Source: a virus. From it: DNA of 50,180 nt. The notes under the pieces were generated by a model that was not told the DNA's origin, ran no database searches, and saw nothing but the letters and a program-made list of their open reading frames with translations. The stretch lies in the IMG/VR virus record IMGVR_UViG_3300031864_000003, positions 1 through 50,180 of that record, one strand, 5' to 3'. Shown here one piece after another: positions 1 to 50,180 of this stretch. How positions within the stretch are numbered: the first letter of the stretch is position 1; every line of letters begins with the position of its first letter. The position numbers and the translations under genes are program-made.

Positions 1-553
1 CACCTATAAAAGGAGACCAACCCCCCCCAAATGCAGTGTTGTTTATATATCCCCCTATATTAGAACAACCAGGTTCATTAGTTCTAAATGTCAAACCATC
101 AATATAGTCCTTAATACTAACAAGTGTCGAACCATCAAATGAAGAAAAATTCACCTGAAAGTCTATTGTCCAGTCACCTAATCCAAATGCAAAGTCACTA
201 TGACTTGGTATCTCTAAATAATTACCACTCCCATCAAAGTAAATACTTGTAGCACAAAATTTCTTTTGAACATCTTTATGTACAGGGTTGCCAGTTTTAT
301 TAATTGTATGAGGACAGTTTGGGCCAGCTCCCGAATCAGTAAAGATACCACTTCCATCAACCGTATCACTATGAATAAGAAGTACAGTGCACTCATCATT
401 AGCCAATGGGTCTGAACAGTCATCAGCCGGTTCCCCTGGAGCTGGTTTTCGAATTGGTTTTTTAACCAATCCTTTAATTCTGGAATCGTCAATTTCCGTA
501 TAAACCCCAGGAGTGCGAGTACCCGTTGGAATATCATCGAATTCGATAGTCAC
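1..553 (-). CDS. Mu-like tail sheath N-terminus with LamG-like insertion (partial, runs off left edge)
   Basis: The reading frame opens with a GTG (551-553), preceded by a good AAGGTGG ribosome site at the end of the upstream gene, and stays open to the window edge (184 codons). The first ~26 residues (MTIEFDDIPTGTRTPGVYTE and on to DDSRI) match the start of Mu gpL-type contractile tail sheaths, and the position after a gp38/DUF2635 gene agrees. After about residue 45 it changes to a laminin-G/concanavalin-like stretch (SIYFDGSGNYLEIPSHSDF, then LGDWTIDFQVNF). I infer a carbohydrate-binding-type domain inserted near the sheath N-terminus. Whether sheath sequence resumes lies outside the window. 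A run of eight G (coding strand) lies near the edge. Confidence 0.7.
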   Translation of the reverse strand, partial: MTIEFDDIPTGTRTPGVYTEIDDSRIKGLVKKPIRKPAPGEPADDCSDPLANDECTVLLIHSDTVDGSGIFTDSGAGPNCPHTINKTGNPVHKDVQKKFCATSIYFDGSGNYLEIPSHSDFAFGLGDWTIDFQVNFSSFDGSTLVSIKDYIDGLTFRTNEPGCSNIGGYINNTAFGGGWSPFIG

Positions 554-556
554 AAT

Positions 557-778
557 TTATTCCACCTTAATCTTTTCCGTTTTTCTCAATCTTGTAACAG
601 TCGATTTAACACCCAGTTTTCCTATTACCACACTTCCATCTCTGATCCGTCTGTTCCAATAACGCCCCAAAGGGCCTCTTGTTGGCTTCATCGCCCCTGT
701 CTTTGGCAAGATTTTCTTTGTCTTCGGATCACGCACCATTAGATCATTTACAGGCACTAAAAATTCTTGACCTTCCAT
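557..778 (-). CDS. Mu gp38-like / DUF2635 small tail protein
   Basis: This 73-residue protein contains VRDPKTKKILPKTGAM and YWNRRIRDGSVV. These match the signature of DUF2635 proteins (Mu gp38 family), in which a VRDP..LP..G segment is followed by YW.RR..DGDV. In Mu-like phages this gene directly precedes the tail sheath, and the same order is seen here, with the stop three bases before the sheath GTG. The start is set by an AGGAGG about 9 bases upstream, lying in the last codons of the previous gene. Its molecular role is not established in the family. Confidence 0.8.
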   Translation of the reverse strand: MEGQEFLVPVNDLMVRDPKTKKILPKTGAMKPTRGPLGRYWNRRIRDGSVVIGKLGVKSTVTRLRKTEKIKVE

Positions 779-781
779 CTG

Positions 782-1435
782 TTAACTCCTCCTATCTTCA
801 TCGAAAGTATCAAAGACAATTCCGAACCCCCTTCCAAAAGACCCATGTCGAGGATCATCAGTTAAATCTACTATTGAAGTCATATCAGGCATAAATGCCG
901 CTACTGGCACCCCACCAACTGGCAAATAAGCACTGGGAGCCAAAATCCACTGAGCATAGATTGTATTGAAATCTTCTAACTCTGCTGCCCCAACATCAAC
1001 CCCGTCATCATCATCAATCCGGGTCATAGTTACAAATTCAAATTGATACCAGAGGGTGGCCCGTGTAATACCAATTGCCCGCCCTCCCCCATATGAAACT
1101 AAATCCTCTGTCCCTGGTATTTGCCAGCCTAAAATTGCTTTGAAAATCTCTGCTCTAATATCATGTAATGTATCATAAGCTGTCAACCCTGTTTTATCTC
1201 TGTCTGATGTTGCATTGTCCAGAGCAACAATCACTCCAAACTTTTCCGTTATCTTCTGGCTAATGCCACTGTCAAGGTCATTTGCCTTTGCTGTTTCAGT
1301 TAAAGGGATTACAAAAGCAACCTCTTTAGTTAACGTACCTGATAGGGCATATGCTAATTCAGCGGCCCCCGCAATCATATCTCCAAAGCGAGTTGGCCCT
1401 GCTCTTAGCTTAAGTACAATTGGCCCAATCTTCAT
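782..1435 (-). CDS. Tail terminator / tail completion protein (gp37-like)
   Basis: A 217-residue protein located between the HK97 gp10-like gene and the gp38-like gene, where Mu-type phages carry the tail terminator. Characteristic stretches are AFVIPLTETAKANDL, a VTERFG-like segment (ITEKFGVIVALDN), DTLHDIRAEIFKAILGW and LWYQFEF, which I recognise from gp37-like/terminator proteins of contractile phages. The family is thought to cap the tail tube and join it to the neck. It starts directly after the preceding stop (TAA then ATG), so translation is probably coupled. The assignment rests on pattern and position. Confidence 0.6.
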   Translation of the reverse strand: MKIGPIVLKLRAGPTRFGDMIAGAAELAYALSGTLTKEVAFVIPLTETAKANDLDSGISQKITEKFGVIVALDNATSDRDKTGLTAYDTLHDIRAEIFKAILGWQIPGTEDLVSYGGGRAIGITRATLWYQFEFVTMTRIDDDDGVDVGAAELEDFNTIYAQWILAPSAYLPVGGVPVAAFMPDMTSIVDLTDDPRHGSFGRGFGIVFDTFDEDRRS

Positions 1436-1900
1436 TTACAGACCCTCAAAAGGTTTTCTAATTACAACGAAAGCAGCTTGCCCGACATTACTAAAAATAT
1501 CATCAAAATGTTTATCTACAGCAGGCTCAAGCCATGGACGGGGTTCAATATTCTCTGTTCCTTTTTCGAGAAATTTTCCATACGGAGCCCCTCCCTCATT
1601 TCCAACTTCAATTTCCATATTTCTCACATCATACACAATTGAACGAACTAATTCCCCAAAATCAACAGCTGGGGGTTCTCCAGGGGCAGATGCAATGTGA
1701 ATATTTTTCCCTCTCCTATATGGAAGACCTGTTTTTTTCTCCCTCATCATAGAAGTGATAATTGTATTGCGAATATTGCTTGCTCCAATTGCCAGTTCCA
1801 TATTTATAGGACCAGGCAATTCTTTTGCCTTTTTAAAAAGCTCTTTCCCAATTCTGTCCAATTCCCTATTCAATTTAACAAGAGCTTTTGAATCAATCAT
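1436..1900 (-). CDS. HK97 gp10-like neck/tail-joining protein
   Basis: A 154-residue protein with the usual features of the HK97 gp10-like family: an N-terminal helix (LVKLNRELDRIGKELFKKA), the central IRNTIITSMMREKKTGLPYR segment, and the C-terminal GGAPYGKFLEKGTENIEPRPW signature (the Y...E.GT....RPF pattern). These proteins act at the head-tail interface or as tail-completion factors. The ATG overlaps the stop of the upstream head-tail joining gene in an ATGA arrangement. Length is typical. Confidence 0.85.
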   Translation of the reverse strand: MIDSKALVKLNRELDRIGKELFKKAKELPGPINMELAIGASNIRNTIITSMMREKKTGLPYRRGKNIHIASAPGEPPAVDFGELVRSIVYDVRNMEIEVGNEGGAPYGKFLEKGTENIEPRPWLEPAVDKHFDDIFSNVGQAAFVVIRKPFEGL

Positions 1901-2391
1901 GCTGGGTATCCTGTTCCTCTCTCTTCAATCTCTTCTGCTGCAACAGAGAGATATTCTTTTGCTTCCTTAACATTCACAATACTATCAACCCGAAAAAGCC
2001 TTCCCTTAACAGATGAGCCTTTTTGAAGGAACAAATAATAATCAGACTTTAATGGCCCTAAATCTGGCATAGATTTAAATCCAACAGCAAATGCCCCTCC
2101 GAATTCTTTTCCCAAATTCACCACAGCCAGATGTCGAACAATAAATTCATGTGTAACTGTCTCATTGACCTGTTTACCTCGAATATACTTCTGCCCCGTC
2201 CCTTTATACCCAACTGGGGAAAAGCCCATCCAAACGGTTGTTAATGGAGCAAGATGATCAAACCCGCTTCCACCAAAGCCTTCTCCCAAAGGAAAACCAA
2301 ATCCAAAATCAAATCCACCAGCAACATTTGGTTCCTGTGTCGGTTTTAAAATCTGAACCCTATGTTTTAAATTTGGAGCAAGCCATGACAT
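1897..2391 (-). CDS. Head-tail joining / head closure protein (HK97 gp9 / SPP1 gp16-like)
   Basis: A 164-residue protein starting MSWLAPNLKHRVQILKPTQE, the L.HRV.I opening of phage head-tail joining proteins. The end, KGRLFRVDSIVNVKEAKEYL, also fits the family's terminal strands. It lies between the gp6-like connector and the gp10-like protein, as in HK97-type neck modules. A glycine/phenylalanine-rich insert (GGFDFGFGFPLGEGFGGSGF) after about residue 25 makes it longer than usual; this could be a surface loop. No strong ribosome site is visible. Confidence 0.65.
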   Translation of the reverse strand: MSWLAPNLKHRVQILKPTQEPNVAGGFDFGFGFPLGEGFGGSGFDHLAPLTTVWMGFSPVGYKGTGQKYIRGKQVNETVTHEFIVRHLAVVNLGKEFGGAFAVGFKSMPDLGPLKSDYYLFLQKGSSVKGRLFRVDSIVNVKEAKEYLSVAAEEIEERGTGYPA

Positions 2392-2398
2392 ATTAGCC

Positions 2399-3067
2399 TT
2401 ATCTCACAATCAAAGATGTTCGTCTGTACAAATCCAAAAACAACCTCGCCTCTGGAGGCGGATTCTTTGGATCAAAGGTCCGTGTTGCATAAACAGATGC
2501 TGCCCAAGTCTTGATCCCATCACAAATTGCCTGTGGAACATCTCTTGCCTCACTTCCATACCCTGCCTTGAACTCAATCAAAAACCCACCATGATCCCGG
2601 ACAGTATTCTGCGGGGAAGTAACGGACTTCTTTAACACTACCTTTCCCGGCGTACCCTGTGTAATGATATAGTAATTATCTGAATCATATTCAGTTTCCC
2701 CATCATCCTCATCTAATGTCACAATTTTAGTTACAGAAATCAATGGGGGGCGGGGCAGCTCAACAACGGCATCAGGCCAATAATCCATTTTCATCTGGAT
2801 TGTTTGGGAAATAAAGGCTTTGCCTGTATATTCCTCAGCCGCACCCCTAACGGCTCCGATGAACCCTTCTAACATGTCATCATGCTCGGTGTAATCAATA
2901 CCAGAAAAATCTTTCAACTCCTGAAGAGTAATAGGTTCAAGGGCTGGGCCTGAAGTAACTTCCCAAACACGGTTCCCATAAGCAGGCAATATTTTAGAAA
3001 TCAACCTGCCTGTTTTATAGGCAAGCCCCATTCCAAAATTTAGATTTTGCTCTGTTGATCCATACAC
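2399..3067 (-). CDS. gp6-like head-tail connector protein
   Basis: A 222-residue protein. Residues ~40-75 (PITLQELKDFSGIDYTEHDD and following VRGAAEEYTGKAF) are the classic start of gp6-like connectors (I.L.E.K..L.....D.D......AR...E..TG). The C-terminal half has RDVPQAICDGIKTWAAS, the usual P..I..A....A.. helix. Such proteins form the ring that docks on the portal. An N-terminal extension of about 35 residues precedes the domain. It is followed by the head-tail joining gene, as expected. Confidence 0.85.
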   Translation of the reverse strand: MYGSTEQNLNFGMGLAYKTGRLISKILPAYGNRVWEVTSGPALEPITLQELKDFSGIDYTEHDDMLEGFIGAVRGAAEEYTGKAFISQTIQMKMDYWPDAVVELPRPPLISVTKIVTLDEDDGETEYDSDNYYIITQGTPGKVVLKKSVTSPQNTVRDHGGFLIEFKAGYGSEARDVPQAICDGIKTWAASVYATRTFDPKNPPPEARLFLDLYRRTSLIVR

Positions 3068-3069
3068 TA

Positions 3070-3477
3070 CTAATCACCAAGTCCCAGTGCCTTTTTTATT
3101 CGGGCAATTTCTTCATCAGATAGATTCGATGCAGGAGCAGTTGCAGCTATTCCCAGGGCCTTTGCCTTATTCAAAATCAAGCGATTTGAAATCCCCAGTG
3201 CTTTTGCCATTTGAAAAACTCGGGTATATTCAGGACCATTCTCTTCCACATCTTCAGTTTCAGATTCCTTCTTAACTTCTGGAGCAGATTCAATAACAGC
3301 CCTTTCCGAAGGCTCTGGCATTGCCCTCTCTCTAACAAATGTCGCAATTTTAAGATTGTAAACAAGCAAACTGGCAACATCCTTCTCAACATCCCCTTCC
3401 CATCCCGCCTGAAAAAGCCGAGTGTGAATGCCATCGGTAGCCACCGGCATTGTTCTTGTTATTCTTATCTTAGGCAT
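3070..3477 (-). CDS. Small head-region protein with C-terminal IF2-N-like helical domain
   Basis: A 135-residue protein with a beta-like N-terminal part (residues 1-55), an acidic/lysine linker, and a C-terminal domain ~85-135 beginning TRVFQMAKALGISNRLILNK. That domain resembles the IF2 N-terminal helical domain (V..LAK.L......ELI..L..LGI....S.L.DEE...I). IF2-N domains bind nucleic acid or ribosome-associated partners; its role beside capsid genes is unknown. The ribosome site AAGGAGG sets the ATG. It lies between decoration-like genes and the connector. Confidence 0.6.
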   Translation of the reverse strand: MPKIRITRTMPVATDGIHTRLFQAGWEGDVEKDVASLLVYNLKIATFVRERAMPEPSERAVIESAPEVKKESETEDVEENGPEYTRVFQMAKALGISNRLILNKAKALGIAATAPASNLSDEEIARIKKALGLGD

Positions 3478-3491
3478 AAAAGCCTCCTTTA

Positions 3492-4112
3492 TTAGACAAT
3501 TGTTGCCTCATTTACATCGCCACGTTGACTTATGATTGCCCAAACATTATCACTAACCGCCATGAGATGAACCAAAGCATCAGATGTAGCAGAAATGTTC
3601 ATCGTAAAATTAGAGATAATGCCGCCAAGAGACCCAAGGATAATGCATCCAGAAGTAGATACTGCAACTTGCGTTTTGACATTAGTAAACGTTCCTGTTG
3701 AATCTCCTGCAACACCAAGATAGACTTCTCTTCCTGCCGAAACAGTAGGTAGCCAAAAAGAGGCACTAATCAAAGTAGCAGAAGCGGCAATCATATATGT
3801 ACCAACGTTCTTTGGAAGGTCGCTAACTGCCAACACGTCGTCTAAAGCTTCTGGAAGAACGCTTAACATTAACTGTTCGCTAACAATTAATCGAGTAAGC
3901 TCTTCAGGACTAAATCCTGCTCCAGCAATTCCAATTGAGGCGCCAGTTACAATGCTTAAAGCAGCACCTTCTTGCAAAGTCAATGTACCACTATCTGCAA
4001 TATGTATTGACCCCCCAGATTCAACAGCCATGGTTCCACCAGAGCCAACGACGTATCGATTCCCCCCTTGTTCCATATATACTTTAGTCTGATAAGTTTC
4101 ATCTTGAGCCAT
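3492..4112 (-). CDS. Capsid-region beta-rich protein, paralogue A
   Basis: A 206-residue protein whose first ~45 residues (MAQDETYQTKVYMEQGGNRY, then GSGGTMAVESGGSIHIADSG) are nearly the same as those of the next gene upstream (4125-4739). The two are a tandem duplication. The repeated G-x-x-x-V/L-x-x-G-G pattern suggests a short beta-helix or stacked-strand N-terminus, while the C-terminal ~110 residues are beta-rich and more diverged. Position next to the capsid gene suggests a head decoration or fibre role, which is an inference. A good AAAAGGAG site precedes the ATG. Confidence 0.6.
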   Translation of the reverse strand: MAQDETYQTKVYMEQGGNRYVVGSGGTMAVESGGSIHIADSGTLTLQEGAALSIVTGASIGIAGAGFSPEELTRLIVSEQLMLSVLPEALDDVLAVSDLPKNVGTYMIAASATLISASFWLPTVSAGREVYLGVAGDSTGTFTNVKTQVAVSTSGCIILGSLGGIISNFTMNISATSDALVHLMAVSDNVWAIISQRGDVNEATIV

Positions 4113-4124
4113 TATATTCTCCTT

Positions 4125-4739
4125 TTATGATTGTGTCACCGTTCCGCCATCTGCCACAATCGCCCAGACATCATCATATATAGCCTTAAGCAAAACAAAA
4201 GTATCGAAAGTTGCAGAAGTTTGTAAATGAAGGGAGGCAACAGCTTCTCCATAGGAACCAAGAAGAATACAGCCAGACTGATATACACAAATAGAGGTTT
4301 TGTTATTTGTAAATGCTCCTGCCAAATCGCCAACACATCTTAATAGCACTTGCCTTCCAGCAGATACAGATGTAAGATAAAAAGATCCCGCAGTCATTGT
4401 ATCCGAAGCGAGAATATTTACTATCCCAGCATTCTTAGGCAAATTGGAAACCGATAACCAAACACTATTATCTCCTGCCCCAACATTGACATTTACTCCC
4501 CATTCACTTGCAAGAACATGTCTCATATCAGTTAAATTAATATCTTCTCCAACTAATCCCAAAACAGCATCACTTTCCATACTCAAAGCAGCTCCAGCAA
4601 CCAAATTAATTGTAGTGCTATCGGCCATGGGAATTGATCCTCCAGATTCAACAGCAAACGTTCCTCCGGACCCAGCGACATACCGATTGCCGCCACGTTC
4701 TGCATATACAGCAGTTTGATAAGTTTCATCTTGAGCCAT
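4125..4739 (-). CDS. Capsid-region beta-rich protein, paralogue B
   Basis: A 204-residue tandem paralogue of 3492-4112: same MAQDETYQT start, same GGNRYVxGSGGTxAVESGGS block, same length, and matching strands near the end (VNILASDTMTAGSFYLTSVS against the paralogue's YMIAASATLISASFWLPTVS). The pair may form alternate subunits of one structure. The TAAAAGGAGG ribosome site is 7-8 bases from the ATG. No catalytic motif is seen. Confidence 0.6.
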   Translation of the reverse strand: MAQDETYQTAVYAERGGNRYVAGSGGTFAVESGGSIPMADSTTINLVAGAALSMESDAVLGLVGEDINLTDMRHVLASEWGVNVNVGAGDNSVWLSVSNLPKNAGIVNILASDTMTAGSFYLTSVSAGRQVLLRCVGDLAGAFTNNKTSICVYQSGCILLGSYGEAVASLHLQTSATFDTFVLLKAIYDDVWAIVADGGTVTQS

Positions 4740-4811
4740 AGCTCATTCCTCCTTTTAATCAGGGAGGGGCTTTTCTCCCCTCCCATTACCCTAAAGTGAA
4801 AACTCAAACTC

Positions 4812-5420
4812 TTAAACGGTTCTACGGACAGTGTTAATCGGCCAATTTGCCTCAAGTCCAAGAATGGCAATTGCAGCCAGAGCAATACCACTCGTCTCAC
4901 CTGCTGCACTGACGGAAACAACCAACCGTACCCATCTATGATCCCCAATATAGCCAGCAGGATATGCCTGAGACTCCCAATAACTCTGGTGATCAGCACT
5001 AACTCCTCCAAGACAGAAAAACGTGCCATTGTCGAGCCCCGACCCAGCATTACTTACACAAAGGATGCCTGCACTAACGCTTCCCCATCCACTTGTGTTC
5101 ACACCCGTTCCTGCACCAAGCACTGTGGCATCATCACTAAGCCTAACATCAACAAGAATGTGCTCAGCAGAACAATTGCTCCAGATCACTGTTCCTGCGG
5201 CATTAGACGTTCCATGTTGCATCCTAATCCATCCGCAAGAGTCCACAGAAACAAGAGCCGATGCTCCAGAACCGTCTTCACCTGCATGCACAACAAAAAC
5301 CAATGTCTCATAACCTTGTCTATCAACAGTTGCTCCCACCTTTGCCGCACCAGTGTAATCACCAGGCCCTAATGCCTCAAAAAATTTGAAGCTTGAAAAT
5401 CCATCTCTTACTCCGCCCAT
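4812..5420 (-). CDS. Putative capsid decoration / structural protein downstream of major capsid
   Basis: A 202-residue beta-rich protein placed right after the major capsid gene. The C-terminal pattern GDHRWVRLVVSVSAAGE ... ILGLEANWPIN resembles small structural proteins found just after capsid genes in many phages (a YVRVV....G....A..ILG.....P.N ending). There is no signal peptide or TM segment. A perfect AAAGGAGG precedes the ATG. A capsid decoration role is inferred from position and composition. Confidence 0.55.
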   Translation of the reverse strand: MGGVRDGFSSFKFFEALGPGDYTGAAKVGATVDRQGYETLVFVVHAGEDGSGASALVSVDSCGWIRMQHGTSNAAGTVIWSNCSAEHILVDVRLSDDATVLGAGTGVNTSGWGSVSAGILCVSNAGSGLDNGTFFCLGGVSADHQSYWESQAYPAGYIGDHRWVRLVVSVSAAGETSGIALAAIAILGLEANWPINTVRRTV

Positions 5421-5481
5421 AATATTCCCTCCTTTACTGTCCGGTGGGCTTTAAGACCCACCGGAAGGATAATCATTTATG

Positions 5482-6897
5482 TTATGCTACAACGCCCAAT
5501 TTAATCGCCTGGAAATTGATCACATCCCCGCCAACCCTTTTTCTTGTGTAAAACTCTACATAAGGTTTCTGGGTAAAGGGATCTCTCTGTACCGTGATCC
5601 CAAGGCGGTCAACAATCATGTAAGATTCCCGGAAATCAGCGATTGCAACTGAAAGTGCATTCGCTGCTTGAATTGGCATCGTTGTACTCATCCTCAAGGG
5701 CAATCCCAAAAGGGTACTGTATTCATCCTCTTTCAAGCCAGGACTCCACAGATACCGACCAGCCCCATCCTTCAATTGCATAAAATCAGCAACCGTCAGC
5801 CGATTAACCAACCAGGTGCCTCTCTGGAGATATTGCTCAATCAGTCTGAACTTCAGTTCAATAAGTCCATCGGCAGTAATCGGGTTTCCGATATTCATGC
5901 GTTCAATCTTGCCCCATTCATCAACCCCAGCAGCAGCATAATTGCCATAGGTCAAAAAGCCCCTTGGTTTACCGACCCCATCTCCACTCACAAAAGCAGC
6001 TGACTCAAGTCGCAAGAAACGATTAGACTGCTTATCTGCCAACCAACTCTCAATATTGATCGCAGAGTCTTCCAGCAAGGTCTGTGTGGCCCTCGGCTTG
6101 GCATAAAGCACATGCACTGGGATTCTCTTTTTGAAGATCTTCGGCGTCCCTGTCTCGCCCCCAGACTCGGTCTCACCTTCCCATCCCCCACCAGCCTCAT
6201 CATAATCCACCAACCATTCGATGGCATTCGTGGAAATGGTTTCTACAGAGGCAAGGGACCGCAACGGATCAAGCTCAAAAAGACGCTTCACAATATTGTT
6301 GCTCATAGTCGGGGTAACTGTATATCCTCCGTCCGGGTCAATGCCAACTGAAAGAGCTTTAACCTCTTCCGAAGGAATAGGACCCTGAACATTCCTTCTA
6401 AGCCATCCTTCAAAGGCACCAACATAAGCCTTATATTCCTCAACATCTGGCTTCAGTTCCCGCAATTGCTCCCAATTAGCACCATTCTCAAAACGCCCAC
6501 CTGCGGCCATCGCAGCAATTTTAAAATTCCAGGCATCTTTCTTATCTTCTGGTGCTTCTTTGGAAAGCTCCGAAGAGGCTTTGAGCTGATCTTTTACAGC
6601 CAACTCAATCTGATCCATTCGGTCAGTCAGTGCCTTTTTCTCTGTTTCAATATCAATTGAAACAATCTTCTGATCCAGGGCTTCCTGCCGAGTTGTAATA
6701 TCCGCCCCTAATTTAGAGATCTGTGATTGAACAAGAGAATCAAACTTGCCCTCACTAGTCTCCAACAGTGACTTCAATTCTGTATATCTGGTTTGCAGAT
6801 CCTCATAATTCTTTTTGACATTATCCCCTAGTTTTTTTATCTCTTCTTGAACCGCCTTCACAACTTCAGGCTCAAGGTTTTTTACAGGCTCAGACAT
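5482..6897 (-). CDS. HK97-fold major capsid protein with N-terminal coiled-coil delta domain
   Basis: A 471-residue protein. Residues 1-125 are a highly charged coiled coil, as in the HK97 delta (internal scaffold) domain that is removed by the protease. From ~170 on, the HK97 capsid pattern appears: KALSVGIDPDGGYTVTPTMS, LRSLASVETISTNAIEWLVD, VHVLYAKPRATQTLLEDSAI, FVSGDGVGKPRGFLTYGNYA and a C-terminal VQRDPFTQKPYVEFYTRKRV. The prohead protease gene lies immediately upstream, the normal order. The TAAGGAGG site is well placed. The protein forms the icosahedral shell. Confidence 0.95.
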   Translation of the reverse strand: MSEPVKNLEPEVVKAVQEEIKKLGDNVKKNYEDLQTRYTELKSLLETSEGKFDSLVQSQISKLGADITTRQEALDQKIVSIDIETEKKALTDRMDQIELAVKDQLKASSELSKEAPEDKKDAWNFKIAAMAAGGRFENGANWEQLRELKPDVEEYKAYVGAFEGWLRRNVQGPIPSEEVKALSVGIDPDGGYTVTPTMSNNIVKRLFELDPLRSLASVETISTNAIEWLVDYDEAGGGWEGETESGGETGTPKIFKKRIPVHVLYAKPRATQTLLEDSAINIESWLADKQSNRFLRLESAAFVSGDGVGKPRGFLTYGNYAAAGVDEWGKIERMNIGNPITADGLIELKFRLIEQYLQRGTWLVNRLTVADFMQLKDGAGRYLWSPGLKEDEYSTLLGLPLRMSTTMPIQAANALSVAIADFRESYMIVDRLGITVQRDPFTQKPYVEFYTRKRVGGDVINFQAIKLGVVA

Positions 6898-6910
6898 CGT
6901 TATATCCTCC

Positions 6911-8032
6911 TTAGTTTGATAAATTTAATTCCGACAGACTTTCCAATATTTCAATCATTCCCGCCTCTGATGCATAGTCAGGGAACGCTGCAATCCACTC
7001 CTCATTGCTGTAATCCTTAAACTCTGGCACAGGCTTTTTAAACTCCTTATAATGCTTTGCCAAATGGTTATAACAGCCTTTGCGGTCTGCATCAGGAATT
7101 TTTGTTCCCCGTTGAAGCAGGCGGGCCATACCAGCAGCAACCCCCCTCCAAACAGTTGTATATCCATCCTGTTTGTGATGGGGCAACTTGTATGCACTCT
7201 TTTTATCTGCATTGGCCTTATCATACCACGTACACATGACTTTCAGATCATCAACATCGGCAGCCTTCACTTGTGCCCCTGCATCCCATGTCTCCCCTTC
7301 ATCTGCAAGAGAGTAGGATTTAAAAGGAACAACAGATTTATGAAAAGTCTCAAGATACTCATTTGTTTCTGTCAAGCTGGCAAGTATTCCAGCCAGCAAC
7401 TCAGCTTCCAACGGCCCTATTTCACCCGCCTCCCGCAGGGAGGGCCTACATAATTTCACCAGATACTTTGAGATTGAATGTGAAAGTCCTGCCTCCCGCA
7501 GGAGATCCTCCAGCTCTCTTGGTGTTCTGGTATCCTCTATCGATTTCACCGTCAGCACATTTGCCCCTATTTTAGCAGGAAATGTTACCAACGAGATTTC
7601 CCATAACTCAACCTTCTTCAAATCCCGAATTTTCTTTTTCTCATCAACATCATATTCAATGGCATCATAACCGATTGACTGGCCCAATCGGAAAGTCCCC
7701 ACCTCAGCAGCCAGCTTCATAATTTCATGCACATCTTTACCCAAAGTCATATTAATAGCAAGCCGACCCTCTGAAACAAGTCCTTTGCCGTCCTCCTGTA
7801 GAGAGGACCAAATGCCAGGGATTTGGTCAGTTTGGTGTTGCCAAAGCATCGCAATCCCAGTCTCATTTCTGCCCCCTTTCGCAAGGGTATCCAAAAAAGC
7901 ACCTTTGCTAACCAGGTCACCATGAGCATCTGGCTTGCGATTGAAAAGGGATGCATATCCTCGAAAAGACCCGTCTTCTTTTATGTCTGCTGCTTTTACC
8001 TCAAATGGAGCTTCAATATAATTTTGTTCCAT
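6911..8032 (-). CDS. HK97-family prohead protease with C-terminal extension
   Basis: A 373-residue protein. The N-terminal ~175 residues are a caudoviral prohead protease: RGYASLFNRKPDAHGDLVSK, the MLWQHQTDQIPGIW segment with the catalytic His, RLGQSIGYDAIEYD with the Ser region, and LWEISLVTFPA. The C-terminal ~190 residues (KADKKSAYKLPHHKQDGYTT-like region, WRGVAAGMARLLQRGTKIPD) form a second module also seen fused to bacterial and phage proteases. The protease matures the capsid by cutting the delta domain. The identical 42-bp promoter-like repeat lies 29 bases upstream of its ATG. Confidence 0.9.
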   Translation of the reverse strand: MEQNYIEAPFEVKAADIKEDGSFRGYASLFNRKPDAHGDLVSKGAFLDTLAKGGRNETGIAMLWQHQTDQIPGIWSSLQEDGKGLVSEGRLAINMTLGKDVHEIMKLAAEVGTFRLGQSIGYDAIEYDVDEKKKIRDLKKVELWEISLVTFPAKIGANVLTVKSIEDTRTPRELEDLLREAGLSHSISKYLVKLCRPSLREAGEIGPLEAELLAGILASLTETNEYLETFHKSVVPFKSYSLADEGETWDAGAQVKAADVDDLKVMCTWYDKANADKKSAYKLPHHKQDGYTTVWRGVAAGMARLLQRGTKIPDADRKGCYNHLAKHYKEFKKPVPEFKDYSNEEWIAAFPDYASEAGMIEILESLSELNLSN

Positions 8033-8060
8033 TCTTTAATTCCCCGCAAGATAAAATTGT

Positions 8061-8102
8061 CCTTTATTAATTATATCGGTAAAAACCTGAAAAAGTTAAA
8101 AT
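8061..8102 (-). promoter_or_regulatory. 42-bp repeat copy 1, candidate phage promoter
   Basis: On the minus strand this 42-bp sequence contains TTAACT, an 18-base spacer and a perfect TATAAT, placed about 40 bases upstream of the prohead protease start. The identical 42 bases occur at 21983-22024, again just upstream of a structural gene (ending at 21958). Exact conservation of an intergenic element 13.9 kb apart points to a shared late promoter or operator. This is an inference from sequence only. Confidence 0.6.
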
Positions 8103-8127
8103 TGTTATTTATTTTCTCAAAGATAGC

Positions 8128-8373
8128 TTACTCCATTACATCAGAAGCCCTCAAAATACTCCCTGAGTATGCATATTTCAATGCTTCCAAAAACTTTACT
8201 CCGTCTTTCGGATAGAACAAATGTCCTTGAATCTTTCCTCTAATTCCCTTTCTCAACTCCTCTATCAATTTTGTTGGCAAATCCTTAAAAGAAACCTTAT
8301 CCCCCCTAAGAAATGCCACGCCGATTGTCTCCTGCCCGTCATCTATAGTTCTATAAAATTCAACCCTTTTCAT
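8128..8373 (-). CDS. Small protein coupled to the MuF-kinase gene (candidate immunity/regulator)
   Basis: An 81-residue protein, MKRVEFYRTIDDGQETIGVA..., ending LKYAYSGSILRASDVME. Its ATG overlaps the stop of the MuF-kinase gene by 4 bases (ATGA), so the two are translationally coupled. No transmembrane or zinc motif is present. I do not recognise the family with certainty. Because MuF proteins with C-terminal effector domains are often followed by an immunity gene, an antidote or kinase-partner role is plausible but unproven. It is the last gene before the protease promoter region. Confidence 0.6.
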   Translation of the reverse strand: MKRVEFYRTIDDGQETIGVAFLRGDKVSFKDLPTKLIEELRKGIRGKIQGHLFYPKDGVKFLEALKYAYSGSILRASDVME

Positions 8374-9998
8374 TTGCCTATCCTCTCAATTAAATCTTCC
8401 ATCCCAGTTTGATCATAAAGGTTAAACAAATAGTTGCATTGATTTCCGTCAACTGCTTTTGTCACTAATTTTATTCTTTCTTTCAATGCAGCCAACTCCG
8501 ATTTAGTCAAATTATACTTTCCTGCTAATTTATCTATTTTTAATTTTTTTAGTCGCTCCAGTATATCACCTCGCAGTTCATTAGAAATTTCTTTATCTCT
8601 AAAAGTAACAGAAATTCTCCTGAATTCAGATAATCCTGTCTTTCTAAGAGCTCTGAGTCCGATTTGACTCCCCATTTTTGGATCTGGAAAAGAATAGCCA
8701 TGATCAATTAATACAGGATTCCCACTTGCTTTTAACCTTAAATAATTTCCACTATGCCTATCTGTGTTTCCAATAATATAGTCAAAAAGATTTATTTTAA
8801 AGTTCTCCTCAGGAGACAACTTTCTCCCATACCACCCAGATTCTTCAGATGCATCATCTATCCACCTTTGAGCACTGCCCCTTCCCTTCCCAAAATCTCG
8901 CATAACCGTGGGAGGCGTCATCCCAATGCCCAATTTATTATCAATTTCATAAGCAAGATTTTCTCTCTCAGCCAATGTAAACTTTTTGTTTGAAATAGTC
9001 GCTCTCTGAATCCAACTTTCTCCATCCACAGGTTTAAAAATAGCCTTAAACCTTTTTCCTTCGTGTTCAATTCCAACAATATTAGTTACATTAACCCCTC
9101 CCCCTAATGGTTTGCTATCTTTCAAATCTCCTATTTCCAAAGGTGTCGTTGGAGATACTGCCGGCTTATACGGTTTAATCTTCTCCATCTTTTTAACTGT
9201 AAAATATAGAAGAACGCAACGACACCGAATAATATTCCCAGCCGCCCCTTTTGGATCTCCAGGATAACTTAATGGCTGCCCCGTGCCCACAAAATCCTTA
9301 TCCTGTGGCACCCGCTCCCCATCTGCCCCATTTGGGAACTTGCCATAATGATTCCAGATATTATATTTGCCAGGCCGCCTTGTGCGCATATCCCTTGCTG
9401 ATACCCACTCCCGTTCCATCTCAATCCGGGTGCTCTTGACGGCAGAGTCAATACTCTTCATTGCTGCTGTATGGGTTTCTGTCAATGCAATTGTCCTTGC
9501 CCGATTTGAATTTGTAATTGCTCCCGTTTTACGAATGTTTTTTGCAATATCAACATGGGATATTCCCTCTTGCATCCCTTTGTGGATAACCCCTGCAATA
9601 GCCCCTTTTGTAGTTCTGCTGAGTTGAGTTATCTTTCTGCCTGCTTGAGAGTTTGCCCATGCATTGATCTCGCTCCAAAAGTCTTCCTTTGGGGTTTTAA
9701 CTTCTGAGGGTTGAATAAATTTCTTGCTGGCAAGGATTCCAAATGCTTTGTTGCTGAAGACAGTCGCAGCCCTTCTGTAATGTTTTTTCAAGGTGTCAAT
9801 CATCCGGAGGCGGGCATCATCAATGACAAAATCAATATCATCAAACCTACCGACCCTGGCCAGTCGAGCTGCTTTGAAATATTGGGAGTTAAAAAGGCGT
9901 GTCCACTCTTTAGTCTGGGAATACTCCAAGCTCCCCATCATTCGTTCGATTTCTGCTTGCCAGAGGAGACGGGATCTTCTGTTTGTGATGTTAATCAT
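8370..9998 (-). CDS. MuF-like minor head protein fused to a PI-kinase/HipA-like kinase domain
   Basis: A 542-residue protein. Residues ~1-265 are a Mu gpF/SPP1 gp7-type minor head protein: ARTIALTETHTAAMKSIDSA, EREWVSARDMRTR, PLSYPGDPKGAAGNIIRCRC. Residues ~285-540 form a kinase-like domain: a strand with lysine (RFKAIFKPVDGE), a glutamate helix (ERENLAYEID), a catalytic loop IGNTDRHSGNYL and a metal-binding VLIDHGYSFP, the order typical of PI3/4-kinase and HipA-like folds. MuF proteins sit on the portal and enter the capsid, so the kinase may be packaged and delivered. The start has no clear ribosome site. Confidence 0.85.
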   Translation of the reverse strand: MINITNRRSRLLWQAEIERMMGSLEYSQTKEWTRLFNSQYFKAARLARVGRFDDIDFVIDDARLRMIDTLKKHYRRAATVFSNKAFGILASKKFIQPSEVKTPKEDFWSEINAWANSQAGRKITQLSRTTKGAIAGVIHKGMQEGISHVDIAKNIRKTGAITNSNRARTIALTETHTAAMKSIDSAVKSTRIEMEREWVSARDMRTRRPGKYNIWNHYGKFPNGADGERVPQDKDFVGTGQPLSYPGDPKGAAGNIIRCRCVLLYFTVKKMEKIKPYKPAVSPTTPLEIGDLKDSKPLGGGVNVTNIVGIEHEGKRFKAIFKPVDGESWIQRATISNKKFTLAERENLAYEIDNKLGIGMTPPTVMRDFGKGRGSAQRWIDDASEESGWYGRKLSPEENFKINLFDYIIGNTDRHSGNYLRLKASGNPVLIDHGYSFPDPKMGSQIGLRALRKTGLSEFRRISVTFRDKEISNELRGDILERLKKLKIDKLAGKYNLTKSELAALKERIKLVTKAVDGNQCNYLFNLYDQTGMEDLIERIGK

Positions 9999-10018
9999 TT
10001 TTTAATTTGGGAATTTTA

Positions 10019-10238
10019 TCAATTATCTTTTCTTGCTGCTTCAAAAGTTCCGCCACGCCCACCACAATGCTTTCGGGCATCAGCAGTAGTCCAAACATTT
10101 TTCTTATATCTCAATGCCTGAACAATTGATTTTCCGCCTTTAATCCCGAAAATATAATCAATACATTTTCCATCTGACTTTCTAAAACATCCGACTCTTG
10201 CAAACTGGTCAAACTGACCAGGATCTTTGAGTCGTCAT
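10019..10238 (-). pseudogene. Frameshifted small gene between portal and MuF
   Basis: An ATG at 10236-10238 overlaps the portal stop (ATGA). In that frame it ends after nine codons. One base off, an open frame encodes about 70 residues (RLKDPGQFDQFARVGCFRKS ... TADARKHCGGRGGTFEAA, ending KDN) with the look of a real conserved protein, but no start codon of its own follows the preceding in-frame stop. The simplest reading is a one-base indel near the third codon, either real or a sequencing error; programmed frameshifting is possible. The C-terminal pattern (W...ARKHC...GG.FE) is common in small phage proteins near portals. Confidence 0.55.
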
Positions 10239-11785
10239 GCATGCTCGTTTGGGTATGGCTTGTCTTCTGGCGGTTCCAAATCAAAAACTATCTCACCCAG
10301 ATCATCCTCACCTTTACCCGGTCCTGGCCTCTCTGCTCTTCTCATCTTTCCCCCACATCGGGGACACGTGAGCGTATTACAGTGCTTATTTGAAGTCATT
10401 TTGTAACCGCACTTAATACACGAACAATTGTACTTTGCCTTTTCCTCTAACCCATCTTCATAATCTCCTTCCAACATTTCCTCAATCTCGTCTTCTGTAT
10501 AACCCTCAGCAAGCAACCTTTTTCTTGTCTCTTCCTCTTCTCCCTCCTCTTCAGAGGGTTCCATATCTAAAGGAATTTTGCTGGCATCAATCAAGATCAC
10601 ATCGCCAGAAGGTCCCCAATTATCCAATCCTGCCATCTCTCTCTTTTCATTTATAGATGCAAAAGTTGCCTCCTCAGCACGCTTCCACAACATTTCTTTC
10701 TTTTCCGCAAACGCAGGAACATCATCCAAAACATAATCAATGAAGCGAGAAGAATCACTCGGAAATAACCAATTGTTCAGCTCCCCCCGAAGATAATTCA
10801 GCCACCAAACTACCGTATTCTCCCAGAAAAAAAGGCGGGCTTCCTTTCGATTATTGAATGTTGCAGATTCAATTCCAAGCAGCTCAGGGGGCACCCCATA
10901 AGCCATTGCAATTTTACGCATCAAGCGGATATCGCTTTCCTTAAAATCCATTTCAGTCGGCGACCACCCATAAGGCTGAACCCCTGTGCCCCTCTCACCT
11001 GTGATAATTAAATCCTTGCCAGCATAAGCCGGACCACTACGCTGTGCAAGCTGGCGCTCCAATTCATCAAACTGTTGTTCGCCTAAAGCCCCAACCAAGG
11101 TGAAAACCATACCAGGGCGGCCCTGATTATCAAGCAAAGATTTGTTCCACTCCGTAGCTGCATTGCCAGTATCAATTTCCCTGGCTGCGGATTCTGTTGG
11201 AGCAGCCCCCCACCAATCAGACAATGGGTGAAAGGCCTTCAGTTGAAGAATGTCTGCTTGATGAGTTATCGGGTCAACATCCCACCTTGTCTTTTCCCCC
11301 CCTACTGTGTGAACATATTGAATCAGCCTTCCATCAGCAATTTCAAACTTGAATCGGTCTGGGCGATGGGAATGTAGCTCTCGCATTTGCCCCTTGTTCG
11401 GGCCTGTCTCCAGCCTGACCCTCTCTAAGAAAGAGTTCCCACTCATGACTAAATAAGCAAGTGTTTTCAACACAACAAACGCAAAGGATTCATCCGGATT
11501 CGGTCTTTTCAAAACCAAATTAAGAGGATCCTCTAAAACCTCTTCCCTGCCCCCATCATCTGTGTGGTCAAAAATCTTCCACGGCACAGAAGCCCCCGAT
11601 TTAGAAACTTCATCAATTGCCCGGAAAGCAGTGACATTCTTCAGGTAAGTCTCACGTGCAAAATTATCATACCCCCGTTCCGGCCAAACAACTTTTGATG
11701 AGTCCGGGGTAGAAACTATCCCAATTGTGCGGCTTTCTTTTCGTTTGAATATTTTCATCCATCTTTTCGTTATGAATCCGAGCAT
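10235..11785 (-). CDS. HK97-family portal protein with C-terminal zinc ribbon
   Basis: A 516-residue protein. Family features include the N-terminal FARETYLKNVTAFRAIDEVS, the central LRPNPDESF-like LNLVLKRPNPDESFAF, AYLVMSGNSFLERVR, and the DIRLMRKIAMAYGVPPELLG clamp segment. This is the dodecameric ring for DNA entry and exit. At ~435-485 it carries a zinc ribbon (CSCIKCGYKM ... CPRCGGKMRRAERPGPGKGE), four-cysteine type, seen in a subset of portals. The start at 11785 has an AAAGGAT site; a second ATG (at MKIF) lies 9 codons in. Unusually, it is separated from the terminase by the fibre and lysis genes. Confidence 0.9.
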   Translation of the reverse strand: MLGFITKRWMKIFKRKESRTIGIVSTPDSSKVVWPERGYDNFARETYLKNVTAFRAIDEVSKSGASVPWKIFDHTDDGGREEVLEDPLNLVLKRPNPDESFAFVVLKTLAYLVMSGNSFLERVRLETGPNKGQMRELHSHRPDRFKFEIADGRLIQYVHTVGGEKTRWDVDPITHQADILQLKAFHPLSDWWGAAPTESAAREIDTGNAATEWNKSLLDNQGRPGMVFTLVGALGEQQFDELERQLAQRSGPAYAGKDLIITGERGTGVQPYGWSPTEMDFKESDIRLMRKIAMAYGVPPELLGIESATFNNRKEARLFFWENTVVWWLNYLRGELNNWLFPSDSSRFIDYVLDDVPAFAEKKEMLWKRAEEATFASINEKREMAGLDNWGPSGDVILIDASKIPLDMEPSEEEGEEEETRKRLLAEGYTEDEIEEMLEGDYEDGLEEKAKYNCSCIKCGYKMTSNKHCNTLTCPRCGGKMRRAERPGPGKGEDDLGEIVFDLEPPEDKPYPNEHA

Positions 11786-11952
11786 TTTAATCCTTTCTTC
11801 GACTTTCCCAATACCTCTTTAGCCAAGCATATAAAATCTTCAGCCTCACTCACACACTTATTCCCATTGAAAAACCTACCCAAAATTCTGATATATTAAA
11901 GTGATTTTTTTGCACTCAAAAAAGAATCATCAGAGCCTATTCCAACACTCAT
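11770..11952 (-). pseudogene. Small ORF upstream of portal broken by an in-frame TAA
   Basis: An ATG at 11950-11952 with a good AAAGGAG site opens an 18-codon ORF (MSVGIGSDDSFLSAKKSL) that ends at TAA (11896-11898). The same frame then stays open for 41 more codons (YIRILGRFFNGNKCVSEAED and on), overlapping the portal start. The layout suggests a ~60-residue gene interrupted by one stop codon. The fragment could be only the 18-residue peptide. No function can be given. Confidence 0.35.
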
Positions 11953-11954
11953 TT

Positions 11955-12407
11955 TTATTCTCCTTTCAATAAGGTGTCAGCATACCAGTTAAATCGTTTT
12001 TTCACTCCTGGTAACCCATATTTATATGCCTTGCTGTCCAGACATTCATCATGCGCCTTTGGCCATTCTTTATCTTGAATCGCCTGCCTCATATTTTTGA
12101 ATCTCTTATAACCGGTAAAACCTAATTGGTAAATCATACTGATTATAATAACAAGTCTCTGTTCATTGCAATTGCCTATTTCAGATAACAGAGGAAAATA
12201 ATTTAAAACGATAGATCTCAATCTCATTTCAACTACAACTTCGCTTTCTTCTTCGGTCAGATAAGTAAGGCCATGGCCAAGGGTCGGAATACCACGAATA
12301 AAATAACCTTGTTTTAGTTCCAAACCTGTCTGATCATCATAGGGCTTTGCTCTAAAACCTTCATCTTTCAAAATTACTGTCTTGGTTTTATTTATCAGAT
12401 TTTTCAT
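11955..12407 (-). CDS. GH24 (T4-type) endolysin / lysozyme
   Basis: A 150-residue muramidase: MKNLINKTKTVILKDEGFRA then KPYDDQTG, and GIPTLGHGLTYLTEEES. These show the GH24 catalytic Glu in the DEG motif, Asp in the YDD motif and Thr in the PTLGHG motif. It cleaves the peptidoglycan glycan strand at lysis. I place the start at 12405-12407 because a small real ORF (12388-12561) occupies the region upstream and the family length is about 150 residues; an upstream TTG would add 43 unrelated residues. No signal peptide is visible, so export would depend on the holin. Confidence 0.85.
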   Translation of the reverse strand: MKNLINKTKTVILKDEGFRAKPYDDQTGLELKQGYFIRGIPTLGHGLTYLTEEESEVVVEMRLRSIVLNYFPLLSEIGNCNEQRLVIIISMIYQLGFTGYKRFKNMRQAIQDKEWPKAHDECLDSKAYKYGLPGVKKRFNWYADTLLKGE

Positions 12408-12561
12408 CCCGGCCTCGTTTGAATGCGTCCTCAATTCTATCCGCAACTTTCCTGAATATCTCTGGGGAATCTTCGCTAAAACGTTTTTTAAGTTCCCAAT
12501 CAGTGAATAAAAGTGTGATATTATCGACCTGTCCAATTAACGTATCTCCGTTTTTTGTCAT
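12388..12561 (-). CDS. Small charged protein overlapping the lysozyme start
   Basis: A 57-residue ORF (MTKNGDTLIGQVDNITLLFT ... ending KRGRDEKSDK). It begins in an ATGA overlap with the upstream membrane protein gene and ends 20 bases into the lysozyme gene, so it sits neatly in a coupled operon. The protein is hydrophilic and predicted helical. Function unknown. Being in a different frame, it explains why the long upstream extension of lysozyme is unlikely to be translated. Confidence 0.6.
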   Translation of the reverse strand: MTKNGDTLIGQVDNITLLFTDWELKKRFSEDSPEIFRKVADRIEDAFKRGRDEKSDK

Positions 12562-12839
12562 TTACTTCCATTATCCCTTTTCTTAATAGGATTCCCAAAT
12601 TTTATACTAAGTAAAAGAGTATATATCTTGTCTTGTTTAAGCTTGATATCCCTGATATCTTCCTCTACCCTTTTTTCAACCTTGTCAATTTTTTTCTCAC
12701 ACCGTACTTCAGTCATTTGTAATTCTGTCTTATCCGCCTTGGTATAAATGTACCCACCGCCTGTAATAAAAAGAATGAGGATCCCTATAATAACCGGTAT
12801 TTGTCTCCATGTAAGATTTGATGAATTATTATTTGGCAT
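12558..12839 (-). CDS. Single-TM coiled-coil protein (inner-membrane spanin or XhlA-like candidate)
   Basis: A 93-residue protein with an N-terminal transmembrane helix (IPVIIGILILFITGGGYIY, residues ~13-31) and a charged coiled coil (residues ~40-80, ending KKRDNGSK). This N-in, C-out topology beside a lipoprotein gene (12855-13151) and upstream of lysozyme fits an inner-membrane spanin; an XhlA-like membrane accessory is the alternative. Spacing and overlaps suggest co-translation with its neighbours. Confidence 0.55.
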   Translation of the reverse strand: MPNNNSSNLTWRQIPVIIGILILFITGGGYIYTKADKTELQMTEVRCEKKIDKVEKRVEEDIRDIKLKQDKIYTLLLSIKFGNPIKKRDNGSK

Positions 12840-12854
12840 GTCATCCTCCTTTCT

Positions 12855-13151
12855 TTAAATTTTATCTAAGCTAACATTTGTTTCTTTTACAGCCTCTTCC
12901 GACTGTTTTTCGAGTTCTTCTTTCATCACTGGCTCTTCTTCTATCATTTTATTGTATTCATCAGAGTCAAGCCAACTCTTGCCTTCATTGTCTTTACTGA
13001 AATAATCCTTTTCAATTGCCACAGGCATAGGTCCTATAGGAGTATTGACAAAAAACACAGCATCTTTATGAGGGCAACAGACCTTCTGAGTGGTTACACA
13101 GCCAGATAAAACAAACATGGTAATGATTAATAAAGCGATTATTGTTTTCAT
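12855..13151 (-). CDS. Small lipoprotein (candidate outer-membrane spanin)
   Basis: A 98-residue protein with a signal peptide and lipobox: MKTIIALLIITMFVLSGC, cleavage before Cys-18. After Cys the sequence is CVTTQKVCCPHKDAVFFVN, then IGPMPVAIEK and an acidic helical tail. An outer-membrane lipoprotein in a lysis cassette next to a single-TM protein suggests an o-spanin, implying a host with an outer membrane. It is not notably proline-rich, so the assignment is tentative; other phage lipoproteins affect superinfection. Confidence 0.55.
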   Translation of the reverse strand: MKTIIALLIITMFVLSGCVTTQKVCCPHKDAVFFVNTPIGPMPVAIEKDYFSKDNEGKSWLDSDEYNKMIEEEPVMKEELEKQSEEAVKETNVSLDKI

Positions 13152-13164
13152 CTTCTTGTACCAA

Positions 13165-13323
13165 TTAAAGGTTACTTATATCTAAAACTGCCTGATTTTC
13201 ATCTTTACTTTTCTCTTCAATAATTTTAAGACCTCTTTTAATCGCATAGAGTCTGTGGAGTAAGGGACAATTTGCACCATTATGCGGACAATTTTTTTGC
13301 AATATCCAAAATGACATTGACAT
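13165..13323 (-). CDS. Small Cys-containing ORF (uncertain)
   Basis: A 52-residue ORF (MSMSFWILQKNCPHNGANCP ... ending DISNL) between the lipoprotein and the 79-residue membrane protein. A paired CPHN/CPLLHRL motif hints at a metal- or disulfide-containing fold. A competing 28-codon ORF in another frame (MPKHTSSIEEIVINDVNVIL, from about 13375) covers part of it; only one is likely real. Ribosome sites are weak for both. Confidence 0.35.
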   Translation of the reverse strand: MSMSFWILQKNCPHNGANCPLLHRLYAIKRGLKIIEEKSKDENQAVLDISNL

Positions 13324-13367
13324 CATTAATCACTATTTCCTCTATGCTACTGGTATGTTTCGGCATT

Positions 13368-13607
13368 TCAGTTTACCCCATTCTCTCCATTATGTTTTAT
13401 TTCATCAGGCACATCTCTACTTGGAGTAATTTTCTGTGCTTGCATCAAATCCCAAAGATGGCTTTCAATCCTATCATTTTGTTTTTGTATTGGTTGTACA
13501 GTTGCCTCAAAAGTTTTATGACTAACTTTACCTCTTACCCTAATTTCCATCCAACCTAAAACTGCTAAGGGTATTCCGACTAATAGTTTTTCCGTAAAGC
13601 CATCCAT
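13368..13607 (-). CDS. Small membrane/coiled-coil protein of the lysis region
   Basis: A 79-residue protein with one hydrophobic N-terminal helix (LLVGIPLAVLGWMEIRV) followed by a hydrophilic helical tail (QPIQKQNDRIESHLWDLMQA). Size, topology and location next to the spanin and lysozyme genes suggest a membrane accessory of lysis (holin or XhlA-like). The TAGGAG site sets the start, which lies inside the 3' end of the zinc-ribbon gene. Confidence 0.55.
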   Translation of the reverse strand: MDGFTEKLLVGIPLAVLGWMEIRVRGKVSHKTFEATVQPIQKQNDRIESHLWDLMQAQKITPSRDVPDEIKHNGENGVN

Positions 13608-13822
13608 GAGTTATCTCCTAAATAATGCTTTATCCCGTTACTATCAGTAATGGTAGGCTCTGCCTCTTCTATTGGTTTAAGCACATATCCAGGCCTAACC
13701 GAAGTTTTACAGAAAGGGCAAATCCAAGTTCCTATCTCAGTACCTGATTCACTTACTACTTTTATTCTTTCCATTCCACGGCAATGAGGGCAAGGCATTA
13801 ATCGGTAGGTTACAAGTTTCAA
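13580..13822 (-). CDS. Small zinc-ribbon protein
   Basis: An 80-residue protein with two CPxC knuckles (MPCPHCRG and WICPFCKT), a typical short zinc ribbon of the kind scattered through phage accessory genes. The 3' end overlaps the next gene by 28 bases. The TTG at 13822 has a GAAAGAAG site; an ATG at 13798 (MPCPHC) is the alternative start. No specific function is known. Confidence 0.6.
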   Translation of the reverse strand: MKLVTYRLMPCPHCRGMERIKVVSESGTEIGTWICPFCKTSVRPGYVLKPIEEAEPTITDSNGIKHYLGDNSWMALRKNY

Positions 13823-13852
13823 TTTTTAGCTTCTTTCTATTTTTAATACCAA

Positions 13853-13975
13853 TTAGCTCCCCCCAAGGTCTAAGAAGCATCTCAAATGATCCCCTCCAGG
13901 ATCAATAAAAGTTTCATTCCCTGTCATAACAGAGTTATACTTATGAGGGACTGCATCAATAGTCAATCTACCCAT
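13853..13975 (-). CDS. 40-residue ORF downstream of the 131-residue structural module
   Basis: The ORF encodes MGRLTIDAVPHKYNSVMTGN ... ending FLDLGGS. It starts two bases after the stop of 13978-14373 and has a GGAAGTGGGG-like site in the end of that gene, so coupled translation is likely. It is well formed but very short. Function unknown. Confidence 0.45.
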   Translation of the reverse strand: MGRLTIDAVPHKYNSVMTGNETFIDPGGDHLRCFLDLGGS

Positions 13976-13977
13976 AG

Positions 13978-14373
13978 TTACCCCACTTCCTGTGTCACAG
14001 CCCAACCAGAAATCGTCAAACCAAATGTATTTGCCGCCGTCATATTCATACCAATGCTAAGAGTATCCCCTGGCCAAAATGCCCGAGGGGGGTCCGCCTG
14101 ATAAACCACATCCATAAGCCCGACCATTGCCTGGGAAATCAACACCTCATTGTATGCACTGTCTATGTGGTTTGAAATAATCACATAGAAACTGACCTCT
14201 GAGACATGAATGGTGGAAAGATGGAGTTGAATCTGATCAAGGATAAAAGCACAAGATGGATCAAACTGTTCATCCAGGACATCATTCCAAGCAGCAACAG
14301 GGTTCCCATCAGAGGCAAAGAAACGGAAATATCGATGCTTTGAGATTGGCAAATATTTTGCTGTAAAGGTCAT
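13978..14373 (-). CDS. 131-residue structural module, copy 1
   Basis: The protein starts MTFTAKYLPISKHRYFRFFA and is a clear paralogue of 21563-21958 (same length, with DEQFDPSxAFILD, LHLSTxHxS, HIDSAYNE, ISQAM, YQADPPR, GDTLSI and the GWAxTQ end shared). Its first 90 bases are duplicated without change at 18738-18827. The protein is beta-rich, with no signal, TM or enzyme motif. All copies lie among fibre genes, so a fibre or baseplate accessory subunit is a reasonable guess. Ribosome site AGGAGG. Confidence 0.6.
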   Translation of the reverse strand: MTFTAKYLPISKHRYFRFFASDGNPVAAWNDVLDEQFDPSCAFILDQIQLHLSTIHVSEVSFYVIISNHIDSAYNEVLISQAMVGLMDVVYQADPPRAFWPGDTLSIGMNMTAANTFGLTISGWAVTQEVG

Positions 14374-14388
14374 TGAAATACCTCCTGT

Positions 14389-14625
14389 TTATTTCAGTCT
14401 CACAGTCTCTTCTTTAAATTCAACTACGAGATCATTAAAAGATTTATTGAGTATTTTTGCAACCTCAGCTTTTGACCATGAATGCTTGATAAAATTTTCT
14501 TTCTCTGAAAGCCCTTCCCTTACCCTTGCCTGTAGGCGTGAAAGTACCATTTTTTCATCATACTCTAAGACTACTTCACTTTCACCTTTGCCTACATCTT
14601 TTAGTATCGCTAACCTTAACCCCAT
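14389..14625 (-). CDS. Small hypothetical protein
   Basis: A 78-residue protein (MGLRLAILKDVGKGESEVVL ... SKAEVAKILNKSFNDLVVEF). The second half looks like a short helical DNA-binding-like segment (SWSKAEVAKILNK), but this is weak. AAAGGAG precedes the ATG and the next structural gene follows by 15 bases. Function unknown. Confidence 0.55.
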   Translation of the reverse strand: MGLRLAILKDVGKGESEVVLEYDEKMVLSRLQARVREGLSEKENFIKHSWSKAEVAKILNKSFNDLVVEFKEETVRLK

Positions 14626-14657
14626 AGTATCTCCTTTAATTTTAAAAGTTTTCCCTG

Positions 14658-14834
14658 TTAAGTCTTGTCTAACTTTTTGGCTGTCTCTTCTTCAATCTTC
14701 AAAGCATCAAAAACCTTAACTATCTTCAGTGTAATGCCGTCAACTACGTTTGTAGTTACTCTGTTACCCTGCTCTTCCTGGTAGAAATTGTTCATCAGTT
14801 TAATAATTGCATCTTGTAATTCATTTTTGAACAT
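14658..14834 (-). CDS. Small helical protein
   Basis: A 58-residue protein, MFKNELQDAIIKLMNNFYQE ... ending ETAKKLDKT. I chose the ATG at 14832-14834 because GAGGAGG lies just upstream; a longer frame to 14915 would read through the preceding gene. It overlaps the end of 14821-15183 by 14 bases. Mostly helical, function unknown. Confidence 0.55.
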   Translation of the reverse strand: MFKNELQDAIIKLMNNFYQEEQGNRVTTNVVDGITLKIVKVFDALKIEEETAKKLDKT

Positions 14835-15183
14835 CTTGTTCCTCCTCCTCTGGTTTAATTGTTTCTTTGGGATAACTCTCCTTAACTTTCTGACAGGATT
14901 CTCTCCACATATCAAATCCCTTTTCTTGCATTAACTCAAGCTGGTCATGCCAACTTCCATAAGCAATTTTTCTTAGCTCAGCATAGTTTTCTTGTTTGCA
15001 TAGTTCATAATTTTTTATCTGCTGCCCTTTATCAAGGACTTTTATTAAATCATATTCATAAAGCTCTTCCAGTTCCCCTTCCATATCCTCCTTTTGGATT
15101 TTATGAATGTTGTCAGGAAAAAAGATCATGTTTTCTCGATTTGATCTTAAAATTTTTGGATATAACTTTGATTCTGTTTTCAT
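14821..15183 (-). CDS. Hypothetical protein downstream of DGR template repeat
   Basis: A 120-residue protein beginning MKTESKLYPKILRSNRENMI with an acidic C-terminus (KPEEEEQDVQK). The ATG at 15181-15183 has GGGAGG upstream, better than the TTG five codons earlier. The central YDLIKVLDKGQQI ... AYGSWHDQLELMQEKG portion resembles small fibre-associated phage proteins, but I cannot name a family. It is not a reverse transcriptase and has no evident Avd similarity. It may be a fibre assembly protein, by position. Confidence 0.55.
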   Translation of the reverse strand: MKTESKLYPKILRSNRENMIFFPDNIHKIQKEDMEGELEELYEYDLIKVLDKGQQIKNYELCKQENYAELRKIAYGSWHDQLELMQEKGFDMWRESCQKVKESYPKETIKPEEEEQDVQK

Positions 15184-15198
15184 TTTATTGCCTCCCAA

Positions 15199-15469
15199 CT
15201 AAGTAAAAGTATAATATTTATCTATCTTCTTTATTATCGTGTAAAAAGGTAAATTATTTTTATACCTTTCAAGTTGATCAATTAAAACACCTGATGCTGT
15301 AAAAACAATATAATTGTCATTATTGATCTCAAAATGGATAGTGGCATATGAAGTATTTTGCTCCTTTTTTACTGTCTTTTATCTTAAAATCTAAAACAAG
15401 AATTTCCTGATTCAAGATATCTTCAATTCTTTTCTTATTACCATCAAAAATTTTAATAAGCTGAGCTGG
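15199..15469 (-). pseudogene. Truncated, frameshifted small gene abutting the DGR template repeat
   Basis: Two frames one base apart together encode a coherent protein: first IKIFDGNKKRIEDILNQEIL and following DFKIKDSKKGAKYFICHY, then after a shift HFEINNDNYIVFTASGVLID ... KKIDKYYTFT. The pattern (F.G..KRIED.L..EI.V.DF.....GVLIDQLE.Y...LP) resembles a small conserved phage protein. No start codon remains: the frame closes at TAG (15470-15472) inside the template repeat. So the 5' end seems replaced by the repeat and an extra base breaks the rest. Confidence 0.5.
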
Positions 15470-15577
15470 CTACTGATATTCGCATTATCATTCGCTGAAT
15501 CGTTATTCAGATTCCAATAAAAGGCTCCTGCATTCAGTGCATTATTCGCATTCCCACTGAGTTTAGCCACACGCCAC
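15460..15577 (-). repeat. DGR template repeat (TR)
   Basis: This 118-bp segment aligns without gaps to 15650-15767. There are 33 mismatches. On the coding (minus) strand, 28 of them fall where this copy has adenine (28 of its 36 adenines differ, against 5 of 82 other bases). In the reading frame of the adhesin, most changed codons are AAT/AAC-type, the codon bias that lets adenine mutagenesis vary residues without making stops. These are the defining features of a DGR template. It is non-coding and lies 73 bases downstream of the variable repeat. Confidence 0.92.
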
Positions 15578-15643
15578 TAAGATATAAAAACCTATCAATA
15601 ATTTCGTTTTACTTGTTCGGTCCCTCATTTTTCGGCCCACAAA

Positions 15644-17131
15644 TTAAAAGCAAAGCCGGCCGCCGAAATACGCAGCAGCATCCGCCGAATCGAGACCCAG
15701 ATACCAACAAAAGGCCCCCGCACTCGAACCATTACCCGCACTCCCACCGAGCAAAGCCACACGCCACCCAGCAGCCTGATAATAGTAATCTGTAATGTAA
15801 GTTGAACTACTACCATCTAAAGCCGAAGGCAAAAATCCTCTTTTAATCTGTTCAAGAGTTGATTGATAAGCATTTGTGCCCTGTGGTAGAGTTATTCCAT
15901 CACCATTTATATCAAGTAATCTCGCATAGGTACTTCCTGTTCCTGTTGCAGTATCATCTGCAAAATCAGTATCAACATTAGATACATAAGGAATCCCACC
16001 GTTTATATTAAAGCCATCTACCCACTTATAAATATTTCCAAAGAAGTTCTCAATGCCACGGTAAGTCATATAAGCATTATTTGTATCCCCACTGACAGAA
16101 TTTGTCCCATTACCATCACTATTAGACTTACCTGTAACACCAATATAACTATCTTTTGTCCAAGTGCCGCCAGATAATTCTGTCCTACCCATACCTATAA
16201 CACTTTGTGAATTCCAAGAAGCATATTCCGTTACATAAAGAAGTTGAATAGCACTTACTAAGTCATAATCCTGTTGTCTCCAACCAGTGCCTCTTTTAGC
16301 AGCAATTAATCTAAACTCAGCCCTTGTTTCATCAACCATTGGACAAAAACCACTAACACTACCAAGTTTATCATTAGCAGTATCAATTACAGTTCCTGAC
16401 CAATTAGTTGCCGCTACACACCCACTATCGATATAAGCGAATACGGAAAAATCATAGCCAACTCCTTCGTAAGCTCCTATATAACGATGATCAACCCAAG
16501 CCCCATTTTTATAGAAAGCAGGATGCCATTCAAAGCCAGGGAGAAGAACAGATGAAATCCACCATTGGTGTTTGTTAGTTACAGCATTATAGGTGTAGCG
16601 ATAAGCAAACTTCTGAATCTCTACCATCACCTGGCCATCAGTACCATCTAGTACAGAGGCCGTTTCTCCTTCCTCTTTTAATGTGCTATCGCTTGCATCA
16701 AGATAATAATTTACCGTCCCGTCATCTGCCACCAAACATCTTCTCATTTTTGCTTGAATAGGAAGATAAGCATTGCCTGGGGAAGCTGCCGCTGCAAAAC
16801 CAGCCAACGAGCCAAGTCTTGTTAAAGTAGGAGAGCTATCATCCTCATCCCATTCCACGCCATAGGCTACTAAGCCTGCTAAGGCTGCTCCCAAGCCCTT
16901 TGCGTTTATTGCCCGAGCTGTATCTGTATATGCAAGAACTTCAGCCAGAGTAGCGATTTCAATAACTCCTTCTGCACTTTCACTTGCAGAATCAGAACTA
17001 TCAATAATTTGGCGTTCTACCCCATCATCAGACATCTTGTAAACTTGACCCCCAGCTTTTGGGTACAGAGCAACCTTATCAGCTGCTGGTGTGCTCGGAG
17101 ATGCCTGTTCTTCTAAAATTGCTTTTCCCAT
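15644..17131 (-). CDS. DGR target adhesin with C-type-lectin/FGE-like variable domain
   Basis: A 495-residue protein (start MGKAILEEQASPSTPAADKV, GAGGGAG site, TAATG overlap with the upstream fibre gene). N-terminal part: phage fibre-like attachment. C-terminal ~300 residues: the fold used by DGR targets, e.g. EWHPAFYKNGAWVDHRYIGA, TRAEFRLIAAKRGTGWRQQD, SAIQLLYVTEYASWNSQSVI, and GWRVALLGGSAGNGSSAGAF near the C-terminus. The last 39 codons are the variable repeat. Such proteins are tail-tip or fibre adhesins whose binding site is diversified to track host receptors. It ends six bases past the repeat. Confidence 0.88.
   Translation of the reverse strand: MGKAILEEQASPSTPAADKVALYPKAGGQVYKMSDDGVERQIIDSSDSASESAEGVIEIATLAEVLAYTDTARAINAKGLGAALAGLVAYGVEWDEDDSSPTLTRLGSLAGFAAAASPGNAYLPIQAKMRRCLVADDGTVNYYLDASDSTLKEEGETASVLDGTDGQVMVEIQKFAYRYTYNAVTNKHQWWISSVLLPGFEWHPAFYKNGAWVDHRYIGAYEGVGYDFSVFAYIDSGCVAATNWSGTVIDTANDKLGSVSGFCPMVDETRAEFRLIAAKRGTGWRQQDYDLVSAIQLLYVTEYASWNSQSVIGMGRTELSGGTWTKDSYIGVTGKSNSDGNGTNSVSGDTNNAYMTYRGIENFFGNIYKWVDGFNINGGIPYVSNVDTDFADDTATGTGSTYARLLDINGDGITLPQGTNAYQSTLEQIKRGFLPSALDGSSSTYITDYYYQAAGWRVALLGGSAGNGSSAGAFCWYLGLDSADAAAYFGGRLCF
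15650..15767 (-). repeat. DGR variable repeat (VR) in the adhesin 3' end
   Basis: This is the 118-bp partner of the template repeat at 15460-15577. It encodes the end of the adhesin's lectin domain. Invariant positions keep the scaffold (AGAF, W, L), while substitutions concentrate at template adenines and give Leu, Gly, Ser, Tyr, Ala and Phe where the template would give Asn, Lys, Ser or Ile. The extent of divergence indicates that diversification has run at least once in this lineage. Confidence 0.92.
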
Positions 17132-18213
17132 TATACGACTCCCTCTATATATATTACTCCATTGCCATTTATTGTCAATACTCCTGTACCCTCCACGATG
17201 TACTGTCCACACTCATCAAAAACTCGAAGATACTCATAATCTTCAATGGCAACCGACTCTCCTGTAGCAATACGGTAACTTATAATCTCGCCGTTCTTAT
17301 CTACATATTTCTTAATGCTCTGTTGTGTGGAAAGTACAGTAGGTGAGTCACTTACCATATCATCCTCATCTTTAACCTGGGTAATGGTGGCTCCACCATC
17401 ATTAAAAGCCAGAGATTTGATATTTGAAAGTTGCTGATCATTCAAATCAAAGGCTGCGGTTGCTTCACCAGATAACAAGGCCAGCATCGCTGCATAATCG
17501 GCAGCTCCGAGCAATGACAGAACATTTGCAGCAGGGTCAACACCATGATATTTCTGTAAAATGGTACTTGCCTTTAAATCTGTACCATCCAGTAATAATC
17601 CCGTGCTTATTGCTGTACCAAATACCGATTCAAGGCATCGAGCGTCTAATTGTGTCTGAATATCTGAAGTCACACCATCCAGATAGTCCATTTCTGCTTG
17701 TATAACACCAGCTCGCCAAGTATTGTCTTCTGCCTCTGTATAATATCTATCATCATGGGTATGAGCTTGAGGTGCATTACTTCCTGTTACATCCGCTCCA
17801 TCTGCTACATTCAATATTGATAAGGCATTGGCTTTTGAAAGAATCTCTGGTACACCTGATCCGGCAGTTGTTCTACCAATAAATGACGCAGTAGCCATAT
17901 TAGCCATCTTTGCGAGAGTCACAGCTGCAGGTGTAATTGTTAATTCAGTTGCCCCTGTAACTTCTCCTGAATGGGTAGCATTGGTAACTTTGTCTGTGTT
18001 AAGAGCAACTGCAGCTATATCCCCATACAAGACATCTGCATCAGCTTTTACAAATGCAGTATGATGGTCAGAAGCACCAATATCATCAAGCTTGGTATGT
18101 GACAATCTGCTTCCTCCACCCAATGCCTCAAGCAATGTAACAACATCACCACCGGTCAATGCTGCACTGTAATAGTCTAACTCATCTGTAAGGAAATTGT
18201 ATTTATAAGGCAT
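17131..18213 (-). CDS. Tail fibre protein
   Basis: A 360-residue protein (MPYKYNFLTDELDYYSAALT...). It has fibre-like repeats: DHHTAFVKADADVLYGDIAA, a histidine motif APQAHTHDDRYYTEAE (a trimeric-fibre metal-binding H-x-H type motif followed by DDRYYTE), and MDYLDGVTSDIQTQLDAR. These are typical of trimeric phage fibres. It directly precedes and overlaps the DGR adhesin gene (TAATG), so it may be the shaft onto which the adhesin is mounted. Confidence 0.75.
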   Translation of the reverse strand: MPYKYNFLTDELDYYSAALTGGDVVTLLEALGGGSRLSHTKLDDIGASDHHTAFVKADADVLYGDIAAVALNTDKVTNATHSGEVTGATELTITPAAVTLAKMANMATASFIGRTTAGSGVPEILSKANALSILNVADGADVTGSNAPQAHTHDDRYYTEAEDNTWRAGVIQAEMDYLDGVTSDIQTQLDARCLESVFGTAISTGLLLDGTDLKASTILQKYHGVDPAANVLSLLGAADYAAMLALLSGEATAAFDLNDQQLSNIKSLAFNDGGATITQVKDEDDMVSDSPTVLSTQQSIKKYVDKNGEIISYRIATGESVAIEDYEYLRVFDECGQYIVEGTGVLTINGNGVIYIEGVV

Positions 18214-18216
18214 ATC

Positions 18217-18648
18217 TTATCCCCAAGCCAACCCTGCATTATTACTCCAAGCGCCAACAAGCGGCCCTTCAATTCTTGTACAGTCATTACCAACCCATGT
18301 GTACTTCCATATATACCAAGTAGTTGCATTAACAGCTGCTTTGTGAGTAGTATTAAATCCCTTATACACTAAGTCTCCCCCCGAATACTCAAGCCTTTGG
18401 TCTTTCCAGTAATCATTAGCAAGCAGCTTCTCAACATCGCCCATTGTAACTGTTAAGTCACCCGTGAGCTCCAGGGTTGGCTGCTTCATACGCTCCCAAT
18501 CAAGAGTATCAGGATTCCATATCCAACTCTGAACATGCAATACTTCCGTGTCCAAATCAACCTTTATACCTCTGACAATCCCATCATCGTCCTGATAGGA
18601 CAATACCGGGCTTTCTCTCCCAATTGTATTTTTATATACTTTAGTCAT
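18217..18648 (-). CDS. Hypothetical fibre-region protein
   Basis: A 143-residue beta-rich protein (MTKVYKNTIGRESPVLSYQD ... ending NNAGLAWG) with WNPDTLDWERMKQPTLELTG in the centre. The W.W.P.T..W pattern is common in phage virion proteins of fibre modules. It precedes the fibre gene with a three-base gap. AGAAGGAAA sets the ATG. No other motif. Confidence 0.5.
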   Translation of the reverse strand: MTKVYKNTIGRESPVLSYQDDDGIVRGIKVDLDTEVLHVQSWIWNPDTLDWERMKQPTLELTGDLTVTMGDVEKLLANDYWKDQRLEYSGGDLVYKGFNTTHKAAVNATTWYIWKYTWVGNDCTRIEGPLVGAWSNNAGLAWG

Positions 18649-18689
18649 TTTCCTTCTTCTTTACTATGCTAGAACCAATATCCGTGGGC

Positions 18690-18824
18690 CTATAACATGA
18701 AATCCGTTATTGCAGCAAAATCATCCCTCTTTATACCCCAAGCAGCAACAGGGTTCCCATCAGAGGCAAAGAAACGGAAATATCGATGCTTTGAGATTGG
18801 CAAATATTTTGCTGTAAAGGTCAT
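18690..18824 (-). pseudogene. Truncated third copy of the 131-residue module joined to a foreign tail
   Basis: The first 29 codons (MTFTAKYLPISKHRYFRFFA, SDGNPVAAW) are identical at DNA level to 13978-14373. The frame then runs into GIKRDDFAAITDFML and stops at TAG (18690-18692). In the next frame the downstream bases encode GFHVIGPRILVLA, which looks like the end of another protein. So this is a recombination joint between the module's start and the tail of a second gene, now frameshifted. It could still be translated as a 44-residue peptide. Confidence 0.55.
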
Positions 18825-18827
18825 TGA
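18738..18827 (-). repeat. 90-bp perfect direct repeat of 14287-14376
   Basis: Bases 18738-18827 equal 14287-14376 with no mismatch, covering the ATG and first 29 codons of the 131-residue module. Perfect identity between a full gene and a truncated copy suggests a recent duplication or a recombination joint in the fibre region. Confidence 0.9.
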
Positions 18828-18844
18828 TTTCTCCTTCTAATTAA

Positions 18845-19288
18845 TTAATAAAAATGATATCTTAACGCGACTCGTGCTGTTGCCCCTCCTGTTTCACACT
18901 TTATGCGATAGTAAACAGTTTCTCCCGCTGGTATCTTTAAACTTCTTCTTCTACCCTGTTGAACAGTGTCTAACTGCACAGTCGCTGCTACAAATCTGCC
19001 ACGCATGACAATAACGTTTGATGCACCATAACTTATCTCCAAAACAAAAACTTTATCTTTAACGGAGGCATCTTCTACCTGAATAGTACTTATATGTCCT
19101 GAATTAGTAGCAAATTTGGAGGATAGTGTAACAGCATTATTATCTACTATCTCTGCCCATGCCCCAAAAGTATCATTCCCTCCAGGAGCAGTGAAAGTGA
19201 CTGTCTCATTTGAATCCTCAGGAAAATAGTTTGATAAATGAGTATTCTCAAGTAACAACTCGTTTAATTTGCCTATTATATCTATCAC
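18845..19288 (-). CDS. Hypothetical beta-rich virion protein
   Basis: A 147-residue protein with a GTG start (19286-19288) preceded by GGAG. The sequence is beta-rich: GNDTFGAWAEIVDNNAVTLS, LEISYGASNVIVMRGRFVAA, ending ARVALRYHFY. Terminal aromatic strands and the GETVYYRIKCETGGA segment resemble virion accessory proteins. It lies between fibre genes. Function unknown. Confidence 0.5.
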   Translation of the reverse strand: MIDIIGKLNELLLENTHLSNYFPEDSNETVTFTAPGGNDTFGAWAEIVDNNAVTLSSKFATNSGHISTIQVEDASVKDKVFVLEISYGASNVIVMRGRFVAATVQLDTVQQGRRRSLKIPAGETVYYRIKCETGGATARVALRYHFY

Positions 19289-19291
19289 TTC

Positions 19292-20818
19292 TCACACTCC
19301 AAAAAAATGACGTTCTGTTTCAAATATATTCAGCCATTCAGCGGCCACTAATGCACGATTCCATATTCTTGGTCGCCATATAGACCCTTTAAAGTAATTT
19401 TGAGTTTTACAAAACCGAACACCAATGACCAAATCTCGTGTACAAGTCTCTGGGTCTTCAATCACTCCAGTGGTGACAAGGGACACTCCGTTTCTATAAT
19501 GTTGAGCAAATACCCCAGCTCGACTAATACCTATAAGATGCCATGTATCCTGAACCCAGGCGGAAGAATAGCAACCTGATCTTAAAGCAACCCCTCCTGC
19601 ATGATGCACACGAAATGTTAAATACCAATTTGGGGTTTGATACAAATAAAGCTCCCACCCACTATCATCAACTTGATATCTCCCGATAATAATTTGAGAA
19701 TCAACCCCATTTCTCCAATTTACCCAAACTCCAATACTAAAATCACCAGTTGTAAAATCTAAATCAGCACAATCCGCATTGGCCAATTCAAGGTATTCAC
19801 TTGCCCCGTCAAGTCTTACTGAATTCAAAGTCGGTCCATCTACCCCACCAGTCATCCTAACTCTCACATTGCCAACAGTTCCTTCAAAATCAACATCTCC
19901 TTTTATTTTTAAATGATCTGCATCTGTAGCAATAATATATTCAGAAAAACTCCCCCCTGTTGCCCTACTTGTACAATTAGTCGAGCCAAATTCAATTTGA
20001 ACCGCCCCGGCCCCTCTTGTAACAACATATTCTATAAGATAGCTTCTCAGGGCTACCGCAACACATCCTACCTGTTCAAGTATCGATTCTGCTGCTTGGT
20101 ATCCAGACCAACTTGCCTGATTCGTCAAAACACCTGCAGTTGCCATTGGGCCAAGACTATCACCAGTATCGGTCCATTCATCAAAAGTTACTTCATCAAC
20201 AATTACATTTCTTATGTAAAAAACATCAGGCGGCGGAGTGTCATCCTCAAATGACGGATCAGTACCATCTAATGCAAAAAAAGTTAGCGTAGATCCTTGA
20301 GCTATATGATAACTATCAAAATTAGTCCATGCACCTATTGTGTTTTCTATTGAAAAAGCAACACCAATCCAAGGCCAAATACCATCAAGATGACTATTTG
20401 CTGCTGGAATAAAATAATCAAACCTTGTCCGATAAGTTTTCCCCGGTGTATAAAGAACCTTGGCTATAGTATGTATTTCATTGGCTGCACTGAGAGTACA
20501 TCTTAAATTATTATCTTCTCCATCAATACCATCTATATCTCCATCAATAGTACCACCAGAGACGGAGAACCCATCAAGATCCTCATCCCCTCCAACATCC
20601 GGGTTGCTAAAATCAGAAGTATAAGAGTTGACCTCAGTGACATCCTCAAAATTCCCATCAGTTACCGGGTCTTCACTATCCCATATCGGGGCATTGATAA
20701 GAAGAACATCCTGGTGATGTGGTTTTGCCTGATCCCGTGTTATTGCCCCCACACCTTCATAAAAAGGCAGGTCTAACAGGATATCTTCATATTCAGGTCT
20801 TTTATCATAACCTATCAT
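19292..20818 (-). CDS. LamG/concanavalin-domain fibre protein
   Basis: A 508-residue protein. Residues ~335-500 are a laminin-G-like lectin domain: SVRLDGASEYLELANADCAD, TTGDFSIGVWVNWRNG, LIGISRAGVFAQHYRNGVSL, GSIWRPRIWNRAL, the usual order of LamG strands. The first ~300 residues have a PLPFYEGVGA-like opening and a carbohydrate-binding-like beta region (SNPDVGGDEDLDGFSVSGGT). It is a probable glycan-binding tail fibre or adhesin. The start overlaps the upstream stop (ATGA). Confidence 0.75.
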   Translation of the reverse strand: MIGYDKRPEYEDILLDLPFYEGVGAITRDQAKPHHQDVLLINAPIWDSEDPVTDGNFEDVTEVNSYTSDFSNPDVGGDEDLDGFSVSGGTIDGDIDGIDGEDNNLRCTLSAANEIHTIAKVLYTPGKTYRTRFDYFIPAANSHLDGIWPWIGVAFSIENTIGAWTNFDSYHIAQGSTLTFFALDGTDPSFEDDTPPPDVFYIRNVIVDEVTFDEWTDTGDSLGPMATAGVLTNQASWSGYQAAESILEQVGCVAVALRSYLIEYVVTRGAGAVQIEFGSTNCTSRATGGSFSEYIIATDADHLKIKGDVDFEGTVGNVRVRMTGGVDGPTLNSVRLDGASEYLELANADCADLDFTTGDFSIGVWVNWRNGVDSQIIIGRYQVDDSGWELYLYQTPNWYLTFRVHHAGGVALRSGCYSSAWVQDTWHLIGISRAGVFAQHYRNGVSLVTTGVIEDPETCTRDLVIGVRFCKTQNYFKGSIWRPRIWNRALVAAEWLNIFETERHFFGV

Positions 20819-21345
20819 ATCTTATAAATAGCCTCATAATCATAATCTTTGTTTGCTCCTACCGTCTTTTCCATTGTCACCTTCACCCCAAACCTATTGT
20901 CCTTCAAAAGAATACTCTTCAATAACGGATCTTGAACCCCGACAAGGGAAGTTTCATCTGTTTTAACGAGAGCCCCTCCTGTCTTTATCCGATAATATTC
21001 CCGCACAACTACTGTCTCAGCAGCAGTCTGGTTTGTGAAATCAAGTTGAACTAATCTTGGAGAGAAAACCCCGGCAGGAGCATTATGGACATAGACGTTC
21101 TGCTCGGTCCCGTCAGTAGTTATTGTGCCCCCGGTCTCTGTCAGCACTAAAAGCCCCGTCAGAAAACTGGCACAAGATGCATAAACCTTTTTGATGATAG
21201 CAACAATCGAGGTCGTATTGGAAGGAATAGCGGCAGCATCAGTCTTATTTCCAATAACATCAGAAGACAGAATATTATCAACGGAATCCGCAACAGGAAC
21301 AAGCCACTGATCTCCAAGTTGGACAGCATTAATAGTAATCGCCAT
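20815..21345 (-). CDS. Hypothetical virion protein
   Basis: A 176-residue protein (MAITINAVQLGDQWLVPVAD ... ending DYDYEAIYKI). Beta-rich and acidic with no TM or catalytic motif. It shares its operon position with fibre genes and has a GGAGAGTG ribosome site. A baseplate or fibre-associated role is only positional. Confidence 0.5.
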   Translation of the reverse strand: MAITINAVQLGDQWLVPVADSVDNILSSDVIGNKTDAAAIPSNTTSIVAIIKKVYASCASFLTGLLVLTETGGTITTDGTEQNVYVHNAPAGVFSPRLVQLDFTNQTAAETVVVREYYRIKTGGALVKTDETSLVGVQDPLLKSILLKDNRFGVKVTMEKTVGANKDYDYEAIYKI

Positions 21346-21356
21346 TTCACTCTCCG

Positions 21357-21563
21357 TTAAAATAGCTTAAAAAATAGAATCTTCTTAATCTTGTCTATTA
21401 CCTTTTCAAAAACTGTCTGAGAATAAACAGACTCACCTTCCAACTCAAAACTTTCAATTGAATCAAATGCAGGGGGTGCTTCAAAAAAGAACTTTTGAAA
21501 AACCCCATTCACCTGCAAACAGTTTCCTGCCGGGTCAATGCAATTTAAAATTGTCCTATTCAT
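21357..21563 (-). CDS. Small hypothetical protein
   Basis: A 68-residue protein (MNRTILNCIDPAGNCLQVNG ... KIKKILFFKLF). Its ATG overlaps the stop of the 131-residue module copy 2 (TAATG), so it is coupled to it. Two cysteines near the N-terminus and a basic, hydrophobic C-terminus are visible. Function unknown. Confidence 0.5.
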   Translation of the reverse strand: MNRTILNCIDPAGNCLQVNGVFQKFFFEAPPAFDSIESFELEGESVYSQTVFEKVIDKIKKILFFKLF

Positions 21564-21958
21564 TACCCCACCTGTTGAGTTATTGCCCAGCCAGTGATTT
21601 CCAGCCCATAAGTGTTCGCTGCTGACATATTCATAGCAATAGACAAAGTATCACCTGGGTGAAAGAAACGGGGAGGGTCTGCTTGATAAAGTAGATCATG
21701 GACGCCAAGCATAGCCTGGGAAATTATGATTTCATTATATGCACTATCAATATGATGAGAAAGGGTAACAACAAAGCTCACAATAGAAATATGTACCGTG
21801 GACAAATGAAGCCGGATTTTGTCTAATATGAAAGCATACGAAGGATCAAACTGTTCGTCTAGAACACTATCCCAGACAGCAATAGGATTCCCGTCAGTAG
21901 CAAAAAATGAAAAATATCTATGTTTAGAAACAGGAAGGTATTTAGATATGAAACTCAT
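21563..21958 (-). CDS. 131-residue structural module, copy 2
   Basis: A full-length paralogue of 13978-14373, starting MSFISKYLPVSKHRYFSFFA. It keeps the same motifs with scattered substitutions, so it is an older duplicate than the 90-bp identical fragment at 18738. It is the first gene after the second copy of the 42-bp promoter-like repeat, and so may head a late fibre operon. AAAGGAG precedes the ATG. Structural role inferred. Confidence 0.6.
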   Translation of the reverse strand: MSFISKYLPVSKHRYFSFFATDGNPIAVWDSVLDEQFDPSYAFILDKIRLHLSTVHISIVSFVVTLSHHIDSAYNEIIISQAMLGVHDLLYQADPPRFFHPGDTLSIAMNMSAANTYGLEITGWAITQQVG

Positions 21959-21982
21959 GCCATTAACTCCTTTTCCTTTTTC

Positions 21983-22024
21983 CCTTTATTAATTATATCG
22001 GTAAAAACCTGAAAAAGTTAAAAT
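21983..22024 (-). promoter_or_regulatory. 42-bp repeat copy 2, candidate phage promoter
   Basis: Identical to 8061-8102. On the minus strand: TTAACT, 18-base spacer, TATAAT, ending 25 bases upstream of the 131-residue module's ATG. The upstream end overlaps the last codons of the sigma-like gene. It would start transcription of the fibre block. Confidence 0.6.
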
Positions 22025-22575
22025 CTATTAAAACTAAACTCCTCTCCAAACTCCTCAACAATTATCTTTTTGAGATTAGTAATCATCAAACTTACATTCT
22101 GTATTGTGCACCCTCTCCAATTGGCAATCTCCCTCATCAAATAACCATCAACCAAATAGGCAAACAAATCCTCAACTTCACCTTTTCTCGTTCGCTGGCC
22201 CTTATTTTGCTCAATAAAAGACAAGAGCCTGTGAACCAGATCCTTATTACAAATTGTTTGCTCTATCCCATCAGAAGACAGTTCAAGGGAATTGATGAAA
22301 TCTTCAACTCTAAGATCCCCCCAATTTGAGGATTTCTCCTTTCTGATAAAATCCAACACTGCAAACCTAACCTTTTTAGCAATCCAAGTTTTTAATGATG
22401 CCCCTACAGAACCATCATAATTATCAATTGCCCTGATCATAACCTCAACAGCAATAGACATACAGTCCTCAAAAAGATGAAAAGCACAATTCTTACTCCA
22501 ACAGACATTGAAAGCAACCCCTCTTGCGAAAGAAAAGTGTTCCAGAATCAGGGCTTGGCGCTTTTGACTATTCAT
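22018..22575 (-). CDS. Sigma-70-family-like protein (late region)
   Basis: A 185-residue protein. The segment FEDCMSIAVEVMIRAIDNYD followed by GASLKTWIAKKVRFAVLDFI is the sigma region-2 pattern (DL.QE....L..A...YD...G..F.TY.......A..D..RK). The C-terminal MREIANWRGCTIQNVSLMIT resembles a region-4 helix-turn-helix. I chose the ATG at 22573-22575 (MNSQ) with AGAGGAGG upstream. It could redirect polymerase to phage promoters such as the adjacent 42-bp repeat; this is inference. Confidence 0.65.
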   Translation of the reverse strand: MNSQKRQALILEHFSFARGVAFNVCWSKNCAFHLFEDCMSIAVEVMIRAIDNYDGSVGASLKTWIAKKVRFAVLDFIRKEKSSNWGDLRVEDFINSLELSSDGIEQTICNKDLVHRLLSFIEQNKGQRTRKGEVEDLFAYLVDGYLMREIANWRGCTIQNVSLMITNLKKIIVEEFGEEFSFNRF

Positions 22576-22589
22576 TTTGACCTCCTCTT

Positions 22590-23237
22590 TCAAGAGACCA
22601 GTTTGCCAACCTTAGAAACCATATCAAGTAATTTGCTTTGATCAAACCCGTTTGAAATCTTTGCCTGGGTGTTCTTGTCCGCAGATCTGGCAATAGTGTA
22701 GCCAGTATAGGAAGTCATAAAAGCTCCCCACAGGGTTGCCCCTTGCCATAGAATCATGCTAGTAATAAGCTCCAGCAACGATTTGTCAATTTTAAAAATA
22801 GCCATAACACAAACAAGAACAGGGGAGCCAATGGTGTAGCCTACGCTCACTTTGCCAAGCAAAGCCATCATCTTGGGGCGGGCCTGGCGGACAACAGGGT
22901 CGTCGCTCAATAGAGCTGTCCTGATAACATCTCTTCCTCCGGCCACATCATCATAATCCAGTTTCTTATCCTTGTACCCCAATTCAGCCAGTTCAACTTT
23001 AGTCTCAGAAGCAATCCTTTGTTGCTCAATTTGTTGTTCCGGGGATAAAGGCTGTTTAGCAACCTCTCCAATGCCTTCTGTTACCATCTTCAAACCAGTA
23101 TTAATCTTCTCCCCTGTACTGCCCCCAACCAATTCAGCTACTGCAGATGCCCCCTTTAAAACCGGACCAATGCCTGGAATAAAACTGGCAGCAACCTTAG
23201 CCGCCTTCCCTAATGTCTTTAAAATGTCAAAGCTCAT
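22590..23237 (-). CDS. Holin of the 3-TM type
   Basis: A 215-residue protein matching the Holin_3TMs type: an N-terminal glycine/alanine hydrophobic stretch (VAASFIPGIGPVLKGASAVA), a hydrophilic middle (PLSPEQQIEQQRIA), the RDVIRTALLSDDPVVRQARP segment, then VSVGYTIGSPVLVCVMAIFK and a last membrane segment (ILWQGATLWGAFMTSYTGY). It is expected to permeabilise the inner membrane for lysozyme release. It sits far from the lysozyme gene, next to the large terminase. AAAGGAG ribosome site. Confidence 0.75.
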   Translation of the reverse strand: MSFDILKTLGKAAKVAASFIPGIGPVLKGASAVAELVGGSTGEKINTGLKMVTEGIGEVAKQPLSPEQQIEQQRIASETKVELAELGYKDKKLDYDDVAGGRDVIRTALLSDDPVVRQARPKMMALLGKVSVGYTIGSPVLVCVMAIFKIDKSLLELITSMILWQGATLWGAFMTSYTGYTIARSADKNTQAKISNGFDQSKLLDMVSKVGKLVS

Positions 23238-23280
23238 GGTATTTTCTCCTTTCCTATTATAGGTAGACCTTTAAGGCCAT

Positions 23281-23310
23281 TTCATTGATCCTCATTGATC
23301 CTCATTGATC
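23281..23310. repeat. Three tandem copies of a 10-bp unit
   Basis: The unit CTCATTGATC is repeated three times (first copy begins T instead of C) in the 91-base gap between the large terminase and holin genes. It may be a slippage-prone intergenic sequence or a protein-binding array. No promoter hexamers are evident beside it. Confidence 0.7.
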
Positions 23311-23328
23311 GTAGCCTACTTCTACCCC

Positions 23329-24747
23329 TTACCTCAAAGGCAACGAAATCCCTGGCCTTCTTCTCCCCGGTTTAAGAATTTCATATCCCACTATTCGATC
23401 TTGCTCCCAAACCTCAATCACTTGCTCTCCTGGTTTAACATTAGTAGGCATTGTGGGCTCAACACTTCTCATAGATTTGTCATGATCAACAACAGAGATT
23501 CGGGGTGTGACTTTCAACTGTGGCATTTCATCTTCCAATGCGTACCGGATATCATCAATATGGTGATTATTCTCATCCATCGGGACATTAGTTGCTTCAC
23601 CTGTCCGCAACTTTTTCCACTGATATTGCTGAAACTCATTTATAGTCTCCTGACAGCAACGGTCAATGAGAATCTCACATTGTTGTAGAAATTGAATCCC
23701 ATGATGAACTGAGTCTTTTCCTTTCTTTGCCCCAATAGCATTAATGCCATGATTCCGCAATTCCTGAATTGACTTTGGTTCTGCTGAATCGCAAACAACA
23801 AGTTCTTTCCCCACAACAGGAGACAGCCAACTTGCAATCATCGGATTCGTATATCCATATTCATGCATCTCCTCAAATATATAGATTTTCTTACGCATCC
23901 GGTCGTAATGCAAGCGGTTGAAAGCAGCCGGATCATCGGAAAAACCAAAATCCAGGCCATTCTTAATGTTATCAAAAATAGGTATCATACTGGACAAATC
24001 AACAATCTTCCAATTGGTAAAGATCACACCCCCAAGCACACCCCACTTGCCCAAAGTATAAACGTCATAATGGTATTCACTCTTCTGGTCCTCAAGAGTA
24101 TCTTTATCTGCTTGCTCCAAAAACCTATTATCTTTGTATGTGGTGTGCAAAATCAAAAGGCCATCATCATGATAAACTCGATCTCCCTCATGAAAACGGC
24201 CTTTGAAATACTCCTCGTGAATCCAGTGTGATTGCAAAATAGGATTAAACAGCAAAGTTAAACGTTTAGGCTTTTCAGCCTTCCCCCTCAACCGAATTTG
24301 AAGTTGCCTTATGTCATCTTGCTTGGTCTCTGTCGCCTCCTCAACAACAACATCTGTAATAACCCCCTTCTGAGGCAAGACGGATTTTAACTTTTGAACA
24401 TCATCCAGCCCTTCAAATAATATCTGATATCCATTGATGCAGGTAATGACCAAAGTGGAAAGATTGATTCTGAATAGATGTTCAACCTTCCAGTCACTAA
24501 GAATTTGTTTAACTTGATTAAAGGTAGATGTGGAAGATGTACGGGCAACATTTCTAACAATCAGATAATTGCGCCCGCCTTTGAGAAGGTCCCAAACCGT
24601 CCTTTGACCAACAACAAATGCAGACTTCCCAGCAGAAGCTCCCCCAAAGAAAATTTGAATACGTGTGTTACCGTCCAGATATGGGAGGTAGACCTTGTTA
24701 AAAACTTTTCTATCAATATCTATGTTGATGGATTTGTTTTCTTGCAT
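23329..24747 (-). CDS. terL: Terminase large subunit (PBSX-like)
   Basis: A 472-residue DNA-packaging motor. ATPase half: Walker A-like QIFFGGASAGKSAFVVGQR, Walker B ITDVVVEEATETKQDDIRQL, and LTLLFNPILQSHWIHEEYF (coupling motif). Nuclease half: NGLDFGFSDDPAAFNRLHYD and VVCDSAEPKSIQELRNHGIN (acidic metal-binding residues). This is the PBSX/SPP1-like (Terminase_3) family. It is the third gene downstream of the small subunit. There is no strong ribosome site; translation may be coupled to the upstream gene that ends five bases before. Confidence 0.92.
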   Translation of the reverse strand: MQENKSINIDIDRKVFNKVYLPYLDGNTRIQIFFGGASAGKSAFVVGQRTVWDLLKGGRNYLIVRNVARTSSTSTFNQVKQILSDWKVEHLFRINLSTLVITCINGYQILFEGLDDVQKLKSVLPQKGVITDVVVEEATETKQDDIRQLQIRLRGKAEKPKRLTLLFNPILQSHWIHEEYFKGRFHEGDRVYHDDGLLILHTTYKDNRFLEQADKDTLEDQKSEYHYDVYTLGKWGVLGGVIFTNWKIVDLSSMIPIFDNIKNGLDFGFSDDPAAFNRLHYDRMRKKIYIFEEMHEYGYTNPMIASWLSPVVGKELVVCDSAEPKSIQELRNHGINAIGAKKGKDSVHHGIQFLQQCEILIDRCCQETINEFQQYQWKKLRTGEATNVPMDENNHHIDDIRYALEDEMPQLKVTPRISVVDHDKSMRSVEPTMPTNVKPGEQVIEVWEQDRIVGYEILKPGRRRPGISLPLR

Positions 24748-24751
24748 TATC

Positions 24752-25204
24752 TCAGAATCCTAATATCCATTGCTCTTTACTATCATCCCATGCCTTGTTA
24801 AACTTCTCATGCATTACACCTTGAATTATTGCCTGCTCAGGAGTCAATCCAATCCAATAATCAAAACCTGTATAAAATTGAAATTCAAAAAAATAGTCAT
24901 CGCTTTCATCCATTTTGACTGATGAAAGTTTCCAGGGTGCACCTTCAACCATTTTTAGCAACTGGTCTTGGCGGGGGAGCCAAATGTTTTCTCCTTTTGG
25001 CGAATATTCACTAACATAAGTATCTCCATGGCTATCTTTTACATTACAAGATTGACAAAGAATCATCATCACTTCTTTGCCAACAAATTTCCCTTCTTTA
25101 TCAGGAAATCTATGAAGATAAAAATCACCATCTTCATATTGCCATCCTACCTGTATCTCCTCTGCCATCTCACACATCTTGATGTATTTAGGTGTTGTGT
25201 CCAT
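24752..25204 (-). CDS. Conserved phage protein between terminase subunits
   Basis: A 150-residue protein (MDTTPKYIKMCEMAEEIQVG ...). Recognisable conserved parts are YIKMCEMAEEIQ at the start, GDFYLHRF, and IWLPRQDQLLKMVEG; these occur in phage hypothetical proteins near terminases. Rich in aromatic residues, no TM. Strong GGAGGAGATGA site. Function unknown. Confidence 0.65.
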   Translation of the reverse strand: MDTTPKYIKMCEMAEEIQVGWQYEDGDFYLHRFPDKEGKFVGKEVMMILCQSCNVKDSHGDTYVSEYSPKGENIWLPRQDQLLKMVEGAPWKLSSVKMDESDDYFFEFQFYTGFDYWIGLTPEQAIIQGVMHEKFNKAWDDSKEQWILGF

Positions 25205-25233
25205 TCATCTCCTCCATTATTTCTAATATCTCA

Positions 25234-25416
25234 TTACACCCCTATTTGTGTAGACGGGTTACACCAACCGTGAAAATCGCAGTAATGCCAACCACTGTGT
25301 TGATGACAATTACAATCAGGAGTATTATCATCAATTTCAGAAGGGCTTTGTTCCCTAACATCTGTCAATTGGCCTATAGCTTCATCCCGTTTTTTAAGTA
25401 TTAATTGCGTATTCAT
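25234..25416 (-). CDS. Small Cys/His-rich protein
   Basis: A 60-residue protein (MNTQLILKKRDEAIGQLTDV ...) with a C-terminal cluster NCHQHSGWHYCDFHGWCNP that could bind zinc. Its ATG overlaps the stop of the preceding 29-residue ORF (TAATG). No close ribosome site, so coupling is likely. Function unknown. Confidence 0.5.
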   Translation of the reverse strand: MNTQLILKKRDEAIGQLTDVREQSPSEIDDNTPDCNCHQHSGWHYCDFHGWCNPSTQIGV

Positions 25417-25505
25417 TAGTTCATACTCACATGCATAGTAATGATGGCCATGCAGTTAGGATTCTTAAAACAAAGAATATTTATAAAAAAGTGGAAATAG
25501 CACAT
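25416..25505 (-). CDS. 29-residue ORF after the small terminase
   Basis: The ORF MCYFHFFINILCFKNPNCMA ... ITMHVSMN starts three bases after the terminase small subunit stop with GAGGAG upstream and ends in a TAATG overlap with the next gene. Well placed in the operon but very short; hydrophobic with three cysteines. Could be a membrane micropeptide. Confidence 0.4.
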   Translation of the reverse strand: MCYFHFFINILCFKNPNCMAIITMHVSMN

Positions 25506-25507
25506 CT

Positions 25508-26179
25508 TTACTCCTCTTCCCCGATCAATCCAACATTGATTTGCACCGGGGCATTGAAGTTGAATTTATTGCCTGCCCCGCCTTGCTGTGCATTATCCTT
25601 TTCAAACATTCCCAGGTGCCGAGCCAAGGAGTCGAGAACATCTCTTTTGTTAGGGAGTTTTATATCTTGCAAGAACATTTCTGTTGTTTTCTGCCCTTGT
25701 TTAAAAGTAGACGTGGATTTGTTTTTCATGTTCTTAAAACTTTGAATAGCATACAGGGCATTCTTAGGGATTTGACTCAGGGGCTTTAAACTACCATCCT
25801 CTTCATAGATCTCATCCAGATGAAACTCAATCAACCGTTTGTATCTTTCCAACACCCATTCCTGATCAATCTGGGCCTTGGCGCTCAGTTTATCCCGTTG
25901 GTGTTGGATTGCCCGTTGCGTCTTAACTAAACTTAATAGATTGCACCCGATCACTTCCGCCGTCTTCTTACTATACCCTGCCCTTTTAGCCGCCTGAGTT
26001 GCATTCAAGTCCTTCAGATACTCATCAACAAATTTAGCTTGCAATGGGGTTAACTTTCCATTCCCATTCCTTCTCCCATTACCGCCATTGCTGTTCTTAG
26101 AAATGGTTATCGTTTTAGTCTTTGAAGTATTATTGGCAGGCTTCTTATTGGGTGGAGTAGTGCGTCTGAATCTTGGCAT
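25508..26179 (-). CDS. terS: Terminase small subunit
   Basis: A 223-residue protein. A basic, Asn/Lys-rich N-terminus (~45 residues) leads into the Terminase_2 domain: GKLTPLQAKFVDEYLKDLNA, TQAAKRAGYSKKTAEVIGCN (helix-turn-helix DNA-recognition part), then AQIDQEWVLERYKRLIEF and the C-terminal oligomerisation region. It recognises the packaging site and hands DNA to the large subunit. It is the first gene of the leftward arm, 190 bases from the rightward promoter. Confidence 0.88.
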   Translation of the reverse strand: MPRFRRTTPPNKKPANNTSKTKTITISKNSNGGNGRRNGNGKLTPLQAKFVDEYLKDLNATQAAKRAGYSKKTAEVIGCNLLSLVKTQRAIQHQRDKLSAKAQIDQEWVLERYKRLIEFHLDEIYEEDGSLKPLSQIPKNALYAIQSFKNMKNKSTSTFKQGQKTTEMFLQDIKLPNKRDVLDSLARHLGMFEKDNAQQGGAGNKFNFNAPVQINVGLIGEEE

Positions 26180-26330
26180 AACCTTCTATGTCCCTTCTTG
26201 TTATATTGCAACTCTATAATAAAAAAGGTAAGAAAAAAAGGTTTTTTTAAAAAAAAATAGAGGGGGTTTGTAAGTCATTGAAATCATTACAGTCTTTTTT
26301 TACTTTTTTTACTTTTTTCCCTTTTTTCTC

Positions 26331-26359
26331 TTGACTTTCTTATTTTAAGGTATTATATT
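26331..26359 (+). promoter_or_regulatory. Sigma70-like promoter for the rightward arm
   Basis: TTGACT (26331-26336), a 17-base spacer and TATATT (26354-26359) in an AT-rich divergent intergenic region (26180-26370) with long T and A runs upstream (UP-element-like). It reads into the small early genes. This is the best promoter match in the window. Confidence 0.7.
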
Positions 26360-26368
26360 ATAGGTAAG

Positions 26369-26590
26369 ATGAGATTAAATAATAAACATAATAAACCAAA
26401 CCCAGGGAGCAAAACCATTTTGTTTCCGAGAGAGTGCAAAGCTCTTAATTGTTTTTTTGACAATAGAAGCCGACAGTTGCCACTGGTTGAGCGATGCCAG
26501 CCAAACACATACGGTAATGGGATTCAGGTAATCCTTAGGCTCTACGGACTGTTTTCCCGAACAGTAAAGGATTTAGAAACCACCAGATAA
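26369..26590 (+). CDS. Doubtful ORF in the early leader
   Basis: A 73-codon ORF (MRLNNKHNKPNPGSKTILFP ...) whose ATG is about 10 bases after the promoter -10, so it would be nearly leaderless. No ribosome site, and composition is unlike its neighbours. The region could instead be a ~300-base untranslated leader: it has small hairpins (ATTGT/ACAAT near 26449-26466; CTTGTC/GACAAG near 26605-26630). Confidence 0.25.
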   Translation: MRLNNKHNKPNPGSKTILFPRECKALNCFFDNRSRQLPLVERCQPNTYGNGIQVILRLYGLFSRTVKDLETTR

Positions 26591-26671
26591 TTTGATTCTT
26601 GATCTTGTCTATCAGAGATGGTGGACAAGGACGAAGGATTAAATTTAATCTTAAAATAAAGGAGAAAGAAG

Positions 26672-26785
26672 ATGAGAAAAATAGATAAGCCAAAAACAAT
26701 TATGGGAACGAGAGCAATCGGTGGGGGAAAAGTAGCTGTTATCTATAAAGACGGAACAATGAAAATAATTCGTTTACCAAAATAA
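26672..26785 (+). CDS. 37-residue early protein
   Basis: The ORF encodes MRKIDKPKTIMGTRAIGGGK ... ending MKIIRLPK. The AAAGGAG site is ideal. Basic, compact, possibly a small beta protein. Function unknown. Confidence 0.55.
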   Translation: MRKIDKPKTIMGTRAIGGGKVAVIYKDGTMKIIRLPK

Positions 26786-26809
26786 ACTTTAAAATGAAAG
26801 GAGAGCATC

Positions 26810-26992
26810 ATGAAGAAAAAGAGAATGAAAAAAGAATTTAAGATTAGATATAAAAGCCTAGTAAAATTAGACGACGGAGTAATTCAGGAAGTAAATTCAA
26901 TAGATAACAATTTCAACCAATTTGATTATTTGAATGGAGTTAAAACTGTTTTGCTAAGTCAGAATAGCATAAAAGAAGTAATTAAATATTAA
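26810..26992 (+). CDS. 60-residue early protein
   Basis: The protein starts MKKKRMKKEFKIRYKSLVKL with a lysine-rich N-terminus. Perfect AAAGGAG ribosome site. Part of a run of very small early genes, a class in which phages often encode host-takeover peptides. No family recognised. Confidence 0.6.
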   Translation: MKKKRMKKEFKIRYKSLVKLDDGVIQEVNSIDNNFNQFDYLNGVKTVLLSQNSIKEVIKY

Positions 26993-27006
26993 ATTTAAGG
27001 CTTATT

Positions 27007-27026
27007 CTGCTCCTCTCGGGGAGCAG
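27007..27026 (+). other. Intergenic GC hairpin in the early operon
   Basis: A perfect 7-bp stem CTGCTCC/GGAGCAG around a 6-base loop lies between two early genes, 26 bases before the next ATG. No T-run follows, so it is probably not an intrinsic terminator; it may be a processing or mRNA-stability element. Confidence 0.5.
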
Positions 27027-27051
27027 GCCTAAACTTTAAAAGGAGAGCAAA

Positions 27052-27258
27052 ATGACAAATACAGAAAGAGTAGAACTAGTAAAAGAGGCAATGGAATTAG
27101 TATCTGAAGCCAGGTCGCTTGCTTATGCAGCGGTCGAGGGGACAAACCTTCAGAGCAATTATGATGCTTACGGAGAATATGGATTCCAAACCCTTCTTGG
27201 TGAAGGAAATCCATATGATGACTCACTACAAACATTATTAAATGAGTTTGAAGAATAA
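27052..27258 (+). CDS. Acidic 68-residue early protein
   Basis: The ORF encodes MTNTERVELVKEAMELVSEA ... ending LLNEFEE. Strongly acidic and helical, a composition often seen in phage DNA-mimic or anti-host proteins, though nothing here proves that. AAAAGGAG site. Confidence 0.6.
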   Translation: MTNTERVELVKEAMELVSEARSLAYAAVEGTNLQSNYDAYGEYGFQTLLGEGNPYDDSLQTLLNEFEE

Positions 27259-27282
27259 TATTTTAAAAGGGAGGGAAAGGAC

Positions 27283-27429
27283 ATGACACCATTATATACG
27301 CTACAAGGTAAAATCAAAATCGTAAAGGAGATCAAATTAACTGCTGGTTACATCGAGCGTCATTATAGAGATGAAATGGGTAGAAAAGCAATAGTCTTAA
27401 TGAAGGACTTAGGAAACCAAAAAAAATAA
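27283..27429 (+). CDS. 48-residue early protein
   Basis: The ORF encodes MTPLYTLQGKIKIVKEIKLT ... ending DLGNQKK. Basic; a GGGAGGG ribosome site lies upstream. Function unknown. Confidence 0.55.
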   Translation: MTPLYTLQGKIKIVKEIKLTAGYIERHYRDEMGRKAIVLMKDLGNQKK

Positions 27430-27451
27430 CCATATAAAGGGAGGGAAAGAA

Positions 27452-27640
27452 ATGAGATTACAAACACAAATCACAAAAGAAATGCAGCGTGTAAACATTA
27501 ATGGCACCCATAATGATAATATTAAAATCATTGGTGATACTGGATTGATTACTTTCACGGTTCAGAATAAACCATTTTGGGCCAAATTAACGCCAACAGG
27601 CAAACTAAAAAAGAACAGCATTAGAATTGATAATTTTTAA
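27452..27640 (+). CDS. 62-residue early protein
   Basis: The ORF encodes MRLQTQITKEMQRVNINGTH ... ending RIDNF, with a GGGAGG site. Predicted short beta strands (KIIGDTGLITFTVQNKPFWA). Function unknown. Confidence 0.55.
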   Translation: MRLQTQITKEMQRVNINGTHNDNIKIIGDTGLITFTVQNKPFWAKLTPTGKLKKNSIRIDNF

Positions 27641-27666
27641 TCACTAATTTAAAAGGGAGGACACCA

Positions 27667-27825
27667 ATGAAAACAATATGTGCCTGGTGTGGCAAGCTTT
27701 TAGTTGACAGCCCCGAACCAGACAACCAAACAAGTCACGGTATCTGTGCCAAATGCCAAAAGATTGAATTAGCAAAAGTAGAAAAATATCTAAAAGAACA
27801 GGCAAAGGAGGAAGAAAATAAATGA
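27667..27825 (+). CDS. 52-residue zinc-knuckle protein
   Basis: Two CxxC knuckles (ICAWCGKL and ICAKCQKI) are followed by a charged helix. It is a minimal zinc ribbon typical of phage early regions. Starts after GGGAGG and ends in an ATGA overlap with the next gene. Confidence 0.6.
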   Translation: MKTICAWCGKLLVDSPEPDNQTSHGICAKCQKIELAKVEKYLKEQAKEEENK

Positions 27826-28043
27826 TTATTGAAAGAAAAATCCTGGAACTGAAAAACGGATTTGCTTTTATGGATGCCGACGGGTTTGGTCGATACATTG
27901 GCAAAGACGGAGAGGCATTTGACCTTGACCCTAAGAAACACCATGAACTTATTGCCAGGGTTTTGGCAAAAGGCAAAAGCGCAGTAAGCCAAACAACAAA
28001 GCCAAAAGAATACCATCAATTAGGATTGCTTGAAAACATTTAA
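27822..28043 (+). CDS. 73-residue hypothetical protein
   Basis: The ORF encodes MIIERKILELKNGFAFMDAD ... ending LGLLENI. The ATGA overlap couples it to the zinc-knuckle gene. The N-terminal half has a beta-hairpin look (GFGRYIGKDGEAFDL). Function unknown. Confidence 0.55.
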   Translation: MIIERKILELKNGFAFMDADGFGRYIGKDGEAFDLDPKKHHELIARVLAKGKSAVSQTTKPKEYHQLGLLENI

Positions 28044-28057
28044 ATAAGGAGGGAAAC

Positions 28058-28339
28058 ATGGTAAAGAAAGAAAAAGAAGAGAGTACAATAAAAAGATTGG
28101 CAGGAGCAATGATGGTTAAAAACCAAACTTTCACCCCCTCTGTGACAGAGGAGCAAATCAAAGCGAGAAATATGTTTTGGTGTTGCCGCAATACAGAACG
28201 CATTCACACTGAGGTTTGCATCCATAGGCAAGAAGATGAAAAAGAAGGGTGTATCAGATGCCGGCAGGGGAAATTCGTCAAGAAATTCACAATTGAAAAA
28301 TTACAGGCATTAAGGCCAAAAAGGCATAGAACAATATAA
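28058..28339 (+). CDS. 93-residue Cys-rich protein
   Basis: The centre carries FWCCRNTERIHTEVC and the C-terminal part GCIRCRQGKF, a likely four-cysteine zinc site. Basic C-terminus (RPKRHRTI). AAGGAGGG site. Its T-P-S-V-T-E-E-Q-I-K-A-R segment is a plain helix. Function unknown; probably nucleic-acid binding. Confidence 0.55.
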   Translation: MVKKEKEESTIKRLAGAMMVKNQTFTPSVTEEQIKARNMFWCCRNTERIHTEVCIHRQEDEKEGCIRCRQGKFVKKFTIEKLQALRPKRHRTI

Positions 28340-28355
28340 AAGGAGGTGAAAGCAG

Positions 28356-28523
28356 ATGGCAAAGAAACCTTACAATTATAGAGAAATGAGTAACAAACGT
28401 TGCATCGTTTGTGGAAAGCCTTTGAAGAAGAATGTGGTTGAAAGACAACCAAGTGCAAATAGATGCTACGCTCATGAAGATTCGAGAAGGAAGAGCGGTC
28501 ATGTGAAAAGACCGAGGGATTAA
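28356..28523 (+). CDS. 55-residue zinc-knuckle protein
   Basis: A basic protein with KRCIVCGKPLKK and later RCYAH, a CxxC...CxxH-type metal site. Strong AGGAGGTG site. Similar in size to the other zinc peptides here. Function unknown. Confidence 0.55.
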   Translation: MAKKPYNYREMSNKRCIVCGKPLKKNVVERQPSANRCYAHEDSRRKSGHVKRPRD

Positions 28524-28601
28524 TTTCTTGTCAGCCTATCTCTTGTAGATATATGGTTGAATTGGACGTTAATCTTAAAAAGAAAGGAAGGAGGCTAAGA
28601 G

Positions 28602-28979
28602 ATGAAAGAAGAAAAGTTATGGGTATGCTCTAAGTGTGGTTTTGAAAAACTTGTAGAGAGAGGATCAGTATTTAGAGACTATCCAAAGGGTTTGAGCTGC
28701 ATTAAGTGTGGAGCTGAAATGAAGCTCAATGGAAAAGCAGAGAATGTGATTAGAAAATTAAAGTCAGCTTTTCCTAAGATAAAAGGAATTCGCCCCGATG
28801 GTGAGAACATTCATCTTGGGAATGCTGCTGAAGGTGGAACAATTGATGGGGCACCTGCTGCTGATTGGTGGACTGAGTTTGGCTATCAAGTGCATCCAAA
28901 ATTAACTAAGCTTTTAACAAAACTTGGTTATGCAATCGAATGGTATGATTCGGGTACAATCGTAGCCTTTAAAAAGTAG
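28602..28979 (+). CDS. 125-residue zinc-ribbon protein with conserved C-terminal domain
   Basis: N-terminal zinc ribbon (WVCSKCGFEK ... LSCIKCGAEM, residues ~7-42). The C-terminal domain contains GENIHLGNAAEGGTIDGAPA, DWWTEFGYQVHPKLTKLLTK and WYDSGTIVAFKK, a pattern I have seen in small phage proteins of unknown function. GGAAGGAGG ribosome site. Confidence 0.65.
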   Translation: MKEEKLWVCSKCGFEKLVERGSVFRDYPKGLSCIKCGAEMKLNGKAENVIRKLKSAFPKIKGIRPDGENIHLGNAAEGGTIDGAPAADWWTEFGYQVHPKLTKLLTKLGYAIEWYDSGTIVAFKK

Positions 28980-28991
28980 GAGAGGTAGAAA

Positions 28992-29165
28992 ATGAGCATG
29001 AATTTTGATGACAAATTAGGAAAATATATATGCATACATTGTGGGAAGGAGTTTTTCAAAATTCCTTTACCAAGTAAAGGGAATGAATGCCCTATGGCAT
29101 ATGAACATTTTATTGTTAAGAAATCACAACTTAAAAGAATAAAAGTGGAAAGGAGAAAGAGATGA
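28992..29165 (+). CDS. 57-residue CxxC protein
   Basis: The ORF encodes MSMNFDDKLGKYICIHCGKE ... ending RRKR, with ICIHC and a later Cys; basic tail. It ends in an ATGA overlap with the next gene. Confidence 0.55.
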   Translation: MSMNFDDKLGKYICIHCGKEFFKIPLPSKGNECPMAYEHFIVKKSQLKRIKVERRKR

Positions 29166-29341
29166 AAAAAGGTGATGTTATAATGATTTATGAAGATCCT
29201 TTTACACAGAAAAAAGAAGAAGGGAAAGCCAAGCTTATTGAAAAATATCAAGCTGGCTCATATCCAGGAGATCAAGAATATTGGAAAGTGAAATTCGTAG
29301 GTAGCCCCCAAACATATCTACGCTGGATTAAGCCAAATTAA
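29162..29341 (+). CDS. 59-residue hypothetical protein
   Basis: The ORF encodes MKKGDVIMIYEDPFTQKKEE ... ending LRWIKPN. It looks like a small SH3-like beta barrel (GDVIMIY, KAKLIEKY, YWKVKFVG, WIKP). Coupled to the previous gene, with AAAGGAG inside it. Confidence 0.55.
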   Translation: MKKGDVIMIYEDPFTQKKEEGKAKLIEKYQAGSYPGDQEYWKVKFVGSPQTYLRWIKPN

Positions 29342-29343
29342 TT

Positions 29344-29502
29344 ATGAAAAAATGTTACGCTAAAATTGAATATAAAAATGGTCGTAATACTATTGAAGAA
29401 CTTAAGCTCAAAAGTGGGCTATCTTTTGGTTTAAAAGAAATGGAAGAATGGATTAAAGAAAATCCTACAGTTAAAAAAGTTAAATGTTTTATAAAACTTT
29501 AA
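29344..29502 (+). CDS. 52-residue hypothetical protein
   Basis: The ORF encodes MKKCYAKIEYKNGRNTIEEL ... ending KCFIKL. Starts two bases after the previous stop. Function unknown. Confidence 0.5.
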   Translation: MKKCYAKIEYKNGRNTIEELKLKSGLSFGLKEMEEWIKENPTVKKVKCFIKL

Positions 29503-29517
29503 AAAGGAGAAAAACGA

Positions 29518-29718
29518 ATGAAAGCACCAGAAACAAAACCAGAAGTCAAATTAGCAGGGGAAGATGGAAATGCATTTGCCATAATGGGCAGGGTGCAAGG
29601 AGCATTGCGAGAGGCGGGAGCAGATGCAGAATATATTGGGAAATATCAAGACGAAGCAACCAGCGGAGATTATGACCACCTATTGCAAGTCACTATGGAA
29701 TATGTTGAAGTTGTTTAG
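29518..29718 (+). CDS. 66-residue conserved phage protein
   Basis: The ORF encodes MKAPETKPEVKLAGEDGNAF ... MEYVEVV. The segment LAGEDGNAFAIMGRVQGALR with AGADAEYIGKY is a widespread pattern in small phage proteins of unknown role. AAAAGGAG site. Likely a real, conserved gene. Confidence 0.7.
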   Translation: MKAPETKPEVKLAGEDGNAFAIMGRVQGALREAGADAEYIGKYQDEATSGDYDHLLQVTMEYVEVV

Positions 29719-29787
29719 TTTTTGCCTTGCCCTTTCAACAGAGAGGGCTGGGTTGAAATTAAAACCTTAAAAAAGGAGGAAAGAAAA

Positions 29788-29967
29788 ATGGCAAAACTAT
29801 TCAAAGCATACGGTCAAAGCAAAATCAGCCACGCAGAGCTTGCAAGACTGATAGGCATCTATATTGCTATTAAGGTAAAAGAAGAGCTAAACATTAACAA
29901 TAAAAGAGAGGGAAAAAATGAAAATTTCAATTGGGGGAAAGACAGAAGATGCCATGAAAATACTTAG
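29788..29967 (+). CDS. 59-residue hypothetical protein
   Basis: The ATG at 29788 (MAKLFKAYGQSKISHAELAR) is selected by AAAAAGGAGG just upstream; an in-frame extension to 29722 has no ribosome site. The end overlaps the start of the J-domain gene by 50 bases. Function unknown. Confidence 0.5.
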   Translation: MAKLFKAYGQSKISHAELARLIGIYIAIKVKEELNINNKREGKNENFNWGKDRRCHENT

Positions 29968-30607
29968 CATAAACTCTTATCCCTTTTCCCCCGAAGAATT
30001 GAGTAGGAATTTCAGGATTCTTGCAAAATTCAATCATCCTGATGTCACTGGAAATCCAAACGACAATAAGAAAGTACGAAAAATCATAGAAGCATATAAA
30101 CACCTCAAAAATTTAGCGATCTTATTTACTTCTGAAAATGAGATAAAAGCAACACAGCAAAGATTTGAAGAAGATGAAGACATGTTTGGTTTGTGGGACA
30201 TATGCCCTGATTGCAAAGGAACAGGAAAAATCCAAAGGACAGATTACTTTTACAAGATATGTCCATATTGTGACCCAAATCCTAATCCTTTTAGAGGAAT
30301 TTTTTCAGACTTCCTATTTGGCTTTTCAAGAAGCTCTGGAAAGAAAACCTTAAAATGTAATGCTTGCAAAGGGACAGGAAAATTCAAACAGAAAAGCGGG
30401 AGAATCGTTGATTGTTATAAGTGCAAGGGTACAGGCATTTTTAAGATTGTCAAATGTAACTTTTGCGGAGGAAGCGGGCAGATTCCAATTACCAAAAATA
30501 CAGAATTAACATGCGAGAAATGCAAAGGACTCGGTAAAATCAAACTTAATCCATTTAACCCAGCAATAAGAAAAGGAGCAATCCTATTAAGAAAGGAGAA
30601 AAAATGA
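29918..30607 (+). CDS. J-domain protein with CxxCxGxG zinc repeats
   Basis: A 229-residue protein. Residues ~13-65 form a J-domain-like region with the HPD motif (LAKFNHPDVTGNPNDNKK), which stimulates DnaK ATPase. It is followed by DnaJ-type zinc repeats: CPDCKGTGKI, CNACKGTGKF, CYKCKGTGIF, CNFCGGSGQI and CEKCKGLGKI. DnaJ's C-terminal substrate-binding domain is absent. A phage co-chaperone that recruits host DnaK, for replication or assembly, is plausible. The helix containing HPD is shorter than in cellular DnaJ. Confidence 0.8.
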   Translation: MKISIGGKTEDAMKILSINSYPFSPEELSRNFRILAKFNHPDVTGNPNDNKKVRKIIEAYKHLKNLAILFTSENEIKATQQRFEEDEDMFGLWDICPDCKGTGKIQRTDYFYKICPYCDPNPNPFRGIFSDFLFGFSRSSGKKTLKCNACKGTGKFKQKSGRIVDCYKCKGTGIFKIVKCNFCGGSGQIPITKNTELTCEKCKGLGKIKLNPFNPAIRKGAILLRKEKK

Positions 30608-31137
30608 CTATACACAACTACACAGACTATCAACCAATGATTTTAAAATTAGCGCACGCATGGGCAAACCGTTGCAATAGGAGAGTTGAGTTTGAGGAGC
30701 TGGTTGCAGAAGGAAATCTTGCCTTTTGCATCGCCGATCAAAGATTCAACCCGAATAACGGAACACGGTTTTCAACTTACCTCTACACAGTTGCCAGCAA
30801 TGCCATGTGCGATATCACATTAGGCAACTGGCGCAAAGCACAATTTGAAATCCGAGACGAAGAGATAAATCGGCTTCCTCTCCCCCTCTCACAAACACCA
30901 GAGATGAAAACACGGCTCAAACAGTGGGTTGAAAACCTATCAAAAGAAAGCCAATTTTTAATCAGTCTGGTATGGGAAACACCTGTCGAAATCGTACAAT
31001 GGGCACGAGAGGAAACATATCTCCCCAGAAATACTCAACAAAGGCTTGAACGGCATTTGCGAAACTCAAACTGGAAATGGGCAGATATACATTCCTGTTT
31101 CCAAGAAATTAAAGAAGCATTAAGGGAGGGAATATAA
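30604..31137 (+). CDS. Sigma-70 region-2-like protein (early region)
   Basis: A 177-residue protein. Residues ~10-75 follow the sigma region-2 pattern: FEELVAEGNLAFCIADQRFN then GTRFSTYLYTVASNAMCD. The C-terminal half lacks a clear region 4. The ATG overlaps the previous stop (ATGA). It may be a divergent sigma or a helicase-loader-like regulator; the former is favoured by pattern. Confidence 0.6.
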   Translation: MTIHNYTDYQPMILKLAHAWANRCNRRVEFEELVAEGNLAFCIADQRFNPNNGTRFSTYLYTVASNAMCDITLGNWRKAQFEIRDEEINRLPLPLSQTPEMKTRLKQWVENLSKESQFLISLVWETPVEIVQWAREETYLPRNTQQRLERHLRNSNWKWADIHSCFQEIKEALREGI

Positions 31138-31138
31138 A

Positions 31139-31315
31139 ATGACAGTAAAAGACATGATAGGAGATGTTAAAAATCTCACCGTCTATTATGAAGGAACCGG
31201 TGATCCAAAAGACGATCACAAAATCGTAGGAATTGCCTTTATAAGGTCTAATGAAAATGGAGAAACCAGAATTGGAGATCATGAAAAAATGGAAGAATGG
31301 AGAAAAAATATTTAA
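31139..31315 (+). CDS. 58-residue hypothetical protein
   Basis: The ORF encodes MTVKDMIGDVKNLTVYYEGT ... ending EEWRKNI. Begins one base after the sigma-like stop with AGGGAGGG upstream. Function unknown. Confidence 0.5.
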   Translation: MTVKDMIGDVKNLTVYYEGTGDPKDDHKIVGIAFIRSNENGETRIGDHEKMEEWRKNI

Positions 31316-31328
31316 AAAAGGAGGGGAT

Positions 31329-31658
31329 ATGAGAATCTTCAAAAAGAAATATTACATCATGCAATCAATTCCAGGCATATCAGGCTTTCAACGATGGAAT
31401 GAAAGAGAATACCGGGTCTGCACAGGGCGCAAGGCCCAACTACATAAACTTGATATTGTAAAAGAATTCAGAGAAAACGGTAGAGGTCAATTTCTCTTGG
31501 AAGATGGCCATTTACCAGAATATCAAGCTCATGCAAAAGAAAAGGAAATTATTCCTTGGCTTGATGAGCAAAGATATTCAACAGCTTTTATACTTAATCC
31601 AGAAGTATATGATCTTCAAACAACAATCAAGCAAAATAAAACAAAGGAGGAAATATAA
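31329..31658 (+). CDS. 109-residue hypothetical protein
   Basis: The ATG at 31329 (MRIFKKKYYIMQSIPGISGF) has AAAAGGAGGGG upstream; the longer in-frame start overlaps the previous gene and is rejected. Basic N-terminus, helical C-terminus. No family recognised. Confidence 0.55.
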   Translation: MRIFKKKYYIMQSIPGISGFQRWNEREYRVCTGRKAQLHKLDIVKEFRENGRGQFLLEDGHLPEYQAHAKEKEIIPWLDEQRYSTAFILNPEVYDLQTTIKQNKTKEEI

Positions 31659-31659
31659 A

Positions 31660-32136
31660 ATGTCAACAGATACAAAACTATACACATCTTCTTTTTGGGG
31701 AATCGAAAACATTAAAAGCATTCTCCATACCCGTTTAAAAGTAACAGAATTCAAATTAAAATCAAACCATGAATTTGCACCCGGTTATTTCATTATCAAT
31801 TTTCATTACAATAACGAATATTGCAAAATGAATATTTTTCTTAGTGCCTCTACCCCCATCGGCCCAGCAATATTGCTTTCAATGGCAGCAAATTCCAAAA
31901 ACATCGAAATCCTAAAAACCATTGCAGAAACAATTGGAGGATATTTTGAAGAAAACGATTGCAAAGAAACCGGGACAATGATCAACGGAAAACTATGCCG
32001 AGAAGATGGATTACAATACCATTTGATCGAAGCTATTATAAACGGAGAAACCAACGGGGAAAGCATCCCAGAATTAAACGATTCCGTCAAAAAATGGCAG
32101 AAAAGAGTAAATAGCTATTCAACAGAAACTCTATAA
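31660..32136 (+). CDS. 158-residue hypothetical protein
   Basis: The ATG at 31660 (MSTDTKLYTSSFWGIENIKS) follows AAAGGAGG one base after the previous stop. Features: YFIINFHYNNEYCKMNIFLS, CREDGLQYHLIEAIINGE. Mixed alpha/beta. Function unknown. Confidence 0.55.
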   Translation: MSTDTKLYTSSFWGIENIKSILHTRLKVTEFKLKSNHEFAPGYFIINFHYNNEYCKMNIFLSASTPIGPAILLSMAANSKNIEILKTIAETIGGYFEENDCKETGTMINGKLCREDGLQYHLIEAIINGETNGESIPELNDSVKKWQKRVNSYSTETL

Positions 32137-32379
32137 ACAAAACCCATTAACCTTAAAAAAATAGAAAAAAAAACGAGTCATGAAATTTATCAATTAGAAA
32201 ATGGCGATTACAGCATGGTAAGAAGCATTGAGACTTGCTGCATAAACTCAAAAGCAAGAAAAGCCATTAGGACCTGTGCGCTGCCCTCTCCAAGCAGAAA
32301 GACTGGATAGGGCAGGTTGGCTAAAAAACAACTTAAAATTTCAACCAGTTTTCAGTATAATAGAAAGAGGAGAGAAAAT
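32137..32379 (+). other. Gap with an open frame lacking a start, then a promoter
   Basis: The frame of the previous gene stays open for about 57 codons after its TAA and reads like protein (KKTSHEIYQLENGDYSMVRS, then ETCCINSKARKAIRTC), but the only in-frame ATG is internal. It may be a decayed extension or a readthrough product. The second half holds a candidate promoter. Confidence 0.35.
32333..32361 (+). promoter_or_regulatory. Candidate promoter (TTTTCAGTATAATA motif)
   Basis: TTAAAA, 17-base spacer, perfect TATAAT (32356-32361) before the 32380 gene. The surrounding TTTTCAGTATAATA closely matches TTTTCAGTACAATA near 47604-47617 and is similar to TTCAGTTATAATA near 35553-35565. Confidence 0.5.
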
Positions 32380-32601
32380 ATGGCCTTACACAAAGGAGAA
32401 ATAAACTACATGGGGCAATGCTTCACTCTCTACACTCATGCCAATGGAAAAAGAGATCCTATGGACAATTTCTGTTATCAAATAGCAGAAAAATTGTATC
32501 CTAGCGCCACCCCTCAAGAATTAAGGGTTGCATCTAAACCTATAAAAATGCATTTGTTAAGTTTTGACAGTCACAAAATAACTGAAATAAAGGAGAAATA
32601 A
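32380..32601 (+). CDS. 73-residue hypothetical protein
   Basis: The ATG at 32380 (MALHKGEINYMGQCFTLYTH) has AGAGGAG upstream and follows the promoter. The longer in-frame start begins upstream of the promoter and is rejected. The DNFCYQIAEKLYPSA segment is helical. Function unknown. Confidence 0.5.
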   Translation: MALHKGEINYMGQCFTLYTHANGKRDPMDNFCYQIAEKLYPSATPQELRVASKPIKMHLLSFDSHKITEIKEK

Positions 32602-32603
32602 AG

Positions 32604-32789
32604 ATGGAAACACAAATTGGAAACGGAATAAAGGATTTTATCTCTTTTCTATTTCGCATATCCATTTACAAAAGATTTATAGAAGATTCCAAAAAAAGAA
32701 ACCTTCATATTTCCGTAATAGAAATAGATGAAAACCAATTAAAAAGGGAAACTCTACTAGAAAATTTTTATAAAAAATGCCAACGCTAA
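32604..32789 (+). CDS. 61-residue hypothetical protein
   Basis: The ORF encodes METQIGNGIKDFISFLFRIS ... ending FYKKCQR, starting right after the preceding stop with AAAGGAG. Basic, aromatic. Function unknown. Confidence 0.5.
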   Translation: METQIGNGIKDFISFLFRISIYKRFIEDSKKRNLHISVIEIDENQLKRETLLENFYKKCQR

Positions 32790-32837
32790 CCATAAAAAAT
32801 CAAATTAAATTTCCATTAAAATAAAGGAGAAAAAGAA

Positions 32838-33035
32838 ATGTTAACTAATGGTATATTTTCAGAAGAAGACAAACAATTCCGAGACGCCTGCCAAAAAGCC
32901 GGTATTCCAGCAACAGCCAGACAAGCCAGCAAATTCCAGAATCAAAAGGGGCTTGCCTACAAATTGTCGGCTGGGAAAATCAAAGTCCTAAAAGATAAAG
33001 AAGGAATATTCATCAAAATTATAAATCAGATATGA
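32838..33035 (+). CDS. 65-residue hypothetical protein
   Basis: The ORF encodes MLTNGIFSEEDKQFRDACQK ... ending IIKIINQI-like FIKIINQI. AAAGGAG site. The segment AGIPATARQASKFQNQKGLA suggests a small helical fold. ATGA overlap with the SF2 helicase gene hints at a functional link. Confidence 0.5.
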   Translation: MLTNGIFSEEDKQFRDACQKAGIPATARQASKFQNQKGLAYKLSAGKIKVLKDKEGIFIKIINQI

Positions 33036-34597
33036 CACTAACACTCACAATAAAAAATCAAATCAAAGTTCCATATCTTGATGAATCTTTTGATGATTTT
33101 CTTTATGATGCCCTGGTAATGACTGACCCAAAATGGTTAGAAAACGAAAGGATAAAAGGAAGCAAGAAAATATCATTTCAATACCGGTACAACAATAAAT
33201 ATGTCCACATCGAACCTCCCAAAACAAAAGAGGGAACCCCTCTATTGGTCTTCCCAACAAGATTTACCCCAAAAGACGGAAAGTTTTATTTTTGTAGAAT
33301 CTTTGAACCCAGGCATCCCAAAACCATAATACACAATGAAACAAAATACAATCTTGCCTACTCATATTTAAGAATTCCACCAAAACTTTACTTTCTTGAT
33401 GAAGTTGGTGAAGATGCGCTTTTTGTTCCCAGGGGCTTCTTAAAAAACATCATTGAATACTGTAATGAAAACCAAATTGAACTTGAAATTGATAATCAAA
33501 CACATATATTTGAAGACATCTCTTTTGAATTTTCTGGCACTCTCCGTCCCTTTCAAGAAACAGCGGTTGAAAAGCAACTACCTGAAAATGAAGGGGTCCT
33601 ATGTGCCCCAACTGGATCGGGAAAAACAGTCATTGGAATCTACATGATTGCAAAACGAAAACAGCCTACACTTATAATCGTTCACACTCGGGAACTACTT
33701 GATCAATGGACAGACAGAATCAAAACCTTCTTAAATATCCCTGAAAAAAACATTGGGCATATAGGCAACGGGTGTCTTGATGAAGATAAACCAATAACAA
33801 TTGCCCTAATTCAAACCCTAAATAAGCATCCTGAAATTGTAAACAATTATGGTTTTTTGATCATCGATGAATGCCACCGCACCCCGAGTCGAACGTTCAC
33901 AGCGGCTGTAAAAAACTTCGAAGGGAGATATATCCTTGGCCTCTCTGCTACACCTTACAGAAGGGACGGTCTTTCTAAAATTATCGAATGGTACTCTGGG
34001 CCAATCAGACACAAGATCGAGCCCCGAGATTTAATAAACACCGGACACATTACCTCTGTTGAGGCTGTAATTAGGAAAACAAACTTCATTGCATCGATGG
34101 ATGATCCGTCAGCAGAATATTCCACAATGCTACAAGAAATCTCACAAAACGAGGAACGCAACCAAATGATCATTGACGATGTATGGAAGGCAGCAGGCCA
34201 AGGTGAAACCTGTCTTATATTGTCTGATCGAAAAGCCCATTGCCATGAATTAAAAAAGTTGATGGGCAATCTTTGGAACACAGAAATTTTGACCGGGGAT
34301 ACCCCTACAAAAGAAAGAAAACAAATCGTCAAAGACACCAACGCTGGTAAAATTGAAGTATTGATTGCCACCAGTCAACTAATTGGGGAAGGCTTTGATT
34401 GCAAAGAACTATCAGTATTATTTCTTACAATGCCCATTCGGTTTTCTGGACGTGTCATTCAATATCTCGGAAGGGTATTGCGGCCAGCAAAAGGAAAAGA
34501 AAGAGCCCTTGTCTTTGACTACTTTGATCAGAATGTAAAGTGCTTATATCCGGGAATGAAAACAAGAAAAAAGGAATATGAAAAATTAAAAATGTAA
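33032..34597 (+). CDS. SF2 DNA helicase (UvsW/XPB-like)
   Basis: A 521-residue helicase. Motif I GVLCAPTGSGKTVIGIYMIA, Ia IIVHTRELLDQWTDRI, II FLIIDECHRTPSRT, III ILGLSATPYRRDG, then the second RecA domain with ILTGDTPTKERKQIV, VLIATSQLIGEGFDCKELSV and IQYLGRVLRPAKGKER (motif VI). The ~140-residue N-terminal part is phage-specific. Such enzymes act in branch migration, replication restart or origin remodelling. It is followed by the primase gene. Confidence 0.9.
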   Translation: MTLTLTIKNQIKVPYLDESFDDFLYDALVMTDPKWLENERIKGSKKISFQYRYNNKYVHIEPPKTKEGTPLLVFPTRFTPKDGKFYFCRIFEPRHPKTIIHNETKYNLAYSYLRIPPKLYFLDEVGEDALFVPRGFLKNIIEYCNENQIELEIDNQTHIFEDISFEFSGTLRPFQETAVEKQLPENEGVLCAPTGSGKTVIGIYMIAKRKQPTLIIVHTRELLDQWTDRIKTFLNIPEKNIGHIGNGCLDEDKPITIALIQTLNKHPEIVNNYGFLIIDECHRTPSRTFTAAVKNFEGRYILGLSATPYRRDGLSKIIEWYSGPIRHKIEPRDLINTGHITSVEAVIRKTNFIASMDDPSAEYSTMLQEISQNEERNQMIIDDVWKAAGQGETCLILSDRKAHCHELKKLMGNLWNTEILTGDTPTKERKQIVKDTNAGKIEVLIATSQLIGEGFDCKELSVLFLTMPIRFSGRVIQYLGRVLRPAKGKERALVFDYFDQNVKCLYPGMKTRKKEYEKLKM

Positions 34598-34606
34598 AGG
34601 ATACAA

Positions 34607-35497
34607 ATGCCATTTAATGCCCAGCAGTTTTGTGCAGACCATAACATTCCAACTGCCCCTGCCGGACATCAGCACTCCCGGCAGGGCTGGACTAATATCC
34701 GTTGTCCTTTCTGTTCTGGCAATCCAGGATGGCACGGGGGAATGAATCACAACAAAGCATACTATACCTGTTATCGTTGCGGTAATCACTGGTTGCCAAA
34801 GGTCATTGCAACCCTTCTCAAAATCCCTATCAATCAAGCAAAAAGAGTTCTCACTCCATATTTAACAGGAGAACAAATACAGGAATTCAAGGAAAAGGTC
34901 TATGCTGAAAAGATTATTTACCCCCCAGATACCGGCCCCATGACCCCACGGCAACGAGCATACTTGAAAAACAGAAGATTTGACCCAGACAAACTTGAAC
35001 GAGATTGGGAACTATTGGGAGTTGGAAACTTTGGCCCATATAAAGGCAGAATCCTTGCCCCGATATATTTACACAATCAATTAATCAGCTATCAAACACG
35101 AGACGTCACAGGCAAACAATCTGCCAAGTATATGGCTTGCCCAGAGGACGAAGAGGTTTATTGCCACAAATATTCATTATATGGAATTGATAATTGTCAT
35201 AGCAAAACCGTAATTGTTGTTGAGGGAATGTTTGATGTATGGAGATTAGGTTTTGGAGCAGCGGGGACTTTTGGAATTGAATATTCCTCTCAACAGATCT
35301 TAATGCTTGCACAGCAATTTGATCGAATATTTATCTTTTATGATGAAGATGAACAAGGACAACAGAAAGCAAACGAAATGGCATCTGGACTATATGAGTT
35401 TGGAAAAGAATGTGAGATAATAATGAATCCAGGTGGAGATCCAGCAGATATGAAAAATGATGAAGCGAAAAATCTAATGAAAGAAATCGGATTATGA
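34607..35497 (+). CDS. Zinc-binding/TOPRIM primase
   Basis: A 296-residue DnaG/gp4-type primase. N-terminal zinc ribbon: IRCPFCSGNPGW ... YYTCYRCGNHW. TOPRIM: KTVIVVEGMFDVWRLGF with the conserved Glu, and IFIFYDEDEQGQQKANEMAS with the D-x-D motif. It lays RNA primers for lagging-strand synthesis with the DnaB-like helicase at 46022. No helicase domain is fused. AAAGGATAC site. Confidence 0.9.
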   Translation: MPFNAQQFCADHNIPTAPAGHQHSRQGWTNIRCPFCSGNPGWHGGMNHNKAYYTCYRCGNHWLPKVIATLLKIPINQAKRVLTPYLTGEQIQEFKEKVYAEKIIYPPDTGPMTPRQRAYLKNRRFDPDKLERDWELLGVGNFGPYKGRILAPIYLHNQLISYQTRDVTGKQSAKYMACPEDEEVYCHKYSLYGIDNCHSKTVIVVEGMFDVWRLGFGAAGTFGIEYSSQQILMLAQQFDRIFIFYDEDEQGQQKANEMASGLYEFGKECEIIMNPGGDPADMKNDEAKNLMKEIGL

Positions 35498-35536
35498 AAA
35501 ACAATTGAGAATTATTAAAATAAATTAATTTTTTTC

Positions 35537-35564
35537 TTTACTTTTTAAAAAATTCAGTTATAAT
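35537..35564 (+). promoter_or_regulatory. Candidate promoter before the PD-(D/E)xK gene
   Basis: TTTACT, 16-base spacer, TATAAT (35559-35564), ten bases before the ATG at 35574, so the leader would be only a few bases. It shares the TTCAGT-TATAAT context with other sites in this arm. Confidence 0.45.
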
Positions 35565-35573
35565 AATATTATT

Positions 35574-36398
35574 ATGAAAATAGATAATACTAAAAAATGT
35601 ATGCGGTGTCATACACAGGAAATTAATGTTAAAAGTAGAGGACTTTGTAATAGATGCTACCATCAATTATTCTATGAAAAAGAATTACAAAAATATCCAA
35701 AATTATATAATACGTTTCCAGAAAGACTTATTAAAAAATACGGACAGGACATATTAACAGATTTTGAAAACTGCACAGAAAATACGAATATAACATTGAC
35801 GTCTATTGCAAAAAAATATGGATTTACCAAAGAAAATGCTAAACAGATATATCATCAATTATACGGGAAAGATATTTATATAAACAAACGAAAACAACTA
35901 AAATACAGTATCGACCTACAAAAAAGAACAACGAATAATCATCCACATAATAGAATAAAAAAGTACGGAATAATTCCAAAATACTCAAAGAATAAAAAAC
36001 ATACTACTAAAAAAGGATTTTTAACAGAAAAAATTATATGGGACAATTTAATCTCTTTAGGGTTTAAACCTTTATATCCTTTATATAGAAAACCATATGA
36101 TTTAATAGTAAATAATAAAAAAATAGAAATAAAAGGGATGTTTAATTCTGTCAAAACAAGCTCTGCTGCAAAAGGTTCATATTTTGTAGCAATATTAACA
36201 AAAAGAGAAAAAAGAATAGCAGATTATCTAATATGCTATATTCATAAAATAGAGAAGCCCTATATAATACCTATGGAAAAAATAAGAAAATTAAAAGGAG
36301 CTATTATTTACATACGAGATAACACTACGAAATTTAAAACTACTAAAAAAAGTAACAGATGGAAAGTATATGAAAATGCTTGGAGATTATTAAAATAA
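35574..36398 (+). CDS. AT-rich PD-(D/E)xK nuclease-like protein (possible free-standing homing endonuclease)
   Basis: A 274-residue protein. N-terminal four-Cys zinc knuckle (KCMRCHTQE, LCNRCYHQL), a helical middle (LTSIAKKYGFTKENAKQIYH, HTH-like), and a C-terminal PD-(D/E)xK-like core: FLTEKIIWDNLISLGF, YDLIVNNKKIEIKGMF (D...E-x-K), then a strand. It is far more AT-rich than the genes on both sides and sits with its own promoter between primase and a GIY-YIG gene. That fits a mobile endonuclease gene. A nuclease fold is inferred from motifs only. Confidence 0.6.
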   Translation: MKIDNTKKCMRCHTQEINVKSRGLCNRCYHQLFYEKELQKYPKLYNTFPERLIKKYGQDILTDFENCTENTNITLTSIAKKYGFTKENAKQIYHQLYGKDIYINKRKQLKYSIDLQKRTTNNHPHNRIKKYGIIPKYSKNKKHTTKKGFLTEKIIWDNLISLGFKPLYPLYRKPYDLIVNNKKIEIKGMFNSVKTSSAAKGSYFVAILTKREKRIADYLICYIHKIEKPYIIPMEKIRKLKGAIIYIRDNTTKFKTTKKSNRWKVYENAWRLLK

Positions 36399-36416
36399 AA
36401 TATTTTTTTATTTTCC

Positions 36417-36446
36417 TTGACTTTTTTTAAGAAAAAAAAATAATAT
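36417..36446 (+). promoter_or_regulatory. Promoter upstream of the structured leader
   Basis: TTGACT (36417-36422), 18-base spacer, TAATAT (36441-36446). The CTTGACTTT context is the same as in the main early promoter at 26331. It would transcribe the structured RNA at 36454-36552 and the GIY-YIG gene. Confidence 0.55.
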
Positions 36447-36453
36447 AAAAATG

Positions 36454-36552
36454 CGAAATGAAAGGCTCCCTGCTTTCTCCTTTCGTAACTTTGGCTGCCA
36501 TGTGGCCAACATGGTTTCCGGGGGCGGGTGCCATTACCACCTGCCCTCAGCC
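36454..36552 (+). ncRNA. Structured RNA leader or small RNA
   Basis: About 100 bases, much richer in GC than the surroundings, fold by eye into: hairpin 1, CGAAA/TTTCG (36454-58 / 36481-85) enclosing GAAAG/CTTTC; then an outer stem GGCTG/CAGCC (36493-97 / 36548-52) enclosing CCATGT/ACATGG (36498-503 / 36509-14) and a 9-bp stem GGGCGGGTG/CACCTGCCC (36522-30 / 36538-46, one G-U). It lies between a promoter and the ATG of the GIY-YIG gene. It could be a cis regulator or an independent RNA. No known class recognised. Confidence 0.5.
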
Positions 36553-36577
36553 TTAACCTTGTAATGGGAGGTTGTCA

Positions 36578-37138
36578 ATGAAAAACGAAGTCCTCTTTAC
36601 CAGTATCCATTATAACGACCCTGAAAATTTTCTCATGGATAATTATGGATTCAAAGCAGATTTCACACCTTGGAAAAAGGCAAAGGCTTTAATAGGCAGT
36701 CTCAACACATTTTATTCAAAATATTCTGAAAAAGATATCAAAGCTTTTCAACAAGCAAAAAATCAAAGAGACAAAAAAGAAGTTGCTGCCAATTGGAAAA
36801 TTTTTGGAGAAGACTTCTATAATGACCCACAAGAAGCCCTAAATCAAGACAAAGGCTATATATACTTTCTACAATGCACAAAAACCAAAGTTGTAAAAAT
36901 AGGCAAAACAATATCTCTAAGAAATAGAATTAACCAAATCAAACCTCAACTTCCATTTAAAACAAAAATAACTCACACTATAAAAACAAGAAACGCTTCA
37001 ATTTTAGAGGAGTTATTTCACCAGGTTTTTCAAAATAAACAACTTAACGGGGAATGGTTCGAATTGTCTAAAGAAGATATTCAAAATATCAAAACAAAGA
37101 ATCTCCCCCAAAATATTTTAGATTTAATCGGAGAATAA
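36578..37138 (+). CDS. GIY-YIG / T5orf172-type nuclease-domain protein
   Basis: An 186-residue protein (ATG at 36578 with GGGAGG upstream; a TTG two codons earlier is too close to the ribosome site). C-terminal ~95 residues: GYIYFLQCTKTKVVKIGKTI, LRNRINQIKPQLPF, ILEELFHQVFQNKQLNGEWF. This is the T5orf172/MUG113 branch of the GIY-YIG fold (Y-I-Y ... K-I-G-K-T ... R ... E...F). Such proteins are frequent in phages and may be mobile nucleases or repair enzymes. Its neighbour is another nuclease-like gene. Confidence 0.75.
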   Translation: MKNEVLFTSIHYNDPENFLMDNYGFKADFTPWKKAKALIGSLNTFYSKYSEKDIKAFQQAKNQRDKKEVAANWKIFGEDFYNDPQEALNQDKGYIYFLQCTKTKVVKIGKTISLRNRINQIKPQLPFKTKITHTIKTRNASILEELFHQVFQNKQLNGEWFELSKEDIQNIKTKNLPQNILDLIGE

Positions 37139-37143
37139 ATAAA

Positions 37144-38505
37144 ATGATCGAAAAAGAAGAATACAATGAACTATTTCTCTGGTATTTAAACCAACCTTAC
37201 TTTGAAATCAATAAACAAGCAGTCAAATTATTTGGAGCAGAAATAGCAGTTTTCCTTTCATTGCTAATCGATTGGAGAGGATATCTTGAAAGCCAAAACT
37301 TATTGAACAAAGGCAATTATTTCTACCTTGAACAAAAACACATAAAAGAAAAGATTCAAATTAGTTTTGACAAGCAAGCCAAATTCATATCATTTTTCAA
37401 GGGGCTTGGAATCCTAGATATCAAGAGAGGAAAAAGTGGGGAGTTAAGAAGAAATTGGTATTATATCGATATGTTCAAATTAGTTGAAATTCTGAAAACA
37501 GAAAAACTAGATATATACAAAGTTGAGCATGGAAAAATAAAAGAACAAGAGGTATACAGTGAAACACAGGATACCCCAGTAGACCGTGAAACACAGGATA
37601 CGTATCCTGTAAAACACAGCCTTATAAATAATAACAGAGTAAATAATAACAGATTTAAGGTTACTAAAGTAACCTTAACGGATTCTTCTGAATCCGAACA
37701 AGGATTATTAAACTTAAACAATGAAACCCTTATATTAGAATCAAAGAAAATCCCTCCCAACTCTCTTCAATATAATCTCCTCAACTTTTGGAACAATCTC
37801 CCGAGCATTCCAACTATGCATATCAGATCTAATACCAAAGTGCGGTTAACCGCAGCGAAGTATCTCACTCAGCTTGCTTCAGGCCGCTTTGCCGATGGCA
37901 AGAAATTCAAACCAGGCTTCTTTAATGAACATAAACTCTCCTCATCTATACTTGCTAAACAATGGACAAGAGAAGAGATCAAGGAAGGATTGAAGCACCT
38001 TAATAACATTTTCATTGAGGGCTACTGGCCCCGGAACAAAGATAACCTGCCCAGAGATCTTGCAACCCTGCTTTATAATCCTGGCAAACAAAATAGCTGG
38101 TTTCTGATGGTCATAGGACAGGAGCCAGAGCTATTAAACAACTCAGTTAATTTCAAACCTGAAAACCACAAGGCAGCAAAACAATACCCGGATATAATAG
38201 ATCCCATAATAAAACAATTCAAGGACAAACAAGTTTTCGATCATGATGTAACTGCTAAGACAATGGATGAGATCTTATCTATAATTGAATATCATAGTCA
38301 AATGGACTTCTCTAATAACATAGCAAAATACCGATGGGGCAACCTAAAATTGTTTATTGATGACTTCTGCAATTTTATTATTTCTAAGTCTTGGCTGGAA
38401 AACAGTATAATAAATATATCAGCAGAGGGAAAGGTTTTTCAATCCTTTGTTGATGAGTGTGAAGACGAATTGTATGGGCGGGCAAGTTTAAGACCGAAGG
38501 GATAA
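37144..38505 (+). CDS. Replication initiator / replisome organiser-like protein
   Basis: A 453-residue protein. Residues ~15-115 form a winged-helix module typical of phage replication initiators (YFEINKQAVKLFGAEIAVFL, FYLEQKHIKEKIQISFDKQA, LGILDIKRGKSGELRRNWYY). A low-complexity Asn-rich linker (ENNRVNNNRF-like, residues ~160-190) separates it from a C-terminal part with LASGRFADGKKFKPGFFNEH. It probably binds the origin and loads helicase. Function by family resemblance. Confidence 0.65.
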   Translation: MIEKEEYNELFLWYLNQPYFEINKQAVKLFGAEIAVFLSLLIDWRGYLESQNLLNKGNYFYLEQKHIKEKIQISFDKQAKFISFFKGLGILDIKRGKSGELRRNWYYIDMFKLVEILKTEKLDIYKVEHGKIKEQEVYSETQDTPVDRETQDTYPVKHSLINNNRVNNNRFKVTKVTLTDSSESEQGLLNLNNETLILESKKIPPNSLQYNLLNFWNNLPSIPTMHIRSNTKVRLTAAKYLTQLASGRFADGKKFKPGFFNEHKLSSSILAKQWTREEIKEGLKHLNNIFIEGYWPRNKDNLPRDLATLLYNPGKQNSWFLMVIGQEPELLNNSVNFKPENHKAAKQYPDIIDPIIKQFKDKQVFDHDVTAKTMDEILSIIEYHSQMDFSNNIAKYRWGNLKLFIDDFCNFIISKSWLENSIINISAEGKVFQSFVDECEDELYGRASLRPKG

Positions 38506-38523
38506 GACAAATTAGGTGGATAT

Positions 38524-38694
38524 ATGATATATGAATCAGAAAGAAGTGAAGGCATACCTTGCAACAGAGATGATTGTATGTATTGGAATAGCCTTTATGA
38601 GCAACATTGCTCAAAAGCAAACGCTGTCGGTGATCCAGGGCCGGTATTTTGTATTGCTTACCGGCCTAATAAGGTACTCAAGGAACAACCATGA
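38524..38694 (+). CDS. 56-residue Cys-rich protein
   Basis: The ORF encodes MIYESERSEGIPCNRDDCMY ... ending NKVLKEQP. AGGTGGA site. Cysteines at IPCNRDDC, HC and FC could bind metal. First of a chain of tiny genes, most with ATGA overlaps. Function unknown. Confidence 0.55.
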   Translation: MIYESERSEGIPCNRDDCMYWNSLYEQHCSKANAVGDPGPVFCIAYRPNKVLKEQP

Positions 38695-38718
38695 CCCACA
38701 CAACCTTAAAACCTAAAT

Positions 38719-38794
38719 GCGGGGATAGTGCAAGGGTAGAATATCCTTTATCCCAAAAGGAAGATGGCGGTTCGATTCCGACCTCTCCGCTCCA
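38719..38794 (+). tRNA. tRNA-Gly(CCC)-like gene with irregular anticodon and T arms
   Basis: 76 bases including an encoded CCA. Acceptor GCGGGGA pairs with TCTCCGC (one G-U); discriminator T as in bacterial tRNA-Gly. T loop GTTCGATTC is canonical. The anticodon stem TCCTT/AAGGA closes an 8-base loop containing TCCC instead of 7; the T stem GGCGG/CCGACC needs a bulged A; the D stem GTGC/GAAT has one mismatch. Overall it resembles bacterial tRNA-Gly(CCC) carrying two single-base insertions. It may be a decaying phage tRNA. An overlapping ORF (38691-38882) is therefore unlikely. Confidence 0.6.
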
Positions 38795-38859
38795 AATGAA
38801 GATATATCCAATTCCTCAAATTAAGGCTTATCGCCTCACAAGGTATTCAAGGAGAACCC

Positions 38860-39036
38860 ATGAACCAACCACCCCCAGATGATAGTCGAGAAGTCCTCAC
38901 CTGGATACGAGACAGGGAAGGATCAAAACGCTGGACAATAGATCGTTTTAATGGCCAGTGGTATGACTGGAAATCTAAAGTGTTGTACTGGAAAGAATTA
39001 GACCCTGAGCCGGAATATGAGGAGGAATACCCATGA
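38860..39036 (+). CDS. 58-residue DUF551-like protein
   Basis: The ORF encodes MNQPPPDDSREVLTWIRDRE ... ending EPEYEEEYP. The pattern REVLTWIRDREG ... WTIDRFNGQWYDW ... VLYWKELD looks like a short DUF551-type module (V......G....A.F.G..W......V..W..LP). GGAGAACCC site. Ends in an ATGA overlap. Confidence 0.55.
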   Translation: MNQPPPDDSREVLTWIRDREGSKRWTIDRFNGQWYDWKSKVLYWKELDPEPEYEEEYP

Positions 39037-39203
39037 AATTAGAAATTAAATTCACAGAAGGCAAAAGCCGACAAATACATTGGTTATTAAAGGAATATTA
39101 TAAAAGCAAAGCGAACTTTGGTACTCTTGCAAAGCAGGCCATTATAGATATCGCCAAGATTCAGGCAGAGAAAATACTATCTGGAACTGAGGAGCTATTA
39201 TGA
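39033..39203 (+). CDS. 56-residue hypothetical protein
   Basis: The ORF encodes MKLEIKFTEGKSRQIHWLLK ... ending SGTEELL. Coupled by overlap both sides. Predicted helical. Function unknown. Confidence 0.5.
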   Translation: MKLEIKFTEGKSRQIHWLLKEYYKSKANFGTLAKQAIIDIAKIQAEKILSGTEELL

Positions 39204-39328
39204 AACTTTACTATTCATTTCTAAACATAATAATATTGCTAATCGGTATCATCCTTACCCCTTTTGCTTTTTTATATTATGGTATTAAGGGAACTTTGAC
39301 TTGGTGGAAAGGATTTTTGTGGAGATGA
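39200..39328 (+). CDS. 42-residue membrane peptide
   Basis: The ORF encodes MKLYYSFLNIIILLIGIILT ... ending GFLWR, a single TM helix followed by aromatic residues. Overlaps neighbours by ATGA. Small phage membrane peptides of this kind are common; role unknown. Confidence 0.5.
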   Translation: MKLYYSFLNIIILLIGIILTPFAFLYYGIKGTLTWWKGFLWR

Positions 39329-39453
39329 CGCGACCTAACAAATCCAAACGTGCCAGAGCTATGAGAAGGCTCGTGAAGTATTTCAGGCTCTATCCTGAGT
39401 TTCAGCATAGCAGCCATAAATCTGCAAAAAGAAAAGCATGGGGAGAGGAGTAG
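39325..39453 (+). CDS. 42-residue basic protein
   Basis: The ORF encodes MTRPNKSKRARAMRRLVKYF ... ending KAWGEE. Strongly basic N-terminus, probably nucleic-acid binding. ATGA overlap with the membrane peptide. Confidence 0.5.
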   Translation: MTRPNKSKRARAMRRLVKYFRLYPEFQHSSHKSAKRKAWGEE

Positions 39454-39462
39454 GAAAACACA

Positions 39463-39609
39463 ATGACAGCTAAAGAACGAGCCAAGCTATTATTAGAGTT
39501 AAATAAGATTTGGCTTACCGCATCAAATTGTAGAGCTGCTATTATTTTGGTACTCGGCAGAATAGAGAGTTTGCAAGCATCTATCCGAGAAAGAGAGAAA
39601 AAGAAATGA
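39463..39609 (+). CDS. 48-residue helical protein
   Basis: The ORF encodes MTAKERAKLLLELNKIWLTA ... ending IREREKKK. Amphipathic helix. Starts 10 bases after the previous stop and ends in an ATGA overlap. Confidence 0.45.
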   Translation: MTAKERAKLLLELNKIWLTASNCRAAIILVLGRIESLQASIREREKKK

Positions 39610-39722
39610 ACATGACATATTTAGATTGGTCAAACGTAAAATATTGTTGGTCTGAAGCGGGAGATTGCTATTTGCATGTTGTTTTATATAGGTCCCAAAT
39701 CACTTGGGTTACCTCCGGTTAG
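39606..39722 (+). CDS. 38-residue ORF
   Basis: The ORF encodes MNMTYLDWSNVKYCWSEAGD ... ending TWVTSG. Its stop lies in a hairpin TACCTCC/GGAGGTA (39709-39732 region). Marks the end of the tightly overlapped small-gene chain and the start of the cassette-like region. Confidence 0.4.
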   Translation: MNMTYLDWSNVKYCWSEAGDCYLHVVLYRSQITWVTSG

Positions 39723-39757
39723 TTCAGGAGGTAGGCAGAAATCTGGAGAGAAAAAGT

Positions 39758-39955
39758 ATGAATAAAATCGCAATAAATAAAATAAATCCAATATTCAAAG
39801 TTCATGTATTAGTTAACAATCGAGAGCTTGTGAAGGTCCTCCCAAACAACAAGGTTATTATCATAGATGATATTACGTTTGATGAAGCATTACAGGCGAT
39901 TGAATATATGGCAGCATCTTTGGCAAAATGTAAGGCGTTGGGAGGAAAATTATGA
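39758..39955 (+). CDS. 65-residue hypothetical protein
   Basis: The ORF encodes MNKIAINKINPIFKVHVLVN ... ending KALGGKL. ATG at 39758. Its 3' end contains GCGTTGGGAGG, which resembles the right core of an attC site and serves as the ribosome site of the next gene; this may be chance. Function unknown. Confidence 0.5.
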   Translation: MNKIAINKINPIFKVHVLVNNRELVKVLPNNKVIIIDDITFDEALQAIEYMAASLAKCKALGGKL

Positions 39956-40227
39956 TAGAAACAATACAGATATATGATGAGCAGGTACACGATTTAATTA
40001 ATCAGGTTGACCAAGTATGTCATAATTTTGATGCTTCAAAATATGGCATACCTCCAGAACCAATAAGAAACAAAATCAAAATGCTTGTCTATAGATGGAT
40101 AGTCTCCCAACAAGTCACTCCAGCAGACGGGATTATCTGCTGCACAGAATGTGGTTGGAAGTATCCATATCATACAAGGGCTTGCTCGCATAGTATTTGT
40201 TTGGATATGTCACAATCCCGCCACTGA
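39952..40227 (+). CDS. 91-residue protein, candidate first cassette ORF
   Basis: The ORF encodes MIETIQIYDEQVHDLINQVD ... with CCTECGWKYPYHTRACSHSI, a CxEC...C zinc-like cluster at the C-terminus. It is followed by CACTGAGTTTAGGCGTTAGGA (right-hand core of an attC-like site at 40236-40242). A left-hand core is not evident. Function unknown. Confidence 0.5.
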   Translation: MIETIQIYDEQVHDLINQVDQVCHNFDASKYGIPPEPIRNKIKMLVYRWIVSQQVTPADGIICCTECGWKYPYHTRACSHSICLDMSQSRH

Positions 40228-40251
40228 GTTTAGGCGTTAGGAGGAGAAAAA

Positions 40252-40458
40252 ATGGATTGGCAACCAATAGAAACAGCACCGAAAGATGGAAGCCACGTTT
40301 ATCTATTTAGGCCGGAAATACAATTTGCAGGGTATTGGGGCGGGGCTAATTCTGGGTGGCGGATAAATGCCCCTGGTTTGCCAGCTATGTGGCCACTGCC
40401 AACACATTGGGCTCCACAATTGCTACCTCCTAACCAATCCCTGAACTCCGACCCTTAA
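40252..40458 (+). CDS. Cassette ORF 1, DUF551-like protein
   Basis: The ORF encodes MDWQPIETAPKDGSHVYLFR ... PTHWAPQLLPP. The pattern WQPIETAPKDG ... W.......G..A......P.HWAPL is a widespread short phage/bacterial module. The stop lies inside the attC-like site 40428-40497, as is usual in integron cassettes. GGAGG precedes the ATG, formed by the previous site's core. Confidence 0.65.
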   Translation: MDWQPIETAPKDGSHVYLFRPEIQFAGYWGGANSGWRINAPGLPAMWPLPTHWAPQLLPPNQSLNSDP

Positions 40459-40497
40459 TAGCACGCTATTTCGGGCGGGTTAGGGAAGGCGTTAAAT
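40428..40497 (+). repeat. attC-like site B
   Basis: Left core CCTAAC, right core GCGTTAAAT (GTTRRRY). The arms TCCCTGAACTCCGACCC and GGGCGGGTTAGGGA pair over 13 bp with three single-base bulges (G, T, A, all in the left arm), and an inner stem AATAGC/GCTATT closes the hairpin. This is the imperfect-hairpin architecture with extrahelical bases that integron integrases recognise. Confidence 0.82.
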
Positions 40498-40512
40498 TGA
40501 AAGGAGGATAAG

Positions 40513-40692
40513 ATGGAAGATGAATTAATATCAGTTGGTTTTCGTTATATCAGGCGGGCTGAAGTAGCATCCGAATCTGATATAAAATATTGGGCTGAGA
40601 TTTCAGATAAAAAGTTGGCACAACAAGCCTTAGAATTTATCAAGGAACAATCTAACCAGGGCACTGAAGCTGACGCTTTTCTGGCGGGTTAG
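40513..40692 (+). CDS. Cassette ORF 2
   Basis: A 59-residue protein (MEDELISVGFRYIRRAEVAS ... ending EADAFLAG). AAGGAGG upstream. The stop falls inside attC-like site C. Function unknown. Confidence 0.55.
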   Translation: MEDELISVGFRYIRRAEVASESDIKYWAEISDKKLAQQALEFIKEQSNQGTEADAFLAG

Positions 40693-40738
40693 AGCGTTAA
40701 TATATAGAGTTTTTTCCGGTTAATACTATGCGTTAGGT
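40650..40738 (+). repeat. attC-like site C (degenerate)
   Basis: Left core ATCTAAC matches RYYYAAC, right core GTTAGGT matches GTTRRRY. The inner arms CACTGAAGCTGACGC and GCGGGTTAG pair only partly. A shorter version ending at GCGTTAATA (40702) is the alternative. Confidence 0.5.
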
Positions 40739-40744
40739 CACTAA

Positions 40745-40972
40745 ATGAAAATATATGCGTTTGAGTTTTGTCCATGTAAATTTGAAAGTGCTTTTGAAAC
40801 GGTTAGCCTACATTTCAAAATAGCGGATGCTTATATGGCAATGAGAAAACATAGAGCAGAAGAACTGAATAAGTGGAATGAGATGTTGAGAGTCTGTGGA
40901 AAAAGAATGCATAGGGGAGATAAGCCCTGCGATGATATGCTTTTTAGAGTAAAAGAAAGAACAGTGACCTAA
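40745..40972 (+). CDS. Cassette ORF 3
   Basis: A 75-residue protein (MKIYAFEFCPCKFESAFETV ... ending VKERTVT) with CPC near the start and two more cysteines. The stop (TAA) lies in the left core of attC-like site D. No ribosome site is clear. Function unknown. Confidence 0.5.
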   Translation: MKIYAFEFCPCKFESAFETVSLHFKIADAYMAMRKHRAEELNKWNEMLRVCGKRMHRGDKPCDDMLFRVKERTVT

Positions 40973-41036
40973 CAAGCAAATGAACTCTGACCCAAAATAA
41001 ACTACCATTTTAGGCAGGTTATTAGCGGCGTTATGT
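40967..41036 (+). repeat. attC-like site D
   Basis: Left core ACCTAAC, right core GCGTTATGT. The arms ATGAACTCTGACC and GGCAGGTTAT pair with the same three bulge positions (G, T, A) as site B. It ends where the tRNA-Leu-like gene begins, so the tRNA is the body of the next cassette. Confidence 0.8.
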
Positions 41037-41160
41037 GGCAGTGGCGAAATTGGTAGACGCAAGCCGTCAAGTGGTATCACAGTAAACCATAAACGGCTCT
41101 GTGATTAGGTAGGTGGGGTCGAAGCCCACGGCCTTTGCGGGTTCGAATCCTGTCTGCCAC
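41035..41160 (+). tRNA. tRNA-Leu-like gene with enlarged anticodon/variable region, carried as a cassette
   Basis: Perfect 7-bp acceptor GTGGCAG/CTGCCAC, a tRNA-Leu-type D arm (TGGCGAAATTGGTAGACGC) and a T arm GCGGG-TTCGAAT-CCTGT, total 126 bases without CCA, about 40 more than a normal tRNA-Leu. Two foldings compete. One has AGCCGT/ACGGCT as anticodon stem with a loop of ~25 bases (an insertion in the anticodon loop). The other has AAGCC-GTCAAGT-GGTAT (anticodon CAA) followed by a variable region with hairpins ATCACAG/CTGTGAT and GTGGG/CCCAC. The class (Leu-like) is fair; the anticodon is not secure. Confidence 0.6.
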
Positions 41161-41230
41161 ATAACAAATCACTTAACTCAGACAGGGTTATCGCTACGCT
41201 CAACCCTGCTGGTTAATTCGGGCGTTAACA
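41159..41230 (+). repeat. attC-like site E
   Basis: Begins at the 3' end of the tRNA (ATAAC) and ends at GGCGTTAAC. The arms TTAACTCAGACAGGGTT and AACCCTGCTGGTTAA pair over 15 bp with two bulged bases (T and A, at the same relative places as in sites B, D and G). Confidence 0.8.
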
Positions 41231-41244
41231 AGAAAGGGGATTAG

Positions 41245-41442
41245 ATGTTCAATATTTATGATTCAGAATGTCCTGTTTGCAAAACTATGAAGAAAGTCAT
41301 AGTCAAAAGGCTTGAGAATCATCCAGATTTGGGAAAAATAGAACACATTTCTACTGAATGCTGGGGGTATGCTCCATCAGATAATGAAGTAGTTGTAGAA
41401 GCTTTCTGTCCTGGATGTGGTGTAAAGTTTATCGTTTGCTAA
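41245..41442 (+). CDS. Cassette ORF 5, zinc-ribbon protein
   Basis: A 65-residue protein with two CPxC knuckles (SECPVCKT and FCPGCGVKF) forming a zinc ribbon. AAAGGGG site. The stop lies in the left core of attC-like site F. Function unknown. Confidence 0.6.
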   Translation: MFNIYDSECPVCKTMKKVIVKRLENHPDLGKIEHISTECWGYAPSDNEVVVEAFCPGCGVKFIVC

Positions 41443-41495
41443 CAAGCCCACTGAAGCCGACAGCAAATAGCTGCTGGTTAGCTCAGGCGTTAGCA
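41437..41495 (+). repeat. attC-like site F
   Basis: Left core TGCTAAC is the exact complement of right core GTTAGCA, as expected for integron sites. The inner arms ACTGAAGCCGACAGC and GCTGCTGGTTAG pair with bulges on both sides. Shorter than its neighbours (59 bases). Confidence 0.75.
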
Positions 41496-41513
41496 AATTA
41501 AGAGGAGGAAACT

Positions 41514-41579
41514 ATGAATTATTATTTATTATCTGGTTTTATGATAATTTTTATAAGTTTTGCTTTTTTCATGGATTAA
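41514..41579 (+). CDS. Cassette ORF 6, 21-residue hydrophobic peptide (uncertain)
   Basis: The ORF encodes MNYYLLSGFMIIFISFAFFM then D. A good AGAGGAGG site. In another frame the cassette stays open to 41652 (FYDNFYKFCFFHGLNKNWHA ...) without a start, so the cassette may hold a frameshifted ~47-residue membrane protein. Confidence 0.35.
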   Translation: MNYYLLSGFMIIFISFAFFMD

Positions 41580-41655
41580 ATAAAAATTGGCACGCTACAC
41601 TTGGATGGTTATGTGCATGGTTTTGTGCATGTGTTTTGATGATGAAGGCTTAATT

Positions 41656-41726
41656 TGCTAACCAATCCCCGAACTCCGACCCTCAATAGCTATGCTACTT
41701 CGGGCGGGTTATTAGCGGCGTTAGGA
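41656..41726 (+). repeat. attC-like site G
   Basis: Left core TGCTAAC, right core GTTAGGA. The arms GAACTCCGACCC and GGGCGGGTT pair with bulges G, T and A in the left arm exactly as in site B; inner stem TAGC/GCTA. Sites B and G share nearly all of their arm sequence. Confidence 0.82.
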
Positions 41727-41732
41727 GGAATT

Positions 41733-41951
41733 ATGAAATTAACAGAATTATATGAATCCGAGACAGGTGAAAAAGCCATATATCATAAGGGCAGCAGTGA
41801 CTATCATACACTTAGATATGTTCAGTGGCTTGAGAATCGAGCCTCCCAACAACCAAATGCAGTAGATGGGAATGATGTCATGCAAAATTATGTACCTGGA
41901 TGGAAAAGGCACGATTCAACAGATGATGCAAAAGATTATTCCCACCGCTGA
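41733..41951 (+). CDS. Cassette ORF 7
   Basis: A 72-residue protein (MKLTELYESETGEKAIYHKG ... ending DAKDYSHR); the ATG at 41733 lies seven bases after the core of site G, with TTAGGAGG as ribosome site supplied by the core itself. No attC is evident after it. Confidence 0.55.
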   Translation: MKLTELYESETGEKAIYHKGSSDYHTLRYVQWLENRASQQPNAVDGNDVMQNYVPGWKRHDSTDDAKDYSHR

Positions 41952-41980
41952 TTAGGGCATTAATGTAAAAGGAGAAAACA

Positions 41981-42184
41981 ATGGCACAGATTGAAATTGA
42001 AGGTAAGAAGTACAAAGTTTTAGACAATCTAAACTATGTCCATGAGGTTGGTGCATATGTAAAAGAAGTTGAAACCCCATCAGGGGCTAAGATGGCAATT
42101 AAGCGCAGAGGATCGGCTTGGCGGTTTTGGACAGTTAAGGATAGGCTATCTGGTGGTATGGCAAGCCGTCCTATTGGAATGTAA
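41981..42184 (+). CDS. 67-residue hypothetical protein
   Basis: The ORF encodes MAQIEIEGKKYKVLDNLNYV ... ending MASRPIGM. Small beta-rich protein, AAAGGAG site. Followed by an attC-like remnant. Function unknown. Confidence 0.55.
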   Translation: MAQIEIEGKKYKVLDNLNYVHEVGAYVKEVETPSGAKMAIKRRGSAWRFWTVKDRLSGGMASRPIGM

Positions 42185-42187
42185 TTG

Positions 42188-42234
42188 GTGTTAACAAATC
42201 CCTGAACCAGACAGCAATAGCCGCTAGTTAGCTT
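42188..42234 (+). repeat. attC-like remnant
   Basis: TGTTAACAAATCCCTGAACC, ACAGC...GCT and GTTAG elements are present but the right GCGTTRRR core is replaced by GCTTAGAAAAAG. Likely a decayed site marking the right end of the array. Confidence 0.4.
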
Positions 42235-42268
42235 AGAAAAAGTTTGAAATAAAAAGGGAGCAGATGCA

Positions 42269-42550
42269 ATGGAACTAAAAGGCTTTGATAGCCTTAATAA
42301 ACGTGACTTTGAAAATGAGGCTGTTATTGGGGAAATTCGGGAAGTATTTAAAGAAAATCAAATATTGCGTGAATTGCTATGGCTGAATCATGGTCACACA
42401 GGACAATATGGAGATGATGGAGAAATGCAATGCGGGCAATGTGCACAAGAATATGGCTTTTGGGATTGGAAGCGCACACCCGCTAAAGAGATCCAAGAGA
42501 AGATGCAAAAAGCAAGTATGAAAGCATTTTTTGGAAAGACATTATTGTGA
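42269..42550 (+). CDS. 93-residue CxxC protein
   Basis: The ORF encodes MELKGFDSLNKRDFENEAVI ... with LWLNHGHTGQYGDDGEMQCG then QCAQEYGFWDWKRTP, a common small phage protein (H-x-H plus CxxC, probably zinc binding). Its stop overlaps the GTG of the next gene. Confidence 0.6.
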   Translation: MELKGFDSLNKRDFENEAVIGEIREVFKENQILRELLWLNHGHTGQYGDDGEMQCGQCAQEYGFWDWKRTPAKEIQEKMQKASMKAFFGKTLL

Positions 42551-42831
42551 TTAAATCTGGTTTTTTTGATCTTAAAAATTTACGAAGCAAAGAGACGGAA
42601 ATACAGATTCCACAACAAACCATTCCAACAGAAAACAACCAATATGAAGGGCAGGAAAAATGCCCAATTTGCGGGGGCACAATCATTTATAAATGGGAAA
42701 AGGGCAAAGGATTTACAATCTATGAATGCTCAACCAATGACTGCCTGCCATGGCCTGTTGGAAGAGCAAAAAAGAGAAGGGAGGCTGGGTTGTCTCCAAT
42801 TATCCCGACAAGATATGAAAGGGGGGAATGA
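42547..42831 (+). CDS. 94-residue zinc-ribbon protein
   Basis: GTG start overlapping the upstream stop. Contains EKCPICGGTIIYKWEKGKGF and YECSTNDCLPWP, a four-Cys zinc ribbon. It ends directly before the HAD-like gene. Function unknown. Confidence 0.6.
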   Translation: MIKSGFFDLKNLRSKETEIQIPQQTIPTENNQYEGQEKCPICGGTIIYKWEKGKGFTIYECSTNDCLPWPVGRAKKRREAGLSPIIPTRYERGE

Positions 42832-43428
42832 ATGAAATTTGCAACTGATCTTGATATGGTATTAGCAGATTCCCATTCAGTATGGCTCACAGGTCTTGCG
42901 AAAAGATATGGATCATTTTCCTTGAATCATTATAGAATTAAAATTAAAGGAACTCACTGGAAAAAGATTTCAGATTTCATAAATCGATCATTGTTAGCCC
43001 ATTCAGAAAAGATCAAACCTATTCAGACCTCGGTGAATGCCCTTCCTGAGATCATGGATTTTTTCAAACAACTCTATCTTCCAATAATTTCAAGCAGACA
43101 ATCATATCTTTATGACTGCACAAAGGCATGGTGCAAGGCTAACTTACCAGTGCCATTCAAACTCTTCCTCACAAATGATAGCAAATTAAAAATAATAGAG
43201 GACAATGACATTACAGTTTTTGCTGATGACAGATTTGAAACTATAAACGAAATCAGCCCAATTATTTCGACAGCCTTTTTGATAGATCAGAAATGGAATC
43301 AGGGGCGACCGGAAATTCTAAATGTGATAAGAGTAAACAATTTACAAGAAGCCTTGGAGTATTTGAAAAATGATAACTTGCAAAAAATACCCTTTCAAAA
43401 CAAGGAAGGAAGCCCAAGCAACTCTTAA
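42832..43428 (+). CDS. HAD-like 5'-nucleotidase-type phosphatase
   Basis: A 198-residue protein starting MKFATDLDMVLADSHSVWLT; DLDMVLADS is HAD motif I (D-x-D). Later SSRQSYLYDCTKAWC and FADDRFETINEI give the motif II and D-D/E motif IV regions. It resembles 5'(3')-deoxyribonucleotidase-like HADs in phages, which adjust nucleotide pools. GGGGGG-rich ribosome site. Confidence 0.65.
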   Translation: MKFATDLDMVLADSHSVWLTGLAKRYGSFSLNHYRIKIKGTHWKKISDFINRSLLAHSEKIKPIQTSVNALPEIMDFFKQLYLPIISSRQSYLYDCTKAWCKANLPVPFKLFLTNDSKLKIIEDNDITVFADDRFETINEISPIISTAFLIDQKWNQGRPEILNVIRVNNLQEALEYLKNDNLQKIPFQNKEGSPSNS

Positions 43429-43615
43429 ATACCGAAAAGAACTTCCCTTTGGCACACCGTATCGATGCAAAATTTGCGGGTATTGGCATCTTGGGCATAA
43501 ATGGAAGACTCCTAAGAAAAGTCATTTGGGCAAAATATACAGAAGAAAAGCACTTGAAAGAAGACATGTGAAAAGATTGCTTCAAATGATTGATAAAATG
43601 TGCGGAGTTGAATAA
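43370..43615 (+). CDS. 81-residue basic zinc-finger protein
   Basis: A very basic protein: CKKYPFKTRKEAQATLKYRK, YRCKICGYWHLGHKW (CxxC...HxxxH zinc finger), then KIYRRKALERRHVKRLLQMI. Overlaps the HAD gene by 59 bases and ends on the ATG of the SNF2-like gene. Likely nucleic-acid binding. Confidence 0.6.
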   Translation: MITCKKYPFKTRKEAQATLKYRKELPFGTPYRCKICGYWHLGHKWKTPKKSHLGKIYRRKALERRHVKRLLQMIDKMCGVE

Positions 43616-44994
43616 TGGAAGGATATGAGCAGTTTTTAGAGGGAAAGCAAATTGTTGACCAAAAGAGTGGATTTGAAGTTCCTTTGGAAGATTTGAACTC
43701 AATGCTTTTCAATTGGCAAAAGGTCATTGAAAGATGGGCTCTTGCCAGAGGAAGAGCTGCCCTATTTGAGGATTGTGGCCTTGGGAAAACCCCCCAACAG
43801 CTTGAATGGGCAAATCAGATTTGTAAAAAGGAAAAGGAACCAGTTCTGATCTTGGCTCCATTAGCAGTATCAGAGCAGACCCGACAGGAGGGAGAAAAAT
43901 TCGGGATTCCTGTAAATGTTTGCCCAAGCGATGCATATATTAAAGATGGAATAAATATAACAAATTATGAAAAATTACATAAATTCAAACCAGAAAGGTT
44001 CATTGGGATTGTCTTGGATGAGTCAAGCATCCTCAAAAATTTCACAGGAGCAATCCGCAACGAGATTATAGATGCCTTTCAAAAGACAAAGTATCGGCTC
44101 GCCTGCACCGCAACTCCTGCTCCAAACGATTACATGGAATTGGGAAATCATGCAGAGTTCTTAGGCATAATGACCCGCACAGAGATGCTGTCTACATTCT
44201 TTATCAACGATACGTCTAATACAGGTACATGGCGACTAAAAGGGCATGTCAGAAACAACATCTTTTGGGAATGGTTGAGCAGCTGGGCAGTCATGATTAA
44301 TAAGCCATCTGATATTGGTTTTGATGATGATGGTTTTATCCTTCCCAAAATAAGATACCACGAGCATATCATTCTAAGCACAGCAAAGCCCTTTGGCTTA
44401 TTGACAGAGACTGCATCAACATTAGATGAACGAAGGCAGGTGAGGAGAGAAACGATCAAGTTGCGAGTTGATGAGGCAGCAGCAATTATAAATGACTCAA
44501 TGATTCCTTGGGTCATCTGGGTCAACTTGAATCCTGAAGGAGAATATGCAACAAAAAAAATTCATCATGCAATTGAGGTTGCAGGCCGGCATGACAATGA
44601 AATTAAGTCTGAAAGAATGCTTGGATTTGCAAATGGAAAATACAGACGGATAGTAACCAAGCCAAAAATAGCTGGATTGGGAATGAATTGGCAAATTTGC
44701 AATAAGGCTGCTTTCATCGGATTGAGCGATTCATGGGAGCAATTTTATCAAGCTGTGAGAAGGATATGGCGTTTTGGGCAACAACATGAAGTCGATATTC
44801 ACATATTTATTGAAGAGCGGGAGGGCAGCGTGCTTCAAAATATCCGACGCAAAGACAAACAAGCTCGACTGATGACTGAAAGCATGGTCAGGCATATGAA
44901 AAGTTTGACAAAAAAAGAATTAGGGCAAACGGGAAGAACTTTTGTTGACTACTACCCTACTGAAGAAATGAGGTTACCAAAATGGATCAGATGA
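43615..44994 (+). CDS. SNF2-like DEAD-box helicase
   Basis: A 459-residue SF2 protein. Motif I LFEDCGLGKTPQQLEWANQI, Ia VLILAPLAVSEQTRQEG, II GIVLDESSILKNFTG (DESS instead of DEAH), III RLACTATPAPNDYMELGNHA; second RecA half KPKIAGLGMNWQICNKAAFI, QAVRRIWRFGQQHEVDIHIF. This is the type commonly encoded directly before a DNA methyltransferase in phages. It overlaps the methyltransferase gene. Confidence 0.85.
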   Translation: MEGYEQFLEGKQIVDQKSGFEVPLEDLNSMLFNWQKVIERWALARGRAALFEDCGLGKTPQQLEWANQICKKEKEPVLILAPLAVSEQTRQEGEKFGIPVNVCPSDAYIKDGINITNYEKLHKFKPERFIGIVLDESSILKNFTGAIRNEIIDAFQKTKYRLACTATPAPNDYMELGNHAEFLGIMTRTEMLSTFFINDTSNTGTWRLKGHVRNNIFWEWLSSWAVMINKPSDIGFDDDGFILPKIRYHEHIILSTAKPFGLLTETASTLDERRQVRRETIKLRVDEAAAIINDSMIPWVIWVNLNPEGEYATKKIHHAIEVAGRHDNEIKSERMLGFANGKYRRIVTKPKIAGLGMNWQICNKAAFIGLSDSWEQFYQAVRRIWRFGQQHEVDIHIFIEEREGSVLQNIRRKDKQARLMTESMVRHMKSLTKKELGQTGRTFVDYYPTEEMRLPKWIR

Positions 44995-46022
44995 TTGAGG
45001 AGGTTGAATTTTATGAACGACATTTAAAAAATGCAAAATCAAAGTTGTATGAAGAATTGCACACTCAGAGAAGGCAGAAGCCGAGAGTCCTTTCTCAAAA
45101 GATAACTGAAAAATGGTCTGTATATCACGGGGATGCTGTCGAGATTATAAAAGGGCTTCCATCAAATAAAATTCATTATTCAATTTTTAGTCCACCTTTT
45201 AGTTCATTGTTTACATATTCAGCTTCAGTCCGAGATATGGGCAATTCAACAGATGAAGAATTTTATAGCCATTTTCAATTCCTCATCCCAGAACTATATC
45301 GAGTATTGATGCCAGGACGGTTAATCACCTTACATTGTTCTGATATACCTGCAATGAAAGAGAGAGATGGATACATTGGCATGAAAGATTTTCCCGGAAT
45401 ATTATTAAAGGAATTTGAGCGGGTAGGATTTATTTATCACAGTAAATGTCTAATTTGGAAAGATCCATTATTAGAGGCTGTTCGCACAAAATCTCTTGGT
45501 CTTGCTCATAAACAAATATCCAAAGATTCTGCAATGTGTCGAAACGGGACCCCTGATTATATATTAACTGTACGCAAACCAGGGGAGAATCAAGAACCAA
45601 TATCACATGGTAGAGGATTTGAAAGATATATTGGAGAAAAGGAAGAACCAACTGCCAAAAAACAAAACAACCCAAAAAAGAATAAATATAGCCATTATGT
45701 CTGGCAAAGATATGCATCCCCTGTTTGGATGGACATTCGACAATCAAATACCCTAAATATCAAACAAGCAAGAGAGAAAGACGATGAAAGGCATATTTGC
45801 CCCTTGCAATTAGATGCAATTGCCCGGTGCCTTGAGTTATGGACGAATCCTGGGGATATTGTCTTGTCACCTTTCGCAGGGATTGGCAGTGAAGGATATG
45901 AAGCTGTTCGCATGGGACGCAGGGCGATTTTAATTGAATTAAAAAAATCATATTACGACCTGTCTGTTAAGTATATGCATCAAGCAGAACAATTAGCCCA
46001 ATCAGAAGGGTTTGGGTTATAA
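44982..46022 (+). CDS. DNA methyltransferase (N4/N6, beta-type order)
   Basis: A 346-residue protein. Catalytic motif SIFSPPFSSLF (SPPF), near the N-terminus, and SAM-binding motif LSPFAGIGSEGYEAVRMGRR near the C-terminus give the beta-class order. SPPF favours N4-cytosine. A central region (KNKYSHYVWQRYASPVWMDI) is the recognition part. No restriction enzyme is adjacent, so it is probably an anti-restriction or regulatory modification. Its start overlaps the SNF2-like gene. Confidence 0.85.
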   Translation: MDQMIEEVEFYERHLKNAKSKLYEELHTQRRQKPRVLSQKITEKWSVYHGDAVEIIKGLPSNKIHYSIFSPPFSSLFTYSASVRDMGNSTDEEFYSHFQFLIPELYRVLMPGRLITLHCSDIPAMKERDGYIGMKDFPGILLKEFERVGFIYHSKCLIWKDPLLEAVRTKSLGLAHKQISKDSAMCRNGTPDYILTVRKPGENQEPISHGRGFERYIGEKEEPTAKKQNNPKKNKYSHYVWQRYASPVWMDIRQSNTLNIKQAREKDDERHICPLQLDAIARCLELWTNPGDIVLSPFAGIGSEGYEAVRMGRRAILIELKKSYYDLSVKYMHQAEQLAQSEGFGL

Positions 46023-47560
46023 TGACAGAAATCATCCGCCGTAAACCGGCAATCGATTCCCGCATAGAAAGATCTATCCTTACTGGAATGATTACATCAG
46101 AGAGGTTTCTTTCTGAGGTTCAATCCTTTTATCGACCAAGAATCCTCCGCAGTGACTTTGCAAATACTGTTGCTGAATGGTGCCAGGAATATTACCAACG
46201 ATATAAAAAGCCACCAGCAAATGCAATTGAGGATATTTTTAGAACTCATAGAGAAGGCCAGCTTGATCCTGCACAAGCAGAGTTGATCGAGGCGTTCTTA
46301 TCCAGTATCAGCCAGGAATATGAAACAGGAGAGAAATTTAATGCCCCTTACATTCTTGACCAGGCAGAAAAACACTTTCGACTTTCAGCTCTGGAAAATC
46401 ACCGATTTGAATTGTCTAAATGTATTGCCGGAGGCAGGATTGATGATGGAGAAGCATTAGTTGCCAATTTCAAAAGAGTGGCCCGGCAGGAGATCAAAGG
46501 CATTGACCCTTTTGATGGTGAATCAATTATCAAGGCATTGGATGAAAACAGTGGAGATACACTTTTCAAATTGCATGGGGATCTCGGCAAGGCTGTTGGT
46601 CAGTTAGAAAGAGGACACCTTTTTGCTGTAGTCGGAGCATCTGGAATAGGGAAGACATGGTGGCTATTGTATATTGCTTTAAGGGCTTTGTTTAGCGGAT
46701 ACAGAGTTCTTTTTGTAAGCCTTGAGATGAGCGAAAGACAAATAATCCAACGTATTCTTCACTGGCTCACTGGCCTGCCAAAAGCGAAATATGCTGGGCA
46801 GATTTTAATCCCTATCTTTGATTGTGCAAAGAATCAGACCGGGGAATGTTCTGATGGTTGCAAAATTTCATTGGTTGAAAAAGAGGAAAAAGAGAAGATA
46901 TATTACAATAGGCCAAATTTCAAAGATACCCCAAAAGGGTATAAGGTTTGTACTAAATGTATGGGAACAGCAAATTTTCAGCCTACATCGTGGTATCGGG
47001 TTGTACAAAGGGAAGCCCTGGAAATCTCAACTGCATTAAGGAAGAAAAGAGCCATTGAACGCATTGCCGCTGTCCGCAATAAACGATTAAAAATTACCCA
47101 GTTTCCATCTGGTGAATTAACCATGCAAGGATTTGAAACATATTTAGACAATCTGGAATATTATGAAGGGTTTATACCTGATGTAATCATTACAGATTAT
47201 GCAGATAAATTCAAGCGATCAGAAAGGGAATACAGGCATGGGATAAACGAGATCTGGGAAGGGCATAAAGCAATTGCACAGAAGCGGCATTGCCTGATGG
47301 CAACCGGCAGTCAGTCAAGTGCAGCCCGCAGTGGGAGGGATACTAAACGAGGAGATTGGGCTGAAGATATCAGGAAGTTAAACCTGATTGATATTGGATT
47401 TGTAATCAATCAGAATGACTGGGAACATGACAATAATATTTATCGTTGTGGGGTCGCAAAGCAAAGGCATGACGAATTTTCTTTGGTCGGTCAGATAATG
47501 GTATTAAATCAATTGAGAATCGGGAGGCCGTATATTTCATCGTGCCAGATGTTAGGATAA
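46022..47560 (+). CDS. DnaB-like replicative helicase with zinc-binding insertion
   Basis: A 512-residue protein. N-terminal helical domain, then RecA core: Walker A FAVVGASGIGKTWWLLYIAL, VLFVSLEMSERQIIQRIL, Walker B VIITDYADKF, LMATGSQSSAARSGRDTKRG. Between them, residues ~270-330, is an insertion with CAKNQTGECSDGC and YKVCTKCMGTANF, a probable Cys4 zinc module not found in bacterial DnaB. It should be the fork helicase working with the primase at 34607. One-base overlap with the methyltransferase gene. Confidence 0.8.
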   Translation: MTEIIRRKPAIDSRIERSILTGMITSERFLSEVQSFYRPRILRSDFANTVAEWCQEYYQRYKKPPANAIEDIFRTHREGQLDPAQAELIEAFLSSISQEYETGEKFNAPYILDQAEKHFRLSALENHRFELSKCIAGGRIDDGEALVANFKRVARQEIKGIDPFDGESIIKALDENSGDTLFKLHGDLGKAVGQLERGHLFAVVGASGIGKTWWLLYIALRALFSGYRVLFVSLEMSERQIIQRILHWLTGLPKAKYAGQILIPIFDCAKNQTGECSDGCKISLVEKEEKEKIYYNRPNFKDTPKGYKVCTKCMGTANFQPTSWYRVVQREALEISTALRKKRAIERIAAVRNKRLKITQFPSGELTMQGFETYLDNLEYYEGFIPDVIITDYADKFKRSEREYRHGINEIWEGHKAIAQKRHCLMATGSQSSAARSGRDTKRGDWAEDIRKLNLIDIGFVINQNDWEHDNNIYRCGVAKQRHDEFSLVGQIMVLNQLRIGRPYISSCQMLG

Positions 47561-47586
47561 AAAATGAAAAAATATTAAAAAACTCT

Positions 47587-47615
47587 TCGAAATTTGAACG
47601 GCTTTTCAGTACAAT
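47587..47615 (+). promoter_or_regulatory. Candidate promoter (TTTTCAGTACAATA motif)
   Basis: TACAAT (47610-47615) within TTTTCAGTACAATA, near-identical to the site at 32350-32362. The -35 region (TTCGAA or TCGAAA) is poor, so the call rests on the shared motif and its place 47 bases before the next gene. Confidence 0.35.
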
Positions 47616-47661
47616 AAGTTAAAGGATAAAATAAACACTAACCAAAAAAGGAGAAAGAAAG

Positions 47662-48126
47662 ATGAAAGCAAGAGATTTGACCAAAAAGTTATTGGCAGAT
47701 GCATGTGATGACTTGAATGCCATCATGAAACTGGACCCTCCCATTCCAACAGATCCGGAGAATAAGGACGTGACCAAAGCCACATTAGAAGCTGATCTGA
47801 GAGAGGCAGCGACAGAATTAAAACCGGACGATGTTTTAAAGCCCAAAACGGTCGAGGTGCTGGAGGCATTGGGGGTTGAGGAGCTGAAGGTTAAAGCGGA
47901 AAAGAAAGAGATAGACAAACCGAAATCATCCGTCGAGAAGAAACAGTCTTCATCTGAATTCGCATGGAAATTTGTTTGTGATAATCCTGTGGCAACAGAC
48001 GAAGAGATTCAAAAGGCCATTGAATCTGCTGGACTAAAAAGACTTGCCGAGAGCACTTTGTCAAACTGGGTAATATCGACAAAGGATATCTTAAATTATC
48101 TGAAAAAAACCGGAAAGATTCAATAA
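47662..48126 (+). CDS. 154-residue hypothetical protein
   Basis: MKARDLTKKLLADACDDLNA ... SSEFAWKFVCDNPVATDEEI ... DILNYLKKTGKIQ. N-terminal helical part, a Lys/Glu linker (KAEKKEIDKPKSSVEKKQSS), and a C-terminal helical domain (~105-154) that looks like a winged-helix or DNA-binding region. AAAAGGAG site; first gene after a candidate promoter. Function unknown. Confidence 0.5.
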   Translation: MKARDLTKKLLADACDDLNAIMKLDPPIPTDPENKDVTKATLEADLREAATELKPDDVLKPKTVEVLEALGVEELKVKAEKKEIDKPKSSVEKKQSSSEFAWKFVCDNPVATDEEIQKAIESAGLKRLAESTLSNWVISTKDILNYLKKTGKIQ

Positions 48127-49130
48127 TGCCGACTGTTACAGAGTTGACTCAAGGATTTAAGCCTGTTGAAACAAAATATGCAACAGGCTTTTATCCTTTC
48201 TATGATGCCTTCTTCAAGACGAGGAGGTATCCTCGGTTTTATCAATCTCTTCTTGAGATGTCTCAATATGTTAATGTTCCTCTATACTATTGGGGAATTA
48301 TTAAAGACTCCCTTATCGTCATTGTCCGTAGGCATATTCATCGGCCTGTTCTATACCTGATCTTGCCACCAATGAATTTAAATTGTGATCACAACATAGA
48401 ATTTGAGATTATGCAGATGTTTCGGAATGCCGGATGCCATACACGGTTGAGTGAAGAAGATATGCAACTATTCAATCTTTCTGAATCTGACGTTGTTAAA
48501 GACCTCAACAATAATGAGTTTATCTATTTTGCCGGAGATTCAAAAAATATGCCTGGCAAAAAATGGAGAAACGTCAGATACAAAACTAACCAATTTGAGG
48601 CAATGGAAAAAAATGGCAAGGCAAGAATCGAATATTTAGAAGATATGCCGATGCATATTTATAATCAATGTAAGGCTGTTTACGAAATATGGATTAAATC
48701 TAAAGGCAAAAATTCTGTTCATAGTGCTCACAAAAGTATTCCTGGAAGTCCAAAAGGGCTTCAAAAGCTCGTGGTTTTAGTATACAATGGGAAAAATATT
48801 TTGAGTGCATGGGGAGCATCCGAAGCCATCAGTGATCAAATGGTTGTGCAAACAACAAGATTTCGAAACTATGATGATGGATTCTTTATAGACCCAACCA
48901 TGATAATTCATTACAGAGAGTGTGCATACTGGGCAAACAAAATGGGAGAGGAAACTCTCTGTAATTTTGGAACGGGATTATTCAAAGGATTGATTGAACA
49001 TAAAGAACGTTTAAAACCGATCAAGACCTTGCAATTATACAACCTTAAAACAGAAAAGCAAATAGAAAAATTAGATTGGGATAATGCTTGTCAGAATAAA
49101 ACAAAAACTGAATCTGGATTGCTTTACTGA
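48126..49130 (+). CDS. GNAT-like acyltransferase (DUF2156-type)
   Basis: A 334-residue protein. YFAGDSKNMPGKKWRNVRYK and NQFEAMEKNGKARIEYL resemble the L..L.GK....R..LN.F segment of DUF2156/FemX-like GNATs, and the C-terminal half (LVVLVYNGKNILSAWGASEA, NYDDGFFIDPTMIIHYRECA, GTGLFKGLIEHKERLKP) fits the acyl- or aminoacyl-transfer fold. Such enzymes move aminoacyl or acyl groups onto lipids, peptides or nucleotides. Immediate neighbours are a methyltransferase and a PLP enzyme. Confidence 0.55.
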   Translation: MPTVTELTQGFKPVETKYATGFYPFYDAFFKTRRYPRFYQSLLEMSQYVNVPLYYWGIIKDSLIVIVRRHIHRPVLYLILPPMNLNCDHNIEFEIMQMFRNAGCHTRLSEEDMQLFNLSESDVVKDLNNNEFIYFAGDSKNMPGKKWRNVRYKTNQFEAMEKNGKARIEYLEDMPMHIYNQCKAVYEIWIKSKGKNSVHSAHKSIPGSPKGLQKLVVLVYNGKNILSAWGASEAISDQMVVQTTRFRNYDDGFFIDPTMIIHYRECAYWANKMGEETLCNFGTGLFKGLIEHKERLKPIKTLQLYNLKTEKQIEKLDWDNACQNKTKTESGLLY

Positions 49131-49131
49131 T

Positions 49132-49827
49132 ATGGATGAAAAAACGAAAAAAGAATTTGAGTCTTATTCACGTGGGGCAGAAAAGTACAATGAAAAATCC
49201 CCAGCAAGATTTAAGTGGTATGGGTATACCGAAGATGAAATGTTTCAACATTATTGGGCACTTTCTGATTTGATTCCCCCAAATGCAAAATCAATTCTTG
49301 AAATTGGTTGCGGTGGAGGAGCCCTGGCAGAAATAATCTTACAAAAAAGACCAGATATTAAATATCGTGGATTTGATATTGTCCAAAAAAATATTGACGA
49401 TGCAAAATTGCAATGTCCATCTTTGAATTTTCATGTCGGAAATTATTGGGATGAACTAAATAAAGATACTAATTGGGATTTCTTAATTTCCTGTGGAGTT
49501 CTTTTCTCAACCACAGATCCGAAATATGTTTCTCTTCTTTTCGATTTAATGGACAGCGTTTCCAAAAAGGGATTTGTTGTTATGGCACTTCGGTTTTCCA
49601 CTATGGGAATAACTTCAAAAATGCTTGATGAAAAAATGCAGGCTGCAATAAAAACTTCAATCGACCTGGACAAATATTATTACAAAGGCAAACGGGAATT
49701 TCTCAACCAACCTCTAATTCGAAGAAATCATCCGTTCTTTCTCTGGCGAGAAGGAACAACAGCTAAGAAACCAAAGATTCCAGAAATCCTTTTATCTCCC
49801 CTTGATAAGGAAGGATTGATTTTATGA
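49132..49827 (+). CDS. SAM-dependent methyltransferase (class I)
   Basis: A 231-residue protein starting at ATG 49132 (MDEKTKKEFESYSRGAEKYN). SAM motif SILEIGCGGGALAEIILQKR, then YRGFDIVQKNIDDAK and a motif-IV-like FLISCGVLFSTTDPKY. No DNA-methylase PPY motif, so the substrate is likely a small molecule, tRNA or protein. The start is one base after the GNAT-like stop; an earlier ATG (49084) overlaps that gene. Coupled to the following PLP enzyme by an ATGA overlap. Confidence 0.75.
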   Translation: MDEKTKKEFESYSRGAEKYNEKSPARFKWYGYTEDEMFQHYWALSDLIPPNAKSILEIGCGGGALAEIILQKRPDIKYRGFDIVQKNIDDAKLQCPSLNFHVGNYWDELNKDTNWDFLISCGVLFSTTDPKYVSLLFDLMDSVSKKGFVVMALRFSTMGITSKMLDEKMQAAIKTSIDLDKYYYKGKREFLNQPLIRRNHPFFLWREGTTAKKPKIPEILLSPLDKEGLIL

Positions 49828-50180
49828 TACAAGATACCCCAATTGAAAGATATAAATGGAACGGTCAAGAGATCCTCGTAAAACGGGAAGATCTTGCTTG
49901 TTTACCTCCCGGACCTTCATTTGCAAAACCGAGGGGGCTTGAACGTAGACTTCTATCTTTAAAAGCAGAAGGAATTAAAGTTGTAGCCTATTGTGATACA
50001 TCTGTCAGTATGGGAGGATTTGCGGTTTCTTATTTCTGTAAACAACTTGGATTAAAAGCAGTCATATTCTATCCTCATTACAAGGACAACTTGCCAAGAG
50101 ACAACCAAACATTTCAAAAGATGAAGTGGAAAGAATTCGGAGCAGAAATCATCCCATTGGAAAATCCGAACAGGTTGATG
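49824..50180 (+). CDS. PLP-dependent fold-type II enzyme (partial, runs off right edge)
   Basis: MIQDTPIERYKWNGQEILVK; REDLACLPPGPSFAKPRGLE; then VVAYCDTSVSMGGFAVSYFC and LKAVIFYPHY. VKRED...G.S.AK..GL is the PLP-lysine region of the ACC-deaminase/threonine-synthase-like family (Lys in FAKPRG), and TSVSMGGFAVSYF matches the phosphate/substrate loop (S-x-G-x-x-x-x-S). Only 119 codons are inside the window. It may make or modify an amine used by the GNAT-like and methyltransferase neighbours. Confidence 0.7.
   Translation, partial: MIQDTPIERYKWNGQEILVKREDLACLPPGPSFAKPRGLERRLLSLKAEGIKVVAYCDTSVSMGGFAVSYFCKQLGLKAVIFYPHYKDNLPRDNQTFQKMKWKEFGAEIIPLENPNRLM

Follow-up and report, generated by a model that had tools for sequence, protein, structure and literature searches.

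A probable integrase-less array of integron gene cassettes in the replication arm of a tailed phage

Introduction

Gene-cassette arrays that lack an integrase (CALINs) have been known in phages since 2023, when Qi et al. reported 17 of them among 10,705 phage genomes, virulent ones included, and found that five of six tested phage attC sites recombined with IntI1 (PMC9892861). Phages TJE1, P12002L and PH101 resemble the presumably virulent phage described here in combining a virulent life style, attC clusters without IntI and small ORFs; the cassettes of TJE1 and PH101 are also oriented as in our array, although that of TJE1 (three attC sites, four ORFs) is shorter (PMC9892861). Shewanella prophage M16-3, with an integron and a CALIN, likewise has an attI adjoining a cassette array within a phage genome, but its IntI is intact and its attI is a known Shewanella site, whereas our locus has no IntI and an attI-like element without a bacterial match (PMC9892861). 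Bacterial CALINs and sedentary chromosomal integrons (as defined in IntegronFinder) have the same attC architecture and single-gene cassettes of unknown function, but do not share the position of the present array in a phage replication arm. True gene cassettes in phages connect two main routes of bacterial gene exchange.

The window analysed here is the whole of IMG/VR record IMGVR_UViG_3300031864_000003 (50,180 nt, classed as linear), a metagenome contig from an environmental sample. The original prediction overrated the novelty of its cassette array, since CALINs in virulent phages had already been reported (Qi et al., 2023; PMC9892861). What this locus, known from sequence alone, adds to TJE1, P12002L and PH101 is a cassette of tRNA-like type, together with a 36-bp attI-like element that an unrelated phage shares.

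Results and discussion

The phage and its gene context

Genes for terminase, portal and major head protein lie on the minus strand and those for helicase, primase and a DnaB-like protein on the plus strand (PHROGs), with best matches of about 1e-36 to 1e-77 for the terminase subunits, portal, major head protein, primase and helicases. Judged by its terminase, portal, major head protein and replication genes, the window is a tailed phage. Neither the integron integrase model TIGR02249 across the whole record nor the tyrosine recombinase family PF00589 gave a match, and a virulent life style is likely because both enzymes are missing. Two sigma-70-like genes were seen, one encoding a region 2 protein next to a DnaJ-like zinc-finger protein (29918-31137) and the other at 22018-22593 on the minus strand.

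A 51-kb relative (G002) shares about 74-87% DNA identity with the window over common genes and is syntenic with it on both sides of a variable region (window positions 37657-38505 and 42658-42839). Between these blocks G002 is mostly unrelated to the window and free of attC clusters, and the array is absent from it and from more distant phage relatives. In the variable region, shortly before the array begins, ARAGORN called a tRNA at 38718-38790; its two-base anticodon (cc) is unusual, and the gene may be a degenerate or variant tRNA. The phage gene at the array's left edge begins like a free-standing gene of G002 (G002:11121-11276; 46% identity over 54 amino acids, tblastn), and this homology stops where site A starts; to the right of the array, homology to G002 picks up again in the gene at 42547.

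These edges bear on the possibility that a fragment of a bacterial integron was misjoined to phage DNA during assembly, a reading that the metagenomic origin of the contig and the lack of an array in its relatives would allow. We regard such a chimera as very improbable, given that the gene in which the left edge falls shows phage-gene homology at its N-terminus, that base composition shows no abrupt difference, and that a second phage contig shares both the 36-bp element and a stretch outside the array (see below). Contamination likewise appears unlikely as the source of the array, because the left-edge gene begins like a G002 phage gene and ends within site A.

Detection of attC sites

Two detectors were used: a position weight matrix (PWM) from 13 class 1 integron attC sites of plasmids L081-L085, none of them related to the window, and a small covariance model (R1) built from 12 class 1 attC sites and run over 320 kb. 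The resulting map of the array is as follows.

39952-40227, plus strand: left-edge phage gene; the N-terminal 54 amino acids resemble the G002 gene, the C-terminus is encoded by site A
40106-40242, plus strand: attC-like site A; PWM 27.4; long central part, upstream ORF reads through
40236-40490, plus strand: cassette 1; ORF 40252-40458 (WQPIETAPKDG-type protein), ATG 16 nt past the core, stop within site B; own-end match 9/9
40429-40497, plus strand: attC site B; PWM 26.2; R1 16.8 bits; cassette-form hairpin -19.4 kcal/mol, z -4.3
40491-40695, plus strand: cassette 2; ORF 40513-40692, stop within site C; own-end match 8/9
40651-40702, plus strand: attC site C, shortened and weak; PWM 16.9 with the right core at 40732 (PWM span 40651-40738); hairpin not significant (z -1.0)
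40696-40731, plus strand: 36-bp attI-like element with a G|TT point at either end; separates cassettes 2 and 3
40732-41029, plus strand: cassette 3; ORF 40745-40972; own-end exact run 11 nt
40968-41036, plus strand: attC site D; PWM 24.2; cassette-form hairpin -18.3 kcal/mol, z -6.5
41030-41223, plus strand: cassette 4; tRNA-like gene 41035-41161, no clear ORF; own-end exact run 12 nt
41160-41230, plus strand: attC site E; PWM 22.4; R1 25.7 bits, E 0.0013; cassette-form hairpin -23.4 kcal/mol, z -8.2
41224-41488, plus strand: cassette 5; ORF 41245-41442, Cys-rich, stop within site G; own-end match 7/9
41438-41495, plus strand: attC site G; PWM 28.2; R1 23.0 bits
41489-41719, plus strand: cassette 6; short ORF 41514-41579 (21 amino acids, hydrophobic), stop outside the attC site; own-end exact run 14 nt
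41657-41726, plus strand: attC site F; PWM 26.7; cassette-form hairpin -17.2 kcal/mol, z -4.1
41720-41962, plus strand: cassette 7; ORF 41733-41951; own attC from 41845 long and degenerate, core GCATTA; start GTTAGGAGG against 5' arm CCTCCCAAC, 8/9 by direct reading
41963-42240, plus strand: cassette 8; ORF 41981-42184; ends in truncated attC H
42190-42240, plus strand: truncated attC H, right edge of the array; PWM 17.4, left half 15.0

Six sites (A, B, D, E, G and F; 40106-41726) scored at least 20 with the PWM, all on the plus strand, as are the weaker C (16.9) and H (17.4); the rest of the 50-kb window held no score of at least 18 on either strand. By chance, scores of at least 20 arose at 0.125 per 50-kb strand (40 first-order Markov sequences), and other viral DNA amounting to about 0.96 Mb, searched on both strands, gave such hits in isolation and never as a cluster. 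A CALIN is recognized by at least two nearby attC sites; here six PWM sites lie inside 1.7 kb. With phage genes on either side and neither TIGR02249 nor PF00589 represented, the predicted cluster of attC sites without an integrase in a phage was thus borne out.

The covariance-model check that had been proposed for the locus, carried out with R1 in place of the published model, pointed the same way: R1 returned 14 matches at E ≤ 1, which fell without exception into the window array, the array of a second phage (L087 = L090) and attC sites at three gammaproteobacterial loci, and at four window sites (E, G, B and F) it agreed with the PWM at this threshold. R1 is the weaker detector, because it missed sites D and C.

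Cassette ends and hairpins

An integron cassette inserts as a circle, in which its first bases and its terminal attC site were once joined into a complete site. The first nine bases of six window cassettes paired with the 5' arm of their own attC site at 9, 8, 9, 9, 7 and 9 positions, a mean of 8.5 against 5.6 for other pairings that was equalled in 68 of 20,000 permutations. For the cassettes of L087 the corresponding counts were 9, 6, 8, 9 and 7, and over both phages the mean of 8.2 of 9 (5.6 for other pairs) was matched by none of 20,000 permutations. Cassette starts therefore pair with the 5' arm of the attC site in the same cassette and not with that of the neighbour.

Folding gave a matching picture. 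On the bottom strand, sites B, D, E and F need closure of the cassette on itself to form full attC hairpins; as arrayed, their hairpins have energies of -12.4, -9.3, -11.2 and -10.5 kcal/mol, respectively, and closure turns these moderate structures into full attC stems with an unpaired central spacer and extrahelical bases. The closed D-to-E cassette yields a textbook attC, with a 12-bp outer stem, an open central spacer and an inner part composed of a stem with single-base bulges and a small loop. Sites C and G gained nothing from closure, and neither gave a significant hairpin in the closed form. Of the original assignment, in which four sites folded and F and C were weaker, D, E and G stand as full attC sites and C as a weak one, but F proved to be full as well.

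That the hairpins might be ordinary phage terminators or regulatory structures with only a resemblance to attC is hardly credible. Although attC sites may act as weak terminators (PMC9892861), terminators would not be expected to have TAAC...GCGTTA cores, own-end complementarity and a site at each ORF boundary, and terminator-like sites in the array region are in no excess (3 versus 3.2 by chance).

Own-end pairing, the strongest line of evidence, shows, as far as sequence can, that the cassettes in the two phages were formerly circles handled by an integron integrase, and it is this pairing, together with the closed-cassette hairpins, that argues for their insertion as circles by such an enzyme. 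We consider it very probable that the locus is a CALIN, an array of integron gene cassettes lacking an integrase, located among the replication genes of a tailed phage and made up of former single circles on which an integron integrase acted. Each unit consists of a small gene or RNA with its own attC site at the end. The integrase, for which the phage has no gene, would have placed the single circles at G|TT points. It was presumably supplied in trans by the infected host, whose integron integrase most likely both made and inserted the cassettes. Sites A, C, H and that of cassette 7 are degenerate or truncated, and some of the array may therefore be dead.

A tRNA-like cassette

The RNA of cassette 4 (41035-41161) scored 33.5 bits with Rfam RF00005, against a gathering score of 29. 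Its acceptor stem (GTGGCAG/CTGCCAC), D arm and T arm fit a tRNA; its middle comprises 66 nt versus the 17 expected, and ARAGORN calls it only when introns are allowed. The acceptor stem coincides with the complementary cassette ends, i.e. the recombination arms. No other viral contig matched the tRNA-like pattern, and the open-access literature, with most subscription papers outside its scope, yielded no report of tRNA cassettes in integrons. This cassette suggests that the payload can be something other than a protein gene.

The 36-bp attI-like element and a second phage

Only one IMG/VR contig matched the attC pattern, a 32.6-kb contig of a phage (L087/G001) that has no IntI and in which inspection showed terminase- and Mu-portal-like genes. 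It carries five attC sites between phage genes and, directly before its first cassette, two tandem copies of the 36-bp element (window 40696-40731 versus L087:511-586, 86-89% identity). Within IMG/VR the full element occurs only in these two unrelated phages, in both of which a cassette adjoins it. Besides L087, eight viral contigs contain its 16-base core, TTAATACTATGCGTTA, all eight lacking both the full element and an attC site; the exact pattern of the element had no match in 84,980 genomes.

By its position the element appears attI-like; our preferred interpretation is a remnant, or else a copy, of a docking site of the attI type, putatively from the same host integron family. A mini-cassette was ruled out, as the element has no RYYYAAC arm complementary to its start, and a promoter was rejected, as the scan gave no promoter-like site there. 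If the element is a docking site, phages could be loaded repeatedly rather than carry one accidental fragment. A broader proposal, that some phages possess an integron platform without an integrase, made up of cassettes and an attI-like docking site, through which the integrase of any integron-bearing host loads small accessory genes and tRNA-like RNAs into the replication operon, is one that we put forward tentatively and consider doubtful.

Outside the arrays, window 39222-39328 and G001 1326-1432 share 107 bp at 91% identity, and because of this stretch the two phages probably meet in the same hosts. It codes for a short hydrophobic peptide and points to recent exchange between phages.

Two places of assembly can be considered. 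The array and its attI-like piece could have been put together in a bacterial chromosome and have entered the phage in one illegitimate or homologous recombination, so that no integrase acted on phage DNA; this reading, which we give nearly an even chance, disputes only where the cassettes were assembled and leaves the identity of the array unchanged. It would account for a single block in one variable region, with the truncated H at its right edge and the half-site A at its left, and illegitimate recombination at GTTRRRY motifs has been proposed for other phages (Qi et al., PMC9892861). Against it, the attI-like element has cassettes on both sides, and two unrelated phages carry the element with differing cassettes and attC sites. 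We slightly favour insertion within the phage DNA over assembly in a bacterial chromosome followed by a block move.

The attC pattern was present in three gammaproteobacterial loci, one of them in a genome with a full IntI; 398 genomes of that phylum gave only the one already known. No bacterial integron with these cassettes or with the attI-like element was found. The suggestion that the phage itself picks up cassettes from host integrons during infection may hold but was not borne out: neither an empty site nor the host integron was found, and the array may have arrived as a block.

The last gene of G001 resembles that of a bacterial oxidoreductase (by eye), which hints that this contig is a prophage. 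The ORFs of its first two cassettes (L087 581-1926) run on the opposite strand, and a strong sigma-70 promoter look-alike (TTGACA ... TATAAT type) stands before each one, unlike in the window cassettes.

Cassette genes and their expression

All cassettes point in the same direction as the phage replication genes, as had been predicted. In seven cassettes the ORF starts with an ATG 13-25 nt past the core, and in five of these seven the stop falls inside a site; the predicted alternation of small ORFs and sites holds to this extent, but the D-to-E interval contains the tRNA-like RNA instead. No cassette ORF matched a Pfam or PHROGs family at E < 0.001. The WQPIETAPKDG protein had matches in one Pseudanabaena phage and weak, partial ones in four bacterial frames, with none in plasmids.

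As for expression from the early phage promoter, the direction of the cassettes fits the prediction, but promoter-like matches from 38.4 to 42.7 kb are in no excess (7 versus 13.1 by chance), and read-through would have to be assumed. The cassettes would then be read in the phage direction, probably within its operon.

A helicase and a DNA methyltransferase gene (43615-46022) are paired in 79 of 80 viral loci; the pair shares just about 42% protein identity with the closest relative, G002, and represents a mobile two-gene module.
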